Below are positions 1-64,000 of a DNA stretch of 64,000 nucleotides, piece by piece. The stretch covers positions 186,001 to 250,000 of the forward strand of contig JAJDTB010000032.1 of NCBI GenBank assembly GCA_022827345.1, in the 5' to 3' direction. The notes under the pieces were generated by a model, which worked only from the letters and a program-made list of their open reading frames with translations, ran no database searches and had not been told where the DNA came from. How positions within the stretch are numbered: the first letter of the stretch is position 1; each line of letters opens with the position of its first letter. The position numbers were made by a program, and so were the translations under genes. The stretch is from Gemmatimonadota bacterium. Lineage in GTDB: Bacteria > Gemmatimonadota > Gemmatimonadetes > Longimicrobiales > Gaopeijiaceae.

Positions 1-266
1 TAGAGCTGCAATTCGTCGTAGCTGCGCGAGTCCCGGTTGTACGAAGTCTGCTGCATCCATTCCACGGTCCACTGCCCGGGATCCCCGTAGTAGACGGTGT
101 GCACCATGCCGGTGACGACGGTCGGCAGGCGGACCTCCACCCGTGCGTTCACAGGTGCGTTGGGATCCGTATTTACGTCGAGGAAGTTCTCGCAGCCACC
201 CACGAGCACGGCCAGGAGCACGATCGACGCTGTTTGAGCCATCGGTGTTCTTTTCATGTCAAACAT
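1..266 (-). CDS. SusD/RagB-family outer-membrane lipoprotein, N-terminal part only
   Basis: Only the first 88 codons lie in the window; the gene continues past the left edge. The N-terminus is a lipoprotein signal: a charged start, a hydrophobic stretch and a lipobox ending LVGGC, followed by ENFLDVNTDPNAP, which is typical of SusD-like proteins just after the lipid anchor. SusD proteins cap a SusC receptor on the cell surface and help capture the ligand. The ATG at 266 has AAGGAG seven bases upstream, so it is preferred over the second ATG at 257. The gene follows the SusC gene by 30 bases and is surely co-transcribed with it. The substrate cannot be read from this fragment. Confidence 0.85.
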   Translation of the reverse strand, partial: MFDMKRTPMAQTASIVLLAVLVGGCENFLDVNTDPNAPVNARVEVRLPTVVTGMVHTVYYGDPGQWTVEWMQQTSYNRDSRSYDELQL

Positions 267-296
267 GGCTCTTCTCCTTTCTCGTGAAATCGCTGG

Positions 297-3200
297 TCAA
301 AAGCTCGTCCGGACGCCGAAGGACAGACCCTTCGTCTGGGGAGCCGGGAAATGACGGTAGTACTGCCACGCGCTGTTGACGCCTCCGGAGATGTCGCCTT
401 CCGGATCACCCATCGAGAAGTCCGACCAGACCCCCAGGTTGCGGCCGGTCACATACACGGTTGCGCGATCGACACCGATGCGTCCCAGCACGTCTCTTGG
501 CACGTCGTAGGACAACGTCACTTCACGCAGCTTGATGAACTCGCCCGACTCGATCTGACCCTCGTGCTTGTCGTAGCCGTACATGAGTTCGTAGTACACC
601 GGATCCTTCACCACCGATTTGGTATTCGGCTGGCCGGTCGTCTGATTGATCCCATCGAGGGTCACAACCTGATAGCGGTCGTTCGTGAAGATATGCCGTC
701 CGTTCCGACCGGTGGTGTACTGGATCTCGAAATTGAGGATCTTGCTGCCCTTACGCATGTCCCACAGGCTCGACAGCCCGAAGTTCTTGTAGCGAATGGT
801 GCTTCTGAGGTTGGCAAGCCAGTCCGGCAGCGCGGAACCGAGCGGGATCTGGCGCTGGGTCCGAATCGGGAGTCCGTAACAGTCTCCCTTCTGGTTGCGT
901 CGGACGCTGGCGCAGTTCTCGTCACCCAGGATGAGCGCGCCCGTGGGTTGATCGGGGAAGCAGAAGCTGCCCGTCTCGGGTACGCAATTCCGCTGGTAGC
1001 CGTAGCCCCAGATCACACCGTAGGGCAGGCCCTCCATGATGCGAATGCTCGGCCAGGAGTAACCCGCCAGGTGGAGGTTGTCGATCCCCGGCGCCAACTC
1101 GATCACCGAGTTGCGGTTGCGCGTCCAGTTCGCGGCCAGATCCCAGGTGAAGTCCGACATCTGGAGCGGGCGCCCACGGACCGAGACCTCAAACCCCTTG
1201 TTGCGGAGATCCCCGGCGTTGCGGACGATGGAAGTGTACCCGCTGGATGCCGACGCCGGAACCCGGAAGATCTGATCGTAGCTCTTCTTGTTGTAGTAGG
1301 AGAAGTCCAGGCTCGCGCGGTTGTTCAATCCGCGCAACTCCAGCCCGACCTCGACCTCCGATGTCGACTCCGGTCTGATGTTCGGATTCCCGAGCTGGGT
1401 TCCCTGAACAAACCCTACCTGCCCCCGGAACGGGAAACTGACTGTCGTCGGGTCGAACTGGTAGCTGCCCTGGTGCACCCCCGGCGCACTCGCCGCATAG
1501 TACCGCGACGAAAGGCTGTACGGTGGTGCGTCGTTCCCCACCCTTGCGTAGGATAGGCGCACCTTGCCGTACTGCAGCCACGAGGGACGCCAGTCCATCG
1601 CGTCCGTGAAGATGACGCCGACGCTAGCGGACGGGTAGAAGTAGCTGTTGGCGTCCTTCGGCAGCGTTGAACTCCAGTCGTTGCGCCCGGTCAGGGTGAG
1701 ATACGCCCATCCCTGGTAGTCCGCCGTGAGCTGCCCGTACGCCCCGAGCAGGCGTCGCATCTCCGGCAGATCGGCGAAGACACGCTGGTCCTCGAAGTTC
1801 TCGACGTTGTAGTAGTCCGGGATAACGATGGTGGAGCCCCGGCCCGTGATTCGGCTGGTCTCCGTCATCCAGATGTTCCCGCCGATCAGTCCGCTTACGC
1901 TGAACCCCGGCGAGACCTCGCGTGGATCCACGGTCAGAACCAGATCGTTGTTGATCTGCGTGCGATTCAGCTTCTCCTGCTGCGTCGAACCGGACGATAG
2001 TCCCTGAGCGGTGCGCCAGGGCCTTTCGTTCTGAAAGGTGCGCCTCTCGTCAAGGTATGTGTCCAGGCCCCAGGTGTTCGTCAATCTTATCCCCGACACG
2101 ACATTCGCCGTAAAGCGCTGCGACAGGATCCAGCGGTTCACGTTGCTGTCCCGGTATTCGTTCTCCATCACCCACTGGTAATGCGGGCTGTTCGTGCCCC
2201 ACATCACCGGGGTGCCATCCTCGTTCCAGGCGGTCCGGATATCGACGTTGGGTGGGATGTGGAGCAGACTGTGGTGGACACCGGACCAGGAGTCCGCCGG
2301 CCACGGATTCTGGGTGTTGACCCGCTGTACGCTCGTCGTCGACATGAGCCTGTCGGACATCTGCAACCTGACGTTCGCACTCAGATTGAGCCGTTCCAGC
2401 TTCCCCGTCGGCGTGATGTCGCCCTGATTTAGGTACGACACGCCGAAGGTGTACGAGCCGGCGTCGCCCAGACTTCCAGTGGCACGCAGAGAGTTGTCAA
2501 TGGTCTGGGCCGTGTTGTAGAACTGCGAGCGCGAGTCCTCGAAGATGACATCGCCCAGCGCGGCAACTACCTCAGGTGGAATGCTGTCCTTGTGCGGTCC
2601 CCAACCCGGATAGCTCGAACTCGTGATGGAGCGGGTCTCGAAACCGGTTGTCGTCGGGTAGCCCGGCTGGCAATAGCCACCCTGTGACTGGAGACGACCG
2701 TCGCACAGGAGCCGGTCGCGTCCGGCTGCCCAGTCGGTCACGTAACCCGCGATGATCGGGTCGTCAAAGCGTACTGCACTCGAATACTCGAAGCGCACCG
2801 GCTGGCCCGGTTGTCCCTGCTTGGTCGTGATCACCACCGCGCCAGCCGCGGCTCGAGATCCGTAGAGGGCCGTGGCAGCGGCACCCCGCAGCACCGAAAT
2901 CTCCTCGACGTTGGTCAGGTCGAAGTCGATGCCGCGGTTGCCGGCCTGGCCGCGGCCGAAAATGCTCCCGCCGCGTTCCGGATCCAGGTCGATGCTCACG
3001 GGTACTCCGTCGATGATGAACAGTGGCTGGCCGGATCCGGTGAACGTCGACTGGCCACGAATCTGGATGCTCGACGAAGCGCCCGGCCGACCGCTGGCCT
3101 GGACGACCTGGATGCCCGCCGACTGAGCCTGCAACGCCTGGACCAGGTTCACTTCGGGAGTGCGCTCGAGCACCTCCGCCTTCACGGTCTGGACGGAGTA

Positions 3201-3591
3201 GGTCAGGGCTCGCTCCTCGCGCTCAATGCCGAGCGCGGTCACTACCACTCCCTCGACCTCGATAGCCTGCTGCGTGAGGCCGAAATTCACGAGCGCCGAC
3301 CCGCCTGCCGCAACCGTGACGGACTGCTCTGCCGCGGCATAGCCGAGCACCTGGACCCTTACCGTGTAGGTGCCGGCGGGCACGTTCAGGACGACGAACC
3401 GCCCGTCCGCATTGCTCAGGGCACCGCGGGGTCGTACCGTCGATGCTGATCTGGGCGCCCGATACCGGCTGCATGTTCATGGCATCCGTGACGGTTCCGG
3501 TGACTGTGCCGGTCTGCTGGCCCTGAAGAGCCACCGGGACAATGAGCGGCAAGACTCCAAGGCCAAGGGTTCTCACAAGTCCTTTAGTCAT
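297..3591 (-). CDS. SusC/RagA-family TonB-dependent outer-membrane receptor, with a one-base frameshift
   Basis: TonB-dependent receptors of this family import glycans, peptides or other large ligands through the outer membrane. The ATG at 3591 follows a GGGGGAGGT ribosome site and encodes a signal peptide (MTKGLVRTLGLGVLPL onward), then a carboxypeptidase-like regulatory domain. The frame breaks at the G4 run at 3428-3431 (plus strand). With one base removed it reads GTTRGALSNADGRF and joins the downstream frame, which starts in another phase. The rest is a normal plug (VVVTALGIEREERALTYSV, LFIIDGVPV, VLRGAAATALYGSRAAAGAV) and a beta-barrel ending in Phe. Corrected length is about 1097 residues. 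It is either a true pseudogene, a phase-variable gene, or a sequencing error at a homopolymer. The SusD partner is next downstream. Confidence 0.88.
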
Positions 3592-3970
3592 AACGCACCT
3601 CCCCCTTTAAGGAGACCACTGGATTGGTGGACACCCTGGACCGTCATCCATCGCGCACGCCGGATTCGCGGAAAGACCGGCGGATGGCTTTGAGAAGGCC
3701 GGGGATTGGTTCCACCCGGATTTGACGCGAACGCGGATCGGTAGAGACCTCGGAAGGTCTATCCGGGGGAGGTTGAACTCGCCCCACCGCGAAGTATCCT
3801 GCCTGCTGCGCATTTGCTCGACCCTTGAGGGTAAGCGAATTACCACGCTTCAACCATACGCGGTCCAAGGTCGTCACGCAAATCTGTATACAAAGATATG
3901 GGCTCGGACGTGCACGGAGCTGTCGACCGCCCACCCCGCCTTCAGGACATCCTGGTCCGCCCTCCTCCCC
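3592..3970 (-). other. 379-bp upstream region of the SusC/SusD operon
   Basis: No gene is supported here. The stretch separates the stop of the PHP gene from the SusC start and should hold the SusC promoter. On the minus strand there is an AT-richer patch around 3835-3900 with a weak TTGGAC-like hexamer near 3870 and a small hairpin (GGTAA-TTCGC-TTACC near 3832-3846). A second small hairpin, GACCT-TCCG-AGGTC, lies nearer the gene. None is strong enough to name a promoter. Confidence 0.4.
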
Positions 3971-4783
3971 TTATTTCCCGCCCACCTCCAGGAACCCCGC
4001 AACCTGCTCCTCGCGGACGAAAAAGCTCCCCAGATCGCCGTCCGTGTCACGGCCGTGCCAATCCGACCCACCCGTCACGAACAGCCCCGCCCTGCGTGCG
4101 TGAGCCGCCACGGCCTCCCGAACCCCGCGTCCCCAGGGCCGATACGCCTCCAACCCGCCCAGCCCGGCATCGACCATGCAGGGGAGGAGCTTGTCGATCA
4201 GTCGGAGGGGAGGATGAGCCCACACCGCAATCCCCCCGGCCTCGCGGATCGTCCCGATCACCTCTTCCGGGCCCGGCGACTCGACCAGGACGTAGGCGGG
4301 GCAATGCGCGCCGATATGGCGATCGAAGGCGTCGGAGACGTCGGTCGCGTAGCCCTCCCGCACCAGAGCCCGTGCGAGATGGGGGCGCGTGTAGGGGACC
4401 ATCCCCGACGCTCGCTGGTCGCCGACGCGGCCCAATGGCAACCTGACCCCCTGCTCCGCCAGCCGCTCGACGATCTTGCGCATGCGCTCGTCGCGCCGGG
4501 CGTGCAGGTCGTGGTGGTGCGCCACGAGCGAATCGGCCGCGGGATCGACGAAGTACCCCAGTACGTGAATCGACTGGCCCCGCCAGCGCGCGCTCAGCTC
4601 CACCCCGGGGATGACGCGGATCCTGCCCCGTGCGGCGCGCTGGGCCGGGACGACTCCCTGGGTGTTGTCGTGGTCGGTGATGGCGATTGCGTCGAGACCG
4701 CCGGCGATGGCGCGAGCGACGACCTCCTCGGGCGGATAGACGCCGTCCGAGAAGGTGGTGTGCATGTGGAGGTCGAGTCGCAT
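3971..4783 (-). CDS. PHP-domain metal-dependent phosphoesterase
   Basis: This 270-residue protein has the full PHP metal-binding set: HMHTTFSDG at residues 6-14, ITDHDN near 35-40, PGVEL near 60, a His-rich HHHDLH segment, AVWAHP and GGSDWHG near the C-terminus. It resembles the YciV/TrpH group, members of which remove nucleotides from RNA 5' ends or act on 3'-phosphoadenosine phosphates. The exact substrate cannot be told. It lies 27 bases after atpC and is probably the last gene of the ATP synthase transcript. The ATG at 4783 is the natural start because the first metal ligand comes at residue 6. Confidence 0.85.
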   Translation of the reverse strand: MRLDLHMHTTFSDGVYPPEEVVARAIAGGLDAIAITDHDNTQGVVPAQRAARGRIRVIPGVELSARWRGQSIHVLGYFVDPAADSLVAHHHDLHARRDERMRKIVERLAEQGVRLPLGRVGDQRASGMVPYTRPHLARALVREGYATDVSDAFDRHIGAHCPAYVLVESPGPEEVIGTIREAGGIAVWAHPPLRLIDKLLPCMVDAGLGGLEAYRPWGRGVREAVAAHARRAGLFVTGGSDWHGRDTDGDLGSFFVREEQVAGFLEVGGK

Positions 4784-4810
4784 GGGTGCCCTTCCCGCCG
4801 CCGGGCGCGA

Positions 4811-5074
4811 TCAGGAAGCTTCGACGCTGTCCGCCAGAACGGTGACCTCGTTGTCCTCCACCTTCATCACGCCGCCCGACAGCGCAAACGACTGCCGCGC
4901 CTCCGACCCGGAGTCGATCTGCAGCCGGCCGCTGCCCAGCAGCGTGAGGAAGGGCGCGTGCCCGGGCAGGATGCCCACCAGTCCGTCCCACGCCGGAGCC
5001 ACGAGGGAACGTGCGGTGCCCTCGAACACGACCTGGGCGGGCGTGACGACGCGCAGCTCCATCGCCCTGGCCAT
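4811..5074 (-). CDS. atpC: F1Fo-ATP synthase epsilon subunit, short form
   Basis: The epsilon subunit sits in the central stalk of F1 and connects gamma to the c-ring. The protein is 87 residues, beginning MARAMELRVVTPAQVVFEG and containing GILPGHAPFLTLLGSG, which is the N-terminal beta-sandwich. The C-terminal two-helix domain that inhibits ATP hydrolysis in longer homologues (about 130-140 residues) is missing. The gene begins four bases after the atpD stop, so it is in the same operon. Nothing suggests truncation by mutation; the stop is clean and the PHP gene follows 27 bases later. Confidence 0.93.
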   Translation of the reverse strand: MARAMELRVVTPAQVVFEGTARSLVAPAWDGLVGILPGHAPFLTLLGSGRLQIDSGSEARQSFALSGGVMKVEDNEVTVLADSVEAS

Positions 5075-5078
5075 GCCG

Positions 5079-7437
<2,359 letters not shown>

Positions 7438-7438
7438 G

Positions 7439-9001
7439 TCAGGCCGCTCCCGCTCCCACCGCCCCGTGCTCGACGGCGAAAACCTCGTTGTACTCCTCGA
7501 TGCACGACCGCAGTCGCCCTTCGATGTCCTCCGTGAGCTGGCCTTCCTGGCGCAAGCCGATCAGGACGTCGTCGAAGCGGCTCTCGACGAAAGCGAGGAA
7601 GCCGCGCTCCCACTTTCTGACGTCGTCCACTTCCAGGTGGTCCACGTAGCCGTTCGTCACGGCGTAGATCGCGACGATCTGCCGCTCGACCGGCACCGGC
7701 TGGTACTGGGGCTGCTTGAGGACCTCGACCGTGCGCTGTCCGCGCGCCAGCTGCTGCTGGGTGGCGGCATCGAGGTCGGAGGCGAACTGCGCGAAGGTTT
7801 CCATGGCTCGGAACTGGGCCAGGTCGAGGCGCAGCCGTCCGGCCACCTTCTTCATCGCCTTCACCTGGGCCGCGCCGCCCACGCGCGACACCGAGATGCC
7901 CACGTTGACAGCAGGCCGGACGCCCGAGTTGAAGAGGTCGGGCTCGAGGTAGATCTGCCCATCGGTGATCGAGATCACGTTGGTGGGGATGTAGGCCGAA
8001 ACGTCGCCGGCCTGCGTCTCGATGATCGGGAGCGCCGTGAGCGAGCCGCCGCCGAGCTCGTCGGAGAGCTTGGCCGCCCGCTCCAGGAGCCGCGAGTGCA
8101 GGTAGAAGACATCGCCCGGGTAGGCTTCGCGGCCCGGCGGACGGCGAAGGACCAGCGACAGCTGCCGGTAGGCCTGCGCCTGCTTCGACAGGTCGTCGTA
8201 GATGACCAGCGTGTGCTTGCCCTGCCACATGAAGTGTTCGGCGAGCGCGGTGGCGGAATACGGCGCGATGTACTGCATCGGGGCCGGATCGGATGCGTTC
8301 GCGGTCACGACGATGGTGTAGTCCATGGCGCCGTGGTGCCGCAGCGTCTCGACGACCGCCGCGACCTTCCCCGCGCGCTGTCCCACCGCGCAGTAGATGC
8401 AGATGACGTCCGTGTCACGCTGGTTGATGATCGCGTCGACCGCGACGGCCGTCTTCCCCGTCTGCCGGTCGCCGATGATCAGCTCGCGCTGGCCCCTCCC
8501 GATCGGGATCATGGCGTCGATGGCCTTGATCCCGGTCTGCAGCGGCTCATTTACGGGTTGGCGCTTGACGATGCCGGGGGCGACCACGTCGATCTGGCGC
8601 CGCGCCGAGGTCTCGATCGCACCGCCGCCGTCGATGGGGTTGCCCAGCGGGTCCACCACGCGTCCCAGGTAGCCGTCGCCGACGGGAACGTCGAGGACGC
8701 GCCCCGTGCGCCGCACCTCGTCGCCCTCGTGCAGCCCCGCCCATTCGCCCAGGATCACCGCGCCGATGTTGTCCTCTTCCAGGTTGAGCGCCAGCGCGGT
8801 GACCGTCTCGCCGGTCTCGCTGGAGGTGATCTCGAGCATTTCGCTCGCCATCGCCCGGGTGAGGCCGTAGATGCGGGCCACCCCGTCCTTGACCTCGAGG
8901 ACCTCGCCGACCTCCTCGGCGTGGAGCACTTCCTCGAAGCTCTCGATTTCTGCCAGGAGGACGCTCTTGATCTCGCCCGCCCGGAGTTGGGAATCTGCCA
9001 T
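7439..9001 (-). CDS. atpA: F1Fo-ATP synthase alpha subunit
   Basis: Non-catalytic nucleotide-binding subunit of F1, 520 residues. It shows the P-loop [10 protein letters not shown], an intact core and the usual C-terminal domain. The N-terminus [20 protein letters not shown] matches the family helix that binds delta. It starts six bases after the atpH stop. No unusual residues were noticed. Confidence 0.97.
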
Positions 9002-9007
9002 GTCGTT

Positions 9008-9561
9008 CTAGTTTTCCTGTCCTTGTAGCTCGGCGGCCATGAGCGCTCGGCGCATGGCGTCGAGTTGTCGTTTCAGGGATCCGTCGTAGAGGGTGTCGCC
9101 CTCGCGCAGCACGATGCCGCCGATGATTTCCGGCCTGACCCTGACGCTGGGAATGACGGTCGCGCCGGTCGCCGACGAGAGTCGGCCTGCCAGCTCGCTC
9201 TCCTCCTCCGCCTCGAGCTCCCGGGCCACCGTGACTTCCATGTGGCGCAGCCCCAGGTGCCGGTCGAGGAGACCCTGGAAGTCCCGCATGATCGCCGGCA
9301 GCAGGCGCTGGCGCCCCTTGTCCACGACGACCTTGAGGAACCGCAGCAGCATCGGCGGCACAGACGGCCCCAGCGCGCGTTGCAGGGTTGTCTTCTTGGC
9401 CTGGGCGGTCACGCGTGGAGTCGCCAGGAACCCCAGCACCTTCCGGTCTTCCACCAAGCCCGCGACGGCGGCTGCCGATTCGCCCCAACCCTTCGCCCCC
9501 CCATGGCGCTCAGCCAGATCGAAGAGCGTCTCGGCGTAGTTGCGGACGACCGTGTCCTCTC

Positions 9562-9565
<4 letters not shown>
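9008..9565 (-). CDS. atpH: F1Fo-ATP synthase delta subunit
   Basis: Peripheral-stalk subunit of 185 residues that joins F1 to subunit b. The N-terminal helical bundle begins VVRNYAETLFDLAE and the C-terminal part contains GGIVLREGDTLYDGSLKRQL, the usual end motif of OSCP/delta. The start is a GTG overlapping the atpF stop (GTGA), which points to coupled translation. Confidence 0.94.
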
Positions 9566-10469
<904 letters not shown>

Positions 10470-11384
10470 CTAGTGTTCATGCCGCATCAGGCCGATGAAC
10501 ACGGCCGACAGCATGGCGAAGATGTACGCCTGGATGAAGGCGATCAGAAGCTCCAGGAGGAGGATCGCCGATACGAATGCGTAGGAGCCCCCGGCGATCA
10601 GCCAACGGCCGAATGCGATATGGCCGAAGAGGAAGATGAAACCGAGGACGGAGAAGATGAGCATGTGCCCCGCGGTCATGTTCGCGAAAAGGCGTATCGC
10701 GAGAGCGAAGGGCTTGGTGAACTTGCCGAGCAGCTCGACCGGGGTCATGACCGCCAGCATGGCATACTTCACGAGCCCGCTCGTACCCGGCGGCGTGTAG
10801 AAGATCGTGCGCATGTAACCGCGGGTCCCGAGGGTCAGGAAGCCCGACACCTCCGTTACCACGAAGGTGATGATCGCCAGCGTGGCCGTTACGGCGAGGT
10901 TGCCGGTGGCCGAGCCCGCCCAGGGCACCAGCCCCAGCAGGTTCATGGTCAGGATGAAGAAGAACAGGGTGAGGATCAGCGGCACGAAGCGCTGGTAGCC
11001 GTGGCCGATGTACTCCTTGCAGAGATCGTCCCGGAGGAAGATGACGACCGCCTCGATGGCGTTGGCGAGCCCGCTCGGCGCCCGCCCGGTTCCCTGCCGC
11101 GTGATGACCCGGGTGGCCATCATGATCAGGGCGAACGTAATGACGGCTGCGAGGAGCAGCAGCACCACGTGCTTCGAAACGGACAGGTCGATCGTGAGCC
11201 CGGCCACGTGGAAGGGCTCCCACTGGGGAAGGTGCACCTCGCCGACGAAGGGCAGCTCGTAGCCCGGTCCGTCGAGGATGTGATGGCCGAGCATCTCCCC
11301 CAGGTCGAACGGGCCCTCGTGCCCGGCGGCCGCAGAATCCTGCGGCGCCGCGTGTTCCTGCGGGAGCGCTGTCATGCCGTTCAT
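10470..11384 (-). CDS. atpB: F1Fo-ATP synthase a subunit
   Basis: Stator membrane subunit that forms the ion half-channels, 304 residues with five to six membrane helices. The essential arginine lies in LAIRLFANMTAGHML. The C-terminal helix ends YIFAMLSAVFIGLM. A hydrophilic N-terminal extension of about 60 residues (rich in His, Ala and Glu) comes before helix 1. The ATG overlaps the atpI stop (ATGA). Confidence 0.95.
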   Translation of the reverse strand: MNGMTALPQEHAAPQDSAAAGHEGPFDLGEMLGHHILDGPGYELPFVGEVHLPQWEPFHVAGLTIDLSVSKHVVLLLLAAVITFALIMMATRVITRQGTGRAPSGLANAIEAVVIFLRDDLCKEYIGHGYQRFVPLILTLFFFILTMNLLGLVPWAGSATGNLAVTATLAIITFVVTEVSGFLTLGTRGYMRTIFYTPPGTSGLVKYAMLAVMTPVELLGKFTKPFALAIRLFANMTAGHMLIFSVLGFIFLFGHIAFGRWLIAGGSYAFVSAILLLELLIAFIQAYIFAMLSAVFIGLMRHEH

Positions 11385-11764
11385 GACTCGACCGCCGAGG
11401 CGTCGGCACGCAGCCGAAGGTGTTCAAGGCACGACTCGGCCAGCAGGACCGCAACCAGGAACCCGCCCAGCGCGAGGAGGAAGGGCGCCGGCTCAGCCCG
11501 CCCGGGCACGACGAATAAAAGGACGCCGAGCACCACCACGGCGACTCGCACTGCGAATCCCGTACCGATGGCCGCAAAGAAGCGGTCGTTGCGCGTCCTC
11601 CAGCGCTTCAGCAGATAGTGGGTCGGGAGCTGCGTGCCCAACGTCAGAATACCGGCTCCCGCAACCGCCTGCCGGGTCCCCTCAGCGAGGAGAGGCCAAG
11701 TCACGAGCACCCCGCCGACCACGATTGCAGCAGCGGTGGCAACGAACGTCATGGACTGTTTCAC
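11381..11764 (-). CDS. atpI: AtpI-like ATP synthase assembly protein
   Basis: A 127-residue membrane protein with four predicted hydrophobic helices (for example VATAAAIVVGGVLVTWPLL and FAVRVAVVVLGVLLFVV). Position directly before atpB fits AtpI, which helps assemble the c-ring. The start taken is a GTG at 11764 that overlaps the stop of the preceding gene (GTGA); an ATG four codons later has no ribosome site. Sequence similarity to AtpI is weak by eye, so the call rests largely on size, topology and position. Confidence 0.75.
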   Translation of the reverse strand: MKQSMTFVATAAAIVVGGVLVTWPLLAEGTRQAVAGAGILTLGTQLPTHYLLKRWRTRNDRFFAAIGTGFAVRVAVVVLGVLLFVVPGRAEPAPFLLALGGFLVAVLLAESCLEHLRLRADASAVES

Positions 11765-12036
11765 CGATGTTCTTCCCCGCTCCCGGGTCCCTCCTTTTTC
11801 CTGTTTGCCGGTTCCATCACGCCCCTGACGTAGAGCGTATAGAAGCCAGCCCCGACGCCTGCGAGAGCCCCGATCAGCACGAACAGCGGGGTCGTCCCGA
11901 ACCGCTCGTCCAACCGCAGCCCGATCCAGGTGAGGATCAAGACCGTCAACACCCAGCTGATGCCGTATCCCGAAAGGCGGCCCGCGTCCCCGAAGGCACC
12001 GGACGGCCGTCGCGGTGTTCGACCGCCGTCCAGCAC
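11761..12036 (-). CDS. atpZ: AtpZ-like small membrane protein, first gene of the ATP synthase operon
   Basis: A 91-residue protein with two membrane helices (YGISWVLTVLILTWIGLRLD and TPLFVLIGALAGVGAGFYTL) joined by DERFGTTP. This arrangement is characteristic of the AtpZ/AtpI family (putative F1Fo-ATPase gene 1; in some bacteria linked to magnesium or calcium transport). The C-terminus is charged. It is the first gene after the promoter and overlaps atpI by four bases. Confidence 0.82.
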   Translation of the reverse strand: MLDGGRTPRRPSGAFGDAGRLSGYGISWVLTVLILTWIGLRLDERFGTTPLFVLIGALAGVGAGFYTLYVRGVMEPANRKKEGPGSGEEHR

Positions 12037-12115
12037 GCGGCACTCCCTGATTGACGGAACGAAGGCCTGGGATCAGTCTCGCAAAGCGGACTCCACAAGC
12101 GCGTTGACTGGGGGA

Positions 12116-12143
12116 AAGCTAACGCTTGTGAAAATTTTCGCAA
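12116..12143 (-). promoter_or_regulatory. Candidate sigma-70 promoter of the ATP synthase operon
   Basis: On the minus strand, TTGCGA (12143-12138) and TAGCTT (12121-12116) are separated by 16 bases. They lie about 80 bases before the atpZ start and are the only good hexamer pair in the gap. The -35 box is inside the Rex-like palindrome, so binding there should block RNA polymerase. Confidence 0.5.
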
Positions 12144-12145
12144 GC
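12124..12145. promoter_or_regulatory. Rex-like operator (NADH/NAD+ redox control)
   Basis: A 22-bp near-perfect palindrome. Its central 18 bases, TTGTGAAAATTTTCGCAA (12126-12143), match the known Rex consensus TTGTGAA-WWWW-TTCACAA at 17 of 18 positions. It covers the -35 box and spacer of the candidate atp promoter. Rex is a repressor released when NADH is high. No rex gene is in the window, so the regulator is inferred from the site alone. Confidence 0.6.
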
Positions 12146-12247
12146 TCGAAATCCGGTCCGTGAAGCCGTCCGTGCAGAGTGCGATCCGGACGTGACAACC
12201 CGCACGCGCCCCCGGGGATCGGGCCGGGCCGCAGGTCCCCTCTCTTC

Positions 12248-12277
12248 TTGACCCGAAAACGCCGCCTCGCGTATCTT
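12248..12277 (+). promoter_or_regulatory. Candidate sigma-70 promoter of the MoxR gene
   Basis: TTGACC (12248-12253) and TATCTT (12272-12277) are 18 bases apart. The pair lies about 45 bases upstream of the ATG at 12323 and fits a normal housekeeping promoter. Confidence 0.55.
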
Positions 12278-12322
12278 CCGCGCACTCAAGCAGGCAAACA
12301 TTCGTTGCAACCCGGAACGGGC

Positions 12323-13363
12323 ATGACCCCCACGTCCTCCCCCGCGCTCAAGGCGCCGCCCGCCCAGTCGGCCGACCGCGATGTTCAGCTCCTCCACCGC
12401 GCGGGCGAAATCGGTGAGGAACTGCGCTCGGCGGTGCAGCGCCGGATCGTTGGCCAGCAGCACATCGTCGACAGCATCCTTACGGCCATGATGGCGAACG
12501 GCCACGTACTCCTGGTAGGGGTGCCCGGGCTCGCCAAGACGCTGATCATCTCGACGCTCTCCGAGGCGCTGCACCTCAAGTTCAACCGGATCCAGTTCAC
12601 CCCCGACCTCATGCCAACGGACATCACGGGCACCGAGGTCATCCAGGAGGACAAGCTGACCGGGGAGAGAGTCTTCCGCTTCGTCCAGGGGCCGATTTTC
12701 GCCAACATCATCCTCGCCGACGAGATCAACCGGACTCCGCCGAAGACGCAGGCCGCGCTCCTCGAGGCGATGCAGGAGCGGGACGTCACCGCGGCCGGCC
12801 AGACCTACCACCTCGACCCGCCCTTCTTCGTGCTCGCGACGCAGAACCCCATCGAGCAGGAGGGCACCTATCCCCTTCCCGAGGCGCAGCTCGACCGTTT
12901 CATGTTCGACCTGCGGATTCACTATCCGGACCGGGACGAGGAGGAGAAGATCGCGACGCTGACGCAGGAGGTGCAGAACATCCCGATCGAGCCCGTGGTG
13001 CACGGTTCCGAGATCATCGAACTGCAGCAGCTGGTCCGGCGCACCCCGGTTCCCCCTTCGATCGTGAGCTACGCCGTCCGCCTGGCGCGCTCGACCCGTC
13101 CCGGCGGCGAGGAGCAGGCCGACGTAGCAAAGAAGTACATCAGCTGGGGCGCGGGACCGCGCGCCTCGCAGTACCTTGTGCTGGGGGCCAAGGCGCGCGC
13201 CGTATTCCGGGGCGCTCCCATGCCCACCATGCAGGACATTCACGACATCGCGCCGTCGATCCTCGCCCACCGGATCGTGATCAACTTCGACGGTGAGGCC
13301 GAGGGCCTGAGCACGCGCGACGTCATCGACGAACTGCTCAGCGAGAGCAGGCGATGGGTCTAG
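12323..13363 (+). CDS. MoxR-family AAA+ ATPase
   Basis: A 346-residue AAA+ protein with Walker A GVPGLAKT, Walker B ILADEINR and the family segment QNPIEQEGTYPLPEAQLDRF. MoxR ATPases act as chaperones for maturation of enzyme complexes or envelope proteins. The frame is open further upstream, but the ATG at 12323 has GGAAC just before it and lies at a fitting distance from the promoter. The usual partners (DUF58 and von Willebrand-domain proteins) are not adjacent, so its client cannot be guessed from context. Confidence 0.92.
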   Translation: MTPTSSPALKAPPAQSADRDVQLLHRAGEIGEELRSAVQRRIVGQQHIVDSILTAMMANGHVLLVGVPGLAKTLIISTLSEALHLKFNRIQFTPDLMPTDITGTEVIQEDKLTGERVFRFVQGPIFANIILADEINRTPPKTQAALLEAMQERDVTAAGQTYHLDPPFFVLATQNPIEQEGTYPLPEAQLDRFMFDLRIHYPDRDEEEKIATLTQEVQNIPIEPVVHGSEIIELQQLVRRTPVPPSIVSYAVRLARSTRPGGEEQADVAKKYISWGAGPRASQYLVLGAKARAVFRGAPMPTMQDIHDIAPSILAHRIVINFDGEAEGLSTRDVIDELLSESRRWV

Positions 13364-13664
13364 AGGCGGTCCGTGGACAATCCCCGAGTCGCACCGAGGG
13401 CGGCGAGGGGCCGGGCTGGCAAGGCGCGATGAGCGAGAATAGCGGCGCTATTTGAGCGAAGAGCAACGCAGAGCGGCGCTCTGAAGTGCCTGAATGTAAA
13501 CAGAATGCGACATGTTGTAATGTTATCATGACAGTGCGAGGTCGCGTGAGCGCTGCAACCAGCGCGGATTCATCGCCGTCCGAATGCAGCGGGAACTTGT
13601 CCCACGGACTGCCGGAGGACGGCTCGCCGGACGACCAACCTCCAAGTAGCGGGGCGCAGGGATC
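13364..13664. other. 301-bp gap between the MoxR and CorC-like genes
   Basis: No gene is supported. The gap holds two tandem hairpins (listed separately) and an AT-rich patch at 13497-13530 that includes TATCAT (13524-13529), possibly the -10 box for the CorC-like gene. No clear -35 box lies at the right distance. Confidence 0.5.
13438..13483. repeat. Two tandem hairpins sharing the core AGCGGCGCT
   Basis: AATAGC-GGC-GCTATT (13438-13452) and CAGAGC-GGC-GCTCTG (13469-13483) each form a perfect six-base-pair stem on a GGC loop. They are 16 bases apart. There is no run of T after either, so a simple terminator is unlikely. They could be a dispersed palindromic repeat of this genome or RNA structures after moxR. 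Confidence 0.6.
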
Positions 13665-14918
13665 ATGGCGCTGATCACGGGGCTGTGGGCGGCGTTTGCC
13701 CTCCTGTTGCTGGGCGCAGCCGGGCTGACGGCTACGCTGTCGGCGGTGGTCAACATTACCGACTCGAAGGCGCGCATCCTCGCCGACGAGGGCTTTGCCG
13801 GCGCAGCCGCACTTGCCGCGCTGCGAACGGGTGAGGCCAGTACCTCCGTTCTGGGAGTGCTCCGCGCGATCTGCAACCTCGGCGCGGCTGCGGCCGGCGT
13901 CGCCGCCGCCACCGTGCTGTGGGGTCCGCGCGGCATGTGGATCGGCGGCCCTCTGGTGGTGCTCGGCGTGCTGCTCCTCGGCGAGGTGGCCCCGCGTGCC
14001 CTCTCCGGCCGCCGCCCCGTGCGGGTGGCGCTCGCTGCCGCCCCGTTCCTGCAGCGGGCCTCGGGCGTGCTCGGCGGGATTCTCTTCCCGGTCCTCGCCC
14101 TGGGACGGCTCCTTGGCCGCGTTTCCGGCCGCGCCGAGGCCTCCCCCGACGAGCTGCAGGTGCGCGAAGCGCTGGAGATCGGGACCGGAGAGGGCGTCGT
14201 CGAGGCCGACGAGCAGCGCCTCATCGAGCGGGCCTTCAAGCTGGACGAGCTCAACGCCTGGGACGCGATGACGCCCAGGGTCGACATCATCGCCTGGCAG
14301 GAAACGCGCCTTCTGGGCGAGGCGCTGGGCGAACTCGAGGGCGCGCCTCACTCGCGCGTGCCGGTGTACGGCGAGAGCATCGACGACGTGACCGGCATCC
14401 TGCATGTGCGGGACGCCTACCGCGCGTATGTCGCGGGCGAGCGCGGCACGCCTCTGGGCGAACTCGCCCGCGAGCCGATGTTCGTGCCCGGATCGCTCTC
14501 CCTGGCCAAGCTGCTCGCCGAGTTCCGCGCCCGCCGCATGCACATGGGCATCGTGGCCGACGAATTCGGGGGCACCGACGGGCTGATCACCCTGGAGGAC
14601 GTCCTCGAGGAGCTCGTCGGCGAGATCGTCGACGAAACGGATGTGGACGAAGACCCCGTCACGCGGCTGTCTGCGGACGAGATCGTCGCTTCCGGCACGG
14701 CCGAGGTGCGCGAGATCAATGACCGCTTCGAATTCGAGCTGCAGGCGGGTGAACACCGGTCCCTGAACGGTTTCATCCTGGAGGAACTCGGCCATGTGCC
14801 CGAGGCCGGCCGTTCCTTCACGGCGGAGGGCGTGCGGATCGAGGTCCTCGAGGCGTCCGACACGCAGGTACTGAGAGCGCGGCTGCGACGCACCGGAGCC
14901 GCGGAACCGCCGCGCTGA
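13665..14918 (+). CDS. CNNM/CorC-HlyC-family membrane protein with CBS domains
   Basis: A 417-residue protein. It has an N-terminal DUF21 (CNNM) membrane domain of three to four helices, then two CBS motifs (near DAMTPRVDIIAWQE and EPMFVPGSLSLAKLLAEF), then a CorC_HlyC domain (ADEFGGTDGLITLEDVLEEL, EIVDETD). Such proteins are linked to magnesium or cobalt efflux and membrane stress tolerance; the transport direction is unsettled. Its TGA stop overlaps the next ATG by one base, so it is co-transcribed with the carbonic-anhydrase-like gene. Confidence 0.92.
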   Translation: MALITGLWAAFALLLLGAAGLTATLSAVVNITDSKARILADEGFAGAAALAALRTGEASTSVLGVLRAICNLGAAAAGVAAATVLWGPRGMWIGGPLVVLGVLLLGEVAPRALSGRRPVRVALAAAPFLQRASGVLGGILFPVLALGRLLGRVSGRAEASPDELQVREALEIGTGEGVVEADEQRLIERAFKLDELNAWDAMTPRVDIIAWQETRLLGEALGELEGAPHSRVPVYGESIDDVTGILHVRDAYRAYVAGERGTPLGELAREPMFVPGSLSLAKLLAEFRARRMHMGIVADEFGGTDGLITLEDVLEELVGEIVDETDVDEDPVTRLSADEIVASGTAEVREINDRFEFELQAGEHRSLNGFILEELGHVPEAGRSFTAEGVRIEVLEASDTQVLRARLRRTGAAEPPR

Positions 14919-15526
14919 TGGCGCTGGTCATGCCCTTCAACGGGCGCACTCCGCGGATCGCGGGATCCGCCTTCCTCGCGCCGACCGCGGTCGTGATCGG
15001 CGATGTCGAGGTCGGCGAGGACGCCAGCGTCTGGTTCGGGGCCGTGCTGCGCGGCGACCACCCCGAGAACGGCATACGCGTGGGGGCGCGGACCAATGTG
15101 CAGGAGAACGCCGTCATCCACACCAGCCATGAGGGCCCGACGGTCATAGAGGACGAGGTGACGGTCGGGCACGGAGCCATCATGGAGAGCTGCCGGATCG
15201 GCCGCCGCACGGTGGTGGGGATGGGGGCGGTGGTGCTGCAGCGCGCCGAGGTCGGCGAGGGCTGCCTGATCGCGGCGGGGGCGGTGGTGCGGGAGGGGGC
15301 GAAGATTCCGCCGCACAAACTGGTGGCCGGGGTGCCGGGCCGCGTGCGGGCGCTGAGCGAGGGAGCGGCGTCGTGGACCGAGCGCAGCGCGGGTCACTAC
15401 GTGGAGCTGAGCCGCCGCTTCATGGCGAACCGCGTCTGCGAGCTGTGCGGCGGACCGGCGCTGGAGCGGCATTGCAAGATCGTGTGTCTCAACTGCGGCT
15501 TCCAGAGGGACTGCAGCGACCCGTAG
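14918..15526 (+). CDS. Gamma-carbonic-anhydrase-like left-handed beta-helix protein with C-terminal zinc ribbon
   Basis: A 202-residue protein. Residues 1-145 form hexapeptide repeats of a left-handed beta-helix, with the gamma-class features WFGAVLRGD and VQENAVIH. Of the three metal ligands expected in gamma enzymes, H68 and H85 are visible, but the third position (five residues after VGH) is E90 rather than His. Residues 172-200 add a cysteine cluster (C174, C177, C186, C190, C193, C199) that looks like a zinc ribbon and is not part of the usual enzyme of about 170-180 residues. Whether it hydrates carbon dioxide is doubtful. It may instead bind another ligand or partner. Confidence 0.85.
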   Translation: MALVMPFNGRTPRIAGSAFLAPTAVVIGDVEVGEDASVWFGAVLRGDHPENGIRVGARTNVQENAVIHTSHEGPTVIEDEVTVGHGAIMESCRIGRRTVVGMGAVVLQRAEVGEGCLIAAGAVVREGAKIPPHKLVAGVPGRVRALSEGAASWTERSAGHYVELSRRFMANRVCELCGGPALERHCKIVCLNCGFQRDCSDP

Positions 15527-15580
15527 CGGTTCATCCGCGGTCTCGCGGAGTCGGCTCTCGCGGCAGCCATGGGCATGGTT

Positions 15581-15604
15581 GCGGGCCGCCAGACGGCGGG
15601 CCGC
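15581..15604. terminator. Possible bidirectional terminator hairpin
   Basis: A GC-rich imperfect stem (GCGGGCCGCC-AGAC-GGCGGGCCGC) lies between two converging genes, the carbonic-anhydrase-like gene and pilD. It has no T run. Confidence 0.35.
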
Positions 15605-15614
15605 TGAGGCCGGA

Positions 15615-16385
15615 TCATTCGAGCCCGAGGATCGTGCCCGCGTACCAGGCGGCGATCGCGTCGCCCCAGGTGTAGGCGACGCCCGCTCCGAGCGCCAGAA
15701 AGACCCCGAACGGCACCAGCCTGCCGGATCTGAGAGAGACCGGGGCGAAGACCAGGGCACCGAGCAGCGCGCCCCCGAACAGTGTCACAAGGACCCCCGG
15801 CGGACCGACAAACGCCCCCACCATCGCCATCATCTTCACGTCGCCACCGCCCATGGCGTCCTTGCCCAGGACGATCCTTCCCACCGTGGCCACAGCCCAC
15901 AGGAAAGCGAACCCCAGCGCCGCGCCCAGAACCGCGCTGCCCAGCTCCGGCCCGCCCGCCAGCGGGGCCAGCGCAAGCCCGATGACCGCCCCCCCGAGGG
16001 AAAACTGATCGGGGATGATGTACGTCCGGGCGTCGCTTACCGCGATCGCGAGCAGGATCGTCAGGAACACGGCGCCGCGCAGCGCTTCGGGGTGCAGGCC
16101 CCACCTGGCCGCCATCCCGGCCCAGATCACCGCAGTGGCGATTTCGACCAGCGGGTACTGCGCGCCAATGCCCGTACGACACCGGGCACACCGCCCGCGT
16201 GCGATCACGTAACCGAGCACGGGGACGATTTCGAACCAGCGAAGCGGCGCGCGGCAGCTCCAGCACTCGGACCGCGGCCGCACGACGGACCGCCCGGCAG
16301 GCCATCTCGCGATACACACGTTGAGGAACGACCCGAGCGCCATCCCGATCACCGCCGCCAGGATCGGGAGTTGGCCGCCGCTCAT
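15615..16385 (-). CDS. pilD: Type IV prepilin peptidase / leader peptidase
   Basis: A 256-residue polytopic membrane aspartic protease. It removes the leader from prepilins and N-methylates the new N-terminus. The N-terminal GSFLNVCIARWP, two CxxC pairs (CWSC and CARC) of the methylase zinc site, and both catalytic aspartates (SDARTYIIPD and GGGDVKMM) are present. It should process PilA and the four minor pilins encoded at 48461-51402 and acts in the inner membrane. Its ATG overlaps the stop of the preceding methyltransferase gene by four bases. Confidence 0.95.
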   Translation of the reverse strand: MSGGQLPILAAVIGMALGSFLNVCIARWPAGRSVVRPRSECWSCRAPLRWFEIVPVLGYVIARGRCARCRTGIGAQYPLVEIATAVIWAGMAARWGLHPEALRGAVFLTILLAIAVSDARTYIIPDQFSLGGAVIGLALAPLAGGPELGSAVLGAALGFAFLWAVATVGRIVLGKDAMGGGDVKMMAMVGAFVGPPGVLVTLFGGALLGALVFAPVSLRSGRLVPFGVFLALGAGVAYTWGDAIAAWYAGTILGLE

Positions 16386-17140
16386 TCGCCGCCCCGGGTG
16401 AGGAGGTACATGAGGATCGAGCCCGCCACCGCAACGTTCAGCGAATCAACCCCGGCGGCCATCGGGACAGCGATCGCGCGGGCCCGGCGCAGGAGCCGCG
16501 CCGGAAGCCCGCCTGTCTCATTGCCGAGCGCCAGCACCCAGTCCCGTGGCACGCCGCGCCCCGGCCCACCCGGCACCGCCCCGGCCGCGTCCGCGCACAG
16601 CAGGTTGACGCCCTCCAGCGGGTCTACCGGGTCCGGGCCGCTTGTCATCGGCAGGTGGAACACCCCGCCCGCCGACGCCCGGACGACCTTGTGGTTCCAC
16701 GGGTCGACCGTGCCCGCCCCGATCACGACCCCGTCGAGCCCGAATCCCCAGGCCGACCGAATCAGCGTCCCGAGGTTGCCCGGGATCTGGACGCCCGTCG
16801 CCATCAGGTAGCGTCCGCGGTCCAGCGGCCTCGGCACCGGGGGCGGCGCAGCCACGCAGGCGATCACCGGCTGCGGCCGTTCGGTCGATGCCAGCCCCCT
16901 GACTTCGCGGTCCGGCGCGACCTGCACCTCCACGCCGCGCTGGCTGCATGCGTCGAGGACACGCCGCCCGATCCCGCTGCCCGCGTGCTCCGCGCCCGCC
17001 AGCACCCATCGCACCTGAAGGGGAGACTTCAGCGCCTCCAGGACGACGCGCGGTCCCTCCGCCAGGGCCAGGCCTTCGCGCTCGCGCATCCGGCGAACCG
17101 TCAGCCGACGCACCAGGCGTGCCCTAGATTTGCTGATCAC
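16382..17140 (-). CDS. TrmH/SpoU-family 2'-O-ribose RNA methyltransferase
   Basis: About 252 residues. The C-terminal SPOUT domain shows the knot motifs: [28 protein letters not shown] and [21 protein letters not shown]. The N-terminal part ([24 protein letters not shown]) looks like the substrate-binding domain of 23S rRNA enzymes. The specific nucleotide cannot be assigned. The frame is open to 17191, but a GTG at 17140 has AGAGG upstream and avoids overlap with the divergent thiD, so it is taken as the start. Confidence 0.85.
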
Positions 17141-17181
17141 CGTGTCCTCTGCCCCTGCCCTCGAACCGAAGCGCGTTGCAC

Positions 17182-18036
17182 ATGCCGCCATCCCCCCCGG
17201 TCGCCCTCACCGTCGCCGGCAGCGACAGCGGGGGCGGCGCCGGCATCCAGGCCGACCTGAAGACCTTCCACCAGTGGGGAGTCTACGGCACCTCCGCGCT
17301 GACCGCAGTCACCGCCCAGAATACGCTGGGGGTGCAGGCGGTTCACCCCGTCCCCCCCGCCACCGTCACGGCCCAGATCGAGAGCGTGGCCGGCGACATT
17401 CCGCCCGGGGCTGTCAAGTCGGGCATGCTGGCCAATACCGACATCGTGCGGGCGGTCGCGGCGTCGCTCCGGCGCCATGACCTGGGCGCCTACGTCCTCG
17501 ACCCGGTGATGGTGGCGACGAGCGGCGATGTGCTGCTGGCCCCCGGCGCCGTGGCCTCGATCCGGGAGCAGCTGCTGCCGCTGGCCGCCGTCGTCACGCC
17601 CAACTGGCCCGAGGCGGTGATCCTCACCGGAGTAGAGGAACGCAATGTTCGGGGCATGGAAATGGCTGCACGGGACATCGTGCGGCGCGGCGCCGGGGCG
17701 GCGCTGATCAAGGGCGGTCATGTGGAGGGGGACGAGGTGGTGGACCTCTTCTGGGACGGCCGGTCCCGGCGCGTGTTGCGCGGCCCGCGGATCGACACGC
17801 GCCACACCCACGGGACGGGCTGTACTCTGAGCGCGGCGATCGCGGCCGGGCTGGCGTGGGGGGCACCGCTGGAGACCGCCGTCGTGGAAGCGGTGGCGTG
17901 GGTGAGGGCGGCGATCGCCGGCGCTCCCGGCCTGGGCGCGGGGAGGGGCCCGCTCGATCACTTCGCGGCAGTCGCGAGCCGCGACAGAAACGACTCGATC
18001 AGCCCGCCCAGGGTGCCGCCCGCCGCCGCGCCGTAG
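17182..18036 (+). CDS. thiD: Hydroxymethylpyrimidine/phosphomethylpyrimidine kinase
   Basis: A 284-residue ribokinase-fold enzyme that makes HMP-pyrophosphate for thiamine synthesis. It has [17 protein letters not shown] at the N-terminus, [11 protein letters not shown], and [14 protein letters not shown] around the catalytic Cys/Asp region. The ATG at 17182 is preferred to an in-frame TTG two codons earlier. The last 26 codons (ending in a Pro/Ala-rich tail) overlap the convergent punA by 79 bases. No other thiamine gene is nearby. Confidence 0.93.
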
Positions 18037-18788
18037 GCCATCACTTCCTCGTGGTCGATGGCCTCCAGTCCCAGGCCGGCGGCGTGGTTGGTGATCAGGG
18101 AGAACGCCAGCACCCTCTGCCCCCCCGCCCGCGCGGCGGTGATCTCGGGAACCGTTGACATGCCGACGGCATCGGCGCCTGCGGCCCGGAGCGCGCGCAC
18201 CTCGGCCGGGGTCTCGAAGTTGGGCCCGTGCACGCCGCCGTAGACGCCTCGCGGCAGCGTCACCCCCGCGTCCATCGCGGCTTCCTCGGCCATGGACATC
18301 AACTCGGGGTCGCAGGGGCGGCTCATGTCGGGGAAGCGCGCCTCGCCGTCCACTGCCGGTCCGGCCAGCGGAGCCCGGAACATCAGGCTGACGTGATCGT
18401 CCACGAGCATCAGCGAACCCGGAGCCAGGTCCGGCCGAATCCCGCCCGCGGCATTGGTCAGGACCACGATCCGGGCGCCGGCGGCGCGCCCCGTGCGCAC
18501 CGGTGCCAGGACGACCTCGGGCCCGCAGCCCTCGTAGAAATGGAAACGGCCGGCCTGCACCATCACCGGCACGCCGCCCAGCCGCCCCAGCAGGAACTCC
18601 CCCGCGTGGCTCTCGACGGTCGCGTCCGGAAACCCCGGCAACTCGCCGAAATCGACCCGGACGGGGTCTTCGACCCGCCCGGCCAGGCCCCCGAGCCCCG
18701 AGCCCAGCACGAGATGCACGAGCGGCTCCATCCCCGCCCGATCGTGCAGGATCCGGGCGCACTCCGCGATCGGCGGGCCGCCGCTCAA
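17958..18788 (-). CDS. punA: Purine nucleoside phosphorylase
   Basis: A 276-residue enzyme that splits purine nucleosides with phosphate into base and ribose-1-phosphate. The signature motifs are [51 protein letters not shown] and ITNHAAGL. These fit the trimeric class (PNP/MTAP family). It follows the nucleoside transporter nupC by 16 bases, forming an uptake-and-salvage operon. Its 3' end overlaps thiD on the other strand. Confidence 0.95.
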
Positions 18789-18804
18789 CCCGGCCGGCCC
18801 GCGG

Positions 18805-20289
18805 TCAAATCAGCACGCCCGCGATCGACGCGGTCATGAAGGCCGCGATCGAACCCCCGACCATCGCCCGCAGACCCAGCCGCGCGAGATCCTTCCTCCT
18901 CTTCGGCGCGATCCCCCCGATCCCCCCGATCTGGATGGCGATCGAAGAGAAATTGGCGAACCCGGAGAGCGCATAGGTGGCGATCGTGGCGGAACGTGCG
19001 CTCAGCGTGCCCTGCCCCATCTCTTCGGCGAGCCCCAGGAAGGCCACGAACTCGTTGGCGACCGTCTTCAGCCCCATGAGCGACCCGACCGGGACCGCGT
19101 CCTGCCAGGGCACGCCCATCACCCACGCCACCGGCCCCAGCAGCCATCCCAGGATCCCTTCGAGCGAAAGGCCGTCGATCCCCACCAGCCCCCCGGCCCA
19201 CCCCATCAGCGCGTTCAGGAGCGCGATCATTGCGAGGAACGCAAGGAGCATCGCCCCAACGTTGAGGGCCAGCTGCAGCCCCTCGCTCGCTCCCCTCGCC
19301 GCGGCCTCGATCACGTTCACGTCGGGACGCTCCAGCTCCGTCCTGAGCTGCCCCGCGGTCTCCGATTCCTCCATCTCGGGCACCATGAGCTTGGCCACCA
19401 CCAGCGCGGCCGGCGCGGACATGACCGACGCGGCCATCAGGTGCCCGGCGATCTCCGGGAAGAACCCCATCAGCATCCCCGCGTAGGCGGCCATCACGCC
19501 GCCGGCCACGGTCGCGAAGCCCCCGGTCATCACGGCCATGAGCTCCGAGCGGGTCATGCCGTCGACGAAGGGCTTGATGAGGAGCGGCGCCTCGGTCTGC
19601 CCCACGAAGATGTTGCCCGCGGCAGACAGCGTCTCGGCTCCGCTCGTGCGCATGGTGCGCTGCATGACCCAGGCGATCCCCGCCACCACCTTCTGCATGA
19701 CGCCCAGGTGGTACAGCACGGTCATGATCGAGGCGAAGAAGATGATCGTGGGCAGCACGTTGAATGCGACGAAGGCGCCGGTGCGCGCCACCTGCTGTCC
19801 CTCGGCGACGAATCCGCTGTTGCCCGGCTCGCCGGTGCCCACCGGGACGTTGTTGTAGACCAGGTCGCCGAAGAGGAAGCGCGCGCCCTCCAGCGTGAAG
19901 CCGACCGCCGCGAGGATCACGTCGTTGGCGGCGGCGAAGACGCCGGCGCCGAAGGGCGTTCGCAGGATCAGCAGCGCGAAGATGAACTGCAGGGCGAGGC
20001 CCCAGAGCACGATGCGCCAGGGGATCACCTTGCGGTTGACGCTCAGTGCCCACGCGACCGCCGTCAGAAAGACGACGCCGAAGAGGCCTCGGAACCTCTC
20101 CGGTCCCGCGGCCCCGTCCGCTTGAACCGCGACCCCTTCGGAGACAGCCGCCGCGACGCCGTCCGCGGCCGAGGCGCTCAGCTGGCCCAGGCCCTCGAAC
20201 AGGGATGCGCCCAGGTGGCCCAGGCCCTCGGAAAGGGACGCGGCGATTGCCGGGAGCGCGATCGCTGCGGTTTCCAGGGGCAGGTACAT
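18805..20289 (-). CDS. nupC: Concentrative nucleoside transporter (NupC/CNT family)
   Basis: A 494-residue inner-membrane symporter. CNT motifs are clear: [36 protein letters not shown] and [23 protein letters not shown] proteins bring in nucleosides with protons or sodium. The N-terminus has an extension of about 70 residues containing short repeats ([18 protein letters not shown]) before the first helix. It is the first gene of the nupC-punA operon and diverges from dnaK. Confidence 0.94.
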
Positions 20290-20338
20290 GGGGCCTCGAA
20301 ATGGGTGGCGGGGAAGCGGCAGATAGAATACAGCCGGG

Positions 20339-20437
20339 CCTGCCGTAATGACAGGATCGCGGCACCCGACGCTCCGGGTTCGGCCAAAATGGCAGGGTCG
20401 GGGGCCGGAAGCGCAAAAAACCTGCCAAAATGGCAGG
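20339..20437. promoter_or_regulatory. Array of three 17-bp inverted repeats, 41 bp apart
   Basis: The copies are CCTGCCGTAATGACAGG (20339-20355), TCGGCCAAAATGGCAGG (20380-20396) and CCTGCCAAAATGGCAGG (20421-20437). The third is a perfect dyad (CCTGCCA-N3-TGGCAGG). The start-to-start spacing is exactly 41 bp both times, about four helical turns, so the sites lie on one DNA face. They sit between the divergent nupC and dnaK genes. The motif is neither CIRCE (HrcA) nor HAIR (HspR). Confidence 0.75.
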
Positions 20438-20467
20438 AATCACCCGGCAGCCCGGCGCCTTCGGGTC

Positions 20468-20483
20468 CGGCACGCCATTTGCT
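20468..20483 (+). promoter_or_regulatory. Near-consensus sigma-54 promoter of dnaK
   Basis: CGGCACG-CCAT-TTGCT matches the -24/-12 consensus TGGCACG-N4-TTGCW with one mismatch, and GG and GC are ten bases apart as required. Predicted start of transcription is near 20494, 60 bases before the dnaK ATG. An alternative -10 box, TATCTT, lies at 20498-20503 but has no good -35 hexamer. Confidence 0.55.
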
Positions 20484-20553
20484 TCAACGGGGCCAGTTAT
20501 CTTTGAACCATCAACCGCCGGCCGCGGCCGGCCCCGCAAAGGAACAGGCTACA

Positions 20554-22488
20554 ATGGGCAAGATCATCGGCATCGACCTGGGTACCACCAACTCGGTGGT
20601 CGCCGTCATGGAAGGCGGAGAGCCCACGGTCATCGCCAATTCGGAGGGCGGCCGCACCACCCCCTCGGTCGTCGCCTTCGCAAAGGACGGAGAGCGCCTG
20701 GTCGGGCAGGTCGCCCGGCGGCAGGCCATCACCAACCCCGAGAATACCGTCTTCTCGATCAAGCGGTTCATGGGAATGCGCTACGGCGAGGTCGAGGCCG
20801 AGCGCCGGCGCGTCCCCTACGGCGTCGCCCGCGACAGCAGCGACCGGGTCGTGGTCAACCTTCCCAACGGCGGCAAGTCGTTCACCCCGCCCGAGCTGTC
20901 CGCGGTCATCCTGCAGAAGATGCGGCAGACGGCCGAGGACTATCTCGGCACCAACGTGACCGAGGCGGTGATCACCGTTCCCGCGTACTTCAACGACGCG
21001 CAGCGGCAGGCCACCAAGGACGCCGGCAAGATCGCCGGGCTCGAGGTCAAGCGCATCATCAACGAGCCCACGGCGGCCGCGCTGGCCTACGGGCTGGACA
21101 AGAAGAAGGACGAGAAGATCGCCGTCTTCGACCTCGGGGGCGGCACCTACGACATCTCGATCCTGGAGATCGGGGACGGCGTCTTCGAGGTGAAGGCGAC
21201 CAACGGCGACACGCACCTCGGCGGGGACGACTTCGACCAGGTGCTGATCGACTGGCTCGTGGGCGAGTTCAAGAAGGACCAGGGGATCGATCTGTCGAAG
21301 GACTCGATGGCGCTGCAGCGGCTCAAGGAGGCCGCCGAGAAGGCCAAGATGGAGCTGTCGTCGACCGCATCGACCGACATCAACCTGCCCTTCATCACCG
21401 CGACCCAGGAAGGTCCCAAGCACCTCAACTACTCGCTCTCGCGGGCGAAGTTCGAACACCTGGTGGACGACCTGATCCAGCGCACCATCCCGCCGATGCG
21501 CAAGGCGCTGGAGGACGCCGGAATGAAGCCGGCCGACATCGATGAGGTGGTGCTGGTGGGCGGCTCGACCCGGATCCCCAGGATCCAGCAGGTGGTCGAG
21601 GAGTTCTTCGAGCAGGAGCCGCACCGGGGAGTGAACCCGGACGAGGTGGTCGCGGTCGGCGCCGCGATCCAGGGCGGCGTGCTGGCGGGCGACGTGAAGG
21701 ACGTTCTGCTCCTCGACGTGACGCCGCTGTCGCTGGGCATCGAGACGCTGGGCGGCGTGATGACCACGCTGATCGAGCGCAACACCACGATTCCGACGCG
21801 CAAGATGGAGGTGTTCTCGACCGCCGAGGATGCGCAGACCACGGTGGAGATCCACGTCCTGCAGGGCGAGCGCAAGATGGCGATGGACAACCGCACCATC
21901 GGCAAGTTCCAGCTGACGGGCATCCCGCCCGCGCCGAGGGGCATGCCGCAGGTCGAGGTCACCTTCGACATCGACGCCAACGGCATCCTGCACGTGACCG
22001 CCAAGGACCGCGCCACCGAGAAGGAGCAGAAGGTCCGCATCGAGGCGTCGAGCGGGCTGAGCGACGCCGAGATCGACCGCATGGTGGACGACGCCGAGGC
22101 GAACAAGGCGGAGGACGAGAAGCGCCGCGAGGCGGTCGAGGCGCGCAACTCGCTCGACACGCTGGTGTACCAGGTCGAAAAGGACACGGGCGAGTGGGGC
22201 GACAAGGTGTCCGCCGATACGAAGGAGCGGCTCGACGCGGCGCTGGAGCGCGGCAAGCAGGCGCTGAAGGGGGGCGAGTCCGGCGAGATGAACGAGGCGC
22301 GGGACGCGCTCATGCAGGCGTTCACGGCCGCGGGCCAGGAGATGTACCAGGCGCAGGCGGCCGAGGCCGCGGCGAGCGGTGACGGCGCCGGGGGCGAGGC
22401 CGACGGCGCCGGGGGCGAGGCCGACGCGGGGAATGCCGAGGACGACGTGGTGGAGGCCGACTACGAGATCGTCGACGAGAAGCGGTAG
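20554..22488 (+). CDS. dnaK: Hsp70 chaperone DnaK
   Basis: A 644-residue chaperone with the ATPase signature [18 protein letters not shown] at the N-terminus, [13 protein letters not shown] and [15 protein letters not shown]. It also has a complete substrate-binding domain ([17 protein letters not shown]) and a Gly/Ala-rich tail ending in acidic residues. The frame is open far upstream, but the family start and AAAGGA place the ATG at 20554. No grpE, dnaJ or hrcA is next to it, so it is a single-gene unit bounded by a strong hairpin. The upstream operator array and sigma-54 element suggest inducible control. Confidence 0.97.
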
Positions 22489-22495
22489 GCGGAGT

Positions 22496-22528
22496 GCGGC
22501 GGGGCGGCAACTCCGGCCGCCCCGCCGC
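22496..22528 (+). terminator. Strong GC hairpin after dnaK
   Basis: A perfect 13-bp stem (GCGGCGGGGCGGC with its complement) on a seven-base loop starts eight bases after the dnaK stop. It is followed by a mixed AT stretch, not a clean T run. Confidence 0.7.
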
Positions 22529-22578
22529 GCATCCAATTCTCGCCAACAGCGAACTTTCAACCGGTGAGAGATAGAACG

Positions 22579-24141
22579 ATGTACGATCCACTCAGAGCAA
22601 AGACCAAGGTTGCCCTTTCCGTGGCGGCCTCCTTCATTTTCGGACTCGGGATCGCGTCCCAGTTCGGCTTTACCGAGCGGCCCTACAGCCTGCCTCCGGT
22701 GCAGACCGAGGCCGTGGTCTCCCAGGCCGAGGTGCAGCCCGCGCTCGACCTGAGCCAGGCGTTCGTGAACGTTGCCGAGGCGGTGACGCCGGCGGTGGTG
22801 CAGATCGAGACCACGCGTCAGCTGGCACGTGCCAGCGACCGCACGGGGGGGCTGGAATGGTTCTTCCGCGGCGACCCGCGGGACGATGTGCCGGACATCA
22901 GAGAGGGTAGCGGCAGCGGCTTCATCATCGCCGAAGACGGGTACGTCCTGACCAACAATCACGTCGTCGAGGACGCCCAGCGGATCACGGTCACGCTCCT
23001 CGACGGACGGGAGTTCGGGGCCGACGTGGTCGGGACGGATCCCACGACCGACATCGCGGTGATCAAGATCGATGGCACGGGCCTGCCGGTCGCGTCGCTT
23101 GGATCGTCGGCGGAGGTGAGGGTGGGTGAATGGGTGCTGGCGGTGGGCAACCCCGGCTTCGGCGGCCGCCGAGGCACCGAGCTCGACTACACGGTGACCG
23201 CGGGGATCGTCTCGGCCGTGGGGCGATCACTGAGGCTGATCCAGGAGTCTCTTCAGTCGGATCCCGATTTCGCGGGCAACCCGGCTCTGGCCATCGAGGA
23301 CTTCATCCAGACCGACGCCGTCATCAACTCCGGCAACTCCGGCGGCCCCATGGTCAACCTTCGAGGCCAGGTGATCGGAATCAACGCGGCGATCGTGAGC
23401 CGGACGGGGGTCTACCAGGGGTACGGATTCGCCATTCCAATCGACCTCGCCCACCGGGTCATGGAAGACCTGATCCAGTACGGCCGGGTCAGGCGCGCCT
23501 TCCTGGGGGTCTCGATGCAGGGAGTGACTTCCGAAGACGCCGAAGCCTTTGGCCTTCCCGATGTCAGCGGCGCGCTGGTGCAGCACGTAAGCGAGGACAC
23601 GCCGGCCGAGAGGGCAGGCCTGCGGATGAGCGACGTGATCGTGTCGGTGGATGGCGAGAAGGTCGTCTCGGGCAACGACCTCCAGCACAAGATCGCGCTC
23701 AAGTCGCCCGGCGACCGGGTCCGTATCGGAATCTATCGCGATGGAGCGCCGCGCGAGATAACCGTCCGCCTGGAGGAGTTGCCCAATACGGGTGTGATGG
23801 CTGCGGCGCCGGCTCGCCAGCCGCGCGCTGCCGACAAGATCGGAGTCATCGAACTCCGCGAGCTGACGCCCGAACAGGCCGAGCAGGCACAACTTGAGAG
23901 CCCCGAGGGCGTGATCGTGCTGGCCCTTCAGCCCAACGGACCCGCAGCGAGGCGCGGCATCGAGGAGGGTTGCGTGATTACCGAAGCGGACCGACGCGCG
24001 ATCCAGGACGTCGACGACCTGCGCGAAGCACTTGCGGATGTCGAGACCGGCGCGGTGGTTTCGCTCGTTGCGGCCTGTCCCAGTCCCGATCGCAACCGCC
24101 ACTTCGCACCCGCGGTGTACAACATCCGGGTTCCCAGGTAG
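22579..24141 (+). CDS. htrA: HtrA/DegQ-family periplasmic serine protease
   Basis: A 520-residue protein with an N-terminal signal anchor (residues 8-29), a trypsin-like domain with catalytic H128 (TNNHVV), D158 (TTDIAVIK) and S254 (NSGNSGGP), then two PDZ domains. The first PDZ is around residues 310-400. The second, from about 425, is shorter and ends with an unusual Cys-containing tail (EEGCVITEADRR, VAACPSPDRN). HtrA proteases degrade misfolded envelope proteins. The ATG at 22579 follows GAGAGA; a GTG five codons earlier is less likely. Confidence 0.93.
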   Translation: MYDPLRAKTKVALSVAASFIFGLGIASQFGFTERPYSLPPVQTEAVVSQAEVQPALDLSQAFVNVAEAVTPAVVQIETTRQLARASDRTGGLEWFFRGDPRDDVPDIREGSGSGFIIAEDGYVLTNNHVVEDAQRITVTLLDGREFGADVVGTDPTTDIAVIKIDGTGLPVASLGSSAEVRVGEWVLAVGNPGFGGRRGTELDYTVTAGIVSAVGRSLRLIQESLQSDPDFAGNPALAIEDFIQTDAVINSGNSGGPMVNLRGQVIGINAAIVSRTGVYQGYGFAIPIDLAHRVMEDLIQYGRVRRAFLGVSMQGVTSEDAEAFGLPDVSGALVQHVSEDTPAERAGLRMSDVIVSVDGEKVVSGNDLQHKIALKSPGDRVRIGIYRDGAPREITVRLEELPNTGVMAAAPARQPRAADKIGVIELRELTPEQAEQAQLESPEGVIVLALQPNGPAARRGIEEGCVITEADRRAIQDVDDLREALADVETGAVVSLVAACPSPDRNRHFAPAVYNIRVPR

Positions 24142-24179
24142 GGAGCGCGGCTGACCGGACACGGATCGACCGAGTTCGG

Positions 24180-24213
24180 AAGGGGGCCGGTCCCTTGAGG
24201 GGGCTGGCCCCTT
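24180..24213 (+). terminator. Probable terminator hairpin after the HtrA gene
   Basis: AAGGGGGCC pairs with GGCCCCTT with one bulge, enclosing a smaller pairing. It lies 39 bases after the HtrA stop and before the tRNA promoter. Confidence 0.45.
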
Positions 24214-24240
24214 CGCGCTTTCTGCGATCCCCCGCCCCAC

Positions 24241-24268
24241 TTGGTGGGCAACCGTCCCGCGTTACCTT
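24241..24268 (+). promoter_or_regulatory. Candidate promoter of the tRNA-Leu/tig unit
   Basis: TTGGTG (24241-24246) and TACCTT (24263-24268) are 16 bases apart, about 30 bases before the tRNA 5' end. Confidence 0.4.
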
Positions 24269-24299
24269 TCTCTGTACGGGAGTATCGACTCGTGGAGGA

Positions 24300-24382
24300 G
24301 CGAAAGTGGCGGAACTGGTAGACGCGCAAGATTTAGGATCTTGTGGCCCCTGGCCGTGGGGGTTCGAGTCCCCCCTTTCGCA
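24300..24382 (+). tRNA. tRNA-Leu (anticodon UAG)
   Basis: The acceptor stem GCGAAAG (24300-24306) pairs with CTTTCGC (24375-24381), followed by discriminator A. The anticodon stem CAAGA/TCTTG encloses TTTAGGA, giving anticodon TAG. A long variable arm (TGGCCCCTGGCCG) and the T arm GGGGGTTCGAGTCCCCC are typical of leucine tRNA. CCA is not encoded. The tig start codon follows only 18 bases later. Confidence 0.95.
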
Positions 24383-24400
24383 TGCCGGGGTCCGGCGGTC

Positions 24401-25687
24401 ATGAGCGCCGCTCCCAGGGCGCCGGATCCGTCCCGGCTCGAGGTGACGGTCACCGAGGGCGAACGGTGCCACCGATCGGTGGAGGTGGTGGTTCCGGCCG
24501 ATTACGTCGCGGCCGAACAGGTCGCCGTAATCCGCAAATACGCGGGCAAGGTCCGGCTGAAGGGCTTCAGGAAGGGCAAGGCGCCGACCGGGGTGATCCT
24601 TCAGCACTACGGCAGGGAGATCCAGGAGGAGTCCGTCGACCGGGCGATCCAGAAGGCGTGCAGGCAGGCCATCGACTCGCGCGGGCTGCATCCGGTCTCC
24701 GAGGTGCAGGTCGCCGACCTCCGCTTCGGCGACGAGGACGGCGCTCTCTCGTTCAAGGCCTCGTTCGATGTGCGTCCGGAGGTCACCCTCGGCCGCCTGG
24801 GAGGGTTCAAGCTCCAGCGCGCTCCGGTGACGGTGCCCGACGGTGCCGCGGACGAGATCCTGGAGCGGTTGCGCAAGGAGCGGGCTGCCTGGCGTACGGT
24901 GGAAAACGGCCGTCCCGAATCGGGGGACTCCGTGACCGTGCTGCTGACCCAGCTGGACAGCGCCCCGGACCCGGATTCCGGCGATGGCGCGAGGCAGTAT
25001 GACCTGGTGCTCGGCGAAGGCCAGGCGCTGCCCGACATCGAGGAGGCGATCCGGTCGCTCGCCGCGGGAGAAGCGGGCGAGTTCGACGTCGGCTTTCCGG
25101 ACGACCACCCGGACGGGGACCGCGCCGGCACGCGGCACCGGCTGAAGATCGAGCTGATTTCGCGGCGCGTCCCCGAATTGCCCGCGCTCGACGACGCCTT
25201 CGCCCGCTCGGTCGGGGACTTCGACGACCTCGATGTCCTGCGCGCGCGAGTCAGCGAGGATCTCGACAGGGACGCCCGCTCACGCAGCGAAGCGGACTTC
25301 CGCGAGCGGCTTCTGCGCATGGTTGTGGAGGCCAATCCCTTCGATGTCCCCGATTCGATGGTGAGTGTCTACACCGACGCGCTGCTCGCCGAAGCCGGCG
25401 ACCTGGAGGAATCGAAGCTCGAGGAGCTGAGGGAGGAGCTGCGGCCGTCGTCGGAGTTCGCCGTCCGGCGCGAACTGATCGTGGAGCGGATCGTGGAAGA
25501 ACACGATCTGCGGGCGTCACCGGAAGCGGTGGGCGAGAAGGTTAGGGAGCTCGCCGACCGGATGGGCCAGTCGCCCTCGGCCGTCCGCTCCCGGCTGCGC
25601 AAGTCCGGTGGGCTGGACAACATCGAGCGGCAGCTCACGGACGCGAAGCTCTTCGAGTTCCTGATGGCCAGGTCGGACCTTTCATAA
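24401..25687 (+). CDS. tig: Trigger factor
   Basis: A 428-residue ribosome-associated chaperone and peptidyl-prolyl isomerase. The N-terminal ribosome-binding domain ends with the signature GFRKGKAP (around residues 50-57). A PPIase-like middle domain follows ([20 protein letters not shown]), then the helical C-terminal domain. The ATG at 24401 lies just after the tRNA-Leu 3' end; an earlier in-frame ATG lies inside the tRNA and cannot be used. The gene heads the order tig-clpP-clpX-lon, which is common in bacteria. Confidence 0.95.
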
Positions 25688-25716
25688 CCCGAATCAGAGA
25701 TTACTGGAGATACCGG

Positions 25717-26343
25717 ATGGCGATCTTTCCGCCGTACGTGATAGAACGGACCAGCCGAGGGGAGCGCAGCTACGACATCTTCAGCCGGCTGCTGATGGAT
25801 CGGATCGTCTTCCTCGGGAGTTCGATCGACGACAACGTCGCCAACATCATCGTGGCGCAGCTGCTCTTTCTCGACGCGGACGACCCGGAGCGGGAGGTGT
25901 ACCTCTACATCAACTCGCCGGGCGGCAGCGTGTACGCCGGCCTGGCAATCTACGACACCATCAATCACCTGCGGGCCCCGGTGTCGACCTACTGCGTCGG
26001 CATGGCGGCATCGATGGGGGCGCTGCTGCTCGCGTCGGGCGAGAAGGGCCGGCGAAATGCGCTGCCCAACTCGCGAATCATGCTCCATCAGCCGTCTTCG
26101 GGGTATCAGGGTACGGCGGCGGACATCGAGATCGCCGCCAAGGAGATCCTCGGGACGCGCGAGCGGCTCAACCGGATTCTGGCCGAAAACACCGGGCAGA
26201 AGCTCCGCAAGATCAACGCCGACGTGGACCGGGACCGCTGGATGAGTGCGGACGAGGCGGTCGCCTACGGCCTCGTCGATCAGGTGCTTCGGAAGGAAGA
26301 CGGGCCCGGGCGCGGCGCCCCCTCGACCAAGGAGGCCAAATGA
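25717..26343 (+). CDS. clpP: ATP-dependent Clp protease proteolytic subunit
   Basis: A 208-residue serine peptidase that forms the ClpXP barrel. The catalytic triad is S99 (GMAASMGA), H124 (IMLHQP) and probably D173. The N-terminus ([20 protein letters not shown]) is the usual processed region. It starts 29 bases after tig and overlaps clpX by four bases. Confidence 0.97.
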
Positions 26344-27605
26344 CGAGTGACAGACACCTCCGCTGCAGCTTCTGCGGGAAGTCCAAGGAGACGGTCAAGA
26401 AGTTCATCTCCGGGCCTTCCGTGTATATCTGCAACGAGTGCATCTCGCTGTGCAACGAGATTCTCGCCGAAGAGGAAGAGCGGGAGAAGCAGGAGACATC
26501 CGTCACGACGCTGAAGCCATCGGAGATCAAGGCGGTTCTGGACGAATACGTGATCGGGCAGGAGCAGGCCAAGCGGTCGCTCTCCGTGGCGGTGTACAAT
26601 CACTACAAGCGCGTCCACCAGCGGGACAAGCTGAGCGGCGTCGAGATCGACAAGTCGAACGTGCTGCTGGTGGGCCCCACCGGGGTGGGCAAGACGCTTC
26701 TGGCGCAGACGCTGGCGCGGGTGCTGCAGGTGCCCTTCACCATCGCGGACGCGACGACGCTCACCGAGGCGGGCTACGTCGGGGAGGACGTCGAGAACAT
26801 CCTGGTTCGGCTCCTGCAGGCGAGCGACTTCAACATCGCCGAATGCGAGCGGGGCATCGTCTACATCGACGAGCTGGACAAGATCGCACGCAAGTCGGAG
26901 AACCCGTCGATCACCAGGGACGTGTCGGGGGAAGGCGTGCAGCAGGCGCTCCTGAAGATCCTGGAGGGGACGGTCGCGAGCGTACCGCCGCAGGGCGGAC
27001 GCAAGCATCCGCAGCAGGAGTACATCCAGATCGACACGACGAGCATTCTGTTCATTTGCGGGGGTGCCTTCGAGGGCCTGGACAGGATCGTCGAGCACCG
27101 GCTCGGCCGGCGGACGATCGGATTCGGAGACACGGGCGAGGGGGCGGAGAACGGGGAGACGGTGGATGTGCCCGCGTCGGACGATCTCGAGCCGATGGAG
27201 TGGCTCGAGCCAGCGGACCTTCAGCGCTTCGGGCTCATTCCGGAGCTTGTGGGCAGGCTGCCGGTGATGGTGTCCCTGGAGGAACTCGACGAAGAGTCGC
27301 TTGTGCGGATCCTGCAGGAGCCCAAGAACGCCCTGGTCAAGCAGTACCAGAAGATGTTCGAGCTCGAGGGCATCGGGCTGACCTTCGATCCGGGAGCGCT
27401 GCGGAACATCGCGCACCAGACGCTGGAACGCGGGACCGGCGCCCGCGGGCTTAGGGCGGTTCTGGAGAGGATCATGCGGGATGCGATGTTCGAGCTTCCG
27501 TCGAGGACCGATGTCAGGGAGGTGGTCGTCACCCCCGAATCCGCCAGCGGCAGGGTTCCGCCCCTCCTGGTCCTGAGGCCGGAGGCGCAGCGGAAGGAAG
27601 CCTGA
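26340..27605 (+). CDS. clpX: Clp protease ATPase subunit ClpX
   Basis: A 421-residue AAA+ unfoldase. It has the N-terminal C4 zinc-binding domain (CSFCGKS and CNECISLC), Walker A GPTGVGKT and Walker [12 protein letters not shown]. Further motifs are the pore-region [10 protein letters not shown] and the sensor segment [10 protein letters not shown]. Overlap with clpP (ATGA) indicates balanced expression of the two partners. Confidence 0.97.
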
Positions 27606-27618
27606 CCGGGCGCTGACG

Positions 27619-30039
27619 ATGGCCACCCTGCACCGGGTCGACGGATCGTTCGAAATCCCCGGCGAACTCCCGGTCATCGCCCTGCGCGATCTCGTCTACT
27701 TCCCCTACATGGTCCTGCCCCTGCTGATCGGCAGGAAGCCCTCGGTTGCGGCCCTGGAAGAGGCCGAGGCCGACCGCGGACTGGCCCTGCTGGTCGCGCA
27801 GAGGGACCCCGCCGTGCAAAACCCGGCGCAGGAGGAGCTGTACCGTTCGGGAACGGTCATTCGCGTCGTGCAGGTGTCGCACCTGGCCGACAAGACGGCG
27901 AGGGTGGTGATGGAGGGACTCGGCCGGGCGAGAATCGTTAAGTACCTGCCCTCGGGAGCCGGGTTCCGCGCCTCGGTGGAGCTGCTTACGGATACCGAGC
28001 ACGACGCGGATACGAGCGCCGAGCCCGATACCGCGCTCGAGGCGCGCGTGGCCGAAGTGATCAAGCTGTTCGGCCGATACGTCGGCCTTTCGGAGAAGAT
28101 TCCCAACGAGGTGGTCGGGCCGCTCACTGAAGTCGGAGACCGGATCCGCCTTTCGCACCTGATCGCCGGGCACCTTCTGATCGGTACCGGCGAGAGGCAG
28201 GAGCTGCTGGAGGCCACGGAGATCAGGGCCCGGTTCGAAATCCTGCAGGCGATCCTCGTGCGGGAAGTCGAGGTGCTCCAGATCCAGCAGAAGCTCGACG
28301 AGCAGATCAGCTTCCAGATGGAATCGGAGTTCGGCACTCCCCCGTCCCGGGGACGGGAACCTCCCGGGGGGCGGCATCCCGAGGCGGCGGCCACCGATCC
28401 GGAGTGGGCGGAGCTGGAGGTCACCATCGCGGATACGCCGCTGCCCGATGAGGTGCGCAGCCGCGTGGACAAGGAGTTCGATCGGCTCCGCAAGCTGAAT
28501 CCGGTCGCGCCCGAGGCGTCGGTGATCCGCACCTACCTGGACTGGATCCTGGCGCTTCCCTGGGAGCGCGAGACTCCGGACAGCCTGGATGTGGACCGCG
28601 CCGCCGCCGTGCTGGAGGAAGAACACCATGGCCTGGAGGAGGTCAAGGAGCGGATCCTGGATCATATCGCCGTGCTGACGCTGGTCGGGCGGCTGCAGGG
28701 GCCGATCCTGTGCCTGGTGGGGCCGCCCGGGGTCGGCAAGACATCGCTGGGGCGGAGCATCGCGCGCTGCCTGGAGCGGGAATTCGTGCGGGTCAGCCTG
28801 GGCGGGGTGCGGGACGAGGCCGAAATCAGGGGCCATCGCAGGACATACGTCGGCGCACTGCCCGGGCGGATCGTGCAGGGGATTCGCAAGAGCGGGTCGC
28901 GCAATCCGGTCTTCCTTCTCGACGAGGTCGACAAGGTGGCGCGCGATTTCCACGGGGACCCCGGGGCGGCGCTGCTGGAAGTTCTCGATCCCGAACAGAA
29001 CCGGACTTTCACCGACCACTACCTGGAGCTCGAGTTCGACCTGTCGAACGTCCTCTTCATCGCCACCGCCAACACGCTTGGGGAGATACCGGGGCCGCTG
29101 CGCGACCGGATGGAGGTGATCCGCCTGCCCGGCTATCTGGATACCGAAAAACGGGTGATCGCCCACGAATTCCTCTGGCCGAAGCAGGTCACCCGGCATG
29201 GTCTGGATCCGTTCGAGCCCGGGATCTCCGACGGGGCCGTCCAGACGATCGTGGCGGAGTACACCAGGGAGGCGGGTGTGCGCGAGCTGGAACGGCGGCT
29301 CTCGCGGGTGGCGCGCAAGCTCGCGCGGCGCGTGACCGGCCCCGAGATGAATCCGCTCGGGGAGGTGCGCTCCGCCGACCTGCGCGATTTGCTGGGGCCG
29401 CCGGTCCACCTTCCTCCGTCGCGGGAAGCCGGCACCGATCGTTCGGGGATCGCGTGCGGGCTGGCCTGGACGGCTGCCGGCGGCGAGGTGCTGGAGGTCG
29501 AGGTCGCGGCGGTGCCGGGAACGGGCAAGATCCAGCTGACCGGCACCCTCGGCGACGTGATGAAGGAGTCCGCGTTCGCGGCCGTGACCTATGCGAGATC
29601 GAGGGCGCGCTGGCTGGGGCTGAAGGAGCTGTTCCACCGCGAGATGGATATCCACATCCATATCCCCGAAGGAGCCACCCCGAAGGACGGGCCCTCGGCG
29701 GGGATCACGATCGCCGTGGCCCTGATTTCGGCGTTGACGGAAACACCCACCCGCGCCGACCTGGCCATGACGGGCGAGATCACGCTGAGGGGACGGGTGC
29801 TGGTCGTGGGCGGGATCAAGGAGAAGGCGGTCGCGGCGCTCCGCGGAGGGATCAAGAGGGTGCTCCTGCCAGCGATGAACGCGATGGACATCGAGCAGCT
29901 TCCGGAGGAGGTGCGGGCCGGGGTTGAAATGGTGCCCGTCGAGACGATGGATCAGGTGTTGCGGGAGGCGCTGGTCACGCGGCGATCCGTGGCGGCGCGC
30001 GGGGAGGACCTGTCGCCCGGTTCCCTGCAGATCACCTGA
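27619..30039 (+). CDS. lon: ATP-dependent protease Lon
   Basis: An 806-residue single-chain protease: N-terminal LON substrate domain (LPVIALRDLVYFPYMVLPL), AAA+ domain with GPPGVGKTS and VFLLDEVDKVA, and a Ser-Lys protease domain. The catalytic serine is S693 in PKDGPSAG and the lysine lies in VVGGIKEKAVAA. The linker around residues 235-260 has a Pro/Gly/Arg-rich segment (PPSRGREPPGGRHPE). It is 13 bases after clpX. Confidence 0.97.
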   Translation: MATLHRVDGSFEIPGELPVIALRDLVYFPYMVLPLLIGRKPSVAALEEAEADRGLALLVAQRDPAVQNPAQEELYRSGTVIRVVQVSHLADKTARVVMEGLGRARIVKYLPSGAGFRASVELLTDTEHDADTSAEPDTALEARVAEVIKLFGRYVGLSEKIPNEVVGPLTEVGDRIRLSHLIAGHLLIGTGERQELLEATEIRARFEILQAILVREVEVLQIQQKLDEQISFQMESEFGTPPSRGREPPGGRHPEAAATDPEWAELEVTIADTPLPDEVRSRVDKEFDRLRKLNPVAPEASVIRTYLDWILALPWERETPDSLDVDRAAAVLEEEHHGLEEVKERILDHIAVLTLVGRLQGPILCLVGPPGVGKTSLGRSIARCLEREFVRVSLGGVRDEAEIRGHRRTYVGALPGRIVQGIRKSGSRNPVFLLDEVDKVARDFHGDPGAALLEVLDPEQNRTFTDHYLELEFDLSNVLFIATANTLGEIPGPLRDRMEVIRLPGYLDTEKRVIAHEFLWPKQVTRHGLDPFEPGISDGAVQTIVAEYTREAGVRELERRLSRVARKLARRVTGPEMNPLGEVRSADLRDLLGPPVHLPPSREAGTDRSGIACGLAWTAAGGEVLEVEVAAVPGTGKIQLTGTLGDVMKESAFAAVTYARSRARWLGLKELFHREMDIHIHIPEGATPKDGPSAGITIAVALISALTETPTRADLAMTGEITLRGRVLVVGGIKEKAVAALRGGIKRVLLPAMNAMDIEQLPEEVRAGVEMVPVETMDQVLREALVTRRSVAARGEDLSPGSLQIT

Positions 30040-30049
30040 GGGTGCCGTC

Positions 30050-30649
30050 GTGGTGATTCGCAGTGTCGAATTCGCCGGTTCCGTGGTGCAGCCGGGCCGG
30101 GAGCCTCCTTCGAAGCTGCCCCAGATCGCCTTCGCCGGACGGTCCAATGTGGGGAAGTCGTCGCTGATCAACCGGCTGCTCGGGCGGCCGAGGCGAAGGG
30201 TCGCACGGGTCTCGGCGTCGCCGGGGAAGACCCAGGCCCTGAACTTCTACGAGGTGAACGGCTCGTTCTACCTGGTGGACCTTCCCGGATCCGGATACGC
30301 CCGCGCCCCCAGGGCGGTGCGTGACGCGTGGAGCGTACTCGTCCGGCGATTCCTGTCCGACAGCCGGGAACTGCGTGGGGTGGTGTACCTGGTGGATTCA
30401 CGGCACCCGCCTACGGCCGGGGACAGGGAATTCGTCGGCTATCTGGCCGAAACGGGCGCGCCGACCTTGATCGCGCTGACCAAGGTCGACAAGCTGAAAG
30501 CCAGGGTGCGGGAAGCGGGCATCGTCCGTCCGGCCGCACTGGAACTGGGAGTCTCCGAGGAACAGGTCGTGGAGAGCTCCGCCCGGACGGGCGAGGGCTC
30601 GGACGAACTCCTCGCCGCTTTGGAGGCACTGCTGGAGGAGGGACCGTGA
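30050..30649 (+). CDS. engB: Ribosome-biogenesis GTPase EngB (YsxC/YihA)
   Basis: A 199-residue small GTPase needed for large ribosomal subunit assembly. G1 is GRSNVGKSS, G3 is DLPGSGYA and G4 is TKVD, all intact. The start is a GTG at 30050 with GAGGG seven bases upstream; a second GTG follows directly. The gene lies 10 bases after lon, a known neighbour arrangement. Confidence 0.93.
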   Translation: MVIRSVEFAGSVVQPGREPPSKLPQIAFAGRSNVGKSSLINRLLGRPRRRVARVSASPGKTQALNFYEVNGSFYLVDLPGSGYARAPRAVRDAWSVLVRRFLSDSRELRGVVYLVDSRHPPTAGDREFVGYLAETGAPTLIALTKVDKLKARVREAGIVRPAALELGVSEEQVVESSARTGEGSDELLAALEALLEEGP

Positions 30650-31293
30650 CCCGGTGTAATGGATGGAAGGTCGGGGCCGGGATTCGAGGCGTCTTTGTTG
30701 CCGCGTTGGTCGGCTCGCAGGGTTGCGCGCCCGCCGTGCAGTCCGGCGCACCCGCCGCCGCGGCGTCGCCGTACCGGGACGCGGAGACGCCGGCGACTTC
30801 GTCGGGCACGCTCAGGCAGGAGCAGATCTCGGTGCGGATGACTGCGGGCGACCTGCGCATCGAGCTGACCCCGCTGGCCGAATGGGTGCTCGAGGCCGCC
30901 GCGCCGGACACCCGGGATCGCCTCGCCCGCATCGGGGAGACCCACGCGTCGGATCTCGCGCGCCGCTCGGGAGAGGGGACGCCGGTGCTCTTTCTGGTGA
31001 CGTTTTCGAGCATGCGTCCCGGCGCCGAGTTTCACCCGGACGACCTGCACCTCGTCTCGCGTGGGCTGCGGGAGCGCCCGGCGGCGATCCGGGCGATCAC
31101 GCCGGGTTGGGGCAGCCAGAGGCTCGAACAGCAGCAGAGCGCCGTGGCGGTGTACGCCTACCCCGGGTCGGTGGACCTGTCGCGGGAGCTCACCGTCCGG
31201 TACCAGGATCGGGAGGACTCGTCCTGGTCGACGGTCGTTGCCAGGGTCGAGGCGGAGAGGGGGCGGATCCCGGATGGCGTGGTGGATCGCTGA
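30646..31293 (+). CDS. Uncharacterised lipoprotein-like exported protein
   Basis: A 215-residue protein of unknown function. The GTG start overlaps the engB stop. A hydrophobic N-terminal segment (GVFVAALVGSQGC) ends in a possible, imperfect lipobox with Cys 25. The mature part has no motif I recognise; it contains FLVTFSSMRPGAEFHPDDLHL and looks mostly beta-stranded. It closes the tig-clpPX-lon-engB transcript and converges with the sigma-54 activator gene. Confidence 0.7.
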   Translation: MTRCNGWKVGAGIRGVFVAALVGSQGCAPAVQSGAPAAAASPYRDAETPATSSGTLRQEQISVRMTAGDLRIELTPLAEWVLEAAAPDTRDRLARIGETHASDLARRSGEGTPVLFLVTFSSMRPGAEFHPDDLHLVSRGLRERPAAIRAITPGWGSQRLEQQQSAVAVYAYPGSVDLSRELTVRYQDREDSSWSTVVARVEAERGRIPDGVVDR

Positions 31294-31347
31294 CCGGCAG
31301 GCGCTTCGCCGAGCCCGCGGGAATACTCGCGCGAGCGCCGATTCCAG

Positions 31348-32985
31348 CTAATCCTCCTCGAGGCCGAATTTCTTGACCTTGCGGTAGAGGGTCCTTTCGC
31401 CGATTCCGAGGGCTTCTGCGGCCTGGCGGCGGTTCCAGTCGACCGAATCCAGAACCGCTCGGATGACCTCGCGCTCCATGTCGTCGAGAGTCATGCCGGG
31501 CCGGTAGGCGACGGCTGGGGAGGGGGCGCCGGCCGGGTCGGCGGGTTCGGTATCTTCGATCGGGGTGGCCGGGGAGGTGGTGGCGTCAGGGGATTCGGCG
31601 TCGGTGGAGTCCGCAGGCTGATCGGACGCATCCCTGCGGTCATAGACGATTTCGGCGAGGGGGAGCGGGTCGTCCTCCAGGTCCGGAATGGGGAGCAGCA
31701 CCTGACCGCGCCGCTCCTCGGCCTGGAACTCCTCGAAGTCACGGCGGAGGTCCTCGAGGTCCACCTTCATCTCCATCATGGTGCGGAAGATGAACTCGAG
31801 TTGGGGGCGGAACGAGGCGCGATCGTCGCCAGCACGCTGTGCGCCGTGCGTCGACGGGACAAGAGCGAGTCCTCCCTCGCCGGAGCGCACATTCTGAGGG
31901 ATGTCCTCCGCGCGGATTTCGCGGCCCGGAGCGAGCACCACCATGCTCTCGACGAGATTGCGGAGTTCACGCACGTTGCCCGGCCAGCGGTACCGCACGA
32001 GAATCTCCATCGCGTCGGGCGAGATTCCCCGGAATGGGCCGCGGTCGTGCCGCGTGCTTGCGTCTCGCACGAAGTCGTCCACCAGGAGCGGGATGTCGTC
32101 GCGGCGCTGGCGCAGCGGCGGCAGGGAAATGGTGAGGACGTTCAGGCGGTAATAGAGGTCCTTGCGGAAGTTGCCGGAAACGACGAGGTGTTCGAGGCGC
32201 TGATTGGTCGCGGCCAGGATCCTCACGTCGACCTTGATCAGCTTCTGCCCCCCCACCCGGTGAAATTCCTGCTGTTCGAGGATGCGAAGCAGTTTCGTCT
32301 GCGTCTGAAGCGGCATCTCCCCGATCTCGTCGAGGAAGATGGTGCCGCCGCTGGCGAGTTCGAAGAGGCCCTTGCGGGTGTCGATGGCACCCGTGAAGGC
32401 CCCTTTCTCGTGGCCGAAGAGCTCGCTTTCGAGCAGTGTTTCGGAGAGCGCCGCCACGTTGACCGGGATGAAGGATTTATGCCGCCTGCGCGAGAGCGCG
32501 TGCAGGCCGCGCGCGACGAGTTCCTTGCCGGTACCGGATTCGCCAGTGACGAGAACCGTGGCGTCGACCGGCGCGATCTGGACGATCCGTTCCAGGACCT
32601 CGACCATGGCGTCGGTCTCGCCGACGATGCCGGTAGCCCTGCGGAGCCGCGCTCGCTCGATCGCCCTCGTTCCCACGAGCACGATTTCTTCGGGGTCCGC
32701 CGGGCGCCGGAAGGTGGAGGTCGCGGCCGGGGTTGTCGACGCCTGTCGGTCCGGGGCCACGACTGCCAGGACTGGTAGGCCCTGCCGGGAGGCCTGGCGG
32801 GTGTGGCGGTTTGCTGCGTCCGTGTCGGCGCCGCCCGTGAGGACCAGGAGGACCGGGTCGTCGATGCTCGCCACATCCTCGGCGGCGGTGAAGAGTTCGA
32901 CCCGGTAGCCGCCGTGGCGGAATCCGTCCCGCAGCTTGCCGGCCAGGGGAAGGTCGTGCGTGGTTACGAGAACGGTTTCAGCCAT
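31348..32985 (-). CDS. Sigma-54-dependent transcriptional activator with degenerate receiver
   Basis: A 545-residue enhancer-binding protein. Residues 1-110 look like a receiver domain that lacks the phosphoryl-accepting Asp (VLLVLTGG at the expected strand) and the acidic pair. The AAA+ domain has Walker A GESGTGKE (148-155), the sigma-54 contact loop GAFTGA (195-200) and Walker B TIFLDE (215-220). A linker of about 130 residues with an acidic Pro/Ser/Thr-rich part precedes a Fis-type helix-turn-helix (NRRQAAEALGIGERTLYRKV). It should bind upstream sites and open sigma-54 promoters. Its targets are unknown; the dnaK promoter in this window is one candidate. Confidence 0.93.
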   Translation of the reverse strand: MAETVLVTTHDLPLAGKLRDGFRHGGYRVELFTAAEDVASIDDPVLLVLTGGADTDAANRHTRQASRQGLPVLAVVAPDRQASTTPAATSTFRRPADPEEIVLVGTRAIERARLRRATGIVGETDAMVEVLERIVQIAPVDATVLVTGESGTGKELVARGLHALSRRRHKSFIPVNVAALSETLLESELFGHEKGAFTGAIDTRKGLFELASGGTIFLDEIGEMPLQTQTKLLRILEQQEFHRVGGQKLIKVDVRILAATNQRLEHLVVSGNFRKDLYYRLNVLTISLPPLRQRRDDIPLLVDDFVRDASTRHDRGPFRGISPDAMEILVRYRWPGNVRELRNLVESMVVLAPGREIRAEDIPQNVRSGEGGLALVPSTHGAQRAGDDRASFRPQLEFIFRTMMEMKVDLEDLRRDFEEFQAEERRGQVLLPIPDLEDDPLPLAEIVYDRRDASDQPADSTDAESPDATTSPATPIEDTEPADPAGAPSPAVAYRPGMTLDDMEREVIRAVLDSVDWNRRQAAEALGIGERTLYRKVKKFGLEED

Positions 32986-33012
32986 GCCAGGGCTCCGGCG
33001 ACGGATTGCGCG

Positions 33013-34122
33013 CTACCGTCGGATCGATCCGTTCGTGTAGAAGGGCGGGCGCTGCGTGCGGGCGGCAATGGTCCTGCCCCTGATGAGGATCCCGATGTCG
33101 GTTCCGGAACGCGCCAGTTCCACGGGGACGTATCCGAGCGCGACGCCCTCGCCCAGCGACGGGCTCGCGACTCCGGAGGTGACCGTGCCGACCTGCTCTC
33201 CGGCGTGCACGATGGGGTAGCCGGGACGGGGGAAGCCGCGCTGCGTGCAGCGGATCCCGGTCAGGCGCCGTGAGACGCCCCGCGCCTTCTCGGCAGCGAG
33301 GGCATCCCGGCCGATGAAATCGCCGGCGTCCAGTTTCACGATCCAGCCGAGGCCGGATTCCAGGGCCGTGTGTTCCTCGTCGAGATCGTTGCCGTACAGG
33401 GCGTAGCCCATCTCGAGACGCAGCGAGTCGCGCGAGCCGAGGCCGGCCGGGGACAGGCCGTGGGGTTCGCCCGCCTGCGTGAGGGCTTGCCATACGGAGG
33501 GGGCGGCGGCAGCGGGGAGGTAGAGCTCGAAACCGTCTTCGCCGGTGTAGCCGGTGCGGCTGACGATCCCGTGCGCGCCCGCCACGGCGCCTTCGACGAA
33601 GCGGTAATAGCCCACCGCGTCGAGGTCGACATCGGTCAGGGAGGTGAGGATGGCCTGGCTGGCCGGGCCCTGGAGGGCGATCAGGGCGATGTCGTCGGAG
33701 TCGTCGGAGATCTCGACATCGAATCGGGTGGCGTGCCCGGTCACCCAGTTCCAGTCCTTGACCCGGTTGCTGGCATTCACCACGAGGATGAAGCGGTCGG
33801 CGCACCGGTATACCAGGAGGTCGTCCAGGATTCGGCCGTGCTCGTTGCAGAGGGCGGAGTACTGAGCCTGACCCACGGCGATTTTCGATACGTCGTTCAC
33901 GGTCAGGTACTGGACGAGATCCTGCGCCTGGGGTCCACGCACCGTGAATTCGCCCATGTGCGAGACATCGAAGAGCCCGGCGGCGCTTCTGACGGCAAAG
34001 TGTTCGGCGCGGATCCCCCCGGAGTACTGAATCGGCATCGCGTACCCCGCGAATGGCACCATTTTGGCCCCGGCCGCGGTGTGAGCGTCGAAGAGTGGTG
34101 TTTTTGTCAGGTTCGAGTCCAT
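33013..34122 (-). CDS. gcvT: Glycine cleavage system T protein (aminomethyltransferase)
   Basis: A 369-residue folate-dependent aminomethyltransferase. Motifs include YAMPIQYSGGIRAEH, DVSHMGEF, GYTGEDGFELY and LRLEMGYALYGNDLDE, with a full C-terminal barrel. It works with GcvP, GcvH and Lpd to break down glycine; gcvH and gcvP are not nearby. The ATG at 34122 lies five bases after the argF stop. Confidence 0.95.
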   Translation of the reverse strand: MDSNLTKTPLFDAHTAAGAKMVPFAGYAMPIQYSGGIRAEHFAVRSAAGLFDVSHMGEFTVRGPQAQDLVQYLTVNDVSKIAVGQAQYSALCNEHGRILDDLLVYRCADRFILVVNASNRVKDWNWVTGHATRFDVEISDDSDDIALIALQGPASQAILTSLTDVDLDAVGYYRFVEGAVAGAHGIVSRTGYTGEDGFELYLPAAAAPSVWQALTQAGEPHGLSPAGLGSRDSLRLEMGYALYGNDLDEEHTALESGLGWIVKLDAGDFIGRDALAAEKARGVSRRLTGIRCTQRGFPRPGYPIVHAGEQVGTVTSGVASPSLGEGVALGYVPVELARSGTDIGILIRGRTIAARTQRPPFYTNGSIRR

Positions 34123-34127
34123 GTTCT

Positions 34128-35036
34128 CTATCCGATCAGGTCCAGCAATATGGCCTTGATTACGTGCAGCCGGTTTTCCGCCTCCCGGAAGATCCGGGAA
34201 CGCGAACCGTCGATGACCTCCGCCGCAACCTCCTCGCCCCTGTGAGCTGGAAGACAGTGGAGGAAGATACCGGAGGGGTGGGCGCGTGCCATCACTTCGG
34301 CATCGACCTGGTATCCCGCGAATGCGATTTCGCGGGCGCTTTGCTCGTCCTCCTGTCCCATCGACGCCCACACGTCGGTTGTGACTACGTGCGCATCTTC
34401 GGCTGCCTCGGCGGGCGTCTCGACGATCTCCACCTCGGTGCTCGACAGCGCGCGGGCCAGAATCCCGGCGTCCGGCCCATAGCCGTCCGGACAGGACAGG
34501 CGGAGCGAAAAACCGAGACGGCTGGCGGCGTTGAGCCAGGAATTCGCCATGTTGTTGCCATCGCCGATCCAGGCGACGCGGAGCGCGCTGACATCGCCGC
34601 CGAATTCCTCGGTGGCGGTGAAGAGATCGGCCAGAACCTGGCAGGGATGAAGCAGGTCGGTAAGCCCGTTGATGACGGGTACCGACGCCTCGCGCGCCAG
34701 TTCCACAACCTCGTCGTGACCGAAGGTGCGGATGAGTATGGCGTCCACATAGCGGCTGAGGACCCTTGCGGTGTCCCTGACGCTCTCGCCGCGGCCGATC
34801 TGGGAATCCCGGTCGGAGATCATGATCGCATGTCCCCCGAGCTGAGCCATCCCGGCTTCGGTACTGACGCGGGTGCGGGTCGAACTCTTGCGGAAGATCA
34901 TGGCGAGGCACCGGCCCGCGAGAGGCCTGCCCCGGGCCCCGCCGGACTTCACCCGCCCGGTAAGGTCGAGCAGATGCTTCAAGTACCCCGGATCGTGTTC
35001 GGCGAGATCGATGAAATCGCGTTTTTTTTCGGACAT
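34128..35036 (-). CDS. argF: Ornithine carbamoyltransferase
   Basis: A 302-residue enzyme of arginine biosynthesis that makes citrulline from ornithine and carbamoyl phosphate. It has the carbamoyl-phosphate motifs KSSTRTRVS and HPCQVLAD and the ornithine motif HCLPAHRG. The ATG at 35036 is followed by a run of eight A (codons 3-5), a possible slippage site. It sits alone, without other arg genes, between hslU and gcvT. Confidence 0.95.
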   Translation of the reverse strand: MSEKKRDFIDLAEHDPGYLKHLLDLTGRVKSGGARGRPLAGRCLAMIFRKSSTRTRVSTEAGMAQLGGHAIMISDRDSQIGRGESVRDTARVLSRYVDAILIRTFGHDEVVELAREASVPVINGLTDLLHPCQVLADLFTATEEFGGDVSALRVAWIGDGNNMANSWLNAASRLGFSLRLSCPDGYGPDAGILARALSSTEVEIVETPAEAAEDAHVVTTDVWASMGQEDEQSAREIAFAGYQVDAEVMARAHPSGIFLHCLPAHRGEEVAAEVIDGSRSRIFREAENRLHVIKAILLDLIG

Positions 35037-35050
35037 GCAGGGGCGCCCCG

Positions 35051-36595
35051 CTAGAGGATGTACCGGCTGAGGTCGTCGTCGGATACGATCTTGTCCAGAC
35101 GCTCCTTCACGAAGTCCGCCGTGACGACGACGGTCTCGCCACGTCCCTCGTCCGGAAGGTCGAAGAGGAGGTCCTCGAGGAGTGTGGTCAGCACCGTTCG
35201 CAGCCGGCGGGCGCCGATATTCTCCATGCGGTCGTTCAGGTCCGCCGCGATACGCGCGATCTCGCTGATTCCGCCGTCCGTGAACTTGACGGACGCGCCC
35301 TCGGCCTCGACCAGAGCACGGTACTGTCGCACCAGTGCATTTCGGGGCTCGCGCAGAATCCTCTCGAACTCCGGCGCGTTGAGGCTGTTCAGCTCGACCC
35401 GGATCGGGAAGCGCCCCTGCAACTCGGGAATCAGGTCGGAGGGCTTGGCGACGTGGAACGCGCCGGCGGCGATGAAGAGCATGTGGTCCGTGCGGACAAA
35501 GCCGTACTTGGTCTGGACGTTGCAGCCCTCTACGATCGGCAGGAGGTCGCGCTGCACCCCCTCGCGGCTCACATCCGGTCCCGCTCCTCCCCTGCCCCCG
35601 GCTACCTTGTCGAGCTCGTCGAGAAAGACGATCCCGATCTCCTCGGCGCGATCGAGCGCTTCGTTCACGACCTCGTCCATGTCGACGAGGCGGTCGAGTT
35701 CCTCCTGCAACAGGATGCGCCGAGCCTCCGACACACTGACGGTTCGGCGTTTCTGACGCTTGGGCAGGAGATCCTGCAGCATCTCGGTGAAGTTGAGGTC
35801 CATTCCCTCCATCCCGCCCATCGGAAGCATCATCCCGCTCACCGGCGTGCCCTGTTGAACGCTCAATTCCACGTCGCGTTCTTCCAGGTGGCCGTCCCGA
35901 AGGAGCTTGCGAAGCTTCTCGCGGGTGCGCTGCCTGCGTTCCGCAAGGGCCGGATCTTCGTCCGGCGCGCTGCCGGGGGGCTGGTCCTGCACGCCACCGG
36001 GTCCGGCAACGAAGAGTCGCGGCTGCCGGTCGGCGTGCTCCGGGTCCTCCGGGCCGTCGGGAGCCGTCTGCGCGGGGGGAGCCCCGGGGGATCGCCGCGC
36101 TGAATCGGGGAGGAGCAGGTCGAGCAACCGCTCTTCCACTCGTCGGGCGGCTTCCTCCTCCACCTCGTCTTCGCGCGCCGTCCTCACCATTGCGACGGCG
36201 GTGTCGACCAGGTCGCGGACCATCGATTCGACATCGCGGCCGACATAGCCCACCTCCGTGAATTTGGAAGCTTCGACCTTGATGAAGGGGGACCCCGCCA
36301 GGCGGGCAAGGCGGCGCGCGATCTCCGTCTTCCCGACCCCGGTGGGACCGATCATGATGAGGTTGTTGGGCAGAATCTCGTCCCGCAGTTCGTCTTCGAC
36401 CTGCTGGCGGCGCCACCGGTTCCGCAGCGCGATCGCGACCGCCTTCTTCGCCGCCGACTGGCCCACGATGTACTTGTCCAGTTCGGCGACGATCTCGCGC
36501 GGCGTGAACTGATCGAGCCAGTGCGGGGGGTCCTCGCGGATGTCGGGGCCGGTGGACTCGGGAGAGGTGGGGGCGGTGGCCGAGGTGGTTGTCAT
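35051..36595 (-). CDS. hslU: HslUV protease ATPase subunit
   Basis: A 514-residue AAA+ unfoldase with Walker [24 protein letters not shown], Walker [13 protein letters not shown] and a C-terminal tail ending DDLSRYIL, which inserts into HslV to activate it. The I-domain (about residues 150-260) is long and rich in Pro, Ala and Asp. The start overlaps the hslV stop by four bases. Confidence 0.96.
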
Positions 36596-37191
36596 TCAGG
36601 ATCGAGTTCCAGGACCGTGATGTCCCGGTTGGTGTAGATGCAGATGTCCGCCGCGATCTCCAGACTCCGCCGAGCGATCCCCGGCGCGTCCAGATCGGAG
36701 CAGTCGAACAGGGCACGGGCCGCGGCCAGAGCATAGGCGCCGCCGGAGCCGATCGCGAGGATCGGGTGGTCGGGCTCGATAACGTTGCCGTCGCCGCCAA
36801 CGAGGAAGAGGTGATGGCGGTCAGCCACCGCCAGGAGGGCCTCGAGGCGGCGAAGGTAGCGATCCGTGCGCCACTCCTTGGCAAGCTCGACGCAGGCTCG
36901 AGCCAGATTCGAGGGCCACCGCTCGAGCTTCCCCTCGAGGAGTGTAAAGAGGGTGAACGCGTCCGCTACCGCGCCGGCGAAACCGGCAAGGATGTTGCCG
37001 TCCTTCAGGAGCCGTACCTTGCGCGCGGCACCCTTCACCACGGCGTCGCCCATGGTCACCTGCCCGTCACCCGCCATGGCCACGCGGCCGTCGCGGGCTA
37101 CCGCGATGACGGTGGTCGCGTGGACGGGCGCGCCGGGTTGGGTCGGGGCAACGGGGAACATTCCGTCGGGAAGAAAAATCCTGGAAGGCAT
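36592..37191 (-). CDS. hslV: HslUV protease catalytic subunit, with N-terminal extension
   Basis: A 199-residue N-terminal-threonine peptidase. The mature sequence begins [23 protein letters not shown], with T26 as the expected nucleophile. In most bacteria only Met or a few residues precede this Thr. Here the first ATG upstream gives a 25-residue leader ([12 protein letters not shown] onward), and no start codon sits right before T26. The leader must be cut, probably by self-processing. An ATG at residue 11 would give a 15-residue leader. Neither has a good ribosome site. Confidence 0.92.
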
Positions 37192-37303
37192 TGCTGGAGG
37201 AGCCGGCCGGATGGGCCAGGCAATGGACTGGGCAGTCATTGAAGGTAGATGCGCGCCAAGGCACCCGGTAGGGGTGGTCGGAACTCGTCGCGCCGCAGGT
37301 GGG

Positions 37304-38209
37304 TCACGCCCGCGGGTGGGCGCCCCGGTACACCCGTCGCAGTCGCTCCCTGGACGTGTGCGCGTAGATCTGCGTGGTACCGAGCGACGCATGGCCGAGG
37401 AGTTCCTTCACGGCCATGAGGTCGGCGCCAGCGTCGAGGAGGTGGGTTGCGAAGGTGTGGCGCAGCGAATGGACGGACAGATTCGCCGCCGATGCGAAGC
37501 GGCTGATCGCGCCCTGGACGGTCCGCTGGATGTACCTGTTCGAGAGGCGGTTTCCGTGCTTGCCGACGAACAGCGCGCGGCAGTCTCCATCGGCCGCTTC
37601 ATCGCGCCGCGGCATGTAGCTGCGGACGGCCCTGGCCGCCGACTCGGTGATGGGCACAATCCGCTCTTTTCTGCCCTTGCCCAGAACCCGGAGCTGTTTC
37701 CGGTCGAGGTCGAGGGAGCCTACGTCCAGCGAGCCGAGTTCGGCGAGGCGGAGGCCGCTGCCGTAGAAGAGTTCGAGGGCTGCGAGCAGACGCGTGGTCG
37801 TAAGATCGTTGAGCCGGGCCGCTCGGCTTTCGGTCCAGCGAAACAGCTCTTCCATCTCCGGGAGCCGCATGTGCCCGGGCAGGGTCCGGTCGAGCTTCGG
37901 GCCGCGAACCAGGCGGGCGGGATTCGTTGCGATCTCGCCTTCCTGGTGGAGGTGACGGAAGAAAGCGCGAGTCGCAGCCAGCTTGCGCGAGATCGTTCGC
38001 GGTGCAAGCCCACGACGCCCCGATTCACCCAGAAACGCCCGGATCGTCGTACGATCGATCTCGGCCCAGCGGTAGTCTTCGCGGCCGAGGTGCACCTGGA
38101 TGAAATCCTCGAGATCGCACAGGTCGCGGCGGTAGCCGGCTATCGTCCGCGGGGAGAGATTCCGCACTACCTCGAGATGGTCGAGGAACGACGCCACCTG
38201 GGATGTCAT
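37304..38209 (-). CDS. xerC: Tyrosine recombinase XerC/XerD
   Basis: A 301-residue site-specific recombinase for chromosome dimer resolution. Catalytic residues are visible: Arg in [12 protein letters not shown], Lys in [10 protein letters not shown], HxxR in [12 protein letters not shown], His in [13 protein letters not shown] and Tyr in IYAH. The SAM-like N-terminal domain is intact. The ATG at 38209 overlaps the trmFO stop. XerC and XerD cannot be told apart by eye; the topA-trmFO-xerC-hslVU order matches the gene called codV/xerC in Bacillus. Confidence 0.92.
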
Positions 38210-39534
38210 GTTGCCACCAGTCGCCGGGACATGATTCCGTGTTCGGCGATCCATTGCTCGAAGTATCGGCTTGCTCGGTCAGCCAGCGCCGCCCGGCGCT
38301 CCACCTTCTTCCTTGGTCCCCCGACCAGAGGCTCGACGAGGCCCCAGTTGGAGTTCATCGGCTGGAATTTGGCGGGATTCGCTTGCTGAAGGTATCTGAA
38401 GAGCGCGCCGACCATGGTTTCCGGCGGAGGAATCGCAGGACAACGCCCCTTGAGCACACGATCCAGATTGATTCCGGCCATGATGCCGGAAACGGCCGAC
38501 TCGGTATAACCCTCGACGCCGGTCAGCTGTCCGGCAAAAAGAAGGTCGGGACGCTTGCTCGACGACCCGTATTCCGTCAGGCACGCCGGGAAGTTGAGGT
38601 AGGTGTTGCGGTGGATGGAGCCCCACCGGAGAAACTCGGCTTGTTCGAGTCCCGGAATCATCGTGAACACACGTCTTTGTTCACCAGTGCGAAGCCGCGT
38701 CTGGAAGCCCACGAGGTTCCACATCTGTCCCGCGCGGTCCTCGCGCCTGAGTTGGACCACCGCGTGTGGGCGTGCACCCGTGCGGGGATCGCGCAATCCC
38801 ACCGGCCTCATGGGCCCGAAGCGAAGGGTGTCGGCCCCCCGCGCCGCCATGACCTCGATGGGAAGACACCCTTCGAAGTACGGGACTTTCTCCCAGTCAT
38901 GGCCCGCGTACACGTCCGCCTCGCGAAGCGCATCGATGAAGGTGCGGTATTCTCGCTCGGTCAGGGGACAGTTGAGGTAGTCGGCATCCTGCTTGTAGCG
39001 TCCGGCCTCAAACACAACGCCGCGGTCGAGCGACTCGGCGTGCACGATGGGCGCGATGGCATCGTAGAATGCCAGCCCGTCGCGGCCAAGCTCGTTCGCG
39101 ATGCTCTCGGCAAGCGCGGTGGAAGTCAGCGGGCCTGTTGCGATCACGGTCGGGCCGGACGGAATCGTGCGGGTTTCCTCGCGAACCACGCGGATCGCCG
39201 GATGCGCCTCCACACGCCGGGTAAGCGCTTGCGAGAACAGGCGCCGGTCAACCGCCAGCGCGGATCCGGCGGGCACGCGGCTCTCATCCGCAGACGCCAG
39301 CAACGCGGAATCAAGACAGCGCATCTCGCGCTTCAGCTGGCCGTGCGCCGTAGTCGGCAGCTCGCTCTTGAAGGAATTGGTGCACACCAGTTCGCCGAGA
39401 TCCTCGGTCTGGTGGGCAGGAGTCTCCTTCACGGGCCGCATCTCCAGGAGGGCGACGTCATGCCCTCTGTCGGCCAAGGCCAACGCGGCCTCACACCCGG
39501 CAAGGCCGCCACCCGCAACCGTCACCTGGCTCAT
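38206..39534 (-). CDS. trmFO: Folate/FAD-dependent tRNA m5U54 methyltransferase
   Basis: A 442-residue flavoprotein that methylates U54 of tRNA using methylenetetrahydrofolate. The N-terminal FAD-binding motif is VAGGGLAGCEAALALADRGH, and the family segments CTNSFKSELPT, CPLTEREY and FAGQLTGVEGYTES are present. It is GidA-related but has the shorter TrmFO length. It lies 15 bases after topA. Confidence 0.95.
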   Translation of the reverse strand: MSQVTVAGGGLAGCEAALALADRGHDVALLEMRPVKETPAHQTEDLGELVCTNSFKSELPTTAHGQLKREMRCLDSALLASADESRVPAGSALAVDRRLFSQALTRRVEAHPAIRVVREETRTIPSGPTVIATGPLTSTALAESIANELGRDGLAFYDAIAPIVHAESLDRGVVFEAGRYKQDADYLNCPLTEREYRTFIDALREADVYAGHDWEKVPYFEGCLPIEVMAARGADTLRFGPMRPVGLRDPRTGARPHAVVQLRREDRAGQMWNLVGFQTRLRTGEQRRVFTMIPGLEQAEFLRWGSIHRNTYLNFPACLTEYGSSSKRPDLLFAGQLTGVEGYTESAVSGIMAGINLDRVLKGRCPAIPPPETMVGALFRYLQQANPAKFQPMNSNWGLVEPLVGGPRKKVERRAALADRASRYFEQWIAEHGIMSRRLVAT

Positions 39535-39549
39535 CCCGCTACCACGCAG

Positions 39550-42210
39550 TCACCGCCGCCTTGCCGCCGTCCGACGCCTGGGGCGCGACCGCCCGCCCTT
39601 CCTGCGGGCCGTCGCAGCCGCAAGCAGTTCAACCGCCTCTTCAATCGTCGTCTCCAGGGGCTGCTTCCCCTTGGGGACGCTCGCATTGACGCTCCCGTCA
39701 GTCACGTAGGGGCCATAACGACCTTCGAGCAGGTCGATCCTCGCTCCCGTTTCCGGATGCGGACCGATGTGTTTGAGGGTCTTTCTGGCGCTGCGGCGCG
39801 GCTTTTTCTCCTGCGCCAGGATCGCCAAGGCTTCCTCTAGCGATATGTCGAATGCCCTGTCCACGGACTCCAGACTCCTGAAGTCCCGTGCTCGTTGGAC
39901 GTAGGGACCGTATCGTCCCAGGCTCGCCCTGATCTCTTCACCGCTAGCCGGGTCCTTGCCGATCAGCCTCGGCAGCGAAAGCAGCCGGAGAGCGTAGTCG
40001 AGTGTTACGTCTTCCGGCTCTACCCCCTTGGGAAGCCCCATCCAACGGGGCTTGGTCGATCCGCGAGCTTGGCCGAGTTGGACGTAGGGTCCGTAGCGAC
40101 CCGACTTGAGGTAGACCGGTGATCCGTCACGTGGATCCAGGCCGAGGGGCTTCTGTTGCCCCGCAGGAGTGTCGAGGAGCTTAGCGGCCCGTTCGACGGT
40201 CAATTCGTCGATCATCAGGTCGTCTGGAATCGTCGCGCGTTGTACCTCCTCGCCCTCTCCCCTTTCGGCATAGGCCGAATTCCGGCCGATCTTGATGCGG
40301 ATGGGCTCTCCGGTTCCGGGATCGATACCGATGGGGACGTTCGGATAGTCGATAGCGGGGAGCGTCTTGGCGATCTTTCGCGCCAGGCCTTCGTTTGTGC
40401 CGTCTCCGCTGTAGAACGCCTCGAGAAAGCGCCGCGACTCGCTCTCCCCCGCGGCGATATCGTCCAGAGCGTCTTCCATCCGAGCGGTGAACCGCAGGTC
40501 CACGTATTGCTCGAAATGCGTTCGGAGGAGCTGATTGACCGCCATTCCGGTGTACGTAGGCACCAGACTGCCTGAACGCTTGCGCACGTAGTCTCGTTCC
40601 TGGATCGTCGAAATGGTGGGCGTGTAGGTCGAAGGCCTGCCGATTCCCTCCTCCTCCAGCTTTCTGACCAGCGAAGCTTCGGTGTACCGGGGCGGGGGCT
40701 TTGTTTCACGCCGCTCAGGTTCGACGGACCGAAGCACCGTTATGGCAGGCCCAGGTCCGTGCTCCGCGGCATCGGGCGACGTTTCTCTTTCCTCGGTGTA
40801 AATCCGGTCTCCTGTTTGGAGTGCCGGGAGAAGCTGATCCTTCCTGATATCGCCGTACACCTTGAGAAAACCGGGAAAGCGCAGCACCGAGCCGTTTGCA
40901 CGAAAGGTGTGGTCGACATCGTCGATTCGGGCCGAGAAATCGATCACCGTCCGGTCCACCTGTGCGTCGGCCATTTGGGACGCGACCGTCCGACTCCAGA
41001 TGAGTTTGTATAGAGCGAGCTCCTCCCTGCCCAGAAAGCGGGCAAGGCTGTCAGGGGCGCGGCCGATCTCGGTAGGTCTGATTCCTTCGTGAGCCTCCTG
41101 TGCCGCCTTGGACTTTGTCCTGTATCGTCTCGGACCTTGGTAATAAGTTGAGCCAAATTCACCCTCGATGTAGCGTCCGGCGTCACCCAGAGCCTTGTTC
41201 GAGAGCGTTACGGAATCGGTCCGCATATAGGTGATGAGCCCCTCACGATTTCCACCCCCCATGTCGATGCCCTCATAGAGGCGCTGGGCGACCCGCATGG
41301 TCCTGCGTGGCGACATTCTGAGGCGGCGGCTCGCAGCCTGTTGAAGCGTCGAAGTGGTAAACGGAGGCGCGGGCCGCTGCCGACTCGACTTCCGGTCCAC
41401 GTTCCGGACCTGCCAGGGGACGAACTTCATTGCCCCCTCCGCTATCGCCGCCGCGCCATCCGCGTCCAGGGCAACGACCCGGTTCGAGGCAAGCTCGCCG
41501 GTTTCGGAGTCAAAGTCCCTTCCGGTGGCCACCGGACGACCCCCGACAGCCACCAGCGTCGCCGAAAACTCGTCGGCGTCGGCAACCAGGGTCGCCTTCG
41601 CCCGCCAGTACTCGGAAACCCTGAATCGCCGGCGCTCCTCCTCCCTGTCGACAATGAGCCGAAGAGCCACACTCTGAACGCGCCCTGCGCTGAGCTTGGT
41701 CCGCACCTTCTTCCAGAGGACCGGCGACAGGGTGTAGCCGTACAGCCGGTCCAGGACCCGCCGCGCTTCCTGCGCCTGGACCAGGCGCCGGTTCACCTCG
41801 CGAGGGCTGGCCAGCGCTTCCTCGATGGCGGGTCGGGTGATCTCGTGGAATGCGATCCGACGCACGGGCACTTTCGGTTTCAGGACCTCGATAAGGTGCC
41901 AACTTATGGATTCTCCCTCGCGATCCTCATCGGTGGCCAGCAGCACCTCGTCCGCGCCCTTCAGGATCCTTCGCAGATCCCGCACGTGCTGCCTGCTCTC
42001 GGGCGGTACGATGTAGGTCGGTTTGAAGCTGTGGTCAGTGTCTACCGCGAGCCGCCCCCAGGGCTTGTTCCGTATTGCCTTTGGCGTCTCGCCGGCGGAA
42101 CGCGGCAGGTCCCGGATGTGACCGTAGGATGCTTCGACCCGATACCCCGGGCCGAGAAATCTTCCGATGGTCTTCGCCTTCGCAGGCGATTCAACTATCA
42201 CCAGCTTCAC
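39550..42210 (-). CDS. topA: DNA topoisomerase I
   Basis: An 886-residue type IA enzyme. The Toprim domain has VIVESPAKAKTIGRFLG and ATDEDREGE, and the active-site tyrosine lies in GLITYMRTDSV. The C-terminus carries several topoisomerase C-terminal repeats (each with GRYGPYVQ) instead of Cys4 zinc fingers and ends in an Arg/Lys-rich tail (RRKGGRSRPRRRTAARRR). Loss of zinc fingers is common in such long-tail forms. The ATG overlaps the aroK stop by four bases. Confidence 0.96.
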   Translation of the reverse strand: MKLVIVESPAKAKTIGRFLGPGYRVEASYGHIRDLPRSAGETPKAIRNKPWGRLAVDTDHSFKPTYIVPPESRQHVRDLRRILKGADEVLLATDEDREGESISWHLIEVLKPKVPVRRIAFHEITRPAIEEALASPREVNRRLVQAQEARRVLDRLYGYTLSPVLWKKVRTKLSAGRVQSVALRLIVDREEERRRFRVSEYWRAKATLVADADEFSATLVAVGGRPVATGRDFDSETGELASNRVVALDADGAAAIAEGAMKFVPWQVRNVDRKSSRQRPAPPFTTSTLQQAASRRLRMSPRRTMRVAQRLYEGIDMGGGNREGLITYMRTDSVTLSNKALGDAGRYIEGEFGSTYYQGPRRYRTKSKAAQEAHEGIRPTEIGRAPDSLARFLGREELALYKLIWSRTVASQMADAQVDRTVIDFSARIDDVDHTFRANGSVLRFPGFLKVYGDIRKDQLLPALQTGDRIYTEERETSPDAAEHGPGPAITVLRSVEPERRETKPPPRYTEASLVRKLEEEGIGRPSTYTPTISTIQERDYVRKRSGSLVPTYTGMAVNQLLRTHFEQYVDLRFTARMEDALDDIAAGESESRRFLEAFYSGDGTNEGLARKIAKTLPAIDYPNVPIGIDPGTGEPIRIKIGRNSAYAERGEGEEVQRATIPDDLMIDELTVERAAKLLDTPAGQQKPLGLDPRDGSPVYLKSGRYGPYVQLGQARGSTKPRWMGLPKGVEPEDVTLDYALRLLSLPRLIGKDPASGEEIRASLGRYGPYVQRARDFRSLESVDRAFDISLEEALAILAQEKKPRRSARKTLKHIGPHPETGARIDLLEGRYGPYVTDGSVNASVPKGKQPLETTIEEAVELLAAATARRKGGRSRPRRRTAARRR

Positions 42211-42827
42211 TCGATGTCTTCCCCGGGTTTTTCGATCCTTGCGGGAACCGATCCGTTCTCCGATTTGGATACGACGAAATATCTCATTATCGCACGCAGG
42301 ACCCGATTTGGAGATACGCCGTCGGTCTCGATCGCAATACTGCCGCGACGGTAGTACGGCTCCCGGTCGTCAAGCAGAGCCGTAGCGGTCCGGACGGGGT
42401 CGGGAACCTCGAGCAACGGCCTGGCCGATGTGGAACCGGCGATCCTCTCGAGGGCCGATGCGACCCCGACCTGCAACCAGATCGACACGGTACCTTTGCC
42501 CAGCGATTCCATGTGACCAGGTTGGGCCGGCCAACCCCCACCAACCGAAACGACAGTCCGCACGCGCCCCAACAACTCCCGTCCGACTTCCGATTCGCGG
42601 CCCCTGAAGTGGTCCAGGCCCTTCTGCCGGATGATTCGATCAACCGGCATTCCGTCGCGTCGCGCCACCTCGTCGTCAAGATCCACGAAGCTCCAGCCCA
42701 GGGAAACGGCCAGCATTCGTCCCACTGTCGACTTGCCTGCTCCCATGAAGCCGATCATCACAATGCGCCTGACCCCTGCGGGCAAGCCGACCTGCCCCCC
42801 GCGGGCATCGGGAGTCAGTTCCTTCAT
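42207..42827 (-). CDS. aroK: Shikimate kinase
   Basis: A 206-residue P-loop kinase. Walker A is GFMGAGKST, the shikimate-binding region includes FVDLDDEV and RGRESEVGRELL, and VVSVGGG follows. The lid has RIAGSTSARPLL in place of the common RPLL context. The N-terminal extension is about 18 residues. It overlaps aroC by four bases, so two steps of the chorismate pathway are adjacent. Confidence 0.93.
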   Translation of the reverse strand: MKELTPDARGGQVGLPAGVRRIVMIGFMGAGKSTVGRMLAVSLGWSFVDLDDEVARRDGMPVDRIIRQKGLDHFRGRESEVGRELLGRVRTVVSVGGGWPAQPGHMESLGKGTVSIWLQVGVASALERIAGSTSARPLLEVPDPVRTATALLDDREPYYRRGSIAIETDGVSPNRVLRAIMRYFVVSKSENGSVPARIEKPGEDIE

Positions 42828-44056
42828 CTGCCCTCCACCTCCCGCTCGCCGAATCCACGCGCCGCGAGATGCCCTACATATGACTCGAAATTGCGACGTG
42901 TTTCGGCAAGCGAGTCGCCTCCGAACTTTTCCAATACCGCGTCGGCCACCACCAGCGCGACCATTGCCTCCGCGACTACCGCCGCGGCGGGCACTGCACA
43001 GACGTCGCTGCGCTCCACAGTGGCCTCCCGAGCGGATCCGTCCCGGAGGTCCACGCTGGGCAGCCTCTTGCGCAACAGGGTCGAGATCGGCTTCATGGCG
43101 CCGCGGACGACCAGCGGTGCTCCCGTGGTAATGCCTCCCTCCAGGCCACCGGCCCGGTTTCCGGCGCGCCCGAATCCTCCAGACCGCAACTGCGCGTCGT
43201 CGCGGTATATGGCGTCATGGACACGGGACCCGGGGCGACCGGCGTTGATGAACGCCGGCCCGATTTCGACGCCCTTGATTGCATGGACCGACATCACCGC
43301 CTGCGCCAGTCGGCCATCGAGCTTGCGGTCCCAGGACACATGGCTCCCGAGTCCGACAGGGAGACCACGCAACACCACCTCAAAGCACCCGCCCACGGTG
43401 TCGCCCGCTTGCCTGGCGTCGTCGATGGCATCGATCATTCCCGCTTCCGTATCGAGGTCGAGCGTCCGCACCGGGGAAGCATCGGCGGCGGCGTTGATCT
43501 CGGGCGGCAGGTCGTCCGGAACCCGGGCCTCGACATCCCCGATCCGGGTCACGTGGCTCCCCACCGTCGCACCCAGCTCCTTGAGCAGGGCCTTGGCCAC
43601 GGCTCCGCAGGCGACGCGGGCCGCCGTCTCCCGCGCCGATGCGCGCTCCAGGATGTCACGGGCATCGCGACGGTCGTATTTGAGGACCCCGGTGAGGTCG
43701 GCATGCCCGGGCCTGGGAAGGTAGACCGGACGCAGCGCCTTCGGGTTCGCTTCCGCCGCTGGGAACCCGTGAGCCATGGCGGTGGTCCAGTTCTGCCAGT
43801 CACGATTCCATATCACCATGGACAGCGGTGAGCCGAGCGTTACCCCCAGCCTGACGCCCGAGATGATCTCGGCACGATCGGACTCGATCTGCATCCGCCG
43901 CCCCCTGCCATGGCCTCCCTGGCGCCGCTTGAGTTCGGGGTCGATGACCTCTTCCGGATTGAGCGGCAAACCCGCCGGCAGTCCTTCGATAACGGCGACC
44001 AGGCCGCGGCCGTGCGACTCTCCGGCGGTATGGAAGGACAGATGAGCTTGTGGCAT
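42824..44056 (-). CDS. aroC: Chorismate synthase
   Basis: A 410-residue FMN-dependent enzyme of the last shikimate-pathway step. It contains HTAGESHGRGLVAVIEG, RRQGGHGRGRRMQIESD and SGVRLGVTLGSPLSM at the N-terminus, and a complete C-terminal part. It is longer than the usual 360 residues but within the long subgroup. The gene lies 76 bases after pilQ and looks co-transcribed with the pilus operon. Confidence 0.95.
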   Translation of the reverse strand: MPQAHLSFHTAGESHGRGLVAVIEGLPAGLPLNPEEVIDPELKRRQGGHGRGRRMQIESDRAEIISGVRLGVTLGSPLSMVIWNRDWQNWTTAMAHGFPAAEANPKALRPVYLPRPGHADLTGVLKYDRRDARDILERASARETAARVACGAVAKALLKELGATVGSHVTRIGDVEARVPDDLPPEINAAADASPVRTLDLDTEAGMIDAIDDARQAGDTVGGCFEVVLRGLPVGLGSHVSWDRKLDGRLAQAVMSVHAIKGVEIGPAFINAGRPGSRVHDAIYRDDAQLRSGGFGRAGNRAGGLEGGITTGAPLVVRGAMKPISTLLRKRLPSVDLRDGSAREATVERSDVCAVPAAAVVAEAMVALVVADAVLEKFGGDSLAETRRNFESYVGHLAARGFGEREVEGR

Positions 44057-44132
44057 CGGCTGGACGGAGTGTGGGCGGAACTCGGTGCTGTACCTGGAGC
44101 AACGTGGTTGTCATAGATAGCAAAGGCCCGGT

Positions 44133-45542
44133 TCACGGGGAAGCGGGCGCCACAATGGTGGGCGTAACCATGATCAGCAGATCGCGTTGCACAGACGACT
44201 CCCGATGAGTGCGAAAGAGCCTTCCCAACAGCGGAATGTCCATGAGCAGAGGGATGCCGGATTTGAGTTCGGCCGACTCCGTGACGGTAAGGCCACCGAT
44301 GACCACCGTCTCGCCGTCCTTGACCAGCACCTCGGATTCCGCCTTCTGCCGTCTGAACACGAACCCTACGTCGGAGGGTGCCAGATCCGCCGAGGACCGC
44401 TCCGCCGAGAGGTTGAGCAGGATGTGGCCAGTCGGGGTGATCCTGGGGGCGACTTCGAGGATCACCCCCGTCTCTTTATAGTCGACTGTCGCCACCGGAA
44501 AGGCGCCTCGGGCTTCCCCGCCGGACCCCGTCTGCAATTGGGCGCCGGCATCGAGTACGCGAACCGGTGTCTCCTCCCCGACGACCACTCTGGCCGTCCG
44601 GCTGTCCATGACGCGCACGGATGGCTTTGCCTCGACGTCCGTGAGTTGCGCCGACTCGAGCGCATCGATGAAGCCGATCAGGGTGGTACGACCGATCACG
44701 AGAGAGGTCAGCAGGGACAGGGTGGGGTTGGAGATGCGGTCTGTGGCATTGCCCAGCGCCGCAATTGAATTTCCGCCCAGGGAGATGACATCGGTTCCCC
44801 GGGGAACCTGCTCGTCCGGAAGTGAGATGACTCCGTCTCCGTCCAGATCGGCCGCACCCGGAGTCAGGATGTTGAGTTGATTCCCGCCAACGTCCTTCAA
44901 ATCGTAGGTGATCCCGAAGGCATCCAATCCGGTTCGGTTTATGAAAATGATCTTTGCGGAAATGTCGACCTGCTGAACCGGTACGTCGATCGTTTCCACC
45001 AGTCCTTCGACGGTGTCGAGGATTCTGGGTAGATCGGTGACGACCAGGGTGTTGGTCCTCAGACCGGCCGATGCCTGGCCCCGCTCCGTCAGCAGGGGCC
45101 CGACCAGTTGCTGCAGCTCACCAACGTCAACGTAAGTAGGGGTGAAGGCCCTCGCCTCAAGTGGAGCAATGGCCTCGTTATCGAGGAGTCCACGGGCGCT
45201 TTCGACGAGGATGATCCCGGTCTCCAGTTCTCGGGCGACCAGCCCATGCGCCTGCAATATCGTACGGAGTGCCGTGTCCCAGGGTTGTCCGCGTATTTCG
45301 GCCGAAATCGTTCCCGCCACCTCACGACCGGTCACGAAGGAGCGGTCCGAGAACTCGGCGAACGCAAACAGCACATCCCGGATGGGTGCATTGGTGAAAG
45401 TGACCGAGATGGGATCGTCCGGACTCTCTTCCGTGGACGCTTCCGGTGGGTTCTCCTGGCCCCCGGCCCGTGACACCGGCAACCCGTATCCCAACAAACC
45501 AATCGAAACCAACAGCCGCACGGTCATCCTGGCTGGGAACAT
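44133..45542 (-). CDS. pilQ: Type IV pilus secretin PilQ, short form
   Basis: A 469-residue outer-membrane secretin through which the pilus passes. It has a signal peptide, an STN/N0 domain (VTFTNAPIRDVLFAFAEFSD), an N1-type domain (YVDVGELQQLVGPLL, LVVTDLPRIL) and the secretin domain with VEAKPSVRVMDSRTA and SGIPLLMDIPLLGRLFRT. AMIN domains found in longer PilQ proteins are missing. It is the last pilus gene of the cluster and starts at the pilP stop with a one-base overlap. Confidence 0.93.
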   Translation of the reverse strand: MFPARMTVRLLVSIGLLGYGLPVSRAGGQENPPEASTEESPDDPISVTFTNAPIRDVLFAFAEFSDRSFVTGREVAGTISAEIRGQPWDTALRTILQAHGLVARELETGIILVESARGLLDNEAIAPLEARAFTPTYVDVGELQQLVGPLLTERGQASAGLRTNTLVVTDLPRILDTVEGLVETIDVPVQQVDISAKIIFINRTGLDAFGITYDLKDVGGNQLNILTPGAADLDGDGVISLPDEQVPRGTDVISLGGNSIAALGNATDRISNPTLSLLTSLVIGRTTLIGFIDALESAQLTDVEAKPSVRVMDSRTARVVVGEETPVRVLDAGAQLQTGSGGEARGAFPVATVDYKETGVILEVAPRITPTGHILLNLSAERSSADLAPSDVGFVFRRQKAESEVLVKDGETVVIGGLTVTESAELKSGIPLLMDIPLLGRLFRTHRESSVQRDLLIMVTPTIVAPASP

Positions 45543-46114
45543 CAGCCACGCCCCCCTTCTCCGCCGGACATGGCGAGAACGCGACGGTCGACTCCGTTGG
45601 GTGAAGCAATCTCCATCACAACATGATCAGGGTGAATCTCGGCGACACTCGTGCCTCCCACCGAGTCTCCAATGCGAAGCCTGACTCCCGTCGACGGCCA
45701 CTCCTGCGCAGGTCCATCCTGCCCCTCCGCCTCGCTCTGCACCCCGACCTGCAGGAGCACCACGCTCAGACGGGCATGGGGATGATGGATGATCCCCAGA
45801 AGCCTGACGCCACCGATCATCGGATTGACCGCGCCCGGTGCGCCCGAAGGTGAAAAGGGGTCACGGCGGTCTTCAGCTGCGTAGCTGAAGTGCTCGCGAT
45901 GGAATGACAGGCCGTCCGAGATCTGCGCCGGCGAGCCGGCCGCCTCGTTCCCGGAATCCGTCCGGCTTGCGGTCTGCGCAGTGACCTGGCCGGAACATGT
46001 CAGCGCGATGTACAGAGCCGCAGCGACGGGCACGAACGTGGATCGGTCCCATCGTCTGACTTCCTCGTAGGTGAAAGGGTCTCGGTCGGAAGAGGGTAGT
46101 CGTATCGGTGTCAT
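45542..46114 (-). CDS. pilP: PilP-like pilus assembly protein
   Basis: A 190-residue protein with an N-terminal membrane or signal segment (VPVAAALYIALTCSG) and a small C-terminal beta domain (GGVRLLGIIHHPHARLSVVLL, RLRIGDSVGGTSVAEIHPD) resembling the PilP domain that binds secretin N0. DPFSPSG is also PilP-like. The position between pilO and pilQ supports the call; sequence similarity is moderate. Confidence 0.78.
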   Translation of the reverse strand: MTPIRLPSSDRDPFTYEEVRRWDRSTFVPVAAALYIALTCSGQVTAQTASRTDSGNEAAGSPAQISDGLSFHREHFSYAAEDRRDPFSPSGAPGAVNPMIGGVRLLGIIHHPHARLSVVLLQVGVQSEAEGQDGPAQEWPSTGVRLRIGDSVGGTSVAEIHPDHVVMEIASPNGVDRRVLAMSGGEGGRG

Positions 46115-46728
46115 TGCGGAGTATCTCCGGATGCCGTGGGTTCCGTGGGCTCGGCGCCCCGCGCGGGCGAAAGCACATAGGTCTGAATTCTCACCCGGAC
46201 CACCGCCTGGTAGGCTGCACCCGTTTGCCTCGTGCCGGTGGGTGGCGCCCGGTCTGCCGTCAGGTTGGCAGGCACCATGATTCGCTCCAGCGAAGCGATC
46301 GCCGTCAGGAAGGATCCGATGGCGTGATAGTCGCCCTTCACCGCCATTTCGTAGCTCCGGCGGTCGTACGGTCGCCCGGCCTCAGGCGTTTCCGGACGCA
46401 GCATCGTCACCTCCACACCGGCAAGCCGCTCCTCCACCGAGACCGCCTCGAGAAGGGACGCCACTTCCTCACTCGAGGGTATCAGATCCTCCAGCCGCGC
46501 CAAGTGAGCCTCGTGCAGCTCGAGGCGGTGCTGCAAGTCTGTTTGGCTGAGAGCTTGCAGGCCCGGCTGGCGGATGGCCTGCAGGGCATCGAGCCGGAGG
46601 CGAAGGGTCTCGGCGCGCGCCGCTCGAGGGACGCAGATGTACGTGTACGCGAAGTACACCGATGACAACGCCAGTAAAGATGACAGAGCGGCATTCCGCC
46701 GCAGACGGTCGCTGGGCAACAACCTCAT
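46111..46728 (-). CDS. pilO: PilO-like inner-membrane pilus assembly protein
   Basis: A 205-residue bitopic protein with a short cytoplasmic start, one membrane helix (AALSSLLALSSVYFAYTYI), a coiled coil and a ferredoxin-like domain (EVTMLRPETPEAG, YEMAVKGDYHAIGSFLTAI). It forms the PilMNO alignment complex with PilN. It overlaps pilN and pilP by four bases on each side. Confidence 0.85.
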   Translation of the reverse strand: MRLLPSDRLRRNAALSSLLALSSVYFAYTYICVPRAARAETLRLRLDALQAIRQPGLQALSQTDLQHRLELHEAHLARLEDLIPSSEEVASLLEAVSVEERLAGVEVTMLRPETPEAGRPYDRRSYEMAVKGDYHAIGSFLTAIASLERIMVPANLTADRAPPTGTRQTGAAYQAVVRVRIQTYVLSPARGAEPTEPTASGDTPQ

Positions 46729-47390
46729 GGCGCCCCCCCCGCGATGCGAACGAACTCGACAACCTCGTTCGGGGGGTCCTCGTATGAGGCGCCAAGTACG
46801 AAGTGGTACGAGGCCCGCAGTCCGCCGTTTCCGTCGAAGGTGTCGCGTTCAAGGTATTCGGTGCTGATCAGCTGCACGTCGCGAATGAAGAAAGAGGCTT
46901 CCAATGCGTTCCAGAACCGCGTGAGCGCGAAATTGTCCAATGCGTGTCCTTCCACCTGAAAGCGGATTCCGGGCATGACCGCAGCGACATCCGCAATCCT
47001 GGTGATCCAGGCGCCCTGGGGCAGCGCCACCGCAACCTCATCGAGGATGTGCGGCCAGCGGTACCGCGTGGCGTCGAGGTCTTCGATGGTGGAGATCCTT
47101 GCCTTGATCGAGTCAAGCCTCTCGTGCAACTGCACAAGCGACCGATTCGATTCTGCAGACTGTGCCGAGTCCTGGAGTGCCTCCTCCACCAGGTGCTCAA
47201 GCGCCGATACCTCGCGGGAAGAGGTGATCGCGAGATATGCGGATGCACCGAGTGAACCCAACACAACCAAACCGCACGTGAGAATCCAGCCGTCCAGCCG
47301 GATCCCCGCCATCCCCTTGCCCGCCCGCAATCGACGCGCACGATGGGTCCGGCTGCGCGAGCGCTCTGGTGCAAGATCGACTTCGATCAT
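46725..47390 (-). CDS. pilN: PilN-like inner-membrane pilus assembly protein
   Basis: A 221-residue bitopic protein. The cytoplasmic N-terminus starts MIEVDLAPE, corresponding to the PilM-binding INLLP-type motif. One membrane helix (LDGWILTCGLVVLGSLGA), a coiled coil and a periplasmic domain follow. The position between pilM and pilO fits. The GIRFQVEGHALDNFALTRFW region is the typical fold segment. Confidence 0.85.
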   Translation of the reverse strand: MIEVDLAPERSRSRTHRARRLRAGKGMAGIRLDGWILTCGLVVLGSLGASAYLAITSSREVSALEHLVEEALQDSAQSAESNRSLVQLHERLDSIKARISTIEDLDATRYRWPHILDEVAVALPQGAWITRIADVAAVMPGIRFQVEGHALDNFALTRFWNALEASFFIRDVQLISTEYLERDTFDGNGGLRASYHFVLGASYEDPPNEVVEFVRIAGGAP

Positions 47391-47418
47391 GTCCGCCTCC
47401 CTTGAATGGACCTCGCCA

Positions 47419-48456
47419 TTAGCCGCACCGTAAAGCGAGCCCGATGGATTGAAAGAAGAGCGGAGAAGCCTCTGTCAGAACCCTGCGACCGCGCACACCG
47501 GCAGCCGCAGGCACACGTTCAAAGGGATTGGCAACCCGCGTCTCCACCTTCAGTCGGTGAGCCAGGACTCGTGCGACCCCCCGCAAACAGGCGCCGCCGC
47601 CACTGACGAATACCCGGCCGATACCGCCGCCGGCGCCCCGTGTCCCCAGAAACGCCGTGGCACGTTCGATCCCCACCGCAACGACGTCCGCGCCCGTGTC
47701 CATTGCCCGTTCGAGCCCATCCAACTGTTGCCGGCCCAGAAGCGCTTCTTCCACCAGCTCGTCCGGCGTCGCGTACACTCGTCGCAGCAGGTCTCCAAAG
47801 CGCCGCAATCCCATCGGAAGATCCCTGATGAGAGCAGGGATCCCGTCTTCCAGGATGATGATGTTGGTGGCCTCCCGGCCGATGTTGACCAGCGCCACGA
47901 CGCCGTCGGTGACGCTTGGATAGTTGTGGCAGAGTCCGTTGGCCAACGCGAAGGCCTCGGCATCAAGCAGATCCACACCGACGCCGGCAGCCTCGAGGAG
48001 TGCCAACCTGGCCTCGATGCGTTCCTTCTTGGCGGCGACGAGCAACACCCTCATCGGCTCGGCACTGTCGCGAGACGGAAGCACCTGGAAATCGAGTTCA
48101 ACCCCGCCCACGTCGAACGGTATGTGGCGCTCGGCCTCCTTGCGGATGTGTTCACGCGCGTCCGACTGCTGCACTCCCGACATCTCAAGATGCTTCACGA
48201 AGATGTCGTGCCCGCCCAACGCCGTAACCACCCTGCGGTTGCCGACACCCGCGTCGTCCAGCAGGCGGCGGACAGACTGCGCAACGCGATCAGGCCTGAC
48301 AATCTCTCCCTCCACCACCGACCCTTCGGGGATCGGGCTCACCGCCACCTTCACGACCTCCGGGCAATCACCGCTGTGGTCGACCTCTGCCAGCTTGAGG
48401 TAGCCACTGCCCAGATCCAGGCCAACAGAAGTCCTTTTCCTGCCGAAGATACCCAT
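47419..48456 (-). CDS. pilM: PilM actin-like pilus assembly ATPase
   Basis: A 345-residue cytoplasmic protein with the actin-like fold: VGLDLGSGYLKLAEV at the N-terminus, ALGGHDIFVKHLEM, ALVNIGREATNIIILED and VFVSGGGACLRGVARVL. It anchors PilN at the inner face of the membrane. The ATG at 48456 begins the conserved MGIFGRKRTSVGLDLG; an earlier in-frame ATG is eight codons upstream and less likely. It starts four bases after the PilX-like gene. Confidence 0.93.
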   Translation of the reverse strand: MGIFGRKRTSVGLDLGSGYLKLAEVDHSGDCPEVVKVAVSPIPEGSVVEGEIVRPDRVAQSVRRLLDDAGVGNRRVVTALGGHDIFVKHLEMSGVQQSDAREHIRKEAERHIPFDVGGVELDFQVLPSRDSAEPMRVLLVAAKKERIEARLALLEAAGVGVDLLDAEAFALANGLCHNYPSVTDGVVALVNIGREATNIIILEDGIPALIRDLPMGLRRFGDLLRRVYATPDELVEEALLGRQQLDGLERAMDTGADVVAVGIERATAFLGTRGAGGGIGRVFVSGGGACLRGVARVLAHRLKVETRVANPFERVPAAAGVRGRRVLTEASPLFFQSIGLALRCG

Positions 48457-48460
48457 TGCG

Positions 48461-49504
48461 CTACCCTGTCGGAGGCCCAACGGGGCTCAGCCAGGATCGC
48501 CCGGGCAACGGAATCGGCCTCGCCAGCGACTGCGCCGCCCGGAGGGCCTCGAACGCCGCGCACGCGGAACCGTCCAGGACGGATCCGGGCTGCATCACGA
48601 CGTGTCCTCCCGCGCGCACGAGCCCCGTCAGGCCGGCTGCGCCAGAAAGGGTCACGTCCCCCGATGCAAGGACCAGACCACTCCACGACGATCCCGATGC
48701 TATCGTCAGGTCACCGTTGACCACCAGCACGCCGGCGCCCCTCCCCGCCGAATGAACGGTCGTGCCACTGTGCACCAATCCGGACCAGCAACCCAGGCAG
48801 CCCGCTGGTGGCGGCGACTGCCCCGGTGCCACCCGGTGGTCGGCCAGATGTTGCAGCACCGGTCGGCTGAACCACCCCAATCGAAACCCGGCGTAGTCGG
48901 GACCGTCCTGTCCCGCACCCCACGCCGGTGGCGTCGGCGGTGCGGCGCTGACCGGGACGAGACCCGTCCCGAAGGCGTCGCGCAGAGCGGATACACCATC
49001 GCACCGCGCGATCCCGGGACGCCCATCGAGAATCGAATCCGCGTTCACTTGCGCCCCCGGTTCAACCCGGAACGCCGCGCTTTCTACAACTGCCTTGTGG
49101 GCGGCGACCCGGACCTCCGGATCCATCCACCAGACCAGCCGTGCCTTGCGTACAGGAGCACCGCCGTCCTCGACAGCATCGCCGACGAACACGTGGATCT
49201 CTCTCGACAGACGGAGGTCCCCCACTCGTTGGGACCCTTCCCGTCCAAACGGCCGGTACAGAATCTCATGAGCGGAGCCTCCCACTTGTGACTCGGCAAG
49301 ACCGCGCGTCGTGCCGAGTGCGAACTCCACCGCGTCACGCGCCCCCGTTTGTGCGGCAAACACACCTGCTCGCGTCGTGGCCGCACGCAGTTGGCCGATC
49401 GCAGCGGCCAACGCAGCCGTCGCAATGGCCGCCAGAAGGGTGAGTGCGAGGAGCACGAGCACGAGTGCAAACCCTTCCCCACCCCGCAGCCGGACGACCC
49501 TCAC
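48461..49504 (-). CDS. PilX/GspK-like minor pilin-family protein
   Basis: About 347 residues. A prepilin-type N-terminus (RGGEG followed by FALVLVLLALTLLAAIA) lacks the Glu at position 5 of the mature chain, as in GspK/PilX tip proteins. The middle is variable. The C-terminal part has short repeats (VNGDLTIASGSSWSGLVLASG) that suggest a beta-helical fold. The GTG start at 49504 overlaps the previous stop (GTGA). It probably caps or primes the pilus. Confidence 0.78.
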   Translation of the reverse strand: MRVVRLRGGEGFALVLVLLALTLLAAIATAALAAAIGQLRAATTRAGVFAAQTGARDAVEFALGTTRGLAESQVGGSAHEILYRPFGREGSQRVGDLRLSREIHVFVGDAVEDGGAPVRKARLVWWMDPEVRVAAHKAVVESAAFRVEPGAQVNADSILDGRPGIARCDGVSALRDAFGTGLVPVSAAPPTPPAWGAGQDGPDYAGFRLGWFSRPVLQHLADHRVAPGQSPPPAGCLGCWSGLVHSGTTVHSAGRGAGVLVVNGDLTIASGSSWSGLVLASGDVTLSGAAGLTGLVRAGGHVVMQPGSVLDGSACAAFEALRAAQSLARPIPLPGRSWLSPVGPPTG

Positions 49505-50214
49505 CGGATCCCCCACACGTTCCAGGAGACGGACCCCGACCGGGCATGGGTATCGTCCCACAAGACGCGAGCGGCTACACCCCCCGCACCCGCCGGAGCG
49601 AGTGTGGCCGAGTCGTCCGCTATCCCCATTGACGTCAACGGCTGCCAGCCGCCGTTTCCAACCCGATAGCGGAATGCACCGCTCGAGAAACGGTACTGTC
49701 CACGCTCGAAGTACACGCCGGCGAGAGCTCCCGGCCGAGGAGGGTCCAGGGACCATATCGCAGGGGAGAATCCCGGGATGTCCTGGCAGTCTAGCGAACC
49801 TCCGCGGGCCACCCTGACGAGCCTCGAAACCTGCCAACCCGAGTGCTCGGAGAAAACCAGAACCGAATCCTTGTCGGAATCCGGCGAGCGATACCCCGAA
49901 GCGGCCACTCCCCATCCGTTGCCAGGTTGCGTCCTGCAGGCAAGGCCGACACCACGGAAGGCCCGCAACGCCAGCTCGTTGGCATCCACGTTCCAGTCCA
50001 ACTGCGCTCGGCCGTGGCCGAGCTCGGTCACGAGCAGATGGTGAATCAACCTGTTTTCGTCCAGGATTCGCGCCTCGTCGATAATCCGGGTCGCGGCCCG
50101 GCTCTGCACTGCGGTAACCCACCACGCGACCTGGATGATCAACAGACACAGTGTGCCAGCCACCACCGCTTCCGTTACCGCGAACCCCGTGTTCCCGGGC
50201 GAAGGATCTCTCAT
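49501..50214 (-). CDS. PilW/GspJ-like minor pilin
   Basis: A 237-residue protein with leader MRDPSPGNTG and mature start FAVTEAVVAGTLCLLIIQV, with Glu at position 5. The ATG at 50214 has GAGGTG six bases upstream. The soluble domain has paired cysteines (GLACRT and LDCQD) and is otherwise unrecognised. The assignment to PilW or GspJ rests on size and place in the cluster. Confidence 0.75.
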   Translation of the reverse strand: MRDPSPGNTGFAVTEAVVAGTLCLLIIQVAWWVTAVQSRAATRIIDEARILDENRLIHHLLVTELGHGRAQLDWNVDANELALRAFRGVGLACRTQPGNGWGVAASGYRSPDSDKDSVLVFSEHSGWQVSRLVRVARGGSLDCQDIPGFSPAIWSLDPPRPGALAGVYFERGQYRFSSGAFRYRVGNGGWQPLTSMGIADDSATLAPAGAGGVAARVLWDDTHARSGSVSWNVWGIR

Positions 50215-50225
50215 TGCAGGCACCT

Positions 50226-50558
50226 CTACTGAATGCTCGCGCGTGACAGGAACCGCACCATGACCGGCTCGGGTAGTGCGATGTGGTCGATCTGTACCCA
50301 TGCTTCGCTACCGGGGGCCTGCGGGACACTCCACGTGAGCCGTCCCGAGGGAAGGTCCCGGTGTCCGGAGGCCGGACCGCCACCGACCCTCGCCGAGTCC
50401 GCAAAGCTCTGCAGGGCCGCGTGGGCCTCGTCGAGGGCACGTGCACGGACCAGCGTCCGAGCAGCGGCAGCGGTCAGCGACGAAACGCCGACCACCCCCA
50501 GGCCCACGATCGCGACCGCCACCACCAATTCGACGAGTGACGTCCCCGCACGGTTCAT
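50226..50558 (-). CDS. PilV/GspI-like minor pilin
   Basis: A 110-residue protein. After a five-residue leader (MNRAG) the mature chain begins TSLVELVVAVAIVGLGVVGV, with Glu at position 5. The short soluble domain (LTWSVPQAPGSEAWVQID) resembles PilV/GspI. Its ATG overlaps the stop of the FimT-like gene. Confidence 0.78.
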   Translation of the reverse strand: MNRAGTSLVELVVAVAIVGLGVVGVSSLTAAAARTLVRARALDEAHAALQSFADSARVGGGPASGHRDLPSGRLTWSVPQAPGSEAWVQIDHIALPEPVMVRFLSRASIQ

Positions 50559-51019
50559 CGGCGCGACACCCTGCCAAGGGAAGAGATGACGAGTGCCTTC
50601 TCCTGCCCGGCCTTGGCGAAGCGCAAGCTCTGACTGGCCACCCAACCGAGTCCGACGGGGCCATATCGGACGCGGCTCGTGGCCCGACCCCTGCTCAGGC
50701 GCAGCTTCACCCCGCCCGGACCGAGGTCGGCGGTCGCGACGGTATCCCCGGTGATGGAAACGACCCGGCCGCGGGGAGGGTCGGCCACAAGTTCGACTGT
50801 GGCGCTTCCATCCCGGATCGCAGCCCAGCGTGCCGCGGTAAAGAGCCGGGCCGCATCCTCCTGCGCCCGTTTCAGATCGAATGTCGCCCGCAAGCGGGAT
50901 GCCGCTGTCGCCACGGGAGGTGCGAGCGCCGCGATTATCGCCAGTGCCACCGCAACCTCGATCAGCGAGTAGCCCGCCCGTCCCGCTGGACCCCCGGTGC
51001 CGAGCGCTACTGGGTACAT
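50555..51019 (-). CDS. FimT/GspH-like minor pilin
   Basis: A 154-residue protein. The leader is MYPVALGTGGPAGRAG and the mature start YSLIEVAVALAIIAALAPP, with Glu at position 5. The soluble part (FTAARWAAIRDGSATVELV) matches the GspH/FimT domain. FimT proteins bind DNA in transformable bacteria, which would fit the ComEA-like gene in this window. The start overlaps the end of pilA by 13 bases; no other start codon is available. Confidence 0.8.
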   Translation of the reverse strand: MYPVALGTGGPAGRAGYSLIEVAVALAIIAALAPPVATAASRLRATFDLKRAQEDAARLFTAARWAAIRDGSATVELVADPPRGRVVSITGDTVATADLGPGGVKLRLSRGRATSRVRYGPVGLGWVASQSLRFAKAGQEKALVISSLGRVSRR

Positions 51020-51402
51020 GCGATCTGCCCCTCCACCTCCGGTGTCGCCGATCCGATGGTCGGTGCCGTCGCGTCACCGTAGTACATCGCACAGCCCTCG
51101 TCAGCCTCGAGAGCAGCGTGGGTTACGGTCGCCGACCACCCGGCGGCGGTAGCCGCGGGCGTTACGGTAACCGCCTCCGAAGCCACGAACTCAAGGGCGT
51201 TCAGGTCGTCGCTATAGTCGTAGTTGGTGGCGTAGTACAGCTCCTGCTGGGTTGCCAGATTCCTGAGATCGGACTTCATCGCGGCGAAGTAGGCCAATTC
51301 ACGGGTTGCCGAGAACTGGGGGATCGCGATGGCTGCAAGGATTCCGATGATGACCAGGACGATCAGTAGTTCAATGAGCGTAAAGCCTTGTTTTCCAGTC
51401 AT
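51007..51402 (-). CDS. pilA: Major type IVa pilin
   Basis: A 131-residue prepilin with leader MTGKQG and mature N-terminus FTLIELLIVLVIIGILAAIA, the classic pilin helix with Glu 5. Two C-terminal cysteines (EGCAMYYGD and IACTQ) can form the D-region disulfide loop. GGAG lies nine bases before the ATG at 51402. It heads the pilus transcript and is preceded by a structured leader. Confidence 0.95.
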   Translation of the reverse strand: MTGKQGFTLIELLIVLVIIGILAAIAIPQFSATRELAYFAAMKSDLRNLATQQELYYATNYDYSDDLNALEFVASEAVTVTPAATAAGWSATVTHAALEADEGCAMYYGDATAPTIGSATPEVEGQIACTQ

Positions 51403-51445
51403 TTGAGATATCTCCGATAAAGCTGATTGTTGCGCCGGCCAGCAC

Positions 51446-51512
51446 GCGATTGTCACTTGGCAGCTCCCGCGGGAGCCGCCGCTGGGGCTCCACGCACGCG
51501 ATCGACAATCGC
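51446..51512 (-). promoter_or_regulatory. Nested inverted repeats in the pilA leader
   Basis: GCGATTGTC (51446-51454) and GACAATCGC (51504-51512) form a nine-base outer stem. Between them GGCAGCTCCC/GGGAGCCGCC (51459-51480) can form a strong inner stem. The element lies 44-110 bases before the pilA ATG, in the 263-bp gap that follows the glycosyltransferase gene. It may be a terminator for the upstream gene, an attenuator or a regulator site. No clear promoter boxes were found. Confidence 0.45.
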
Positions 51513-51665
51513 CCGGGCGCCATTCAACCACGCATGAAGATCGGGGATCCGAATGGGCGCTGAAATAGCTGGATGGGACAGATTTCGCGGCGCCGCACGC
51601 GGCGGCCCCGCACGACGGCCTCGGGCAGCGCCGGCTACCGAGCCAGCAACGCTGCCACCTTGCTG

Positions 51666-52454
51666 TCAGTCACCCAACGAGGCTGACGGCCGGCCAGTCC
51701 ACGGCTTCGCCCGGGGCGGCAACAGGTTGCACCGCAGGATGAACCAGATCGCCGACACCCCGTCCTTCCAGCCGATCTTCTTGCCCTCGGCGTACGAACG
51801 GCTCGAGTAGCTGATCGGGAGCTCGACGAGCCGGGCCCTCGCCTGCGCCAGGCGGGCGGTGATCTCCGGCTCGATGCCGAAGCGGTCGACCGTGAGCGGA
51901 AGGGATTGCAGCAGGTCGGTCCGGATCATCTTCTGGCAGGTTTCCATGTCCGTGACGCGAAGTCCGGTCAGGACGTTGCTCAGAAAAGTCAGGAACTTGT
52001 TGCCCAGCATATGCCAGTAGAAGACCACCTTCATGGATCTGTCGAGACCCAGGAATCGCGAACCGTACACCGCGTCGGCACGACCCTCGGCAATCGGTGC
52101 CAGCAGCCCGGGAATCTCACCCGGGTCGTACTCGAGATCGGCGTCCTGGACGACGACCACGTCTCCGGTGGCACGATCGAACCCGGTGCGCAGCGCGGCC
52201 CCCTTGCCCCGATTGCGGTCGTGCATGAACAGCCCGTCGATCAGCCCCTGGTCCTTCAGCCGCGGGAGCAATTCGCGCGTGCCATCCGTCGAGCCGTCGT
52301 CCACGACGATGACTTCCCTGGCGATGGGAACCGCCGCCACCCGCCGCAGCAGCGTCTCGACCGTGGCAGCCTCGTTATAGGCGGGAATCACGATCGAGAC
52401 CGTGATCTCCGCACGTTTGCGGCTCGCGCGCCCTCCCGATTGGTTGTCGGTCAC
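51666..52454 (-). CDS. Family 2 glycosyltransferase, polyprenol-phosphate type
   Basis: A 262-residue GT-A enzyme. It has [20 protein letters not shown] at the start, the nucleotide-sugar site [10 protein letters not shown], the metal site [12 protein letters not shown] and the acceptor-side segment [15 protein letters not shown]. It resembles dolichol- or undecaprenol-phosphate mannosyl/glucosyltransferases without the C-terminal membrane helices. The sugar and acceptor are unknown. Its place before pilA might hint at pilin or envelope glycosylation, which is speculation. Confidence 0.9.
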
Positions 52455-52499
52455 CGGCGATTCACCTCGGCTTGAGTCCGGTGCCGACCGAGGCCCGTG

Positions 52500-53354
52500 C
52501 TACTGCGGGGTCGCCCGGGTGACCTGAAGCAGCTGGCCCGCGTAGATCCGGGAACCTCTCAGGTTGTTGACCGACCTGAGGCGATCCACCGTCGTTCCGT
52601 GTGTTCGTGCAATCTCCCAGAGGGAATCGCCGGACCGGACCCTGTACCGGATCACCTCCGGTTGCGGTGGATTCGCAGGGAGCAACGCCTCCGCCACGCG
52701 GGTATCCGGCGCCCGCTCCCCGGCCGCCCGGACGCGATCCACATAGGTTGCGTACTCGTGCGTGTACAGCGCGACATGGTAGTGGGGCGGCCTGCGTTCG
52801 CGCGTCACGTCCAGCGTGCCCGCGCCTTCGAGGTGCAACAGGACATCTTCCAGCCAGGCGCGGCAGGCGCGCGAGCTGCTTCTCCGCAGGTCCAGCGCCA
52901 TTCCCATGGGGTGCACCGAGTACCTGGAGGAGTTGGGAGGCTGTCGATTGAGCGGCCGGGTCAGGCTGGTAACCACCAACTGCTCGCCGCAGGCGCTCCG
53001 GTACTGACGGGAGAGACGCTCCACAAACAGCTTCACTTCCGGACGCGCGTACGGGAAGGAAACCTCGTCGTCGATCGCGTAGTTGGCGTTGCCGGCCAGA
53101 GGCACCAACAGCCCCAGCTCCACGAAGCGATGGACGTGTGCCGCGTTCCGGAGTGGGGTGTAGTCGTACTCGTTGGCCTTCGCGAACTGCTCCTGCATGA
53201 CCCGCCGCCCGCCGGAGAGACTCTGTGCGGTCAGGTCTCCCGCCCAGCCGACCGCAAGCGCGACAAGGACAGCCCCGCCGCCTGCGCTGATCCGGAATGG
53301 ACCGACGCCCACCCTCACCGGTTTCGTGTTCGATCGCAACGGCTCTGTACCCAA
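52500..53354 (-). CDS. Exported M15-like cell-wall protein with LysM domain
   Basis: About 284 residues. A signal peptide (AVLVALAVGWAGDLTAQ) is followed by a DUF5715/M15-like domain with VTSLTRPLNRQ, SVHPMGMALDLR and HYHVALY, which match the zinc ligands of D-Ala-D-Ala peptidases. A C-terminal LysM domain (YRVRSGDSLWEIARTHG) follows. It probably trims or binds peptidoglycan. The start is uncertain: a TTG at 53354 has a perfect AGGAGG seven bases upstream, while an ATG at 53423 lies in an AT-rich region that looks non-coding. Confidence 0.82.
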   Translation of the reverse strand: MGTEPLRSNTKPVRVGVGPFRISAGGGAVLVALAVGWAGDLTAQSLSGGRRVMQEQFAKANEYDYTPLRNAAHVHRFVELGLLVPLAGNANYAIDDEVSFPYARPEVKLFVERLSRQYRSACGEQLVVTSLTRPLNRQPPNSSRYSVHPMGMALDLRRSSSRACRAWLEDVLLHLEGAGTLDVTRERRPPHYHVALYTHEYATYVDRVRAAGERAPDTRVAEALLPANPPQPEVIRYRVRSGDSLWEIARTHGTTVDRLRSVNNLRGSRIYAGQLLQVTRATPQ

Positions 53355-53394
53355 GGTCACCCCTCCTGCAACATGCCAGCGGCTCCTCGCACTC

Positions 53395-53412
53395 TGTAAA
53401 CATATGTCTACA
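53395..53412. promoter_or_regulatory. 18-bp palindrome before the LysM gene
   Basis: TGTAAACATATGTCTACA is a palindrome with one mismatched pair. It is 40-58 bases before the TTG start and downstream of a possible -10 box (TATCAT on the minus strand, 53439-53434). The core ACATATGT is shared by BlaI/CopY-type and Gram-positive LexA-type operators; the regulator is not known. Confidence 0.5.
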
Positions 53413-53528
53413 GGACTAAACATCGCCACCTTTATGATAACGGAAAACGCTTTGCCCGGTTGCCCCGCCGTCGGCGCTACGGAGCCGGCAGCGGGGGCTC
53501 GCTCCCGGAAGACGTGCTCCGCGGACGG

Positions 53529-54146
53529 TCATCCGGCCGAGGCGTAATTCGCCGCCACCACCGTCCAGTTTACCACGTTCCAGAAGGCGGAGACGTAGTC
53601 GGGCCGGCGGTTCTGGTAGTTCAGGTAGTACGCGTGCTCCCAGACGTCGATGCCCAGCAGCGGCGTCCTGCCGTCCATGACGGGCGTGTCCTGGTTCGCC
53701 GTCGACACGACTTCAAGCGCGCCTCCATCGCCCGCGACCAGCCAACCCCACCCCGAGCCGAAACGACCCACCGCCGCTGCGGCGAACTGCTGCTGAAAGT
53801 CCGCGAAGCTGCCGAATGCCGCATCGATCGCAGCCGCCAGTGCGCCGCCTGGTGCACCCGCTCCACCCGGGGTCATGATGCGCCAGAAGAAGTTGTGATT
53901 GACGAAGCCGCCGCCGTTGTTGCGCACGGCACCGCGGATGGCGTCGGGAAGCGCCGACAGGTCCGCGACAAGCTCTTCCGCGGACATGCCGTGCAACTCC
54001 GGGTGTCCGGCGAGGGCCGCGTTCAGGTTGGCGGTATAGGCGGCGTGGTGCCGGCCGTGATGGATTTCCATCGTGCGGGCATCGATGTGCGGCTCGAGTG
54101 CATCGTGAGAATATCCCAGATCGGGAAGCTGGAAGGGGTAGGCCAT
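53529..54146 (-). CDS. sodA: Superoxide dismutase, manganese type
   Basis: A 205-residue enzyme of the Fe/Mn family. The metal ligands are His in [11 protein letters not shown], His in NHNFFW, and Asp and His in [10 protein letters not shown]. The [12 protein letters not shown] glycine and the Gln in STANQDTP favour manganese over iron. The ATG at 54146 follows AGGAGA. It diverges from dinB across only 66 bases. Confidence 0.95.
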
Positions 54147-54212
54147 CTGTGTGTTCTCCTGAGAGTGATTACCTTGCTGGCGGCCTGCATGTAACGTGCC
54201 GGAGGTAGAACG

Positions 54213-55496
54213 TTGTCCAAAGACAGGATGACCCCGCAAGGCTCCAGGAGGATTCTCCTGGTGGACTGCGACAGCTTCTTTGTCCAGGTGGCCCGCCTGG
54301 AGGATCCGAAGGGTGCGGGCAGGCACCCGTTGCTGCTGGTGGGTGGCCGCAGCAACCGCGGTGTCATCACCTCCGCTTCCTACGCCGTGCGTGACTACGG
54401 GGTGCGTTCCGGCATGCCTACGGCGCAGGCGTTGAAGCTGTGTCCAGACGCGCTGGTCGTGCCGGTCCCGAGGGGGAAGGTGGTGGAACGGAGCCGAGCC
54501 GTGAGAGCCGTGCTCGAGGAGCTTTCGCCCGTCGTGCAGGCTGCCTCCATCGACGAATTCTACCTCGATCTCACCGGCACGGAACGGCTGTTCAAGGGCG
54601 AGGACCTGGTTGCCACGGCCGACCGCATCCGCAGGGGGGTGAAGAAGCGGACGGAGGTCGCCGTATCGCTGGGTGGAGGGACGCAGCGGATCGTGGCCAA
54701 GGTGGCGACCAGGCTGGCCAAGCCCGACGGTGTGCACGTGGTGCCTCCGGGTGGCGAGAAGGCCTTCATGTCGCGGTTTCACCTGTCGGACCTGCCGGGG
54801 ATCGGTCCCGCCTTCCTGAAGCAGCTGTCCGCAAAGGGGTTGCACACAGTGGCCGAGGCCGCCGCGGTCGAGCGCGCGTGGCTGGCGCGCTGGTTCGGCA
54901 CCGGACGCGGCGCGTGGCTCTGGGAGCGGATCCGGGGGATCGATGCGAGCGAGGTCGACGCGCGTGACGCCCGCAAGTCCATCAGTTCGGAGCGCACCTT
55001 CTTCACGGACATCAACGACGACGACGAACTGGAGCGGCGCCTCCTGCAACTGAGCTGCGGCGTGGGGAGCCAGCTGCGCGGCAAGGAACTCAGGGCCCGC
55101 ACGGTAACCGTCAAGATCCGCGACCACGACTTCACGACCAGGCAGTCCGGCAGCACGCAGCCCCAGGGCCTGGAGACCGACCGCGCGATCTACACCGTGG
55201 CGCTGTCGCTCCTCCACCACCTCCGGCACCGCCGCCGCACGGGAGCCCGGCTGCTCGGAGTCGGCATCTCCAACCTGGTGCGGCAGGCGCCGACTCGGCA
55301 GGGCGATCTTTTCGGGCAACGTGAGTCGCTCGAGAGCGAGCGCGACCGGGTCATCGCGCGCGCCGTGGACCGGATCCACGACCGCTTCGGCCGCAGCGCC
55401 CTTCAGCCGGCACGGATCATCCCGGAGGCAGGCGACCCGCCCGGGAAGCCCCGAACGGGCCCGGCCCCCGGACCAGGGAGGCCGGCCCCCGAATAG
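54213..55496 (+). CDS. dinB: DNA polymerase IV (Y family)
   Basis: A 427-residue translesion polymerase. Catalytic acidic residues lie in [12 protein letters not shown] and SIDEFYLDL, and the helix-hairpin-helix is [12 protein letters not shown]. The little-finger domain is complete, and a QGDLFG clamp-binding motif lies near residue 368. The start is a TTG at 54213 with GGAGGT six bases upstream; the next ATG is five codons inside. The C-terminal tail is Pro/Gly-rich. It ends 10 bases before the converging AGCS gene. Confidence 0.93.
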
Positions 55497-55506
55497 CCCT
55501 CTCGGG

Positions 55507-57198
55507 TCATTTCTCCCAGGGTCGCCTCTCGAAGTAGTCGCGCGTCATCTCGACGACCTTCGGCGCCAGCAGCCCCAGCGCGATCAGATTCGGCCAGATC
55601 ACGATCGCCAGCAGCACGTCGCCCATCGCCCAGATCACTCCCAGGGGCAGCACCGCCCCGACGAAGTGCATGATCACGAAGAGGATCTTGTACGGGATGA
55701 CGGCCTTTGCGCCGAAGAGGTAGTTGGCGCAGCGGTCGCCGTAGTAGCTCCACGCGATCGCGGTCGAGATCGCGAAGAGCAGCACCGCGAGCACGACGAT
55801 GTAGTGCCCCCAGTCACCCAGCGGGGCAAGTCCTCGCCTGAAGGCCGACATGGTCAGCGGGGCCCCGCTCTCGACAGCCATCCCGTAGAGCGAGGTGTAG
55901 GTCTGGCCGTCGTCGCCCGTGGCGGTGCCGGAAGCCGGATCGATCACGCCGCTGAACGGGCGCGTCTGCCCATCGTCCACGAAGAGCTGCTCCACGGGGA
56001 CCTCGTGCCAGGACAGCTGCGGGTCGGTGGGTCCCGTGTCGGCGTGACGGCCGTCGTCGATGCGAATCGGCAGGTCGGAGCTGACGTCGAGGTACCCGCC
56101 GTCCACCTGGACCGCGCGATAGGAGAGGTCGCCGCCGCTCAGGGTGATCTCGGTTTCGAAGCGGTCGTTCCACACGCCGGTCATGATGACCAGCAACCCG
56201 GTCATGGTGCAGATGATGATGGTGTCGATGAAGGGCTCGAGCAGCGCCACCACGCCCTCGGAGACCGGCTCGTCCGTCTTGGCCGCGGAGTGGGCGATCG
56301 GCGCCGACCCCTGCCCCGCCTCGTTCGAGAAGAGGCCCCTGCGAACCCCCCACATGAGCGTCACCAGGAACGCGCCCACGCCCGTGCCCGCCACCCCCGC
56401 CGACGGGTTGAAGGCCTCGCGGAAGATGATCCCGAAGGTCGGGAACACATCGGCCGCGTTCAGCGCGATGATTACGAGCGCGCCCGCCACGTACAGCAGC
56501 GCCATCACCGGCGCGAGTACCGCGGTCACCCTGCCGATCCTCGAGATCCCGCCCAGGATAACCGCCGCGACGACCCCGGAGGTCACGAGTCCGCTGATCC
56601 ACGGCGCGATGCCGAACTGGGTCTCCAGATTGTCGGCGACCGTGTTGGCCTGAATGCCGTTTCCGGTCATGAACGCGGTGATCCCCAGTATGAACGCGAA
56701 GAAGATCGCCATCCACTTCCACTTCGGTCCCAGTCCGCGCTCGATGTAGTACATGGGGCCACCGGACACGGTACCGGCCCATTCGCCCTCGTGCTCGTGC
56801 ACTCGGTACTTCTGGGCGAGGGTGACCTCGGAGTACTTGGTAGCCATGCCGAGCCCCGCCGTGACCCACATCCAGAACAGGGCGCCCGGTCCACCCCAGT
56901 GAATCGCGAGAGCCACGCCGGCGATGTTGCCGATGCCGACGGTGGCCGAAAGCGCGGTGGTCAGTGCCTGAAAGTGGGTGACGTCGCCTTCGTCATCCGG
57001 ATTGTCGTACTTGCCCGATGCAACTGCGATCCCGTGTCCCAGGCGCGAAATCTGAACGAAGCCCAGCCGCAGCGTCAGGTAGAAACCGATCCCCAGGAGG
57101 ATCATGACCATGTAGGGAACCTTCTCGCCCCCAACCGAGATCCCTGCCTCGACGACGTATGTGGTCAGGATATCGGTGATCTGCTGGATGAAGTCCAT
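55507..57198 (-). CDS. AGCS-family sodium:alanine/glycine symporter with large insertion
   Basis: A 563-residue inner-membrane symporter. AGCS motifs: [49 protein letters not shown] and [20 protein letters not shown]. Most family members have 440-500 residues. Here about 105 extra residues (345-450, hydrophilic, with repeated DDG and GDD turns) lie between two late membrane helices, probably on the outside. The ATG at 57198 is the family start. Confidence 0.9.
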
Positions 57199-57315
57199 GG
57201 CGTGGGGCTCCCTTGGGATGACTCTCGGCCGATCCGCGGCGGATGCGGCAATCGCGCCGGGCAAACTACGGTCACCCCCGCGTTGGAAACAAGCAGCCGG
57301 GAGCGAAGCTCCTCG

Positions 57316-57612
57316 TCAGCCCCCCTGCGAACCCGATTCCCCGGCGGCCCGCAGGAAACGCCGACAGAGCTGGGCAACGCGGTACTGGTCTTCCGCCTCG
57401 GCCTTCCCGAGGATCGCCCGGATGTGGGGAACGAGCCGCGCCTCGCCCCAGCGCCGACCCGTGGCGGATTCGGCTCCACGGGTGTCACCCTCATCCGCAC
57501 CCATGATGAGCGCCCACGCGCACGCTTCGTCGTAGTAGTCGCTCCCGGGGTCGGGTAGCCGGTAATCCGGCGGCAGCTCGTCGCGATCTTCCTTTACAAA
57601 TGCTCTGGACAT
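57316..57612 (-). CDS. Small uncharacterised protein
   Basis: A 98-residue soluble protein, beginning MSRAFVKEDRDELPPDYRLP. The MSRAFVKED opening is seen in small proteins near GreA/GreB-type transcription factors, but the rest (YYDEACAWALIMGADEG, a helical Arg/Ala-rich C-terminus) is not recognised. It lies 70 bases after pilC on the same strand and 117 before the AGCS gene. Function unknown. Confidence 0.65.
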   Translation of the reverse strand: MSRAFVKEDRDELPPDYRLPDPGSDYYDEACAWALIMGADEGDTRGAESATGRRWGEARLVPHIRAILGKAEAEDQYRVAQLCRRFLRAAGESGSQGG

Positions 57613-57682
57613 GCTCGCAATCTGGAACCCGGCGCCCCTCGCGCCAATGGTCGCTACATCACGCTACATCATTCGCACCTCC

Positions 57683-58723
57683 TCACCCCACCAGGTTGAT
57701 CATGTCGAACACGGGCAGGTACATCGCCACGATCATCCCCCCCACCACCACGCCGAGCACGGCGATCATGACCGGTTCCACCGCCGCAATCAGCACATCG
57801 AGGGCGGCATCGACCTCCCGGTCGTAGAAATCGGCGACGTGCGTCAGCATTTCGTCCAGCGCGCCCGTCTGTTCTCCGACCTCGACCATCCGCACCACCA
57901 TGGGGGTGAAGGCTCCAGATTCCTGCAGCGGCCCCGCTATGGTGGCGCCCGCCGCGATCGACGCCCGCGACTTCATGACCGCATCGTGGATGACCTGGTT
58001 GCCCGCCGTTCTCGCGGTAATGTCGAGCCCGTCCAGGATCGACACTCCGGATGCGACGAGAGTCGACAGCGTCCTGGTGAAACGGGCCACTCCCGCTTTG
58101 CGCAGCAGATCGCCCAGCACCGGAATGCCCAGAAGACACCGATCGATCACCAGCCGGCCCCGGCGGCCGTTGCGGAGGCGCATCAGAACCAGCACGCCTG
58201 CAACGCCGATCCCCGGCATGGCCCACCAATAACGCTGGATCAGGTCGGAAGCCCCGATCACCAGCCGGGTCGGGCCGGGCAGCGGGACTCCGGCCGAGGC
58301 GAACATCGTCTCGAAGGTCGGGATCACGAAGGCGAGGAGGATCGCGACGGCGGGAATGGTGATCGCGAGGATCATCGCCGGGTACATCATGGCCGCGCGG
58401 ACCTTCCGTCCGAGCGCGTGGCTCTTTTCCAGAAAACCGGACAGGCGTCCCAGGATCGTATCCAGAGCGCCGGCGGCCTCGCCGGCCGCAACCATGTTGA
58501 CGCTGAGCTCCGGGAACACCCTCGGATGGCGGCGAATGGCATCGGCGAGCGTATCACCCGACTGAAGATCGTGGATGACCCTTCGAATCACCTCGCGGAA
58601 CGCCCTGCTGTCCGTCTGGCGGGCGAGAATGCCCAGGCTAGCGACCAGCGGCAGCCCGGCCTCGATCATGGTGGCGAGGAGACGGATGAAGACCGCCACT
58701 TCGCGCCGCGACACCCGCCTCAA
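57683..58723 (-). CDS. pilC: Type IV pilus inner-membrane platform protein
   Basis: A 346-residue protein with two T2SSF repeats: FIRLLATMIEAGLPLVASLGIL and FTRTLSTLVASGVSILDGLDI. Three membrane helices are present, the last near the C-terminus (IAVLGVVVGGMIVAMYLPVFD). The N-terminal cytoplasmic extension of longer PilC proteins is missing. It overlaps pilT by four bases. The assembly ATPase PilB is not in the window. Confidence 0.94.
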   Translation of the reverse strand: MRRVSRREVAVFIRLLATMIEAGLPLVASLGILARQTDSRAFREVIRRVIHDLQSGDTLADAIRRHPRVFPELSVNMVAAGEAAGALDTILGRLSGFLEKSHALGRKVRAAMMYPAMILAITIPAVAILLAFVIPTFETMFASAGVPLPGPTRLVIGASDLIQRYWWAMPGIGVAGVLVLMRLRNGRRGRLVIDRCLLGIPVLGDLLRKAGVARFTRTLSTLVASGVSILDGLDITARTAGNQVIHDAVMKSRASIAAGATIAGPLQESGAFTPMVVRMVEVGEQTGALDEMLTHVADFYDREVDAALDVLIAAVEPVMIAVLGVVVGGMIVAMYLPVFDMINLVG

Positions 58724-59853
58724 GACAAACCCCCGCCGTAAGCGCCGTCAAAGCCCTCCGGCGCCGGCTCTCCGACCGCACGAAGAAGCTCCGGTGGATC
58801 CCCGCTGCGCTGAAGCGCCGCCTCCAGGGTCACGTCGCCGTTGAGGTAGAGTCTGGCCAGCGAGTCGTTCATGGTCTGCATCCCGTAGCGCCGGCCGGCC
58901 TGCATCAGGGAGCGGATCTGGTGAACCTTGTCGTCGCGGATCACCGCACGGATCGCGGCGGTGCAGATCATCACCTCGGTCGCGACGACGCGCCCCCGCC
59001 CCGTCGCGCGGGGGATGAGCAGCTGTGTCGCAACGCCTTCCAGCACCGATGCCAGCTGCGCACGGACCCGCGACTGACGACCGGAGGGAAAGGCCGATAT
59101 CACGCGGTTCACCGATTCGGATGCCGAATTGGTGTGGAGCGTCGAAAGGACCAGGTGGCCCGTCTCGGCGATGGTCAGCGCCGCGTCCATCGTCTCCGGA
59201 TCTCGCATTTCGCCGATCAGGATCACGTCGGGGTCCTGTCGCAGCGCGTGCCTGAGGGCGACGGCAAAGCTCGCGGTGTCGGTCCCGACCTCGCGCTGGC
59301 TGATCACGCAGCCGCGGTGCGGATGAAGGAACTCCACCGGGTCCTCGATGGTGAGTATATGCCCGCGCCGCCGCCGGTTGATCTGGTCCACCATGGCGGC
59401 AAGCGTCGTCGACTTGCCCGACCCTGTCGGACCGGTGACCAGCACGAGGCCGCGCGGCCGGTCGGCGAGTCGGTGGAGTACCGGGGGGAGTCCGAGTTCG
59501 TCCAGCGACGCCGCCTGCCGGGGCACGTGGCGGACCGCCATTCCCACGGTGCCGCCGCCCCGATAGCAGTTGCCCCGGAACCGTGCCAACTCCGGGACGC
59601 CGAAGGAGAAGTCCAGCTCGTTGTCGGCCGCGAAACGCTGCTTCTGACTCTCGCTCAGCACCGACTGGGCAAGGCCCGACGTCCCGGATGCGTCGAGGAT
59701 CCCCCACCCCTCCACATCGACCAGCGAGCCGTCTATCCTCATCCGGGGCGGGGCGCCGACCGTCAGGTGCAGATCCGACGCGCCACGGCGCACCATCTCT
59801 GCGAGCAATGGCCTCAATCCGCCCCGGCGCCGCTCCGTCGGGGGGACGCTCAT
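58720..59853 (-). CDS. pilT: Pilus retraction ATPase PilT
   Basis: A 377-residue hexameric ATPase that pulls pili back. Walker A is GPTGSGKST, the Asp box is ILTIEDPVEFLH, Walker B is ILIGEMRDPET and the His box is VLSTLHTNSASES. The PilT-specific C-terminal motif reads AIRAVIRDDKVHQIRSLMQ (family AIRNLIRE). The start overlaps the stop of the ComEA-like gene by four bases. Confidence 0.95.
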   Translation of the reverse strand: MSVPPTERRRGGLRPLLAEMVRRGASDLHLTVGAPPRMRIDGSLVDVEGWGILDASGTSGLAQSVLSESQKQRFAADNELDFSFGVPELARFRGNCYRGGGTVGMAVRHVPRQAASLDELGLPPVLHRLADRPRGLVLVTGPTGSGKSTTLAAMVDQINRRRRGHILTIEDPVEFLHPHRGCVISQREVGTDTASFAVALRHALRQDPDVILIGEMRDPETMDAALTIAETGHLVLSTLHTNSASESVNRVISAFPSGRQSRVRAQLASVLEGVATQLLIPRATGRGRVVATEVMICTAAIRAVIRDDKVHQIRSLMQAGRRYGMQTMNDSLARLYLNGDVTLEAALQRSGDPPELLRAVGEPAPEGFDGAYGGGLS

Positions 59854-60539
59854 CGGCTCACCGTGACCAACGGAGCCAGCCGCTCCAGGGTCCTCGGGCC
59901 GATTCCCGATACCTGGATCAGGTCCTCCGGTGCGCGGAAGGGTCCGTGCTGCTCCCTGTGCGCGACGATACGATCGGCCGTCACCGGACCGATGCCGGGA
60001 AGCTGGCGCAGTTCGGAGGCCGTGGCACGGTTGATATTCACGGGGGTGCCGGATGGACGCGCCTCCCGGTCCGGCGCATCAGGAGTGCGCGCGGTGCGTG
60101 GAACACTTCCGCCGGCGCCGGCGGAGACCCGCAGAAAGGGCCTCAGCCGGTCGATCGATGCCGGACCGATGCCGGATACCCGAGCGAGATCGTCGACGCT
60201 GCCGAACGGCCCGTTCTCTTCGCGTTCCCGGACGATGCGGGCCGCCCTGGCCGCCCCTACCCCGGGCAGCCGGTCCAGATCCTCCTCACCGGCGACGTTG
60301 GGGTCGATCGTCTCACCCGGTTCGAATGGCCGGCTCCGGCGCTCCTTGTCCTCGATTGCGGAGTCGCCGGCCGCAACGAGGCTGTCCGCGATCGAGTCCC
60401 GCCCGGCCAGCGGCGCTTCCGCCGGCGGAGGCGCCGCCATGAACCGGATCAGCGCGGCGCCTGCCAGGAGCAGGCCGGCCCGCGTCATGCTCTTTCGTTC
60501 TCGGTCCGTCACACGCGGCCTCCTGTGCCTGTTCGCCAT
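59850..60539 (-). CDS. ComEA-like exported protein with two helix-hairpin-helix domains
   Basis: A 229-residue protein. A membrane anchor or signal segment (MTRAGLLLAGAALIRFMAA) precedes a charged linker. Two HhH units of the ComEA type follow: DPNVAGEEDLDRLPGVGAARA near residues 80-130, and VNINRATASELRQLPGIGP near 165-225. ComEA proteins bind DNA in the periplasm during natural transformation. A double unit is less common than one. The ATG at 60539 is chosen because the upstream frame lacks a ribosome site. It is co-transcribed with pilT and pilC. Confidence 0.85.
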   Translation of the reverse strand: MANRHRRPRVTDRERKSMTRAGLLLAGAALIRFMAAPPPAEAPLAGRDSIADSLVAAGDSAIEDKERRSRPFEPGETIDPNVAGEEDLDRLPGVGAARAARIVREREENGPFGSVDDLARVSGIGPASIDRLRPFLRVSAGAGGSVPRTARTPDAPDREARPSGTPVNINRATASELRQLPGIGPVTADRIVAHREQHGPFRAPEDLIQVSGIGPRTLERLAPLVTVSR

Positions 60540-60614
60540 CGTCCCGCCCGTTTGCGGACGGCGCGGACAGACACACTGCACCCGGCGCGCGGGCACATCC
60601 ATGGCTGGATGGGA

Positions 60615-63600
60615 CTATCGCACGCTCCGGCCGCGGGACAGGAGATCCGAAGTCAGCAGGAAGCGGCCGAAGATGTTGAGCTGGAACTGGGTCGACCCCG
60701 CGCGAAGTCCCACGAAGGAACGGCGGTCCAGATACCGGAGCCGTATGCCGAGCTGAAAGTCGCGCACCGACGAATCGACCGAGACGGACGCGTCGCGTTC
60801 CAGCTGGTCGATGAATGCGACGCAGTCGCTGTCGAAGCTCGCGATCCGGCACTGTACCTCGTCGAGATACCGCAGACCCACCGTCAGGCGGAGTGGCGCC
60901 CCCCGGTCCCGAAAAGCTCTGAGCGGCGATCGGAAGCGTGCCGAAGCGAGCAGGGAATGGGCATTGGCCACCCTCCGGGTGTCCCCCGTGGGGTCGTGAC
61001 TCTCGCCCCGGTTCGCGCGGCCCTGATAGCTGAGCGTCAGGCCCCTCACCAGCGCCAGCGTCACCGACAGGGGGATCTCCCGGTCCTCGCGGAAGCGATC
61101 CTGAAGCGTCCCGGCGCCGAATTCCAGGCTGCGCTCCTCCCGCCGGAAGCCGGAACTCAGCGACAGCCGCTCCACGGCGATCGAGAGGAATCCGGGAAGC
61201 GGAACATCGCCGATGGAGGCGTCCAGATCCGGCCACACGCGGCGCGTGCCGGTCCTGTCGGAGCGCGTGTCCAGCGTCTCGTTGAGTGAGCGGTCGTAGC
61301 TGAGGCGCAGCGTTGCGGAGCCGGGAAAGCGCATGCCGCCCCGCACATTCACCCGATCACGCTCGCTCAGCGTCGAGGCCGAATCGGGACCGATCATGAG
61401 GAAGTCCTCGCGTCCGCCCCAGCCCAGTTCGTAGACGGCTCCCGGGTCCACCGCGTCGCGGTTGAATCTGGACGTCACGCCGCTGGAGTACGTCACCGAC
61501 AGCGGATCGAACGCCCGGGTCCACCACCCCTCGGCCCCGCTCCCGCCGCCCGGCCGCACCATCCGGCCGGGATCCAGCGAAAAGGACGCCATGAGATTGC
61601 GCTGTCCGTCCACGTTGCGCAGCAGCACCAGAGCCGTGTCGAACGGCGTGTTGCGGGTCTCGACCAGGTCGGAATTCCGTTCCGACAGGTAGATCGTGGT
61701 CACCTCGACGCTGGTCCGCGCCCAGTCCGACAGCCTCGGCTGAAACGCGAGCCGCGTTCGCAGATGGCGGTCCACCTCCCAGCCCAGGTCCACTCCGCTG
61801 ACCAGCCTCCGTTCGGCGGCCAGGAGCTCGCGCGTGGCCGGATCGGTCGCCAGGCGCTCCACCTCGAGGAGGTCACGCCCGCTCAGAAGATCCGCCTGCG
61901 CCGTCAGGGACTCCACCGGGCGGAACGCCACGCGCGCCGTGCCGGCCACCCGCTTGCGAGGCGCCTGCTTGGCCGTGACGAGCGAGTCTTCCTCGGTCCG
62001 GATGATCCTGTCGAAGCGGAGAATCCCGAGTTCGCGGTTCAGCAGCTCGCTCTCCACGGCGAAACTCTCCGGCGTCCAGCGAAAGCGCGCTCCGGCGATC
62101 CGGTCTTCCAGGAACCAGGGCAGGATCGCCCGCATCAGCGATGCCACGCGCCCAGGGAAGATGGCGAAGTCGCGTCGCGGAGGACTCAGGCCGTAGCCGA
62201 GGAGAGCGTCGAGCCCGTCCCCGTCACTCTCCGTCGTGATCGTCTTCAGGGAAGAACGCACCACCCCCGCCCTCAGATCGAACCCTTCCAGGAAGGTGTC
62301 CCAGAAGCCGTCCTGCTCAGGGGTGCGGCGGCGCAGCGACACGTCCACGCGGGTGCGGTCGAAGCCGGGCTCGCGCAGCCCTTCGAGCCGGTCGGCGCGC
62401 ACGTCGCTGCGGCCGATGAAGATCGGCGCCTGGCTCTCCCGCTCGTAGCTGACCGAGAGCGGCGCCTCCAGACCCCACTCCTCCGGAGCCAGCCGGTCCA
62501 GGCGAAGGGTGGCCTGGACGTCGAGGGTGCGGTCGTTCTGGAAGGTCGGGGCCGCCCGCAACTGCCGGAAGTACCCCCCGCGGCTGCGGAAGGACGCGCG
62601 GGACTGCAGGAACTCGCCCCCCCTCACCTCGGCATCGAAGGCCGACACCATGCCCGCGTCGCGGATGCTGCGCGAAAGGCGGAACTCGTCCACCCACACC
62701 TCCCCCGAAACCGGCATTCCGGCCTCGTTGGCGACCCCCAGACTGATCTCCCGCACCGACGCCAGGTTGGGCGCCCGGCCCCGGTCCTGCAGCACCACCG
62801 AGTAGGTGGAGTCCGCGGACCACAGGACCAGAGGAGGATCCCCCGGCAGCCTCGGCTCCAGGATCAGCTGCTCCTCCGCGCGGCGCCGAAGCTGAAGCCA
62901 TTCCTCGAAGCGGATCACGACCTCCGGCAGCCAGTCCTCCTCCGTCACCGAACCGGGCGAACCGGCCCGGTCCAGGCGCGTACGGTACATGTAGAAGTTC
63001 CGGTCGTCGGTCCCGATCTTGACGAAGAAGTACGCGGGGACGTGCAGCCCGAAGTCGCCTCGGGCCGCCACCGCCCACAGTCGCGCCTCGCGGTAGGAAA
63101 GGAAGTCGCGCGGCCGCTGGGGGAACCGGTTGTATACCTCGACGCGGTCGCCGGGCAGCACGTCCTCGAAGCCGATGGAGAGCGAGCGCTCGTTGAACTC
63201 GATCCCCTGCCCGCCGAACGCCGCCGTGGGATCGTCCAGCTGCTCGATGACGCCGGGCGGTGAGACGTAGCTGTCGCCGGCCGTCACGCGAGACACCGGC
63301 CCGACCTCCACCCTGCCCTGTATCGAGGTGGTGTCCCCCCCGAGCCCGGTCAGCACCCCGGTCTGCGAACGCTTGATCCAGGTCGAGCCCACGATGCCCA
63401 TGCGGGTCAGCACGAACGAATCGTTGCGCTTCCCCGTAACCGTCATGCGAAGATGGCGCACGGCGCGCAGCTCCGCCTCGCTGATGGCGCCTCCGACGTC
63501 CACCCCGGAGGGATCGCCCAGCGGCACCCGGTACAGACGGAACGAGGTGCCCGTTTCGTGCTGATCGCGCACCAGATAGCGTGACGCGCCGCCCAGGCGG

Positions 63601-64000
63601 ATGACGAAGCGGCGGTAGCGCTCCAGGGTGTCCAGGTTGCCGTCCTCGTCGAGGTCCTCGGTGTCGGGCCTTCCGTTGCCGCGGGTACAGTTCGCATTGG
63701 GATCTCCCAGGGGGTAGACCCGGGCGCGCTCGGCGAAGCAGTCCTCGTCCCACACGCCCCTCCCGTCCGCGTCCGTGCCCCAGACCTCGCCCCGGCGGGG
63801 ATCGGCCTCCTGGTCGAGAACCCCCTGCCCCCACGGCACGTGAACGACCGGCTTGATCCCGGTGGCCGCTCCCGCGGTGTCCACGAAGAAGGCGTCCTCG
63901 CTCACGATCCCCAGGTCCAGCACCAGGGTGAGGAACTCCCCGCCGCGCGCGTAGAACTCGATGAAATCGCTCCTGGTCAGGTCCGACCCGGTCGGGCTGA
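60615..64000 (-). CDS. sprA: SprA-family outer-membrane translocon of type IX secretion, C-terminal part
   Basis: About 1128 codons are visible; the gene continues past the right edge, since the frame is open to 64000 and its upstream part (SDLTRSDFIEFYARGGEFL) is normal SprA sequence. SprA is a very large 36-strand barrel of about 2400 residues that exports proteins in Bacteroidota gliding bacteria. Seen here are GEVWVDEFRLSRSIRDAG, DVLPGDRVEVYNRFPQRPRDFL, YSSGVTSRFNRD and a long run of beta strands. The C-terminus ends GRFLLTSDLLSRGRSVR. No other T9SS gene lies in the window. Confidence 0.88.
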   Translation of the reverse strand, partial: SPTGSDLTRSDFIEFYARGGEFLTLVLDLGIVSEDAFFVDTAGAATGIKPVVHVPWGQGVLDQEADPRRGEVWGTDADGRGVWDEDCFAERARVYPLGDPNANCTRGNGRPDTEDLDEDGNLDTLERYRRFVIRLGGASRYLVRDQHETGTSFRLYRVPLGDPSGVDVGGAISEAELRAVRHLRMTVTGKRNDSFVLTRMGIVGSTWIKRSQTGVLTGLGGDTTSIQGRVEVGPVSRVTAGDSYVSPPGVIEQLDDPTAAFGGQGIEFNERSLSIGFEDVLPGDRVEVYNRFPQRPRDFLSYREARLWAVAARGDFGLHVPAYFFVKIGTDDRNFYMYRTRLDRAGSPGSVTEEDWLPEVVIRFEEWLQLRRRAEEQLILEPRLPGDPPLVLWSADSTYSVVLQDRGRAPNLASVREISLGVANEAGMPVSGEVWVDEFRLSRSIRDAGMVSAFDAEVRGGEFLQSRASFRSRGGYFRQLRAAPTFQNDRTLDVQATLRLDRLAPEEWGLEAPLSVSYERESQAPIFIGRSDVRADRLEGLREPGFDRTRVDVSLRRRTPEQDGFWDTFLEGFDLRAGVVRSSLKTITTESDGDGLDALLGYGLSPPRRDFAIFPGRVASLMRAILPWFLEDRIAGARFRWTPESFAVESELLNRELGILRFDRIIRTEEDSLVTAKQAPRKRVAGTARVAFRPVESLTAQADLLSGRDLLEVERLATDPATRELLAAERRLVSGVDLGWEVDRHLRTRLAFQPRLSDWARTSVEVTTIYLSERNSDLVETRNTPFDTALVLLRNVDGQRNLMASFSLDPGRMVRPGGGSGAEGWWTRAFDPLSVTYSSGVTSRFNRDAVDPGAVYELGWGGREDFLMIGPDSASTLSERDRVNVRGGMRFPGSATLRLSYDRSLNETLDTRSDRTGTRRVWPDLDASIGDVPLPGFLSIAVERLSLSSGFRREERSLEFGAGTLQDRFREDREIPLSVTLALVRGLTLSYQGRANRGESHDPTGDTRRVANAHSLLASARFRSPLRAFRDRGAPLRLTVGLRYLDEVQCRIASFDSDCVAFIDQLERDASVSVDSSVRDFQLGIRLRYLDRRSFVGLRAGSTQFQLNIFGRFLLTSDLLSRGRSVR

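Follow-up and report, generated by a model that had tools for sequence, protein, structure and literature searches.

A predicted sigma-54 promoter with phased palindromes as putative activator sites upstream of dnaK in Gemmatimonadota

The dnaK gene of this Gemmatimonadota genome is likely driven by sigma-54 from a -24/-12 element at 20467..20483 (+), with three upstream palindromes as the predicted sites of EBP2, a sigma-54 activator (EBP) encoded in the same window (the whole 64-kb stretch of DNA that was analysed), and with dnaK as one member of a proteostasis regulon. This reading draws on what can be observed directly, i.e., the anatomy of the dnaK upstream region, its conservation, the helical phasing of the sites, the content of the regulon, and the conservation, linkage and clade of EBP2. 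The genome encodes rpoN, with PF04552, PF04963 and PF00309 on a single protein.

The regulated gene codes for a 644-aa Hsp70 (dnaK, 20554..22488, +; PF00012, E 7.6e-268) and its divergent neighbour for a nupC-type nucleoside transporter (18805..20289, -; PF07662/PF01773), and PF00012 and PF07662 bear out the names that both had received in the first-pass annotation. Upstream of dnaK, a repeat finder and our own script recovered the three palindromes already described there, 15-mers related to CTGCCANNNTGGCAG (CTGCCA-N3-TGGCAG) with start-to-start distances of 41 and 41 bp. The distal copy, CTGCCGTAATGACAG (20340..20354, +), has 2 mismatches to it, the middle copy, CGGCCAAAATGGCAG (20381..20395, +), has 1, and the proximal copy, CTGCCAAAATGGCAG (20422..20436, +), is perfect, with 0 mismatches. 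The sigma-54 element CCGGCACGCCATTTGCT reads CCGGCACG-CCAT-TTGCT and agrees with the consensus TGGCAC-N5-TTGCW at 12 of 13 positions, i.e., with the one mismatch that had been claimed for it; it is the sole site with this score on both strands of the window. From the position of its GG-N10-GC the predicted +1 is 20494, so that the palindrome centres are at -147, -106 and -65, as previously given. The gap between the third palindrome and CGGCACG had been put at 31 bp and is actually 30 bp (the 17-bp palindrome ends at 20437 and CGGCACG starts at 20468).

We compared this arrangement with 5000 dinucleotide shuffles of 20290-20553. One palindrome with up to 2 mismatches appeared in 79 of them, two or three appeared in none, and a sigma-54 score of at least 12 was reached in 3. 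Across the whole window palindrome matches are not above chance (7 observed vs. 4.7 expected, with up to 3 mismatches); the signal is therefore in the cluster and its conservation, and the count has not been used as evidence. The motif had been said to fit none of the usual heat-shock boxes, and the box comparisons agree: at this dnaK the HAIR sequence (CTTGAGT-N7-ACTCAAG) has 6 mismatches of 14 and the sigma-32 box (CTTGAA-N11-16-CCCATNT) 4 of 12, while CIRCE was not found in any of the dnaK upstream regions (6-10 mismatches, 9 at best in this genome). A sigma-70 scan upstream of dnaK found no promoter. The sequence TATCTT, annotated as a weak alternative -10, is indeed present, and a GTTAYCTT-like block is shared by 11 of the 15 genomes of the genus but is not conserved outside it (taking one sequence for each of 32 genera). 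Located downstream of the sigma-54 element, this genus-level block could be a second promoter, a point that counts against our main reading. An Rfam search of the window returned tRNA only. Read on the minus strand, 20437-20421 with the T6 behind it could also form a hairpin terminator; we rejected this as the main reading because in relatives the copies keep phase with the dnaK promoter and because the neighbouring nupC is divergent.

The dnaK regions of relatives and of 30 genomes spread over Gemmatimonadota were compared. Absence of the repeats and of the GG-N10-GC element from close relatives had been named beforehand as an outcome that would speak against sigma-54; both are retained upstream of dnaK, in the sampled families too. 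In 15 same-genus regions CGGCACG-N4-TTGC (one CGGCAAG) is located 86-145 bp from the ATG, within flanks that differ, and palindromes are found upstream of it in 14 of them, the exception (L038) ending at a contig edge. In other families most elements have GGYAY or GGCCC ahead of TTGC, and a palindrome with 0-3 mismatches is usually present. By automatic pick, the GG-N10-GC (TTGC) element was recovered at dnaK in 32 of 34 Gemmatimonadota genera, usually with a palindrome; regions L133 and L135 have none nearby. GG and TTGC are invariant in the 32 genera (one sequence each), for GG and GC partly by construction, since the set was picked by GG, GC and a good score, which is not the case for the T-T and the remaining matches. 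A strict pattern of palindrome plus element gave 8 matches in 150 Gemmatimonadota genomes, vs. 0 for the reversed control (a looser pattern with any GG-N10-GC was dropped, its background being too high). Judged from sequence, dnaK is probably under sigma-54 control in Gemmatimonadota, and we consider this strongly supported. The proposal that the lineage drives Hsp70 in this way is upheld by the conservation, with the amendment that the layout is common to Bacteroidota and Planctomycetota too.

The palindrome core is present at few places in the genome. Besides dnaK, arrays are found upstream of clpB (C19), lon (C61) and hsp20 (C68), all identified by Pfam; the expectation of palindromes near other heat-shock genes is thus borne out for these three and not for groES, which has CIRCE instead. 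The hsp20 gene has a GG-N10-GC element, CCGGCACGGCTCCTGCT, and palindromes at 22, 65 and 84 bp, in the helical phase of dnaK (see below). The sigma-54 element of lon is weaker (10/13). Two features of these other targets count against the main reading: the lon palindromes, at 56, 87 and 118, are ca. 3 bp off the dnaK phase, and for clpB, with its five palindromes, no convincing GG-N10-GC element was found. HrcA is encoded, and a perfect CIRCE (TTAGCACTC-N9-GAGTGCTAA) precedes groES, recognised by its first residues. With groESL on HrcA/CIRCE, only part of the heat-shock set would be on sigma-54, and we infer that in this lineage the set is split between HrcA and sigma-54.

Two side observations belong here. 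An 83-aa ORF on C47 (L057:3830-4282), which has a single likely membrane segment and matches no Pfam family, is preceded by a perfect 13/13 element, TTGGCACGATTATTGCT, and by in-phase palindromes at 20, 83 and 127 bp; it is possibly a further, so far unrecognised member of the regulon. In addition, two kinds of mobile-element ends were found at palindromes (L060:1-705; L059, end, reverse strand; L039; L065:1-332; L066:1-332; L037). The end of an integrase element (PF00589) abuts the palindromes upstream of clpB and hsp20 in this genome (93% identical over 705 bp) and is found again, 87% identical, upstream of the dnaK of a relative. The second, unrelated end is found on C9, on C10 and in the dnaK region of a relative, and there the identity stops at the palindrome. 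Mobile elements may target, or carry, the putative activator sites.

We scanned bacteria and archaea, one genome per species, for the pattern CTGCCANNNTGGCAG-N7-37-GGYAYNNNNNTTGC; the matches listed are a sample. Among them, 60 of 80 loci belong to Bacteroidota (42), Planctomycetota (10, one of them assigned from its EBP) and Gemmatimonadota (8), and most targets are dnaK, clpB, htpG, groEL and grpE genes. Pfam searches of 78 downstream proteins from these listed matches gave Clp_N (17), HSP70 (15), Hsp90-type ATPase (7), Cpn60 (4), GrpE (2) and SecA (2), to which inspection added a Lon, a GroES and an Hsp20. No chaperone was seen downstream on inspection of the 20 listed loci from other phyla, which for this reason serve as an internal control. 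In Bacteroidota the palindrome and sigma-54 element are also found before secA and MoxR-type AAA genes (L158, L186, L199, L206).

The targets bear on the nature of the signal. Sigma-54 and EBP2 might drive dnaK in response to something other than heat, such as envelope stress, starvation or growth phase, and the SecA targets, together with a Bacteroidota EBP gene that adjoins lptE and secG, would be in keeping with this. We nevertheless regard it as unlikely, as the regulon has the classic heat-shock content. Along the same lines, in Rhodopirellula baltica (Planctomycetota) dnaK, clpB, hsp20 and groEL go up on heat with rpoH and rpoN unchanged (PMC2754498), data that fit the regulon.

The candidate activator, EBP2 (31348..32985, -; 545 aa; PF00158 3.5e-70, HTH_8 5.1e-14), is the one in the window among four full sigma-54 activators of the genome. 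Its gene is located in a proteostasis cluster, in which dnaK is followed by an HtrA/DegP-type protease (22564..24141, +), trigger factor, clpP, clpX and a second lon (24341..30039, +), then EBP2 and, on its far side, an hslU/hslV-type pair (35051..37392, -; AAA_2 and Proteasome families). The protein consists of a degenerate receiver, an AAA+ domain with GAFTGA, a conserved linker, a variable acidic stretch and a Fis-type HTH. In the receiver, modelled as alternating strands and helices with pLDDT near 90, the phospho-acceptor Asp that would be expected behind the third strand is replaced by Thr (LLVLTGG). Best Foldseek matches were NtrX and NtrC1, with the AAA+ region of the model partly of low confidence, and EBP2 passes none of the NCBIfam EBP cut-offs (351.5 vs. 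558.6 bits for the NtrC equivalog TIGR01818). The linker, residues about 393-420, reads PELEFVFRTL-LRVDLEDLRREF, has the Bacteroidota counterpart ERELLYKVLFDM and bears no Pfam name; it is a candidate site of chaperone or protease feedback. Of 30 relatives, 28 have an EBP2 orthologue, well above the paralogue level and often at a distance of about 7-12 kb from dnaK; across the phylum an orthologue was found in 98 of 121 genomes (E<=1e-110). Against the main reading, two same-genus genomes, possibly incomplete assemblies, gave no match, and no palindrome was found upstream of EBP2 itself.

The recognition helix of EBP2, ERTLYRK, is common to its homologues in Bacteroidota and Planctomycetota. 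The Bacteroidota EBP has no N-domain and keeps the linker along with the helix, and in one Bacteroidales genome with the sites the single EBP found (E<=1e-50) is of the EBP2 type. In five Planctomycetota loci the EBP gene immediately precedes dnaK, and palindrome and element are located in the interval; the helix is ERTLYRK (QRTLYRK in one of the five), and in one of the five a histidine kinase gene adjoins the EBP gene. Profile search had suggested that these Planctomycetota EBPs were plain NtrC proteins, which is overturned by their adjacency to dnaK and by the tree, where the EBPs of the three phyla join to the exclusion of other EBPs with support of 94/87. This support is good, not maximal, and the tree has two Bacteroidota rows only, which weighs against the main reading. 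It is decidedly improbable that the sigma-54 sites are bound by another EBP, of NtrC type and with a phosphorylated receiver. The genome does encode three further EBPs, and the palindrome geometry resembles that of NtrC sites (TGCACC-N5-GGTGCA), but their helices (PRSNLYKK, KKGTLQYK and DHSSLIRI) differ from that of EBP2, which recurs in the Planctomycetota EBPs next to dnaK and in the sole EBP found in the Bacteroidales genome.

Distances from palindrome start to element start fall at 20-23, 31-33, 42-45, 52-54, 62-65, 74, 83-86, 94-97, 106, 116 and 127-128 bp. Taking palindromes with up to 1 mismatch, and each distance one time for every genus, we obtained a Rayleigh R of 0.84 at 10.5 bp (n=28), a value inflated by shared ancestry (one family always has 21), vs. 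0.11 at 9 and 0.13 at 12 bp; with distinct distances only it is 0.82 (n=19, p~3e-6). This phasing is characteristic of proteins that act from a single helix face, and across genera it agrees with the earlier placement of the sites on one face of the DNA. Among the matches listed, the palindrome-promoter gaps of Planctomycetota and Gemmatimonadota are in the same phase (about 8-9, 18-19 and 29). Those of Bacteroidota, again among the matches listed, are 12-13, 22-24 and 32-35, ca. 4 bp off in phase with an identical palindrome, and this counts against the main reading.

If the palindromes were operators of a repressor, with a housekeeping sigma transcribing dnaK, their symmetry would be accounted for and the genus-level GTTAYCTT block could be the -10. 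We hold this to be very improbable: the sites end 30 bp or more before the promoter and stay in phase with it at distances of up to 128 bp, no sigma-70 promoter was found, and GG/TTGC is invariant across genera whereas the -10-like block is not. That they are mobile repeats upstream of dnaK by chance, as the arrays, the several copies at contig ends and the two unrelated mobile-element ends abutting copies might suggest, is hardly credible given a promoter-relative position in helical steps phylum-wide and the pattern before proteostasis genes in three phyla.

The mechanism that we infer, with EBP2 binding to the palindromes, sigma-54 dependence, heat as the signal and feedback on the activator, would be as follows. 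Sigma-54 RNA polymerase would transcribe dnaK from the -24/-12 element, and EBP2 dimers would bind the three palindromes on one DNA face, at whole-turn distances from the promoter, the several sites raising occupancy and aiding oligomerisation. EBP2 would assemble its AAA+ ring (GAFTGA loop), which would contact sigma-54, spend ATP and open the promoter, following a rise in active EBP2 during protein-folding stress. The same sites before hsp20, lon and probably clpB would make up the proteostasis regulon, with groESL staying on HrcA/CIRCE. EBP2 activity would probably be set by chaperone/protease feedback and not by phosphorylation, possibly via the linker between AAA+ and HTH: a chaperone or protease would exert negative control, relieved when it is busy. 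Negative control is favoured because EBP2 has no phospho-acceptor and its Bacteroidota counterpart no N-domain; sigma-32/DnaK and PspF/PspA are analogues. A Planctomycetota EBP with receiver and kinase would use phosphorylation.

To our knowledge, heat-shock control is poorly known in most non-proteobacterial Gram-negatives. Sigma-54 with upstream sites is already known; what is new, and supported here, is its use at dnaK, with the site and a likely activator, in three phyla. Like NtrC/NifA-type promoters, the system has GG-N10-GC, rpoN, palindromic upstream sites on one face and a GAFTGA AAA+ activator with Fis-type HTH; unlike them, its targets are Hsp70 and other proteostasis genes, and its candidate activator is devoid of a phospho-acceptor and below every NCBIfam EBP cut-off. 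HrcA/CIRCE, present here at groES, is similarly a palindrome near a chaperone gene under heat-shock control, but dnaK has no CIRCE and the logic proposed is activation, not repression. The HsfA-HsfB system of Myxococcus xanthus, a two-component activator of the heat-shock protease gene lonD (as cited in PMC9548883), differs in its target and in that EBP2 has no usable phospho-acceptor. The hrcA-grpE-dnaK operon of Chlamydia trachomatis has tandem sigma-66/sigma-54 promoters, and thus likewise a sigma-54 promoter upstream of dnaK, but it works with HrcA and AtoC, and rpoN falls on heat shock (PMC8762339). Sigma-54 promoters have been predicted in Bacteroidota and Planctomycetota at GroEL, GroES, IbpA, GrpE, DnaJ, DnaK, Clp and Lon genes (PMC12316311). 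Gemmatimonadota are not mentioned in that paper; in the excerpt of it the chaperone genes come without a named upstream site or activator, and grpE and groES of B. thetaiotaomicron are given as sigma-54 dependent, citing a Blattabacterium genome paper. Our search of the open literature, with subscription papers outside it, found no description of the palindrome, the activator or the Gemmatimonadota case.

We think it rather likely that this is a third heat-shock architecture beside sigma-32 and HrcA/HspR, in which one AAA+ activator clade and one palindrome control Hsp70, ClpB, Hsp90, Hsp20, Lon and GroE via sigma-54 in three phyla, with the sensor end swapped (a degenerate receiver, none, or a full receiver with kinase). 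Since any transcription from a sigma-54 promoter requires an activator that uses ATP, a sigma-54 Hsp70 promoter would be a tight, enhancer-like switch, resembling the logic of eukaryotic HSF. The EBP2 clade would offer the missing activator for the published predictions of sigma-54 chaperone promoters. With a DNA site and a likely protein named, and with gut and soil bacteria amenable to genetics in the phyla concerned, the idea can be tested directly. As far as genome sequences can indicate, Gemmatimonadota, and apparently two more phyla, probably switch on their folding machinery by sigma-54 and not by the textbook controls.
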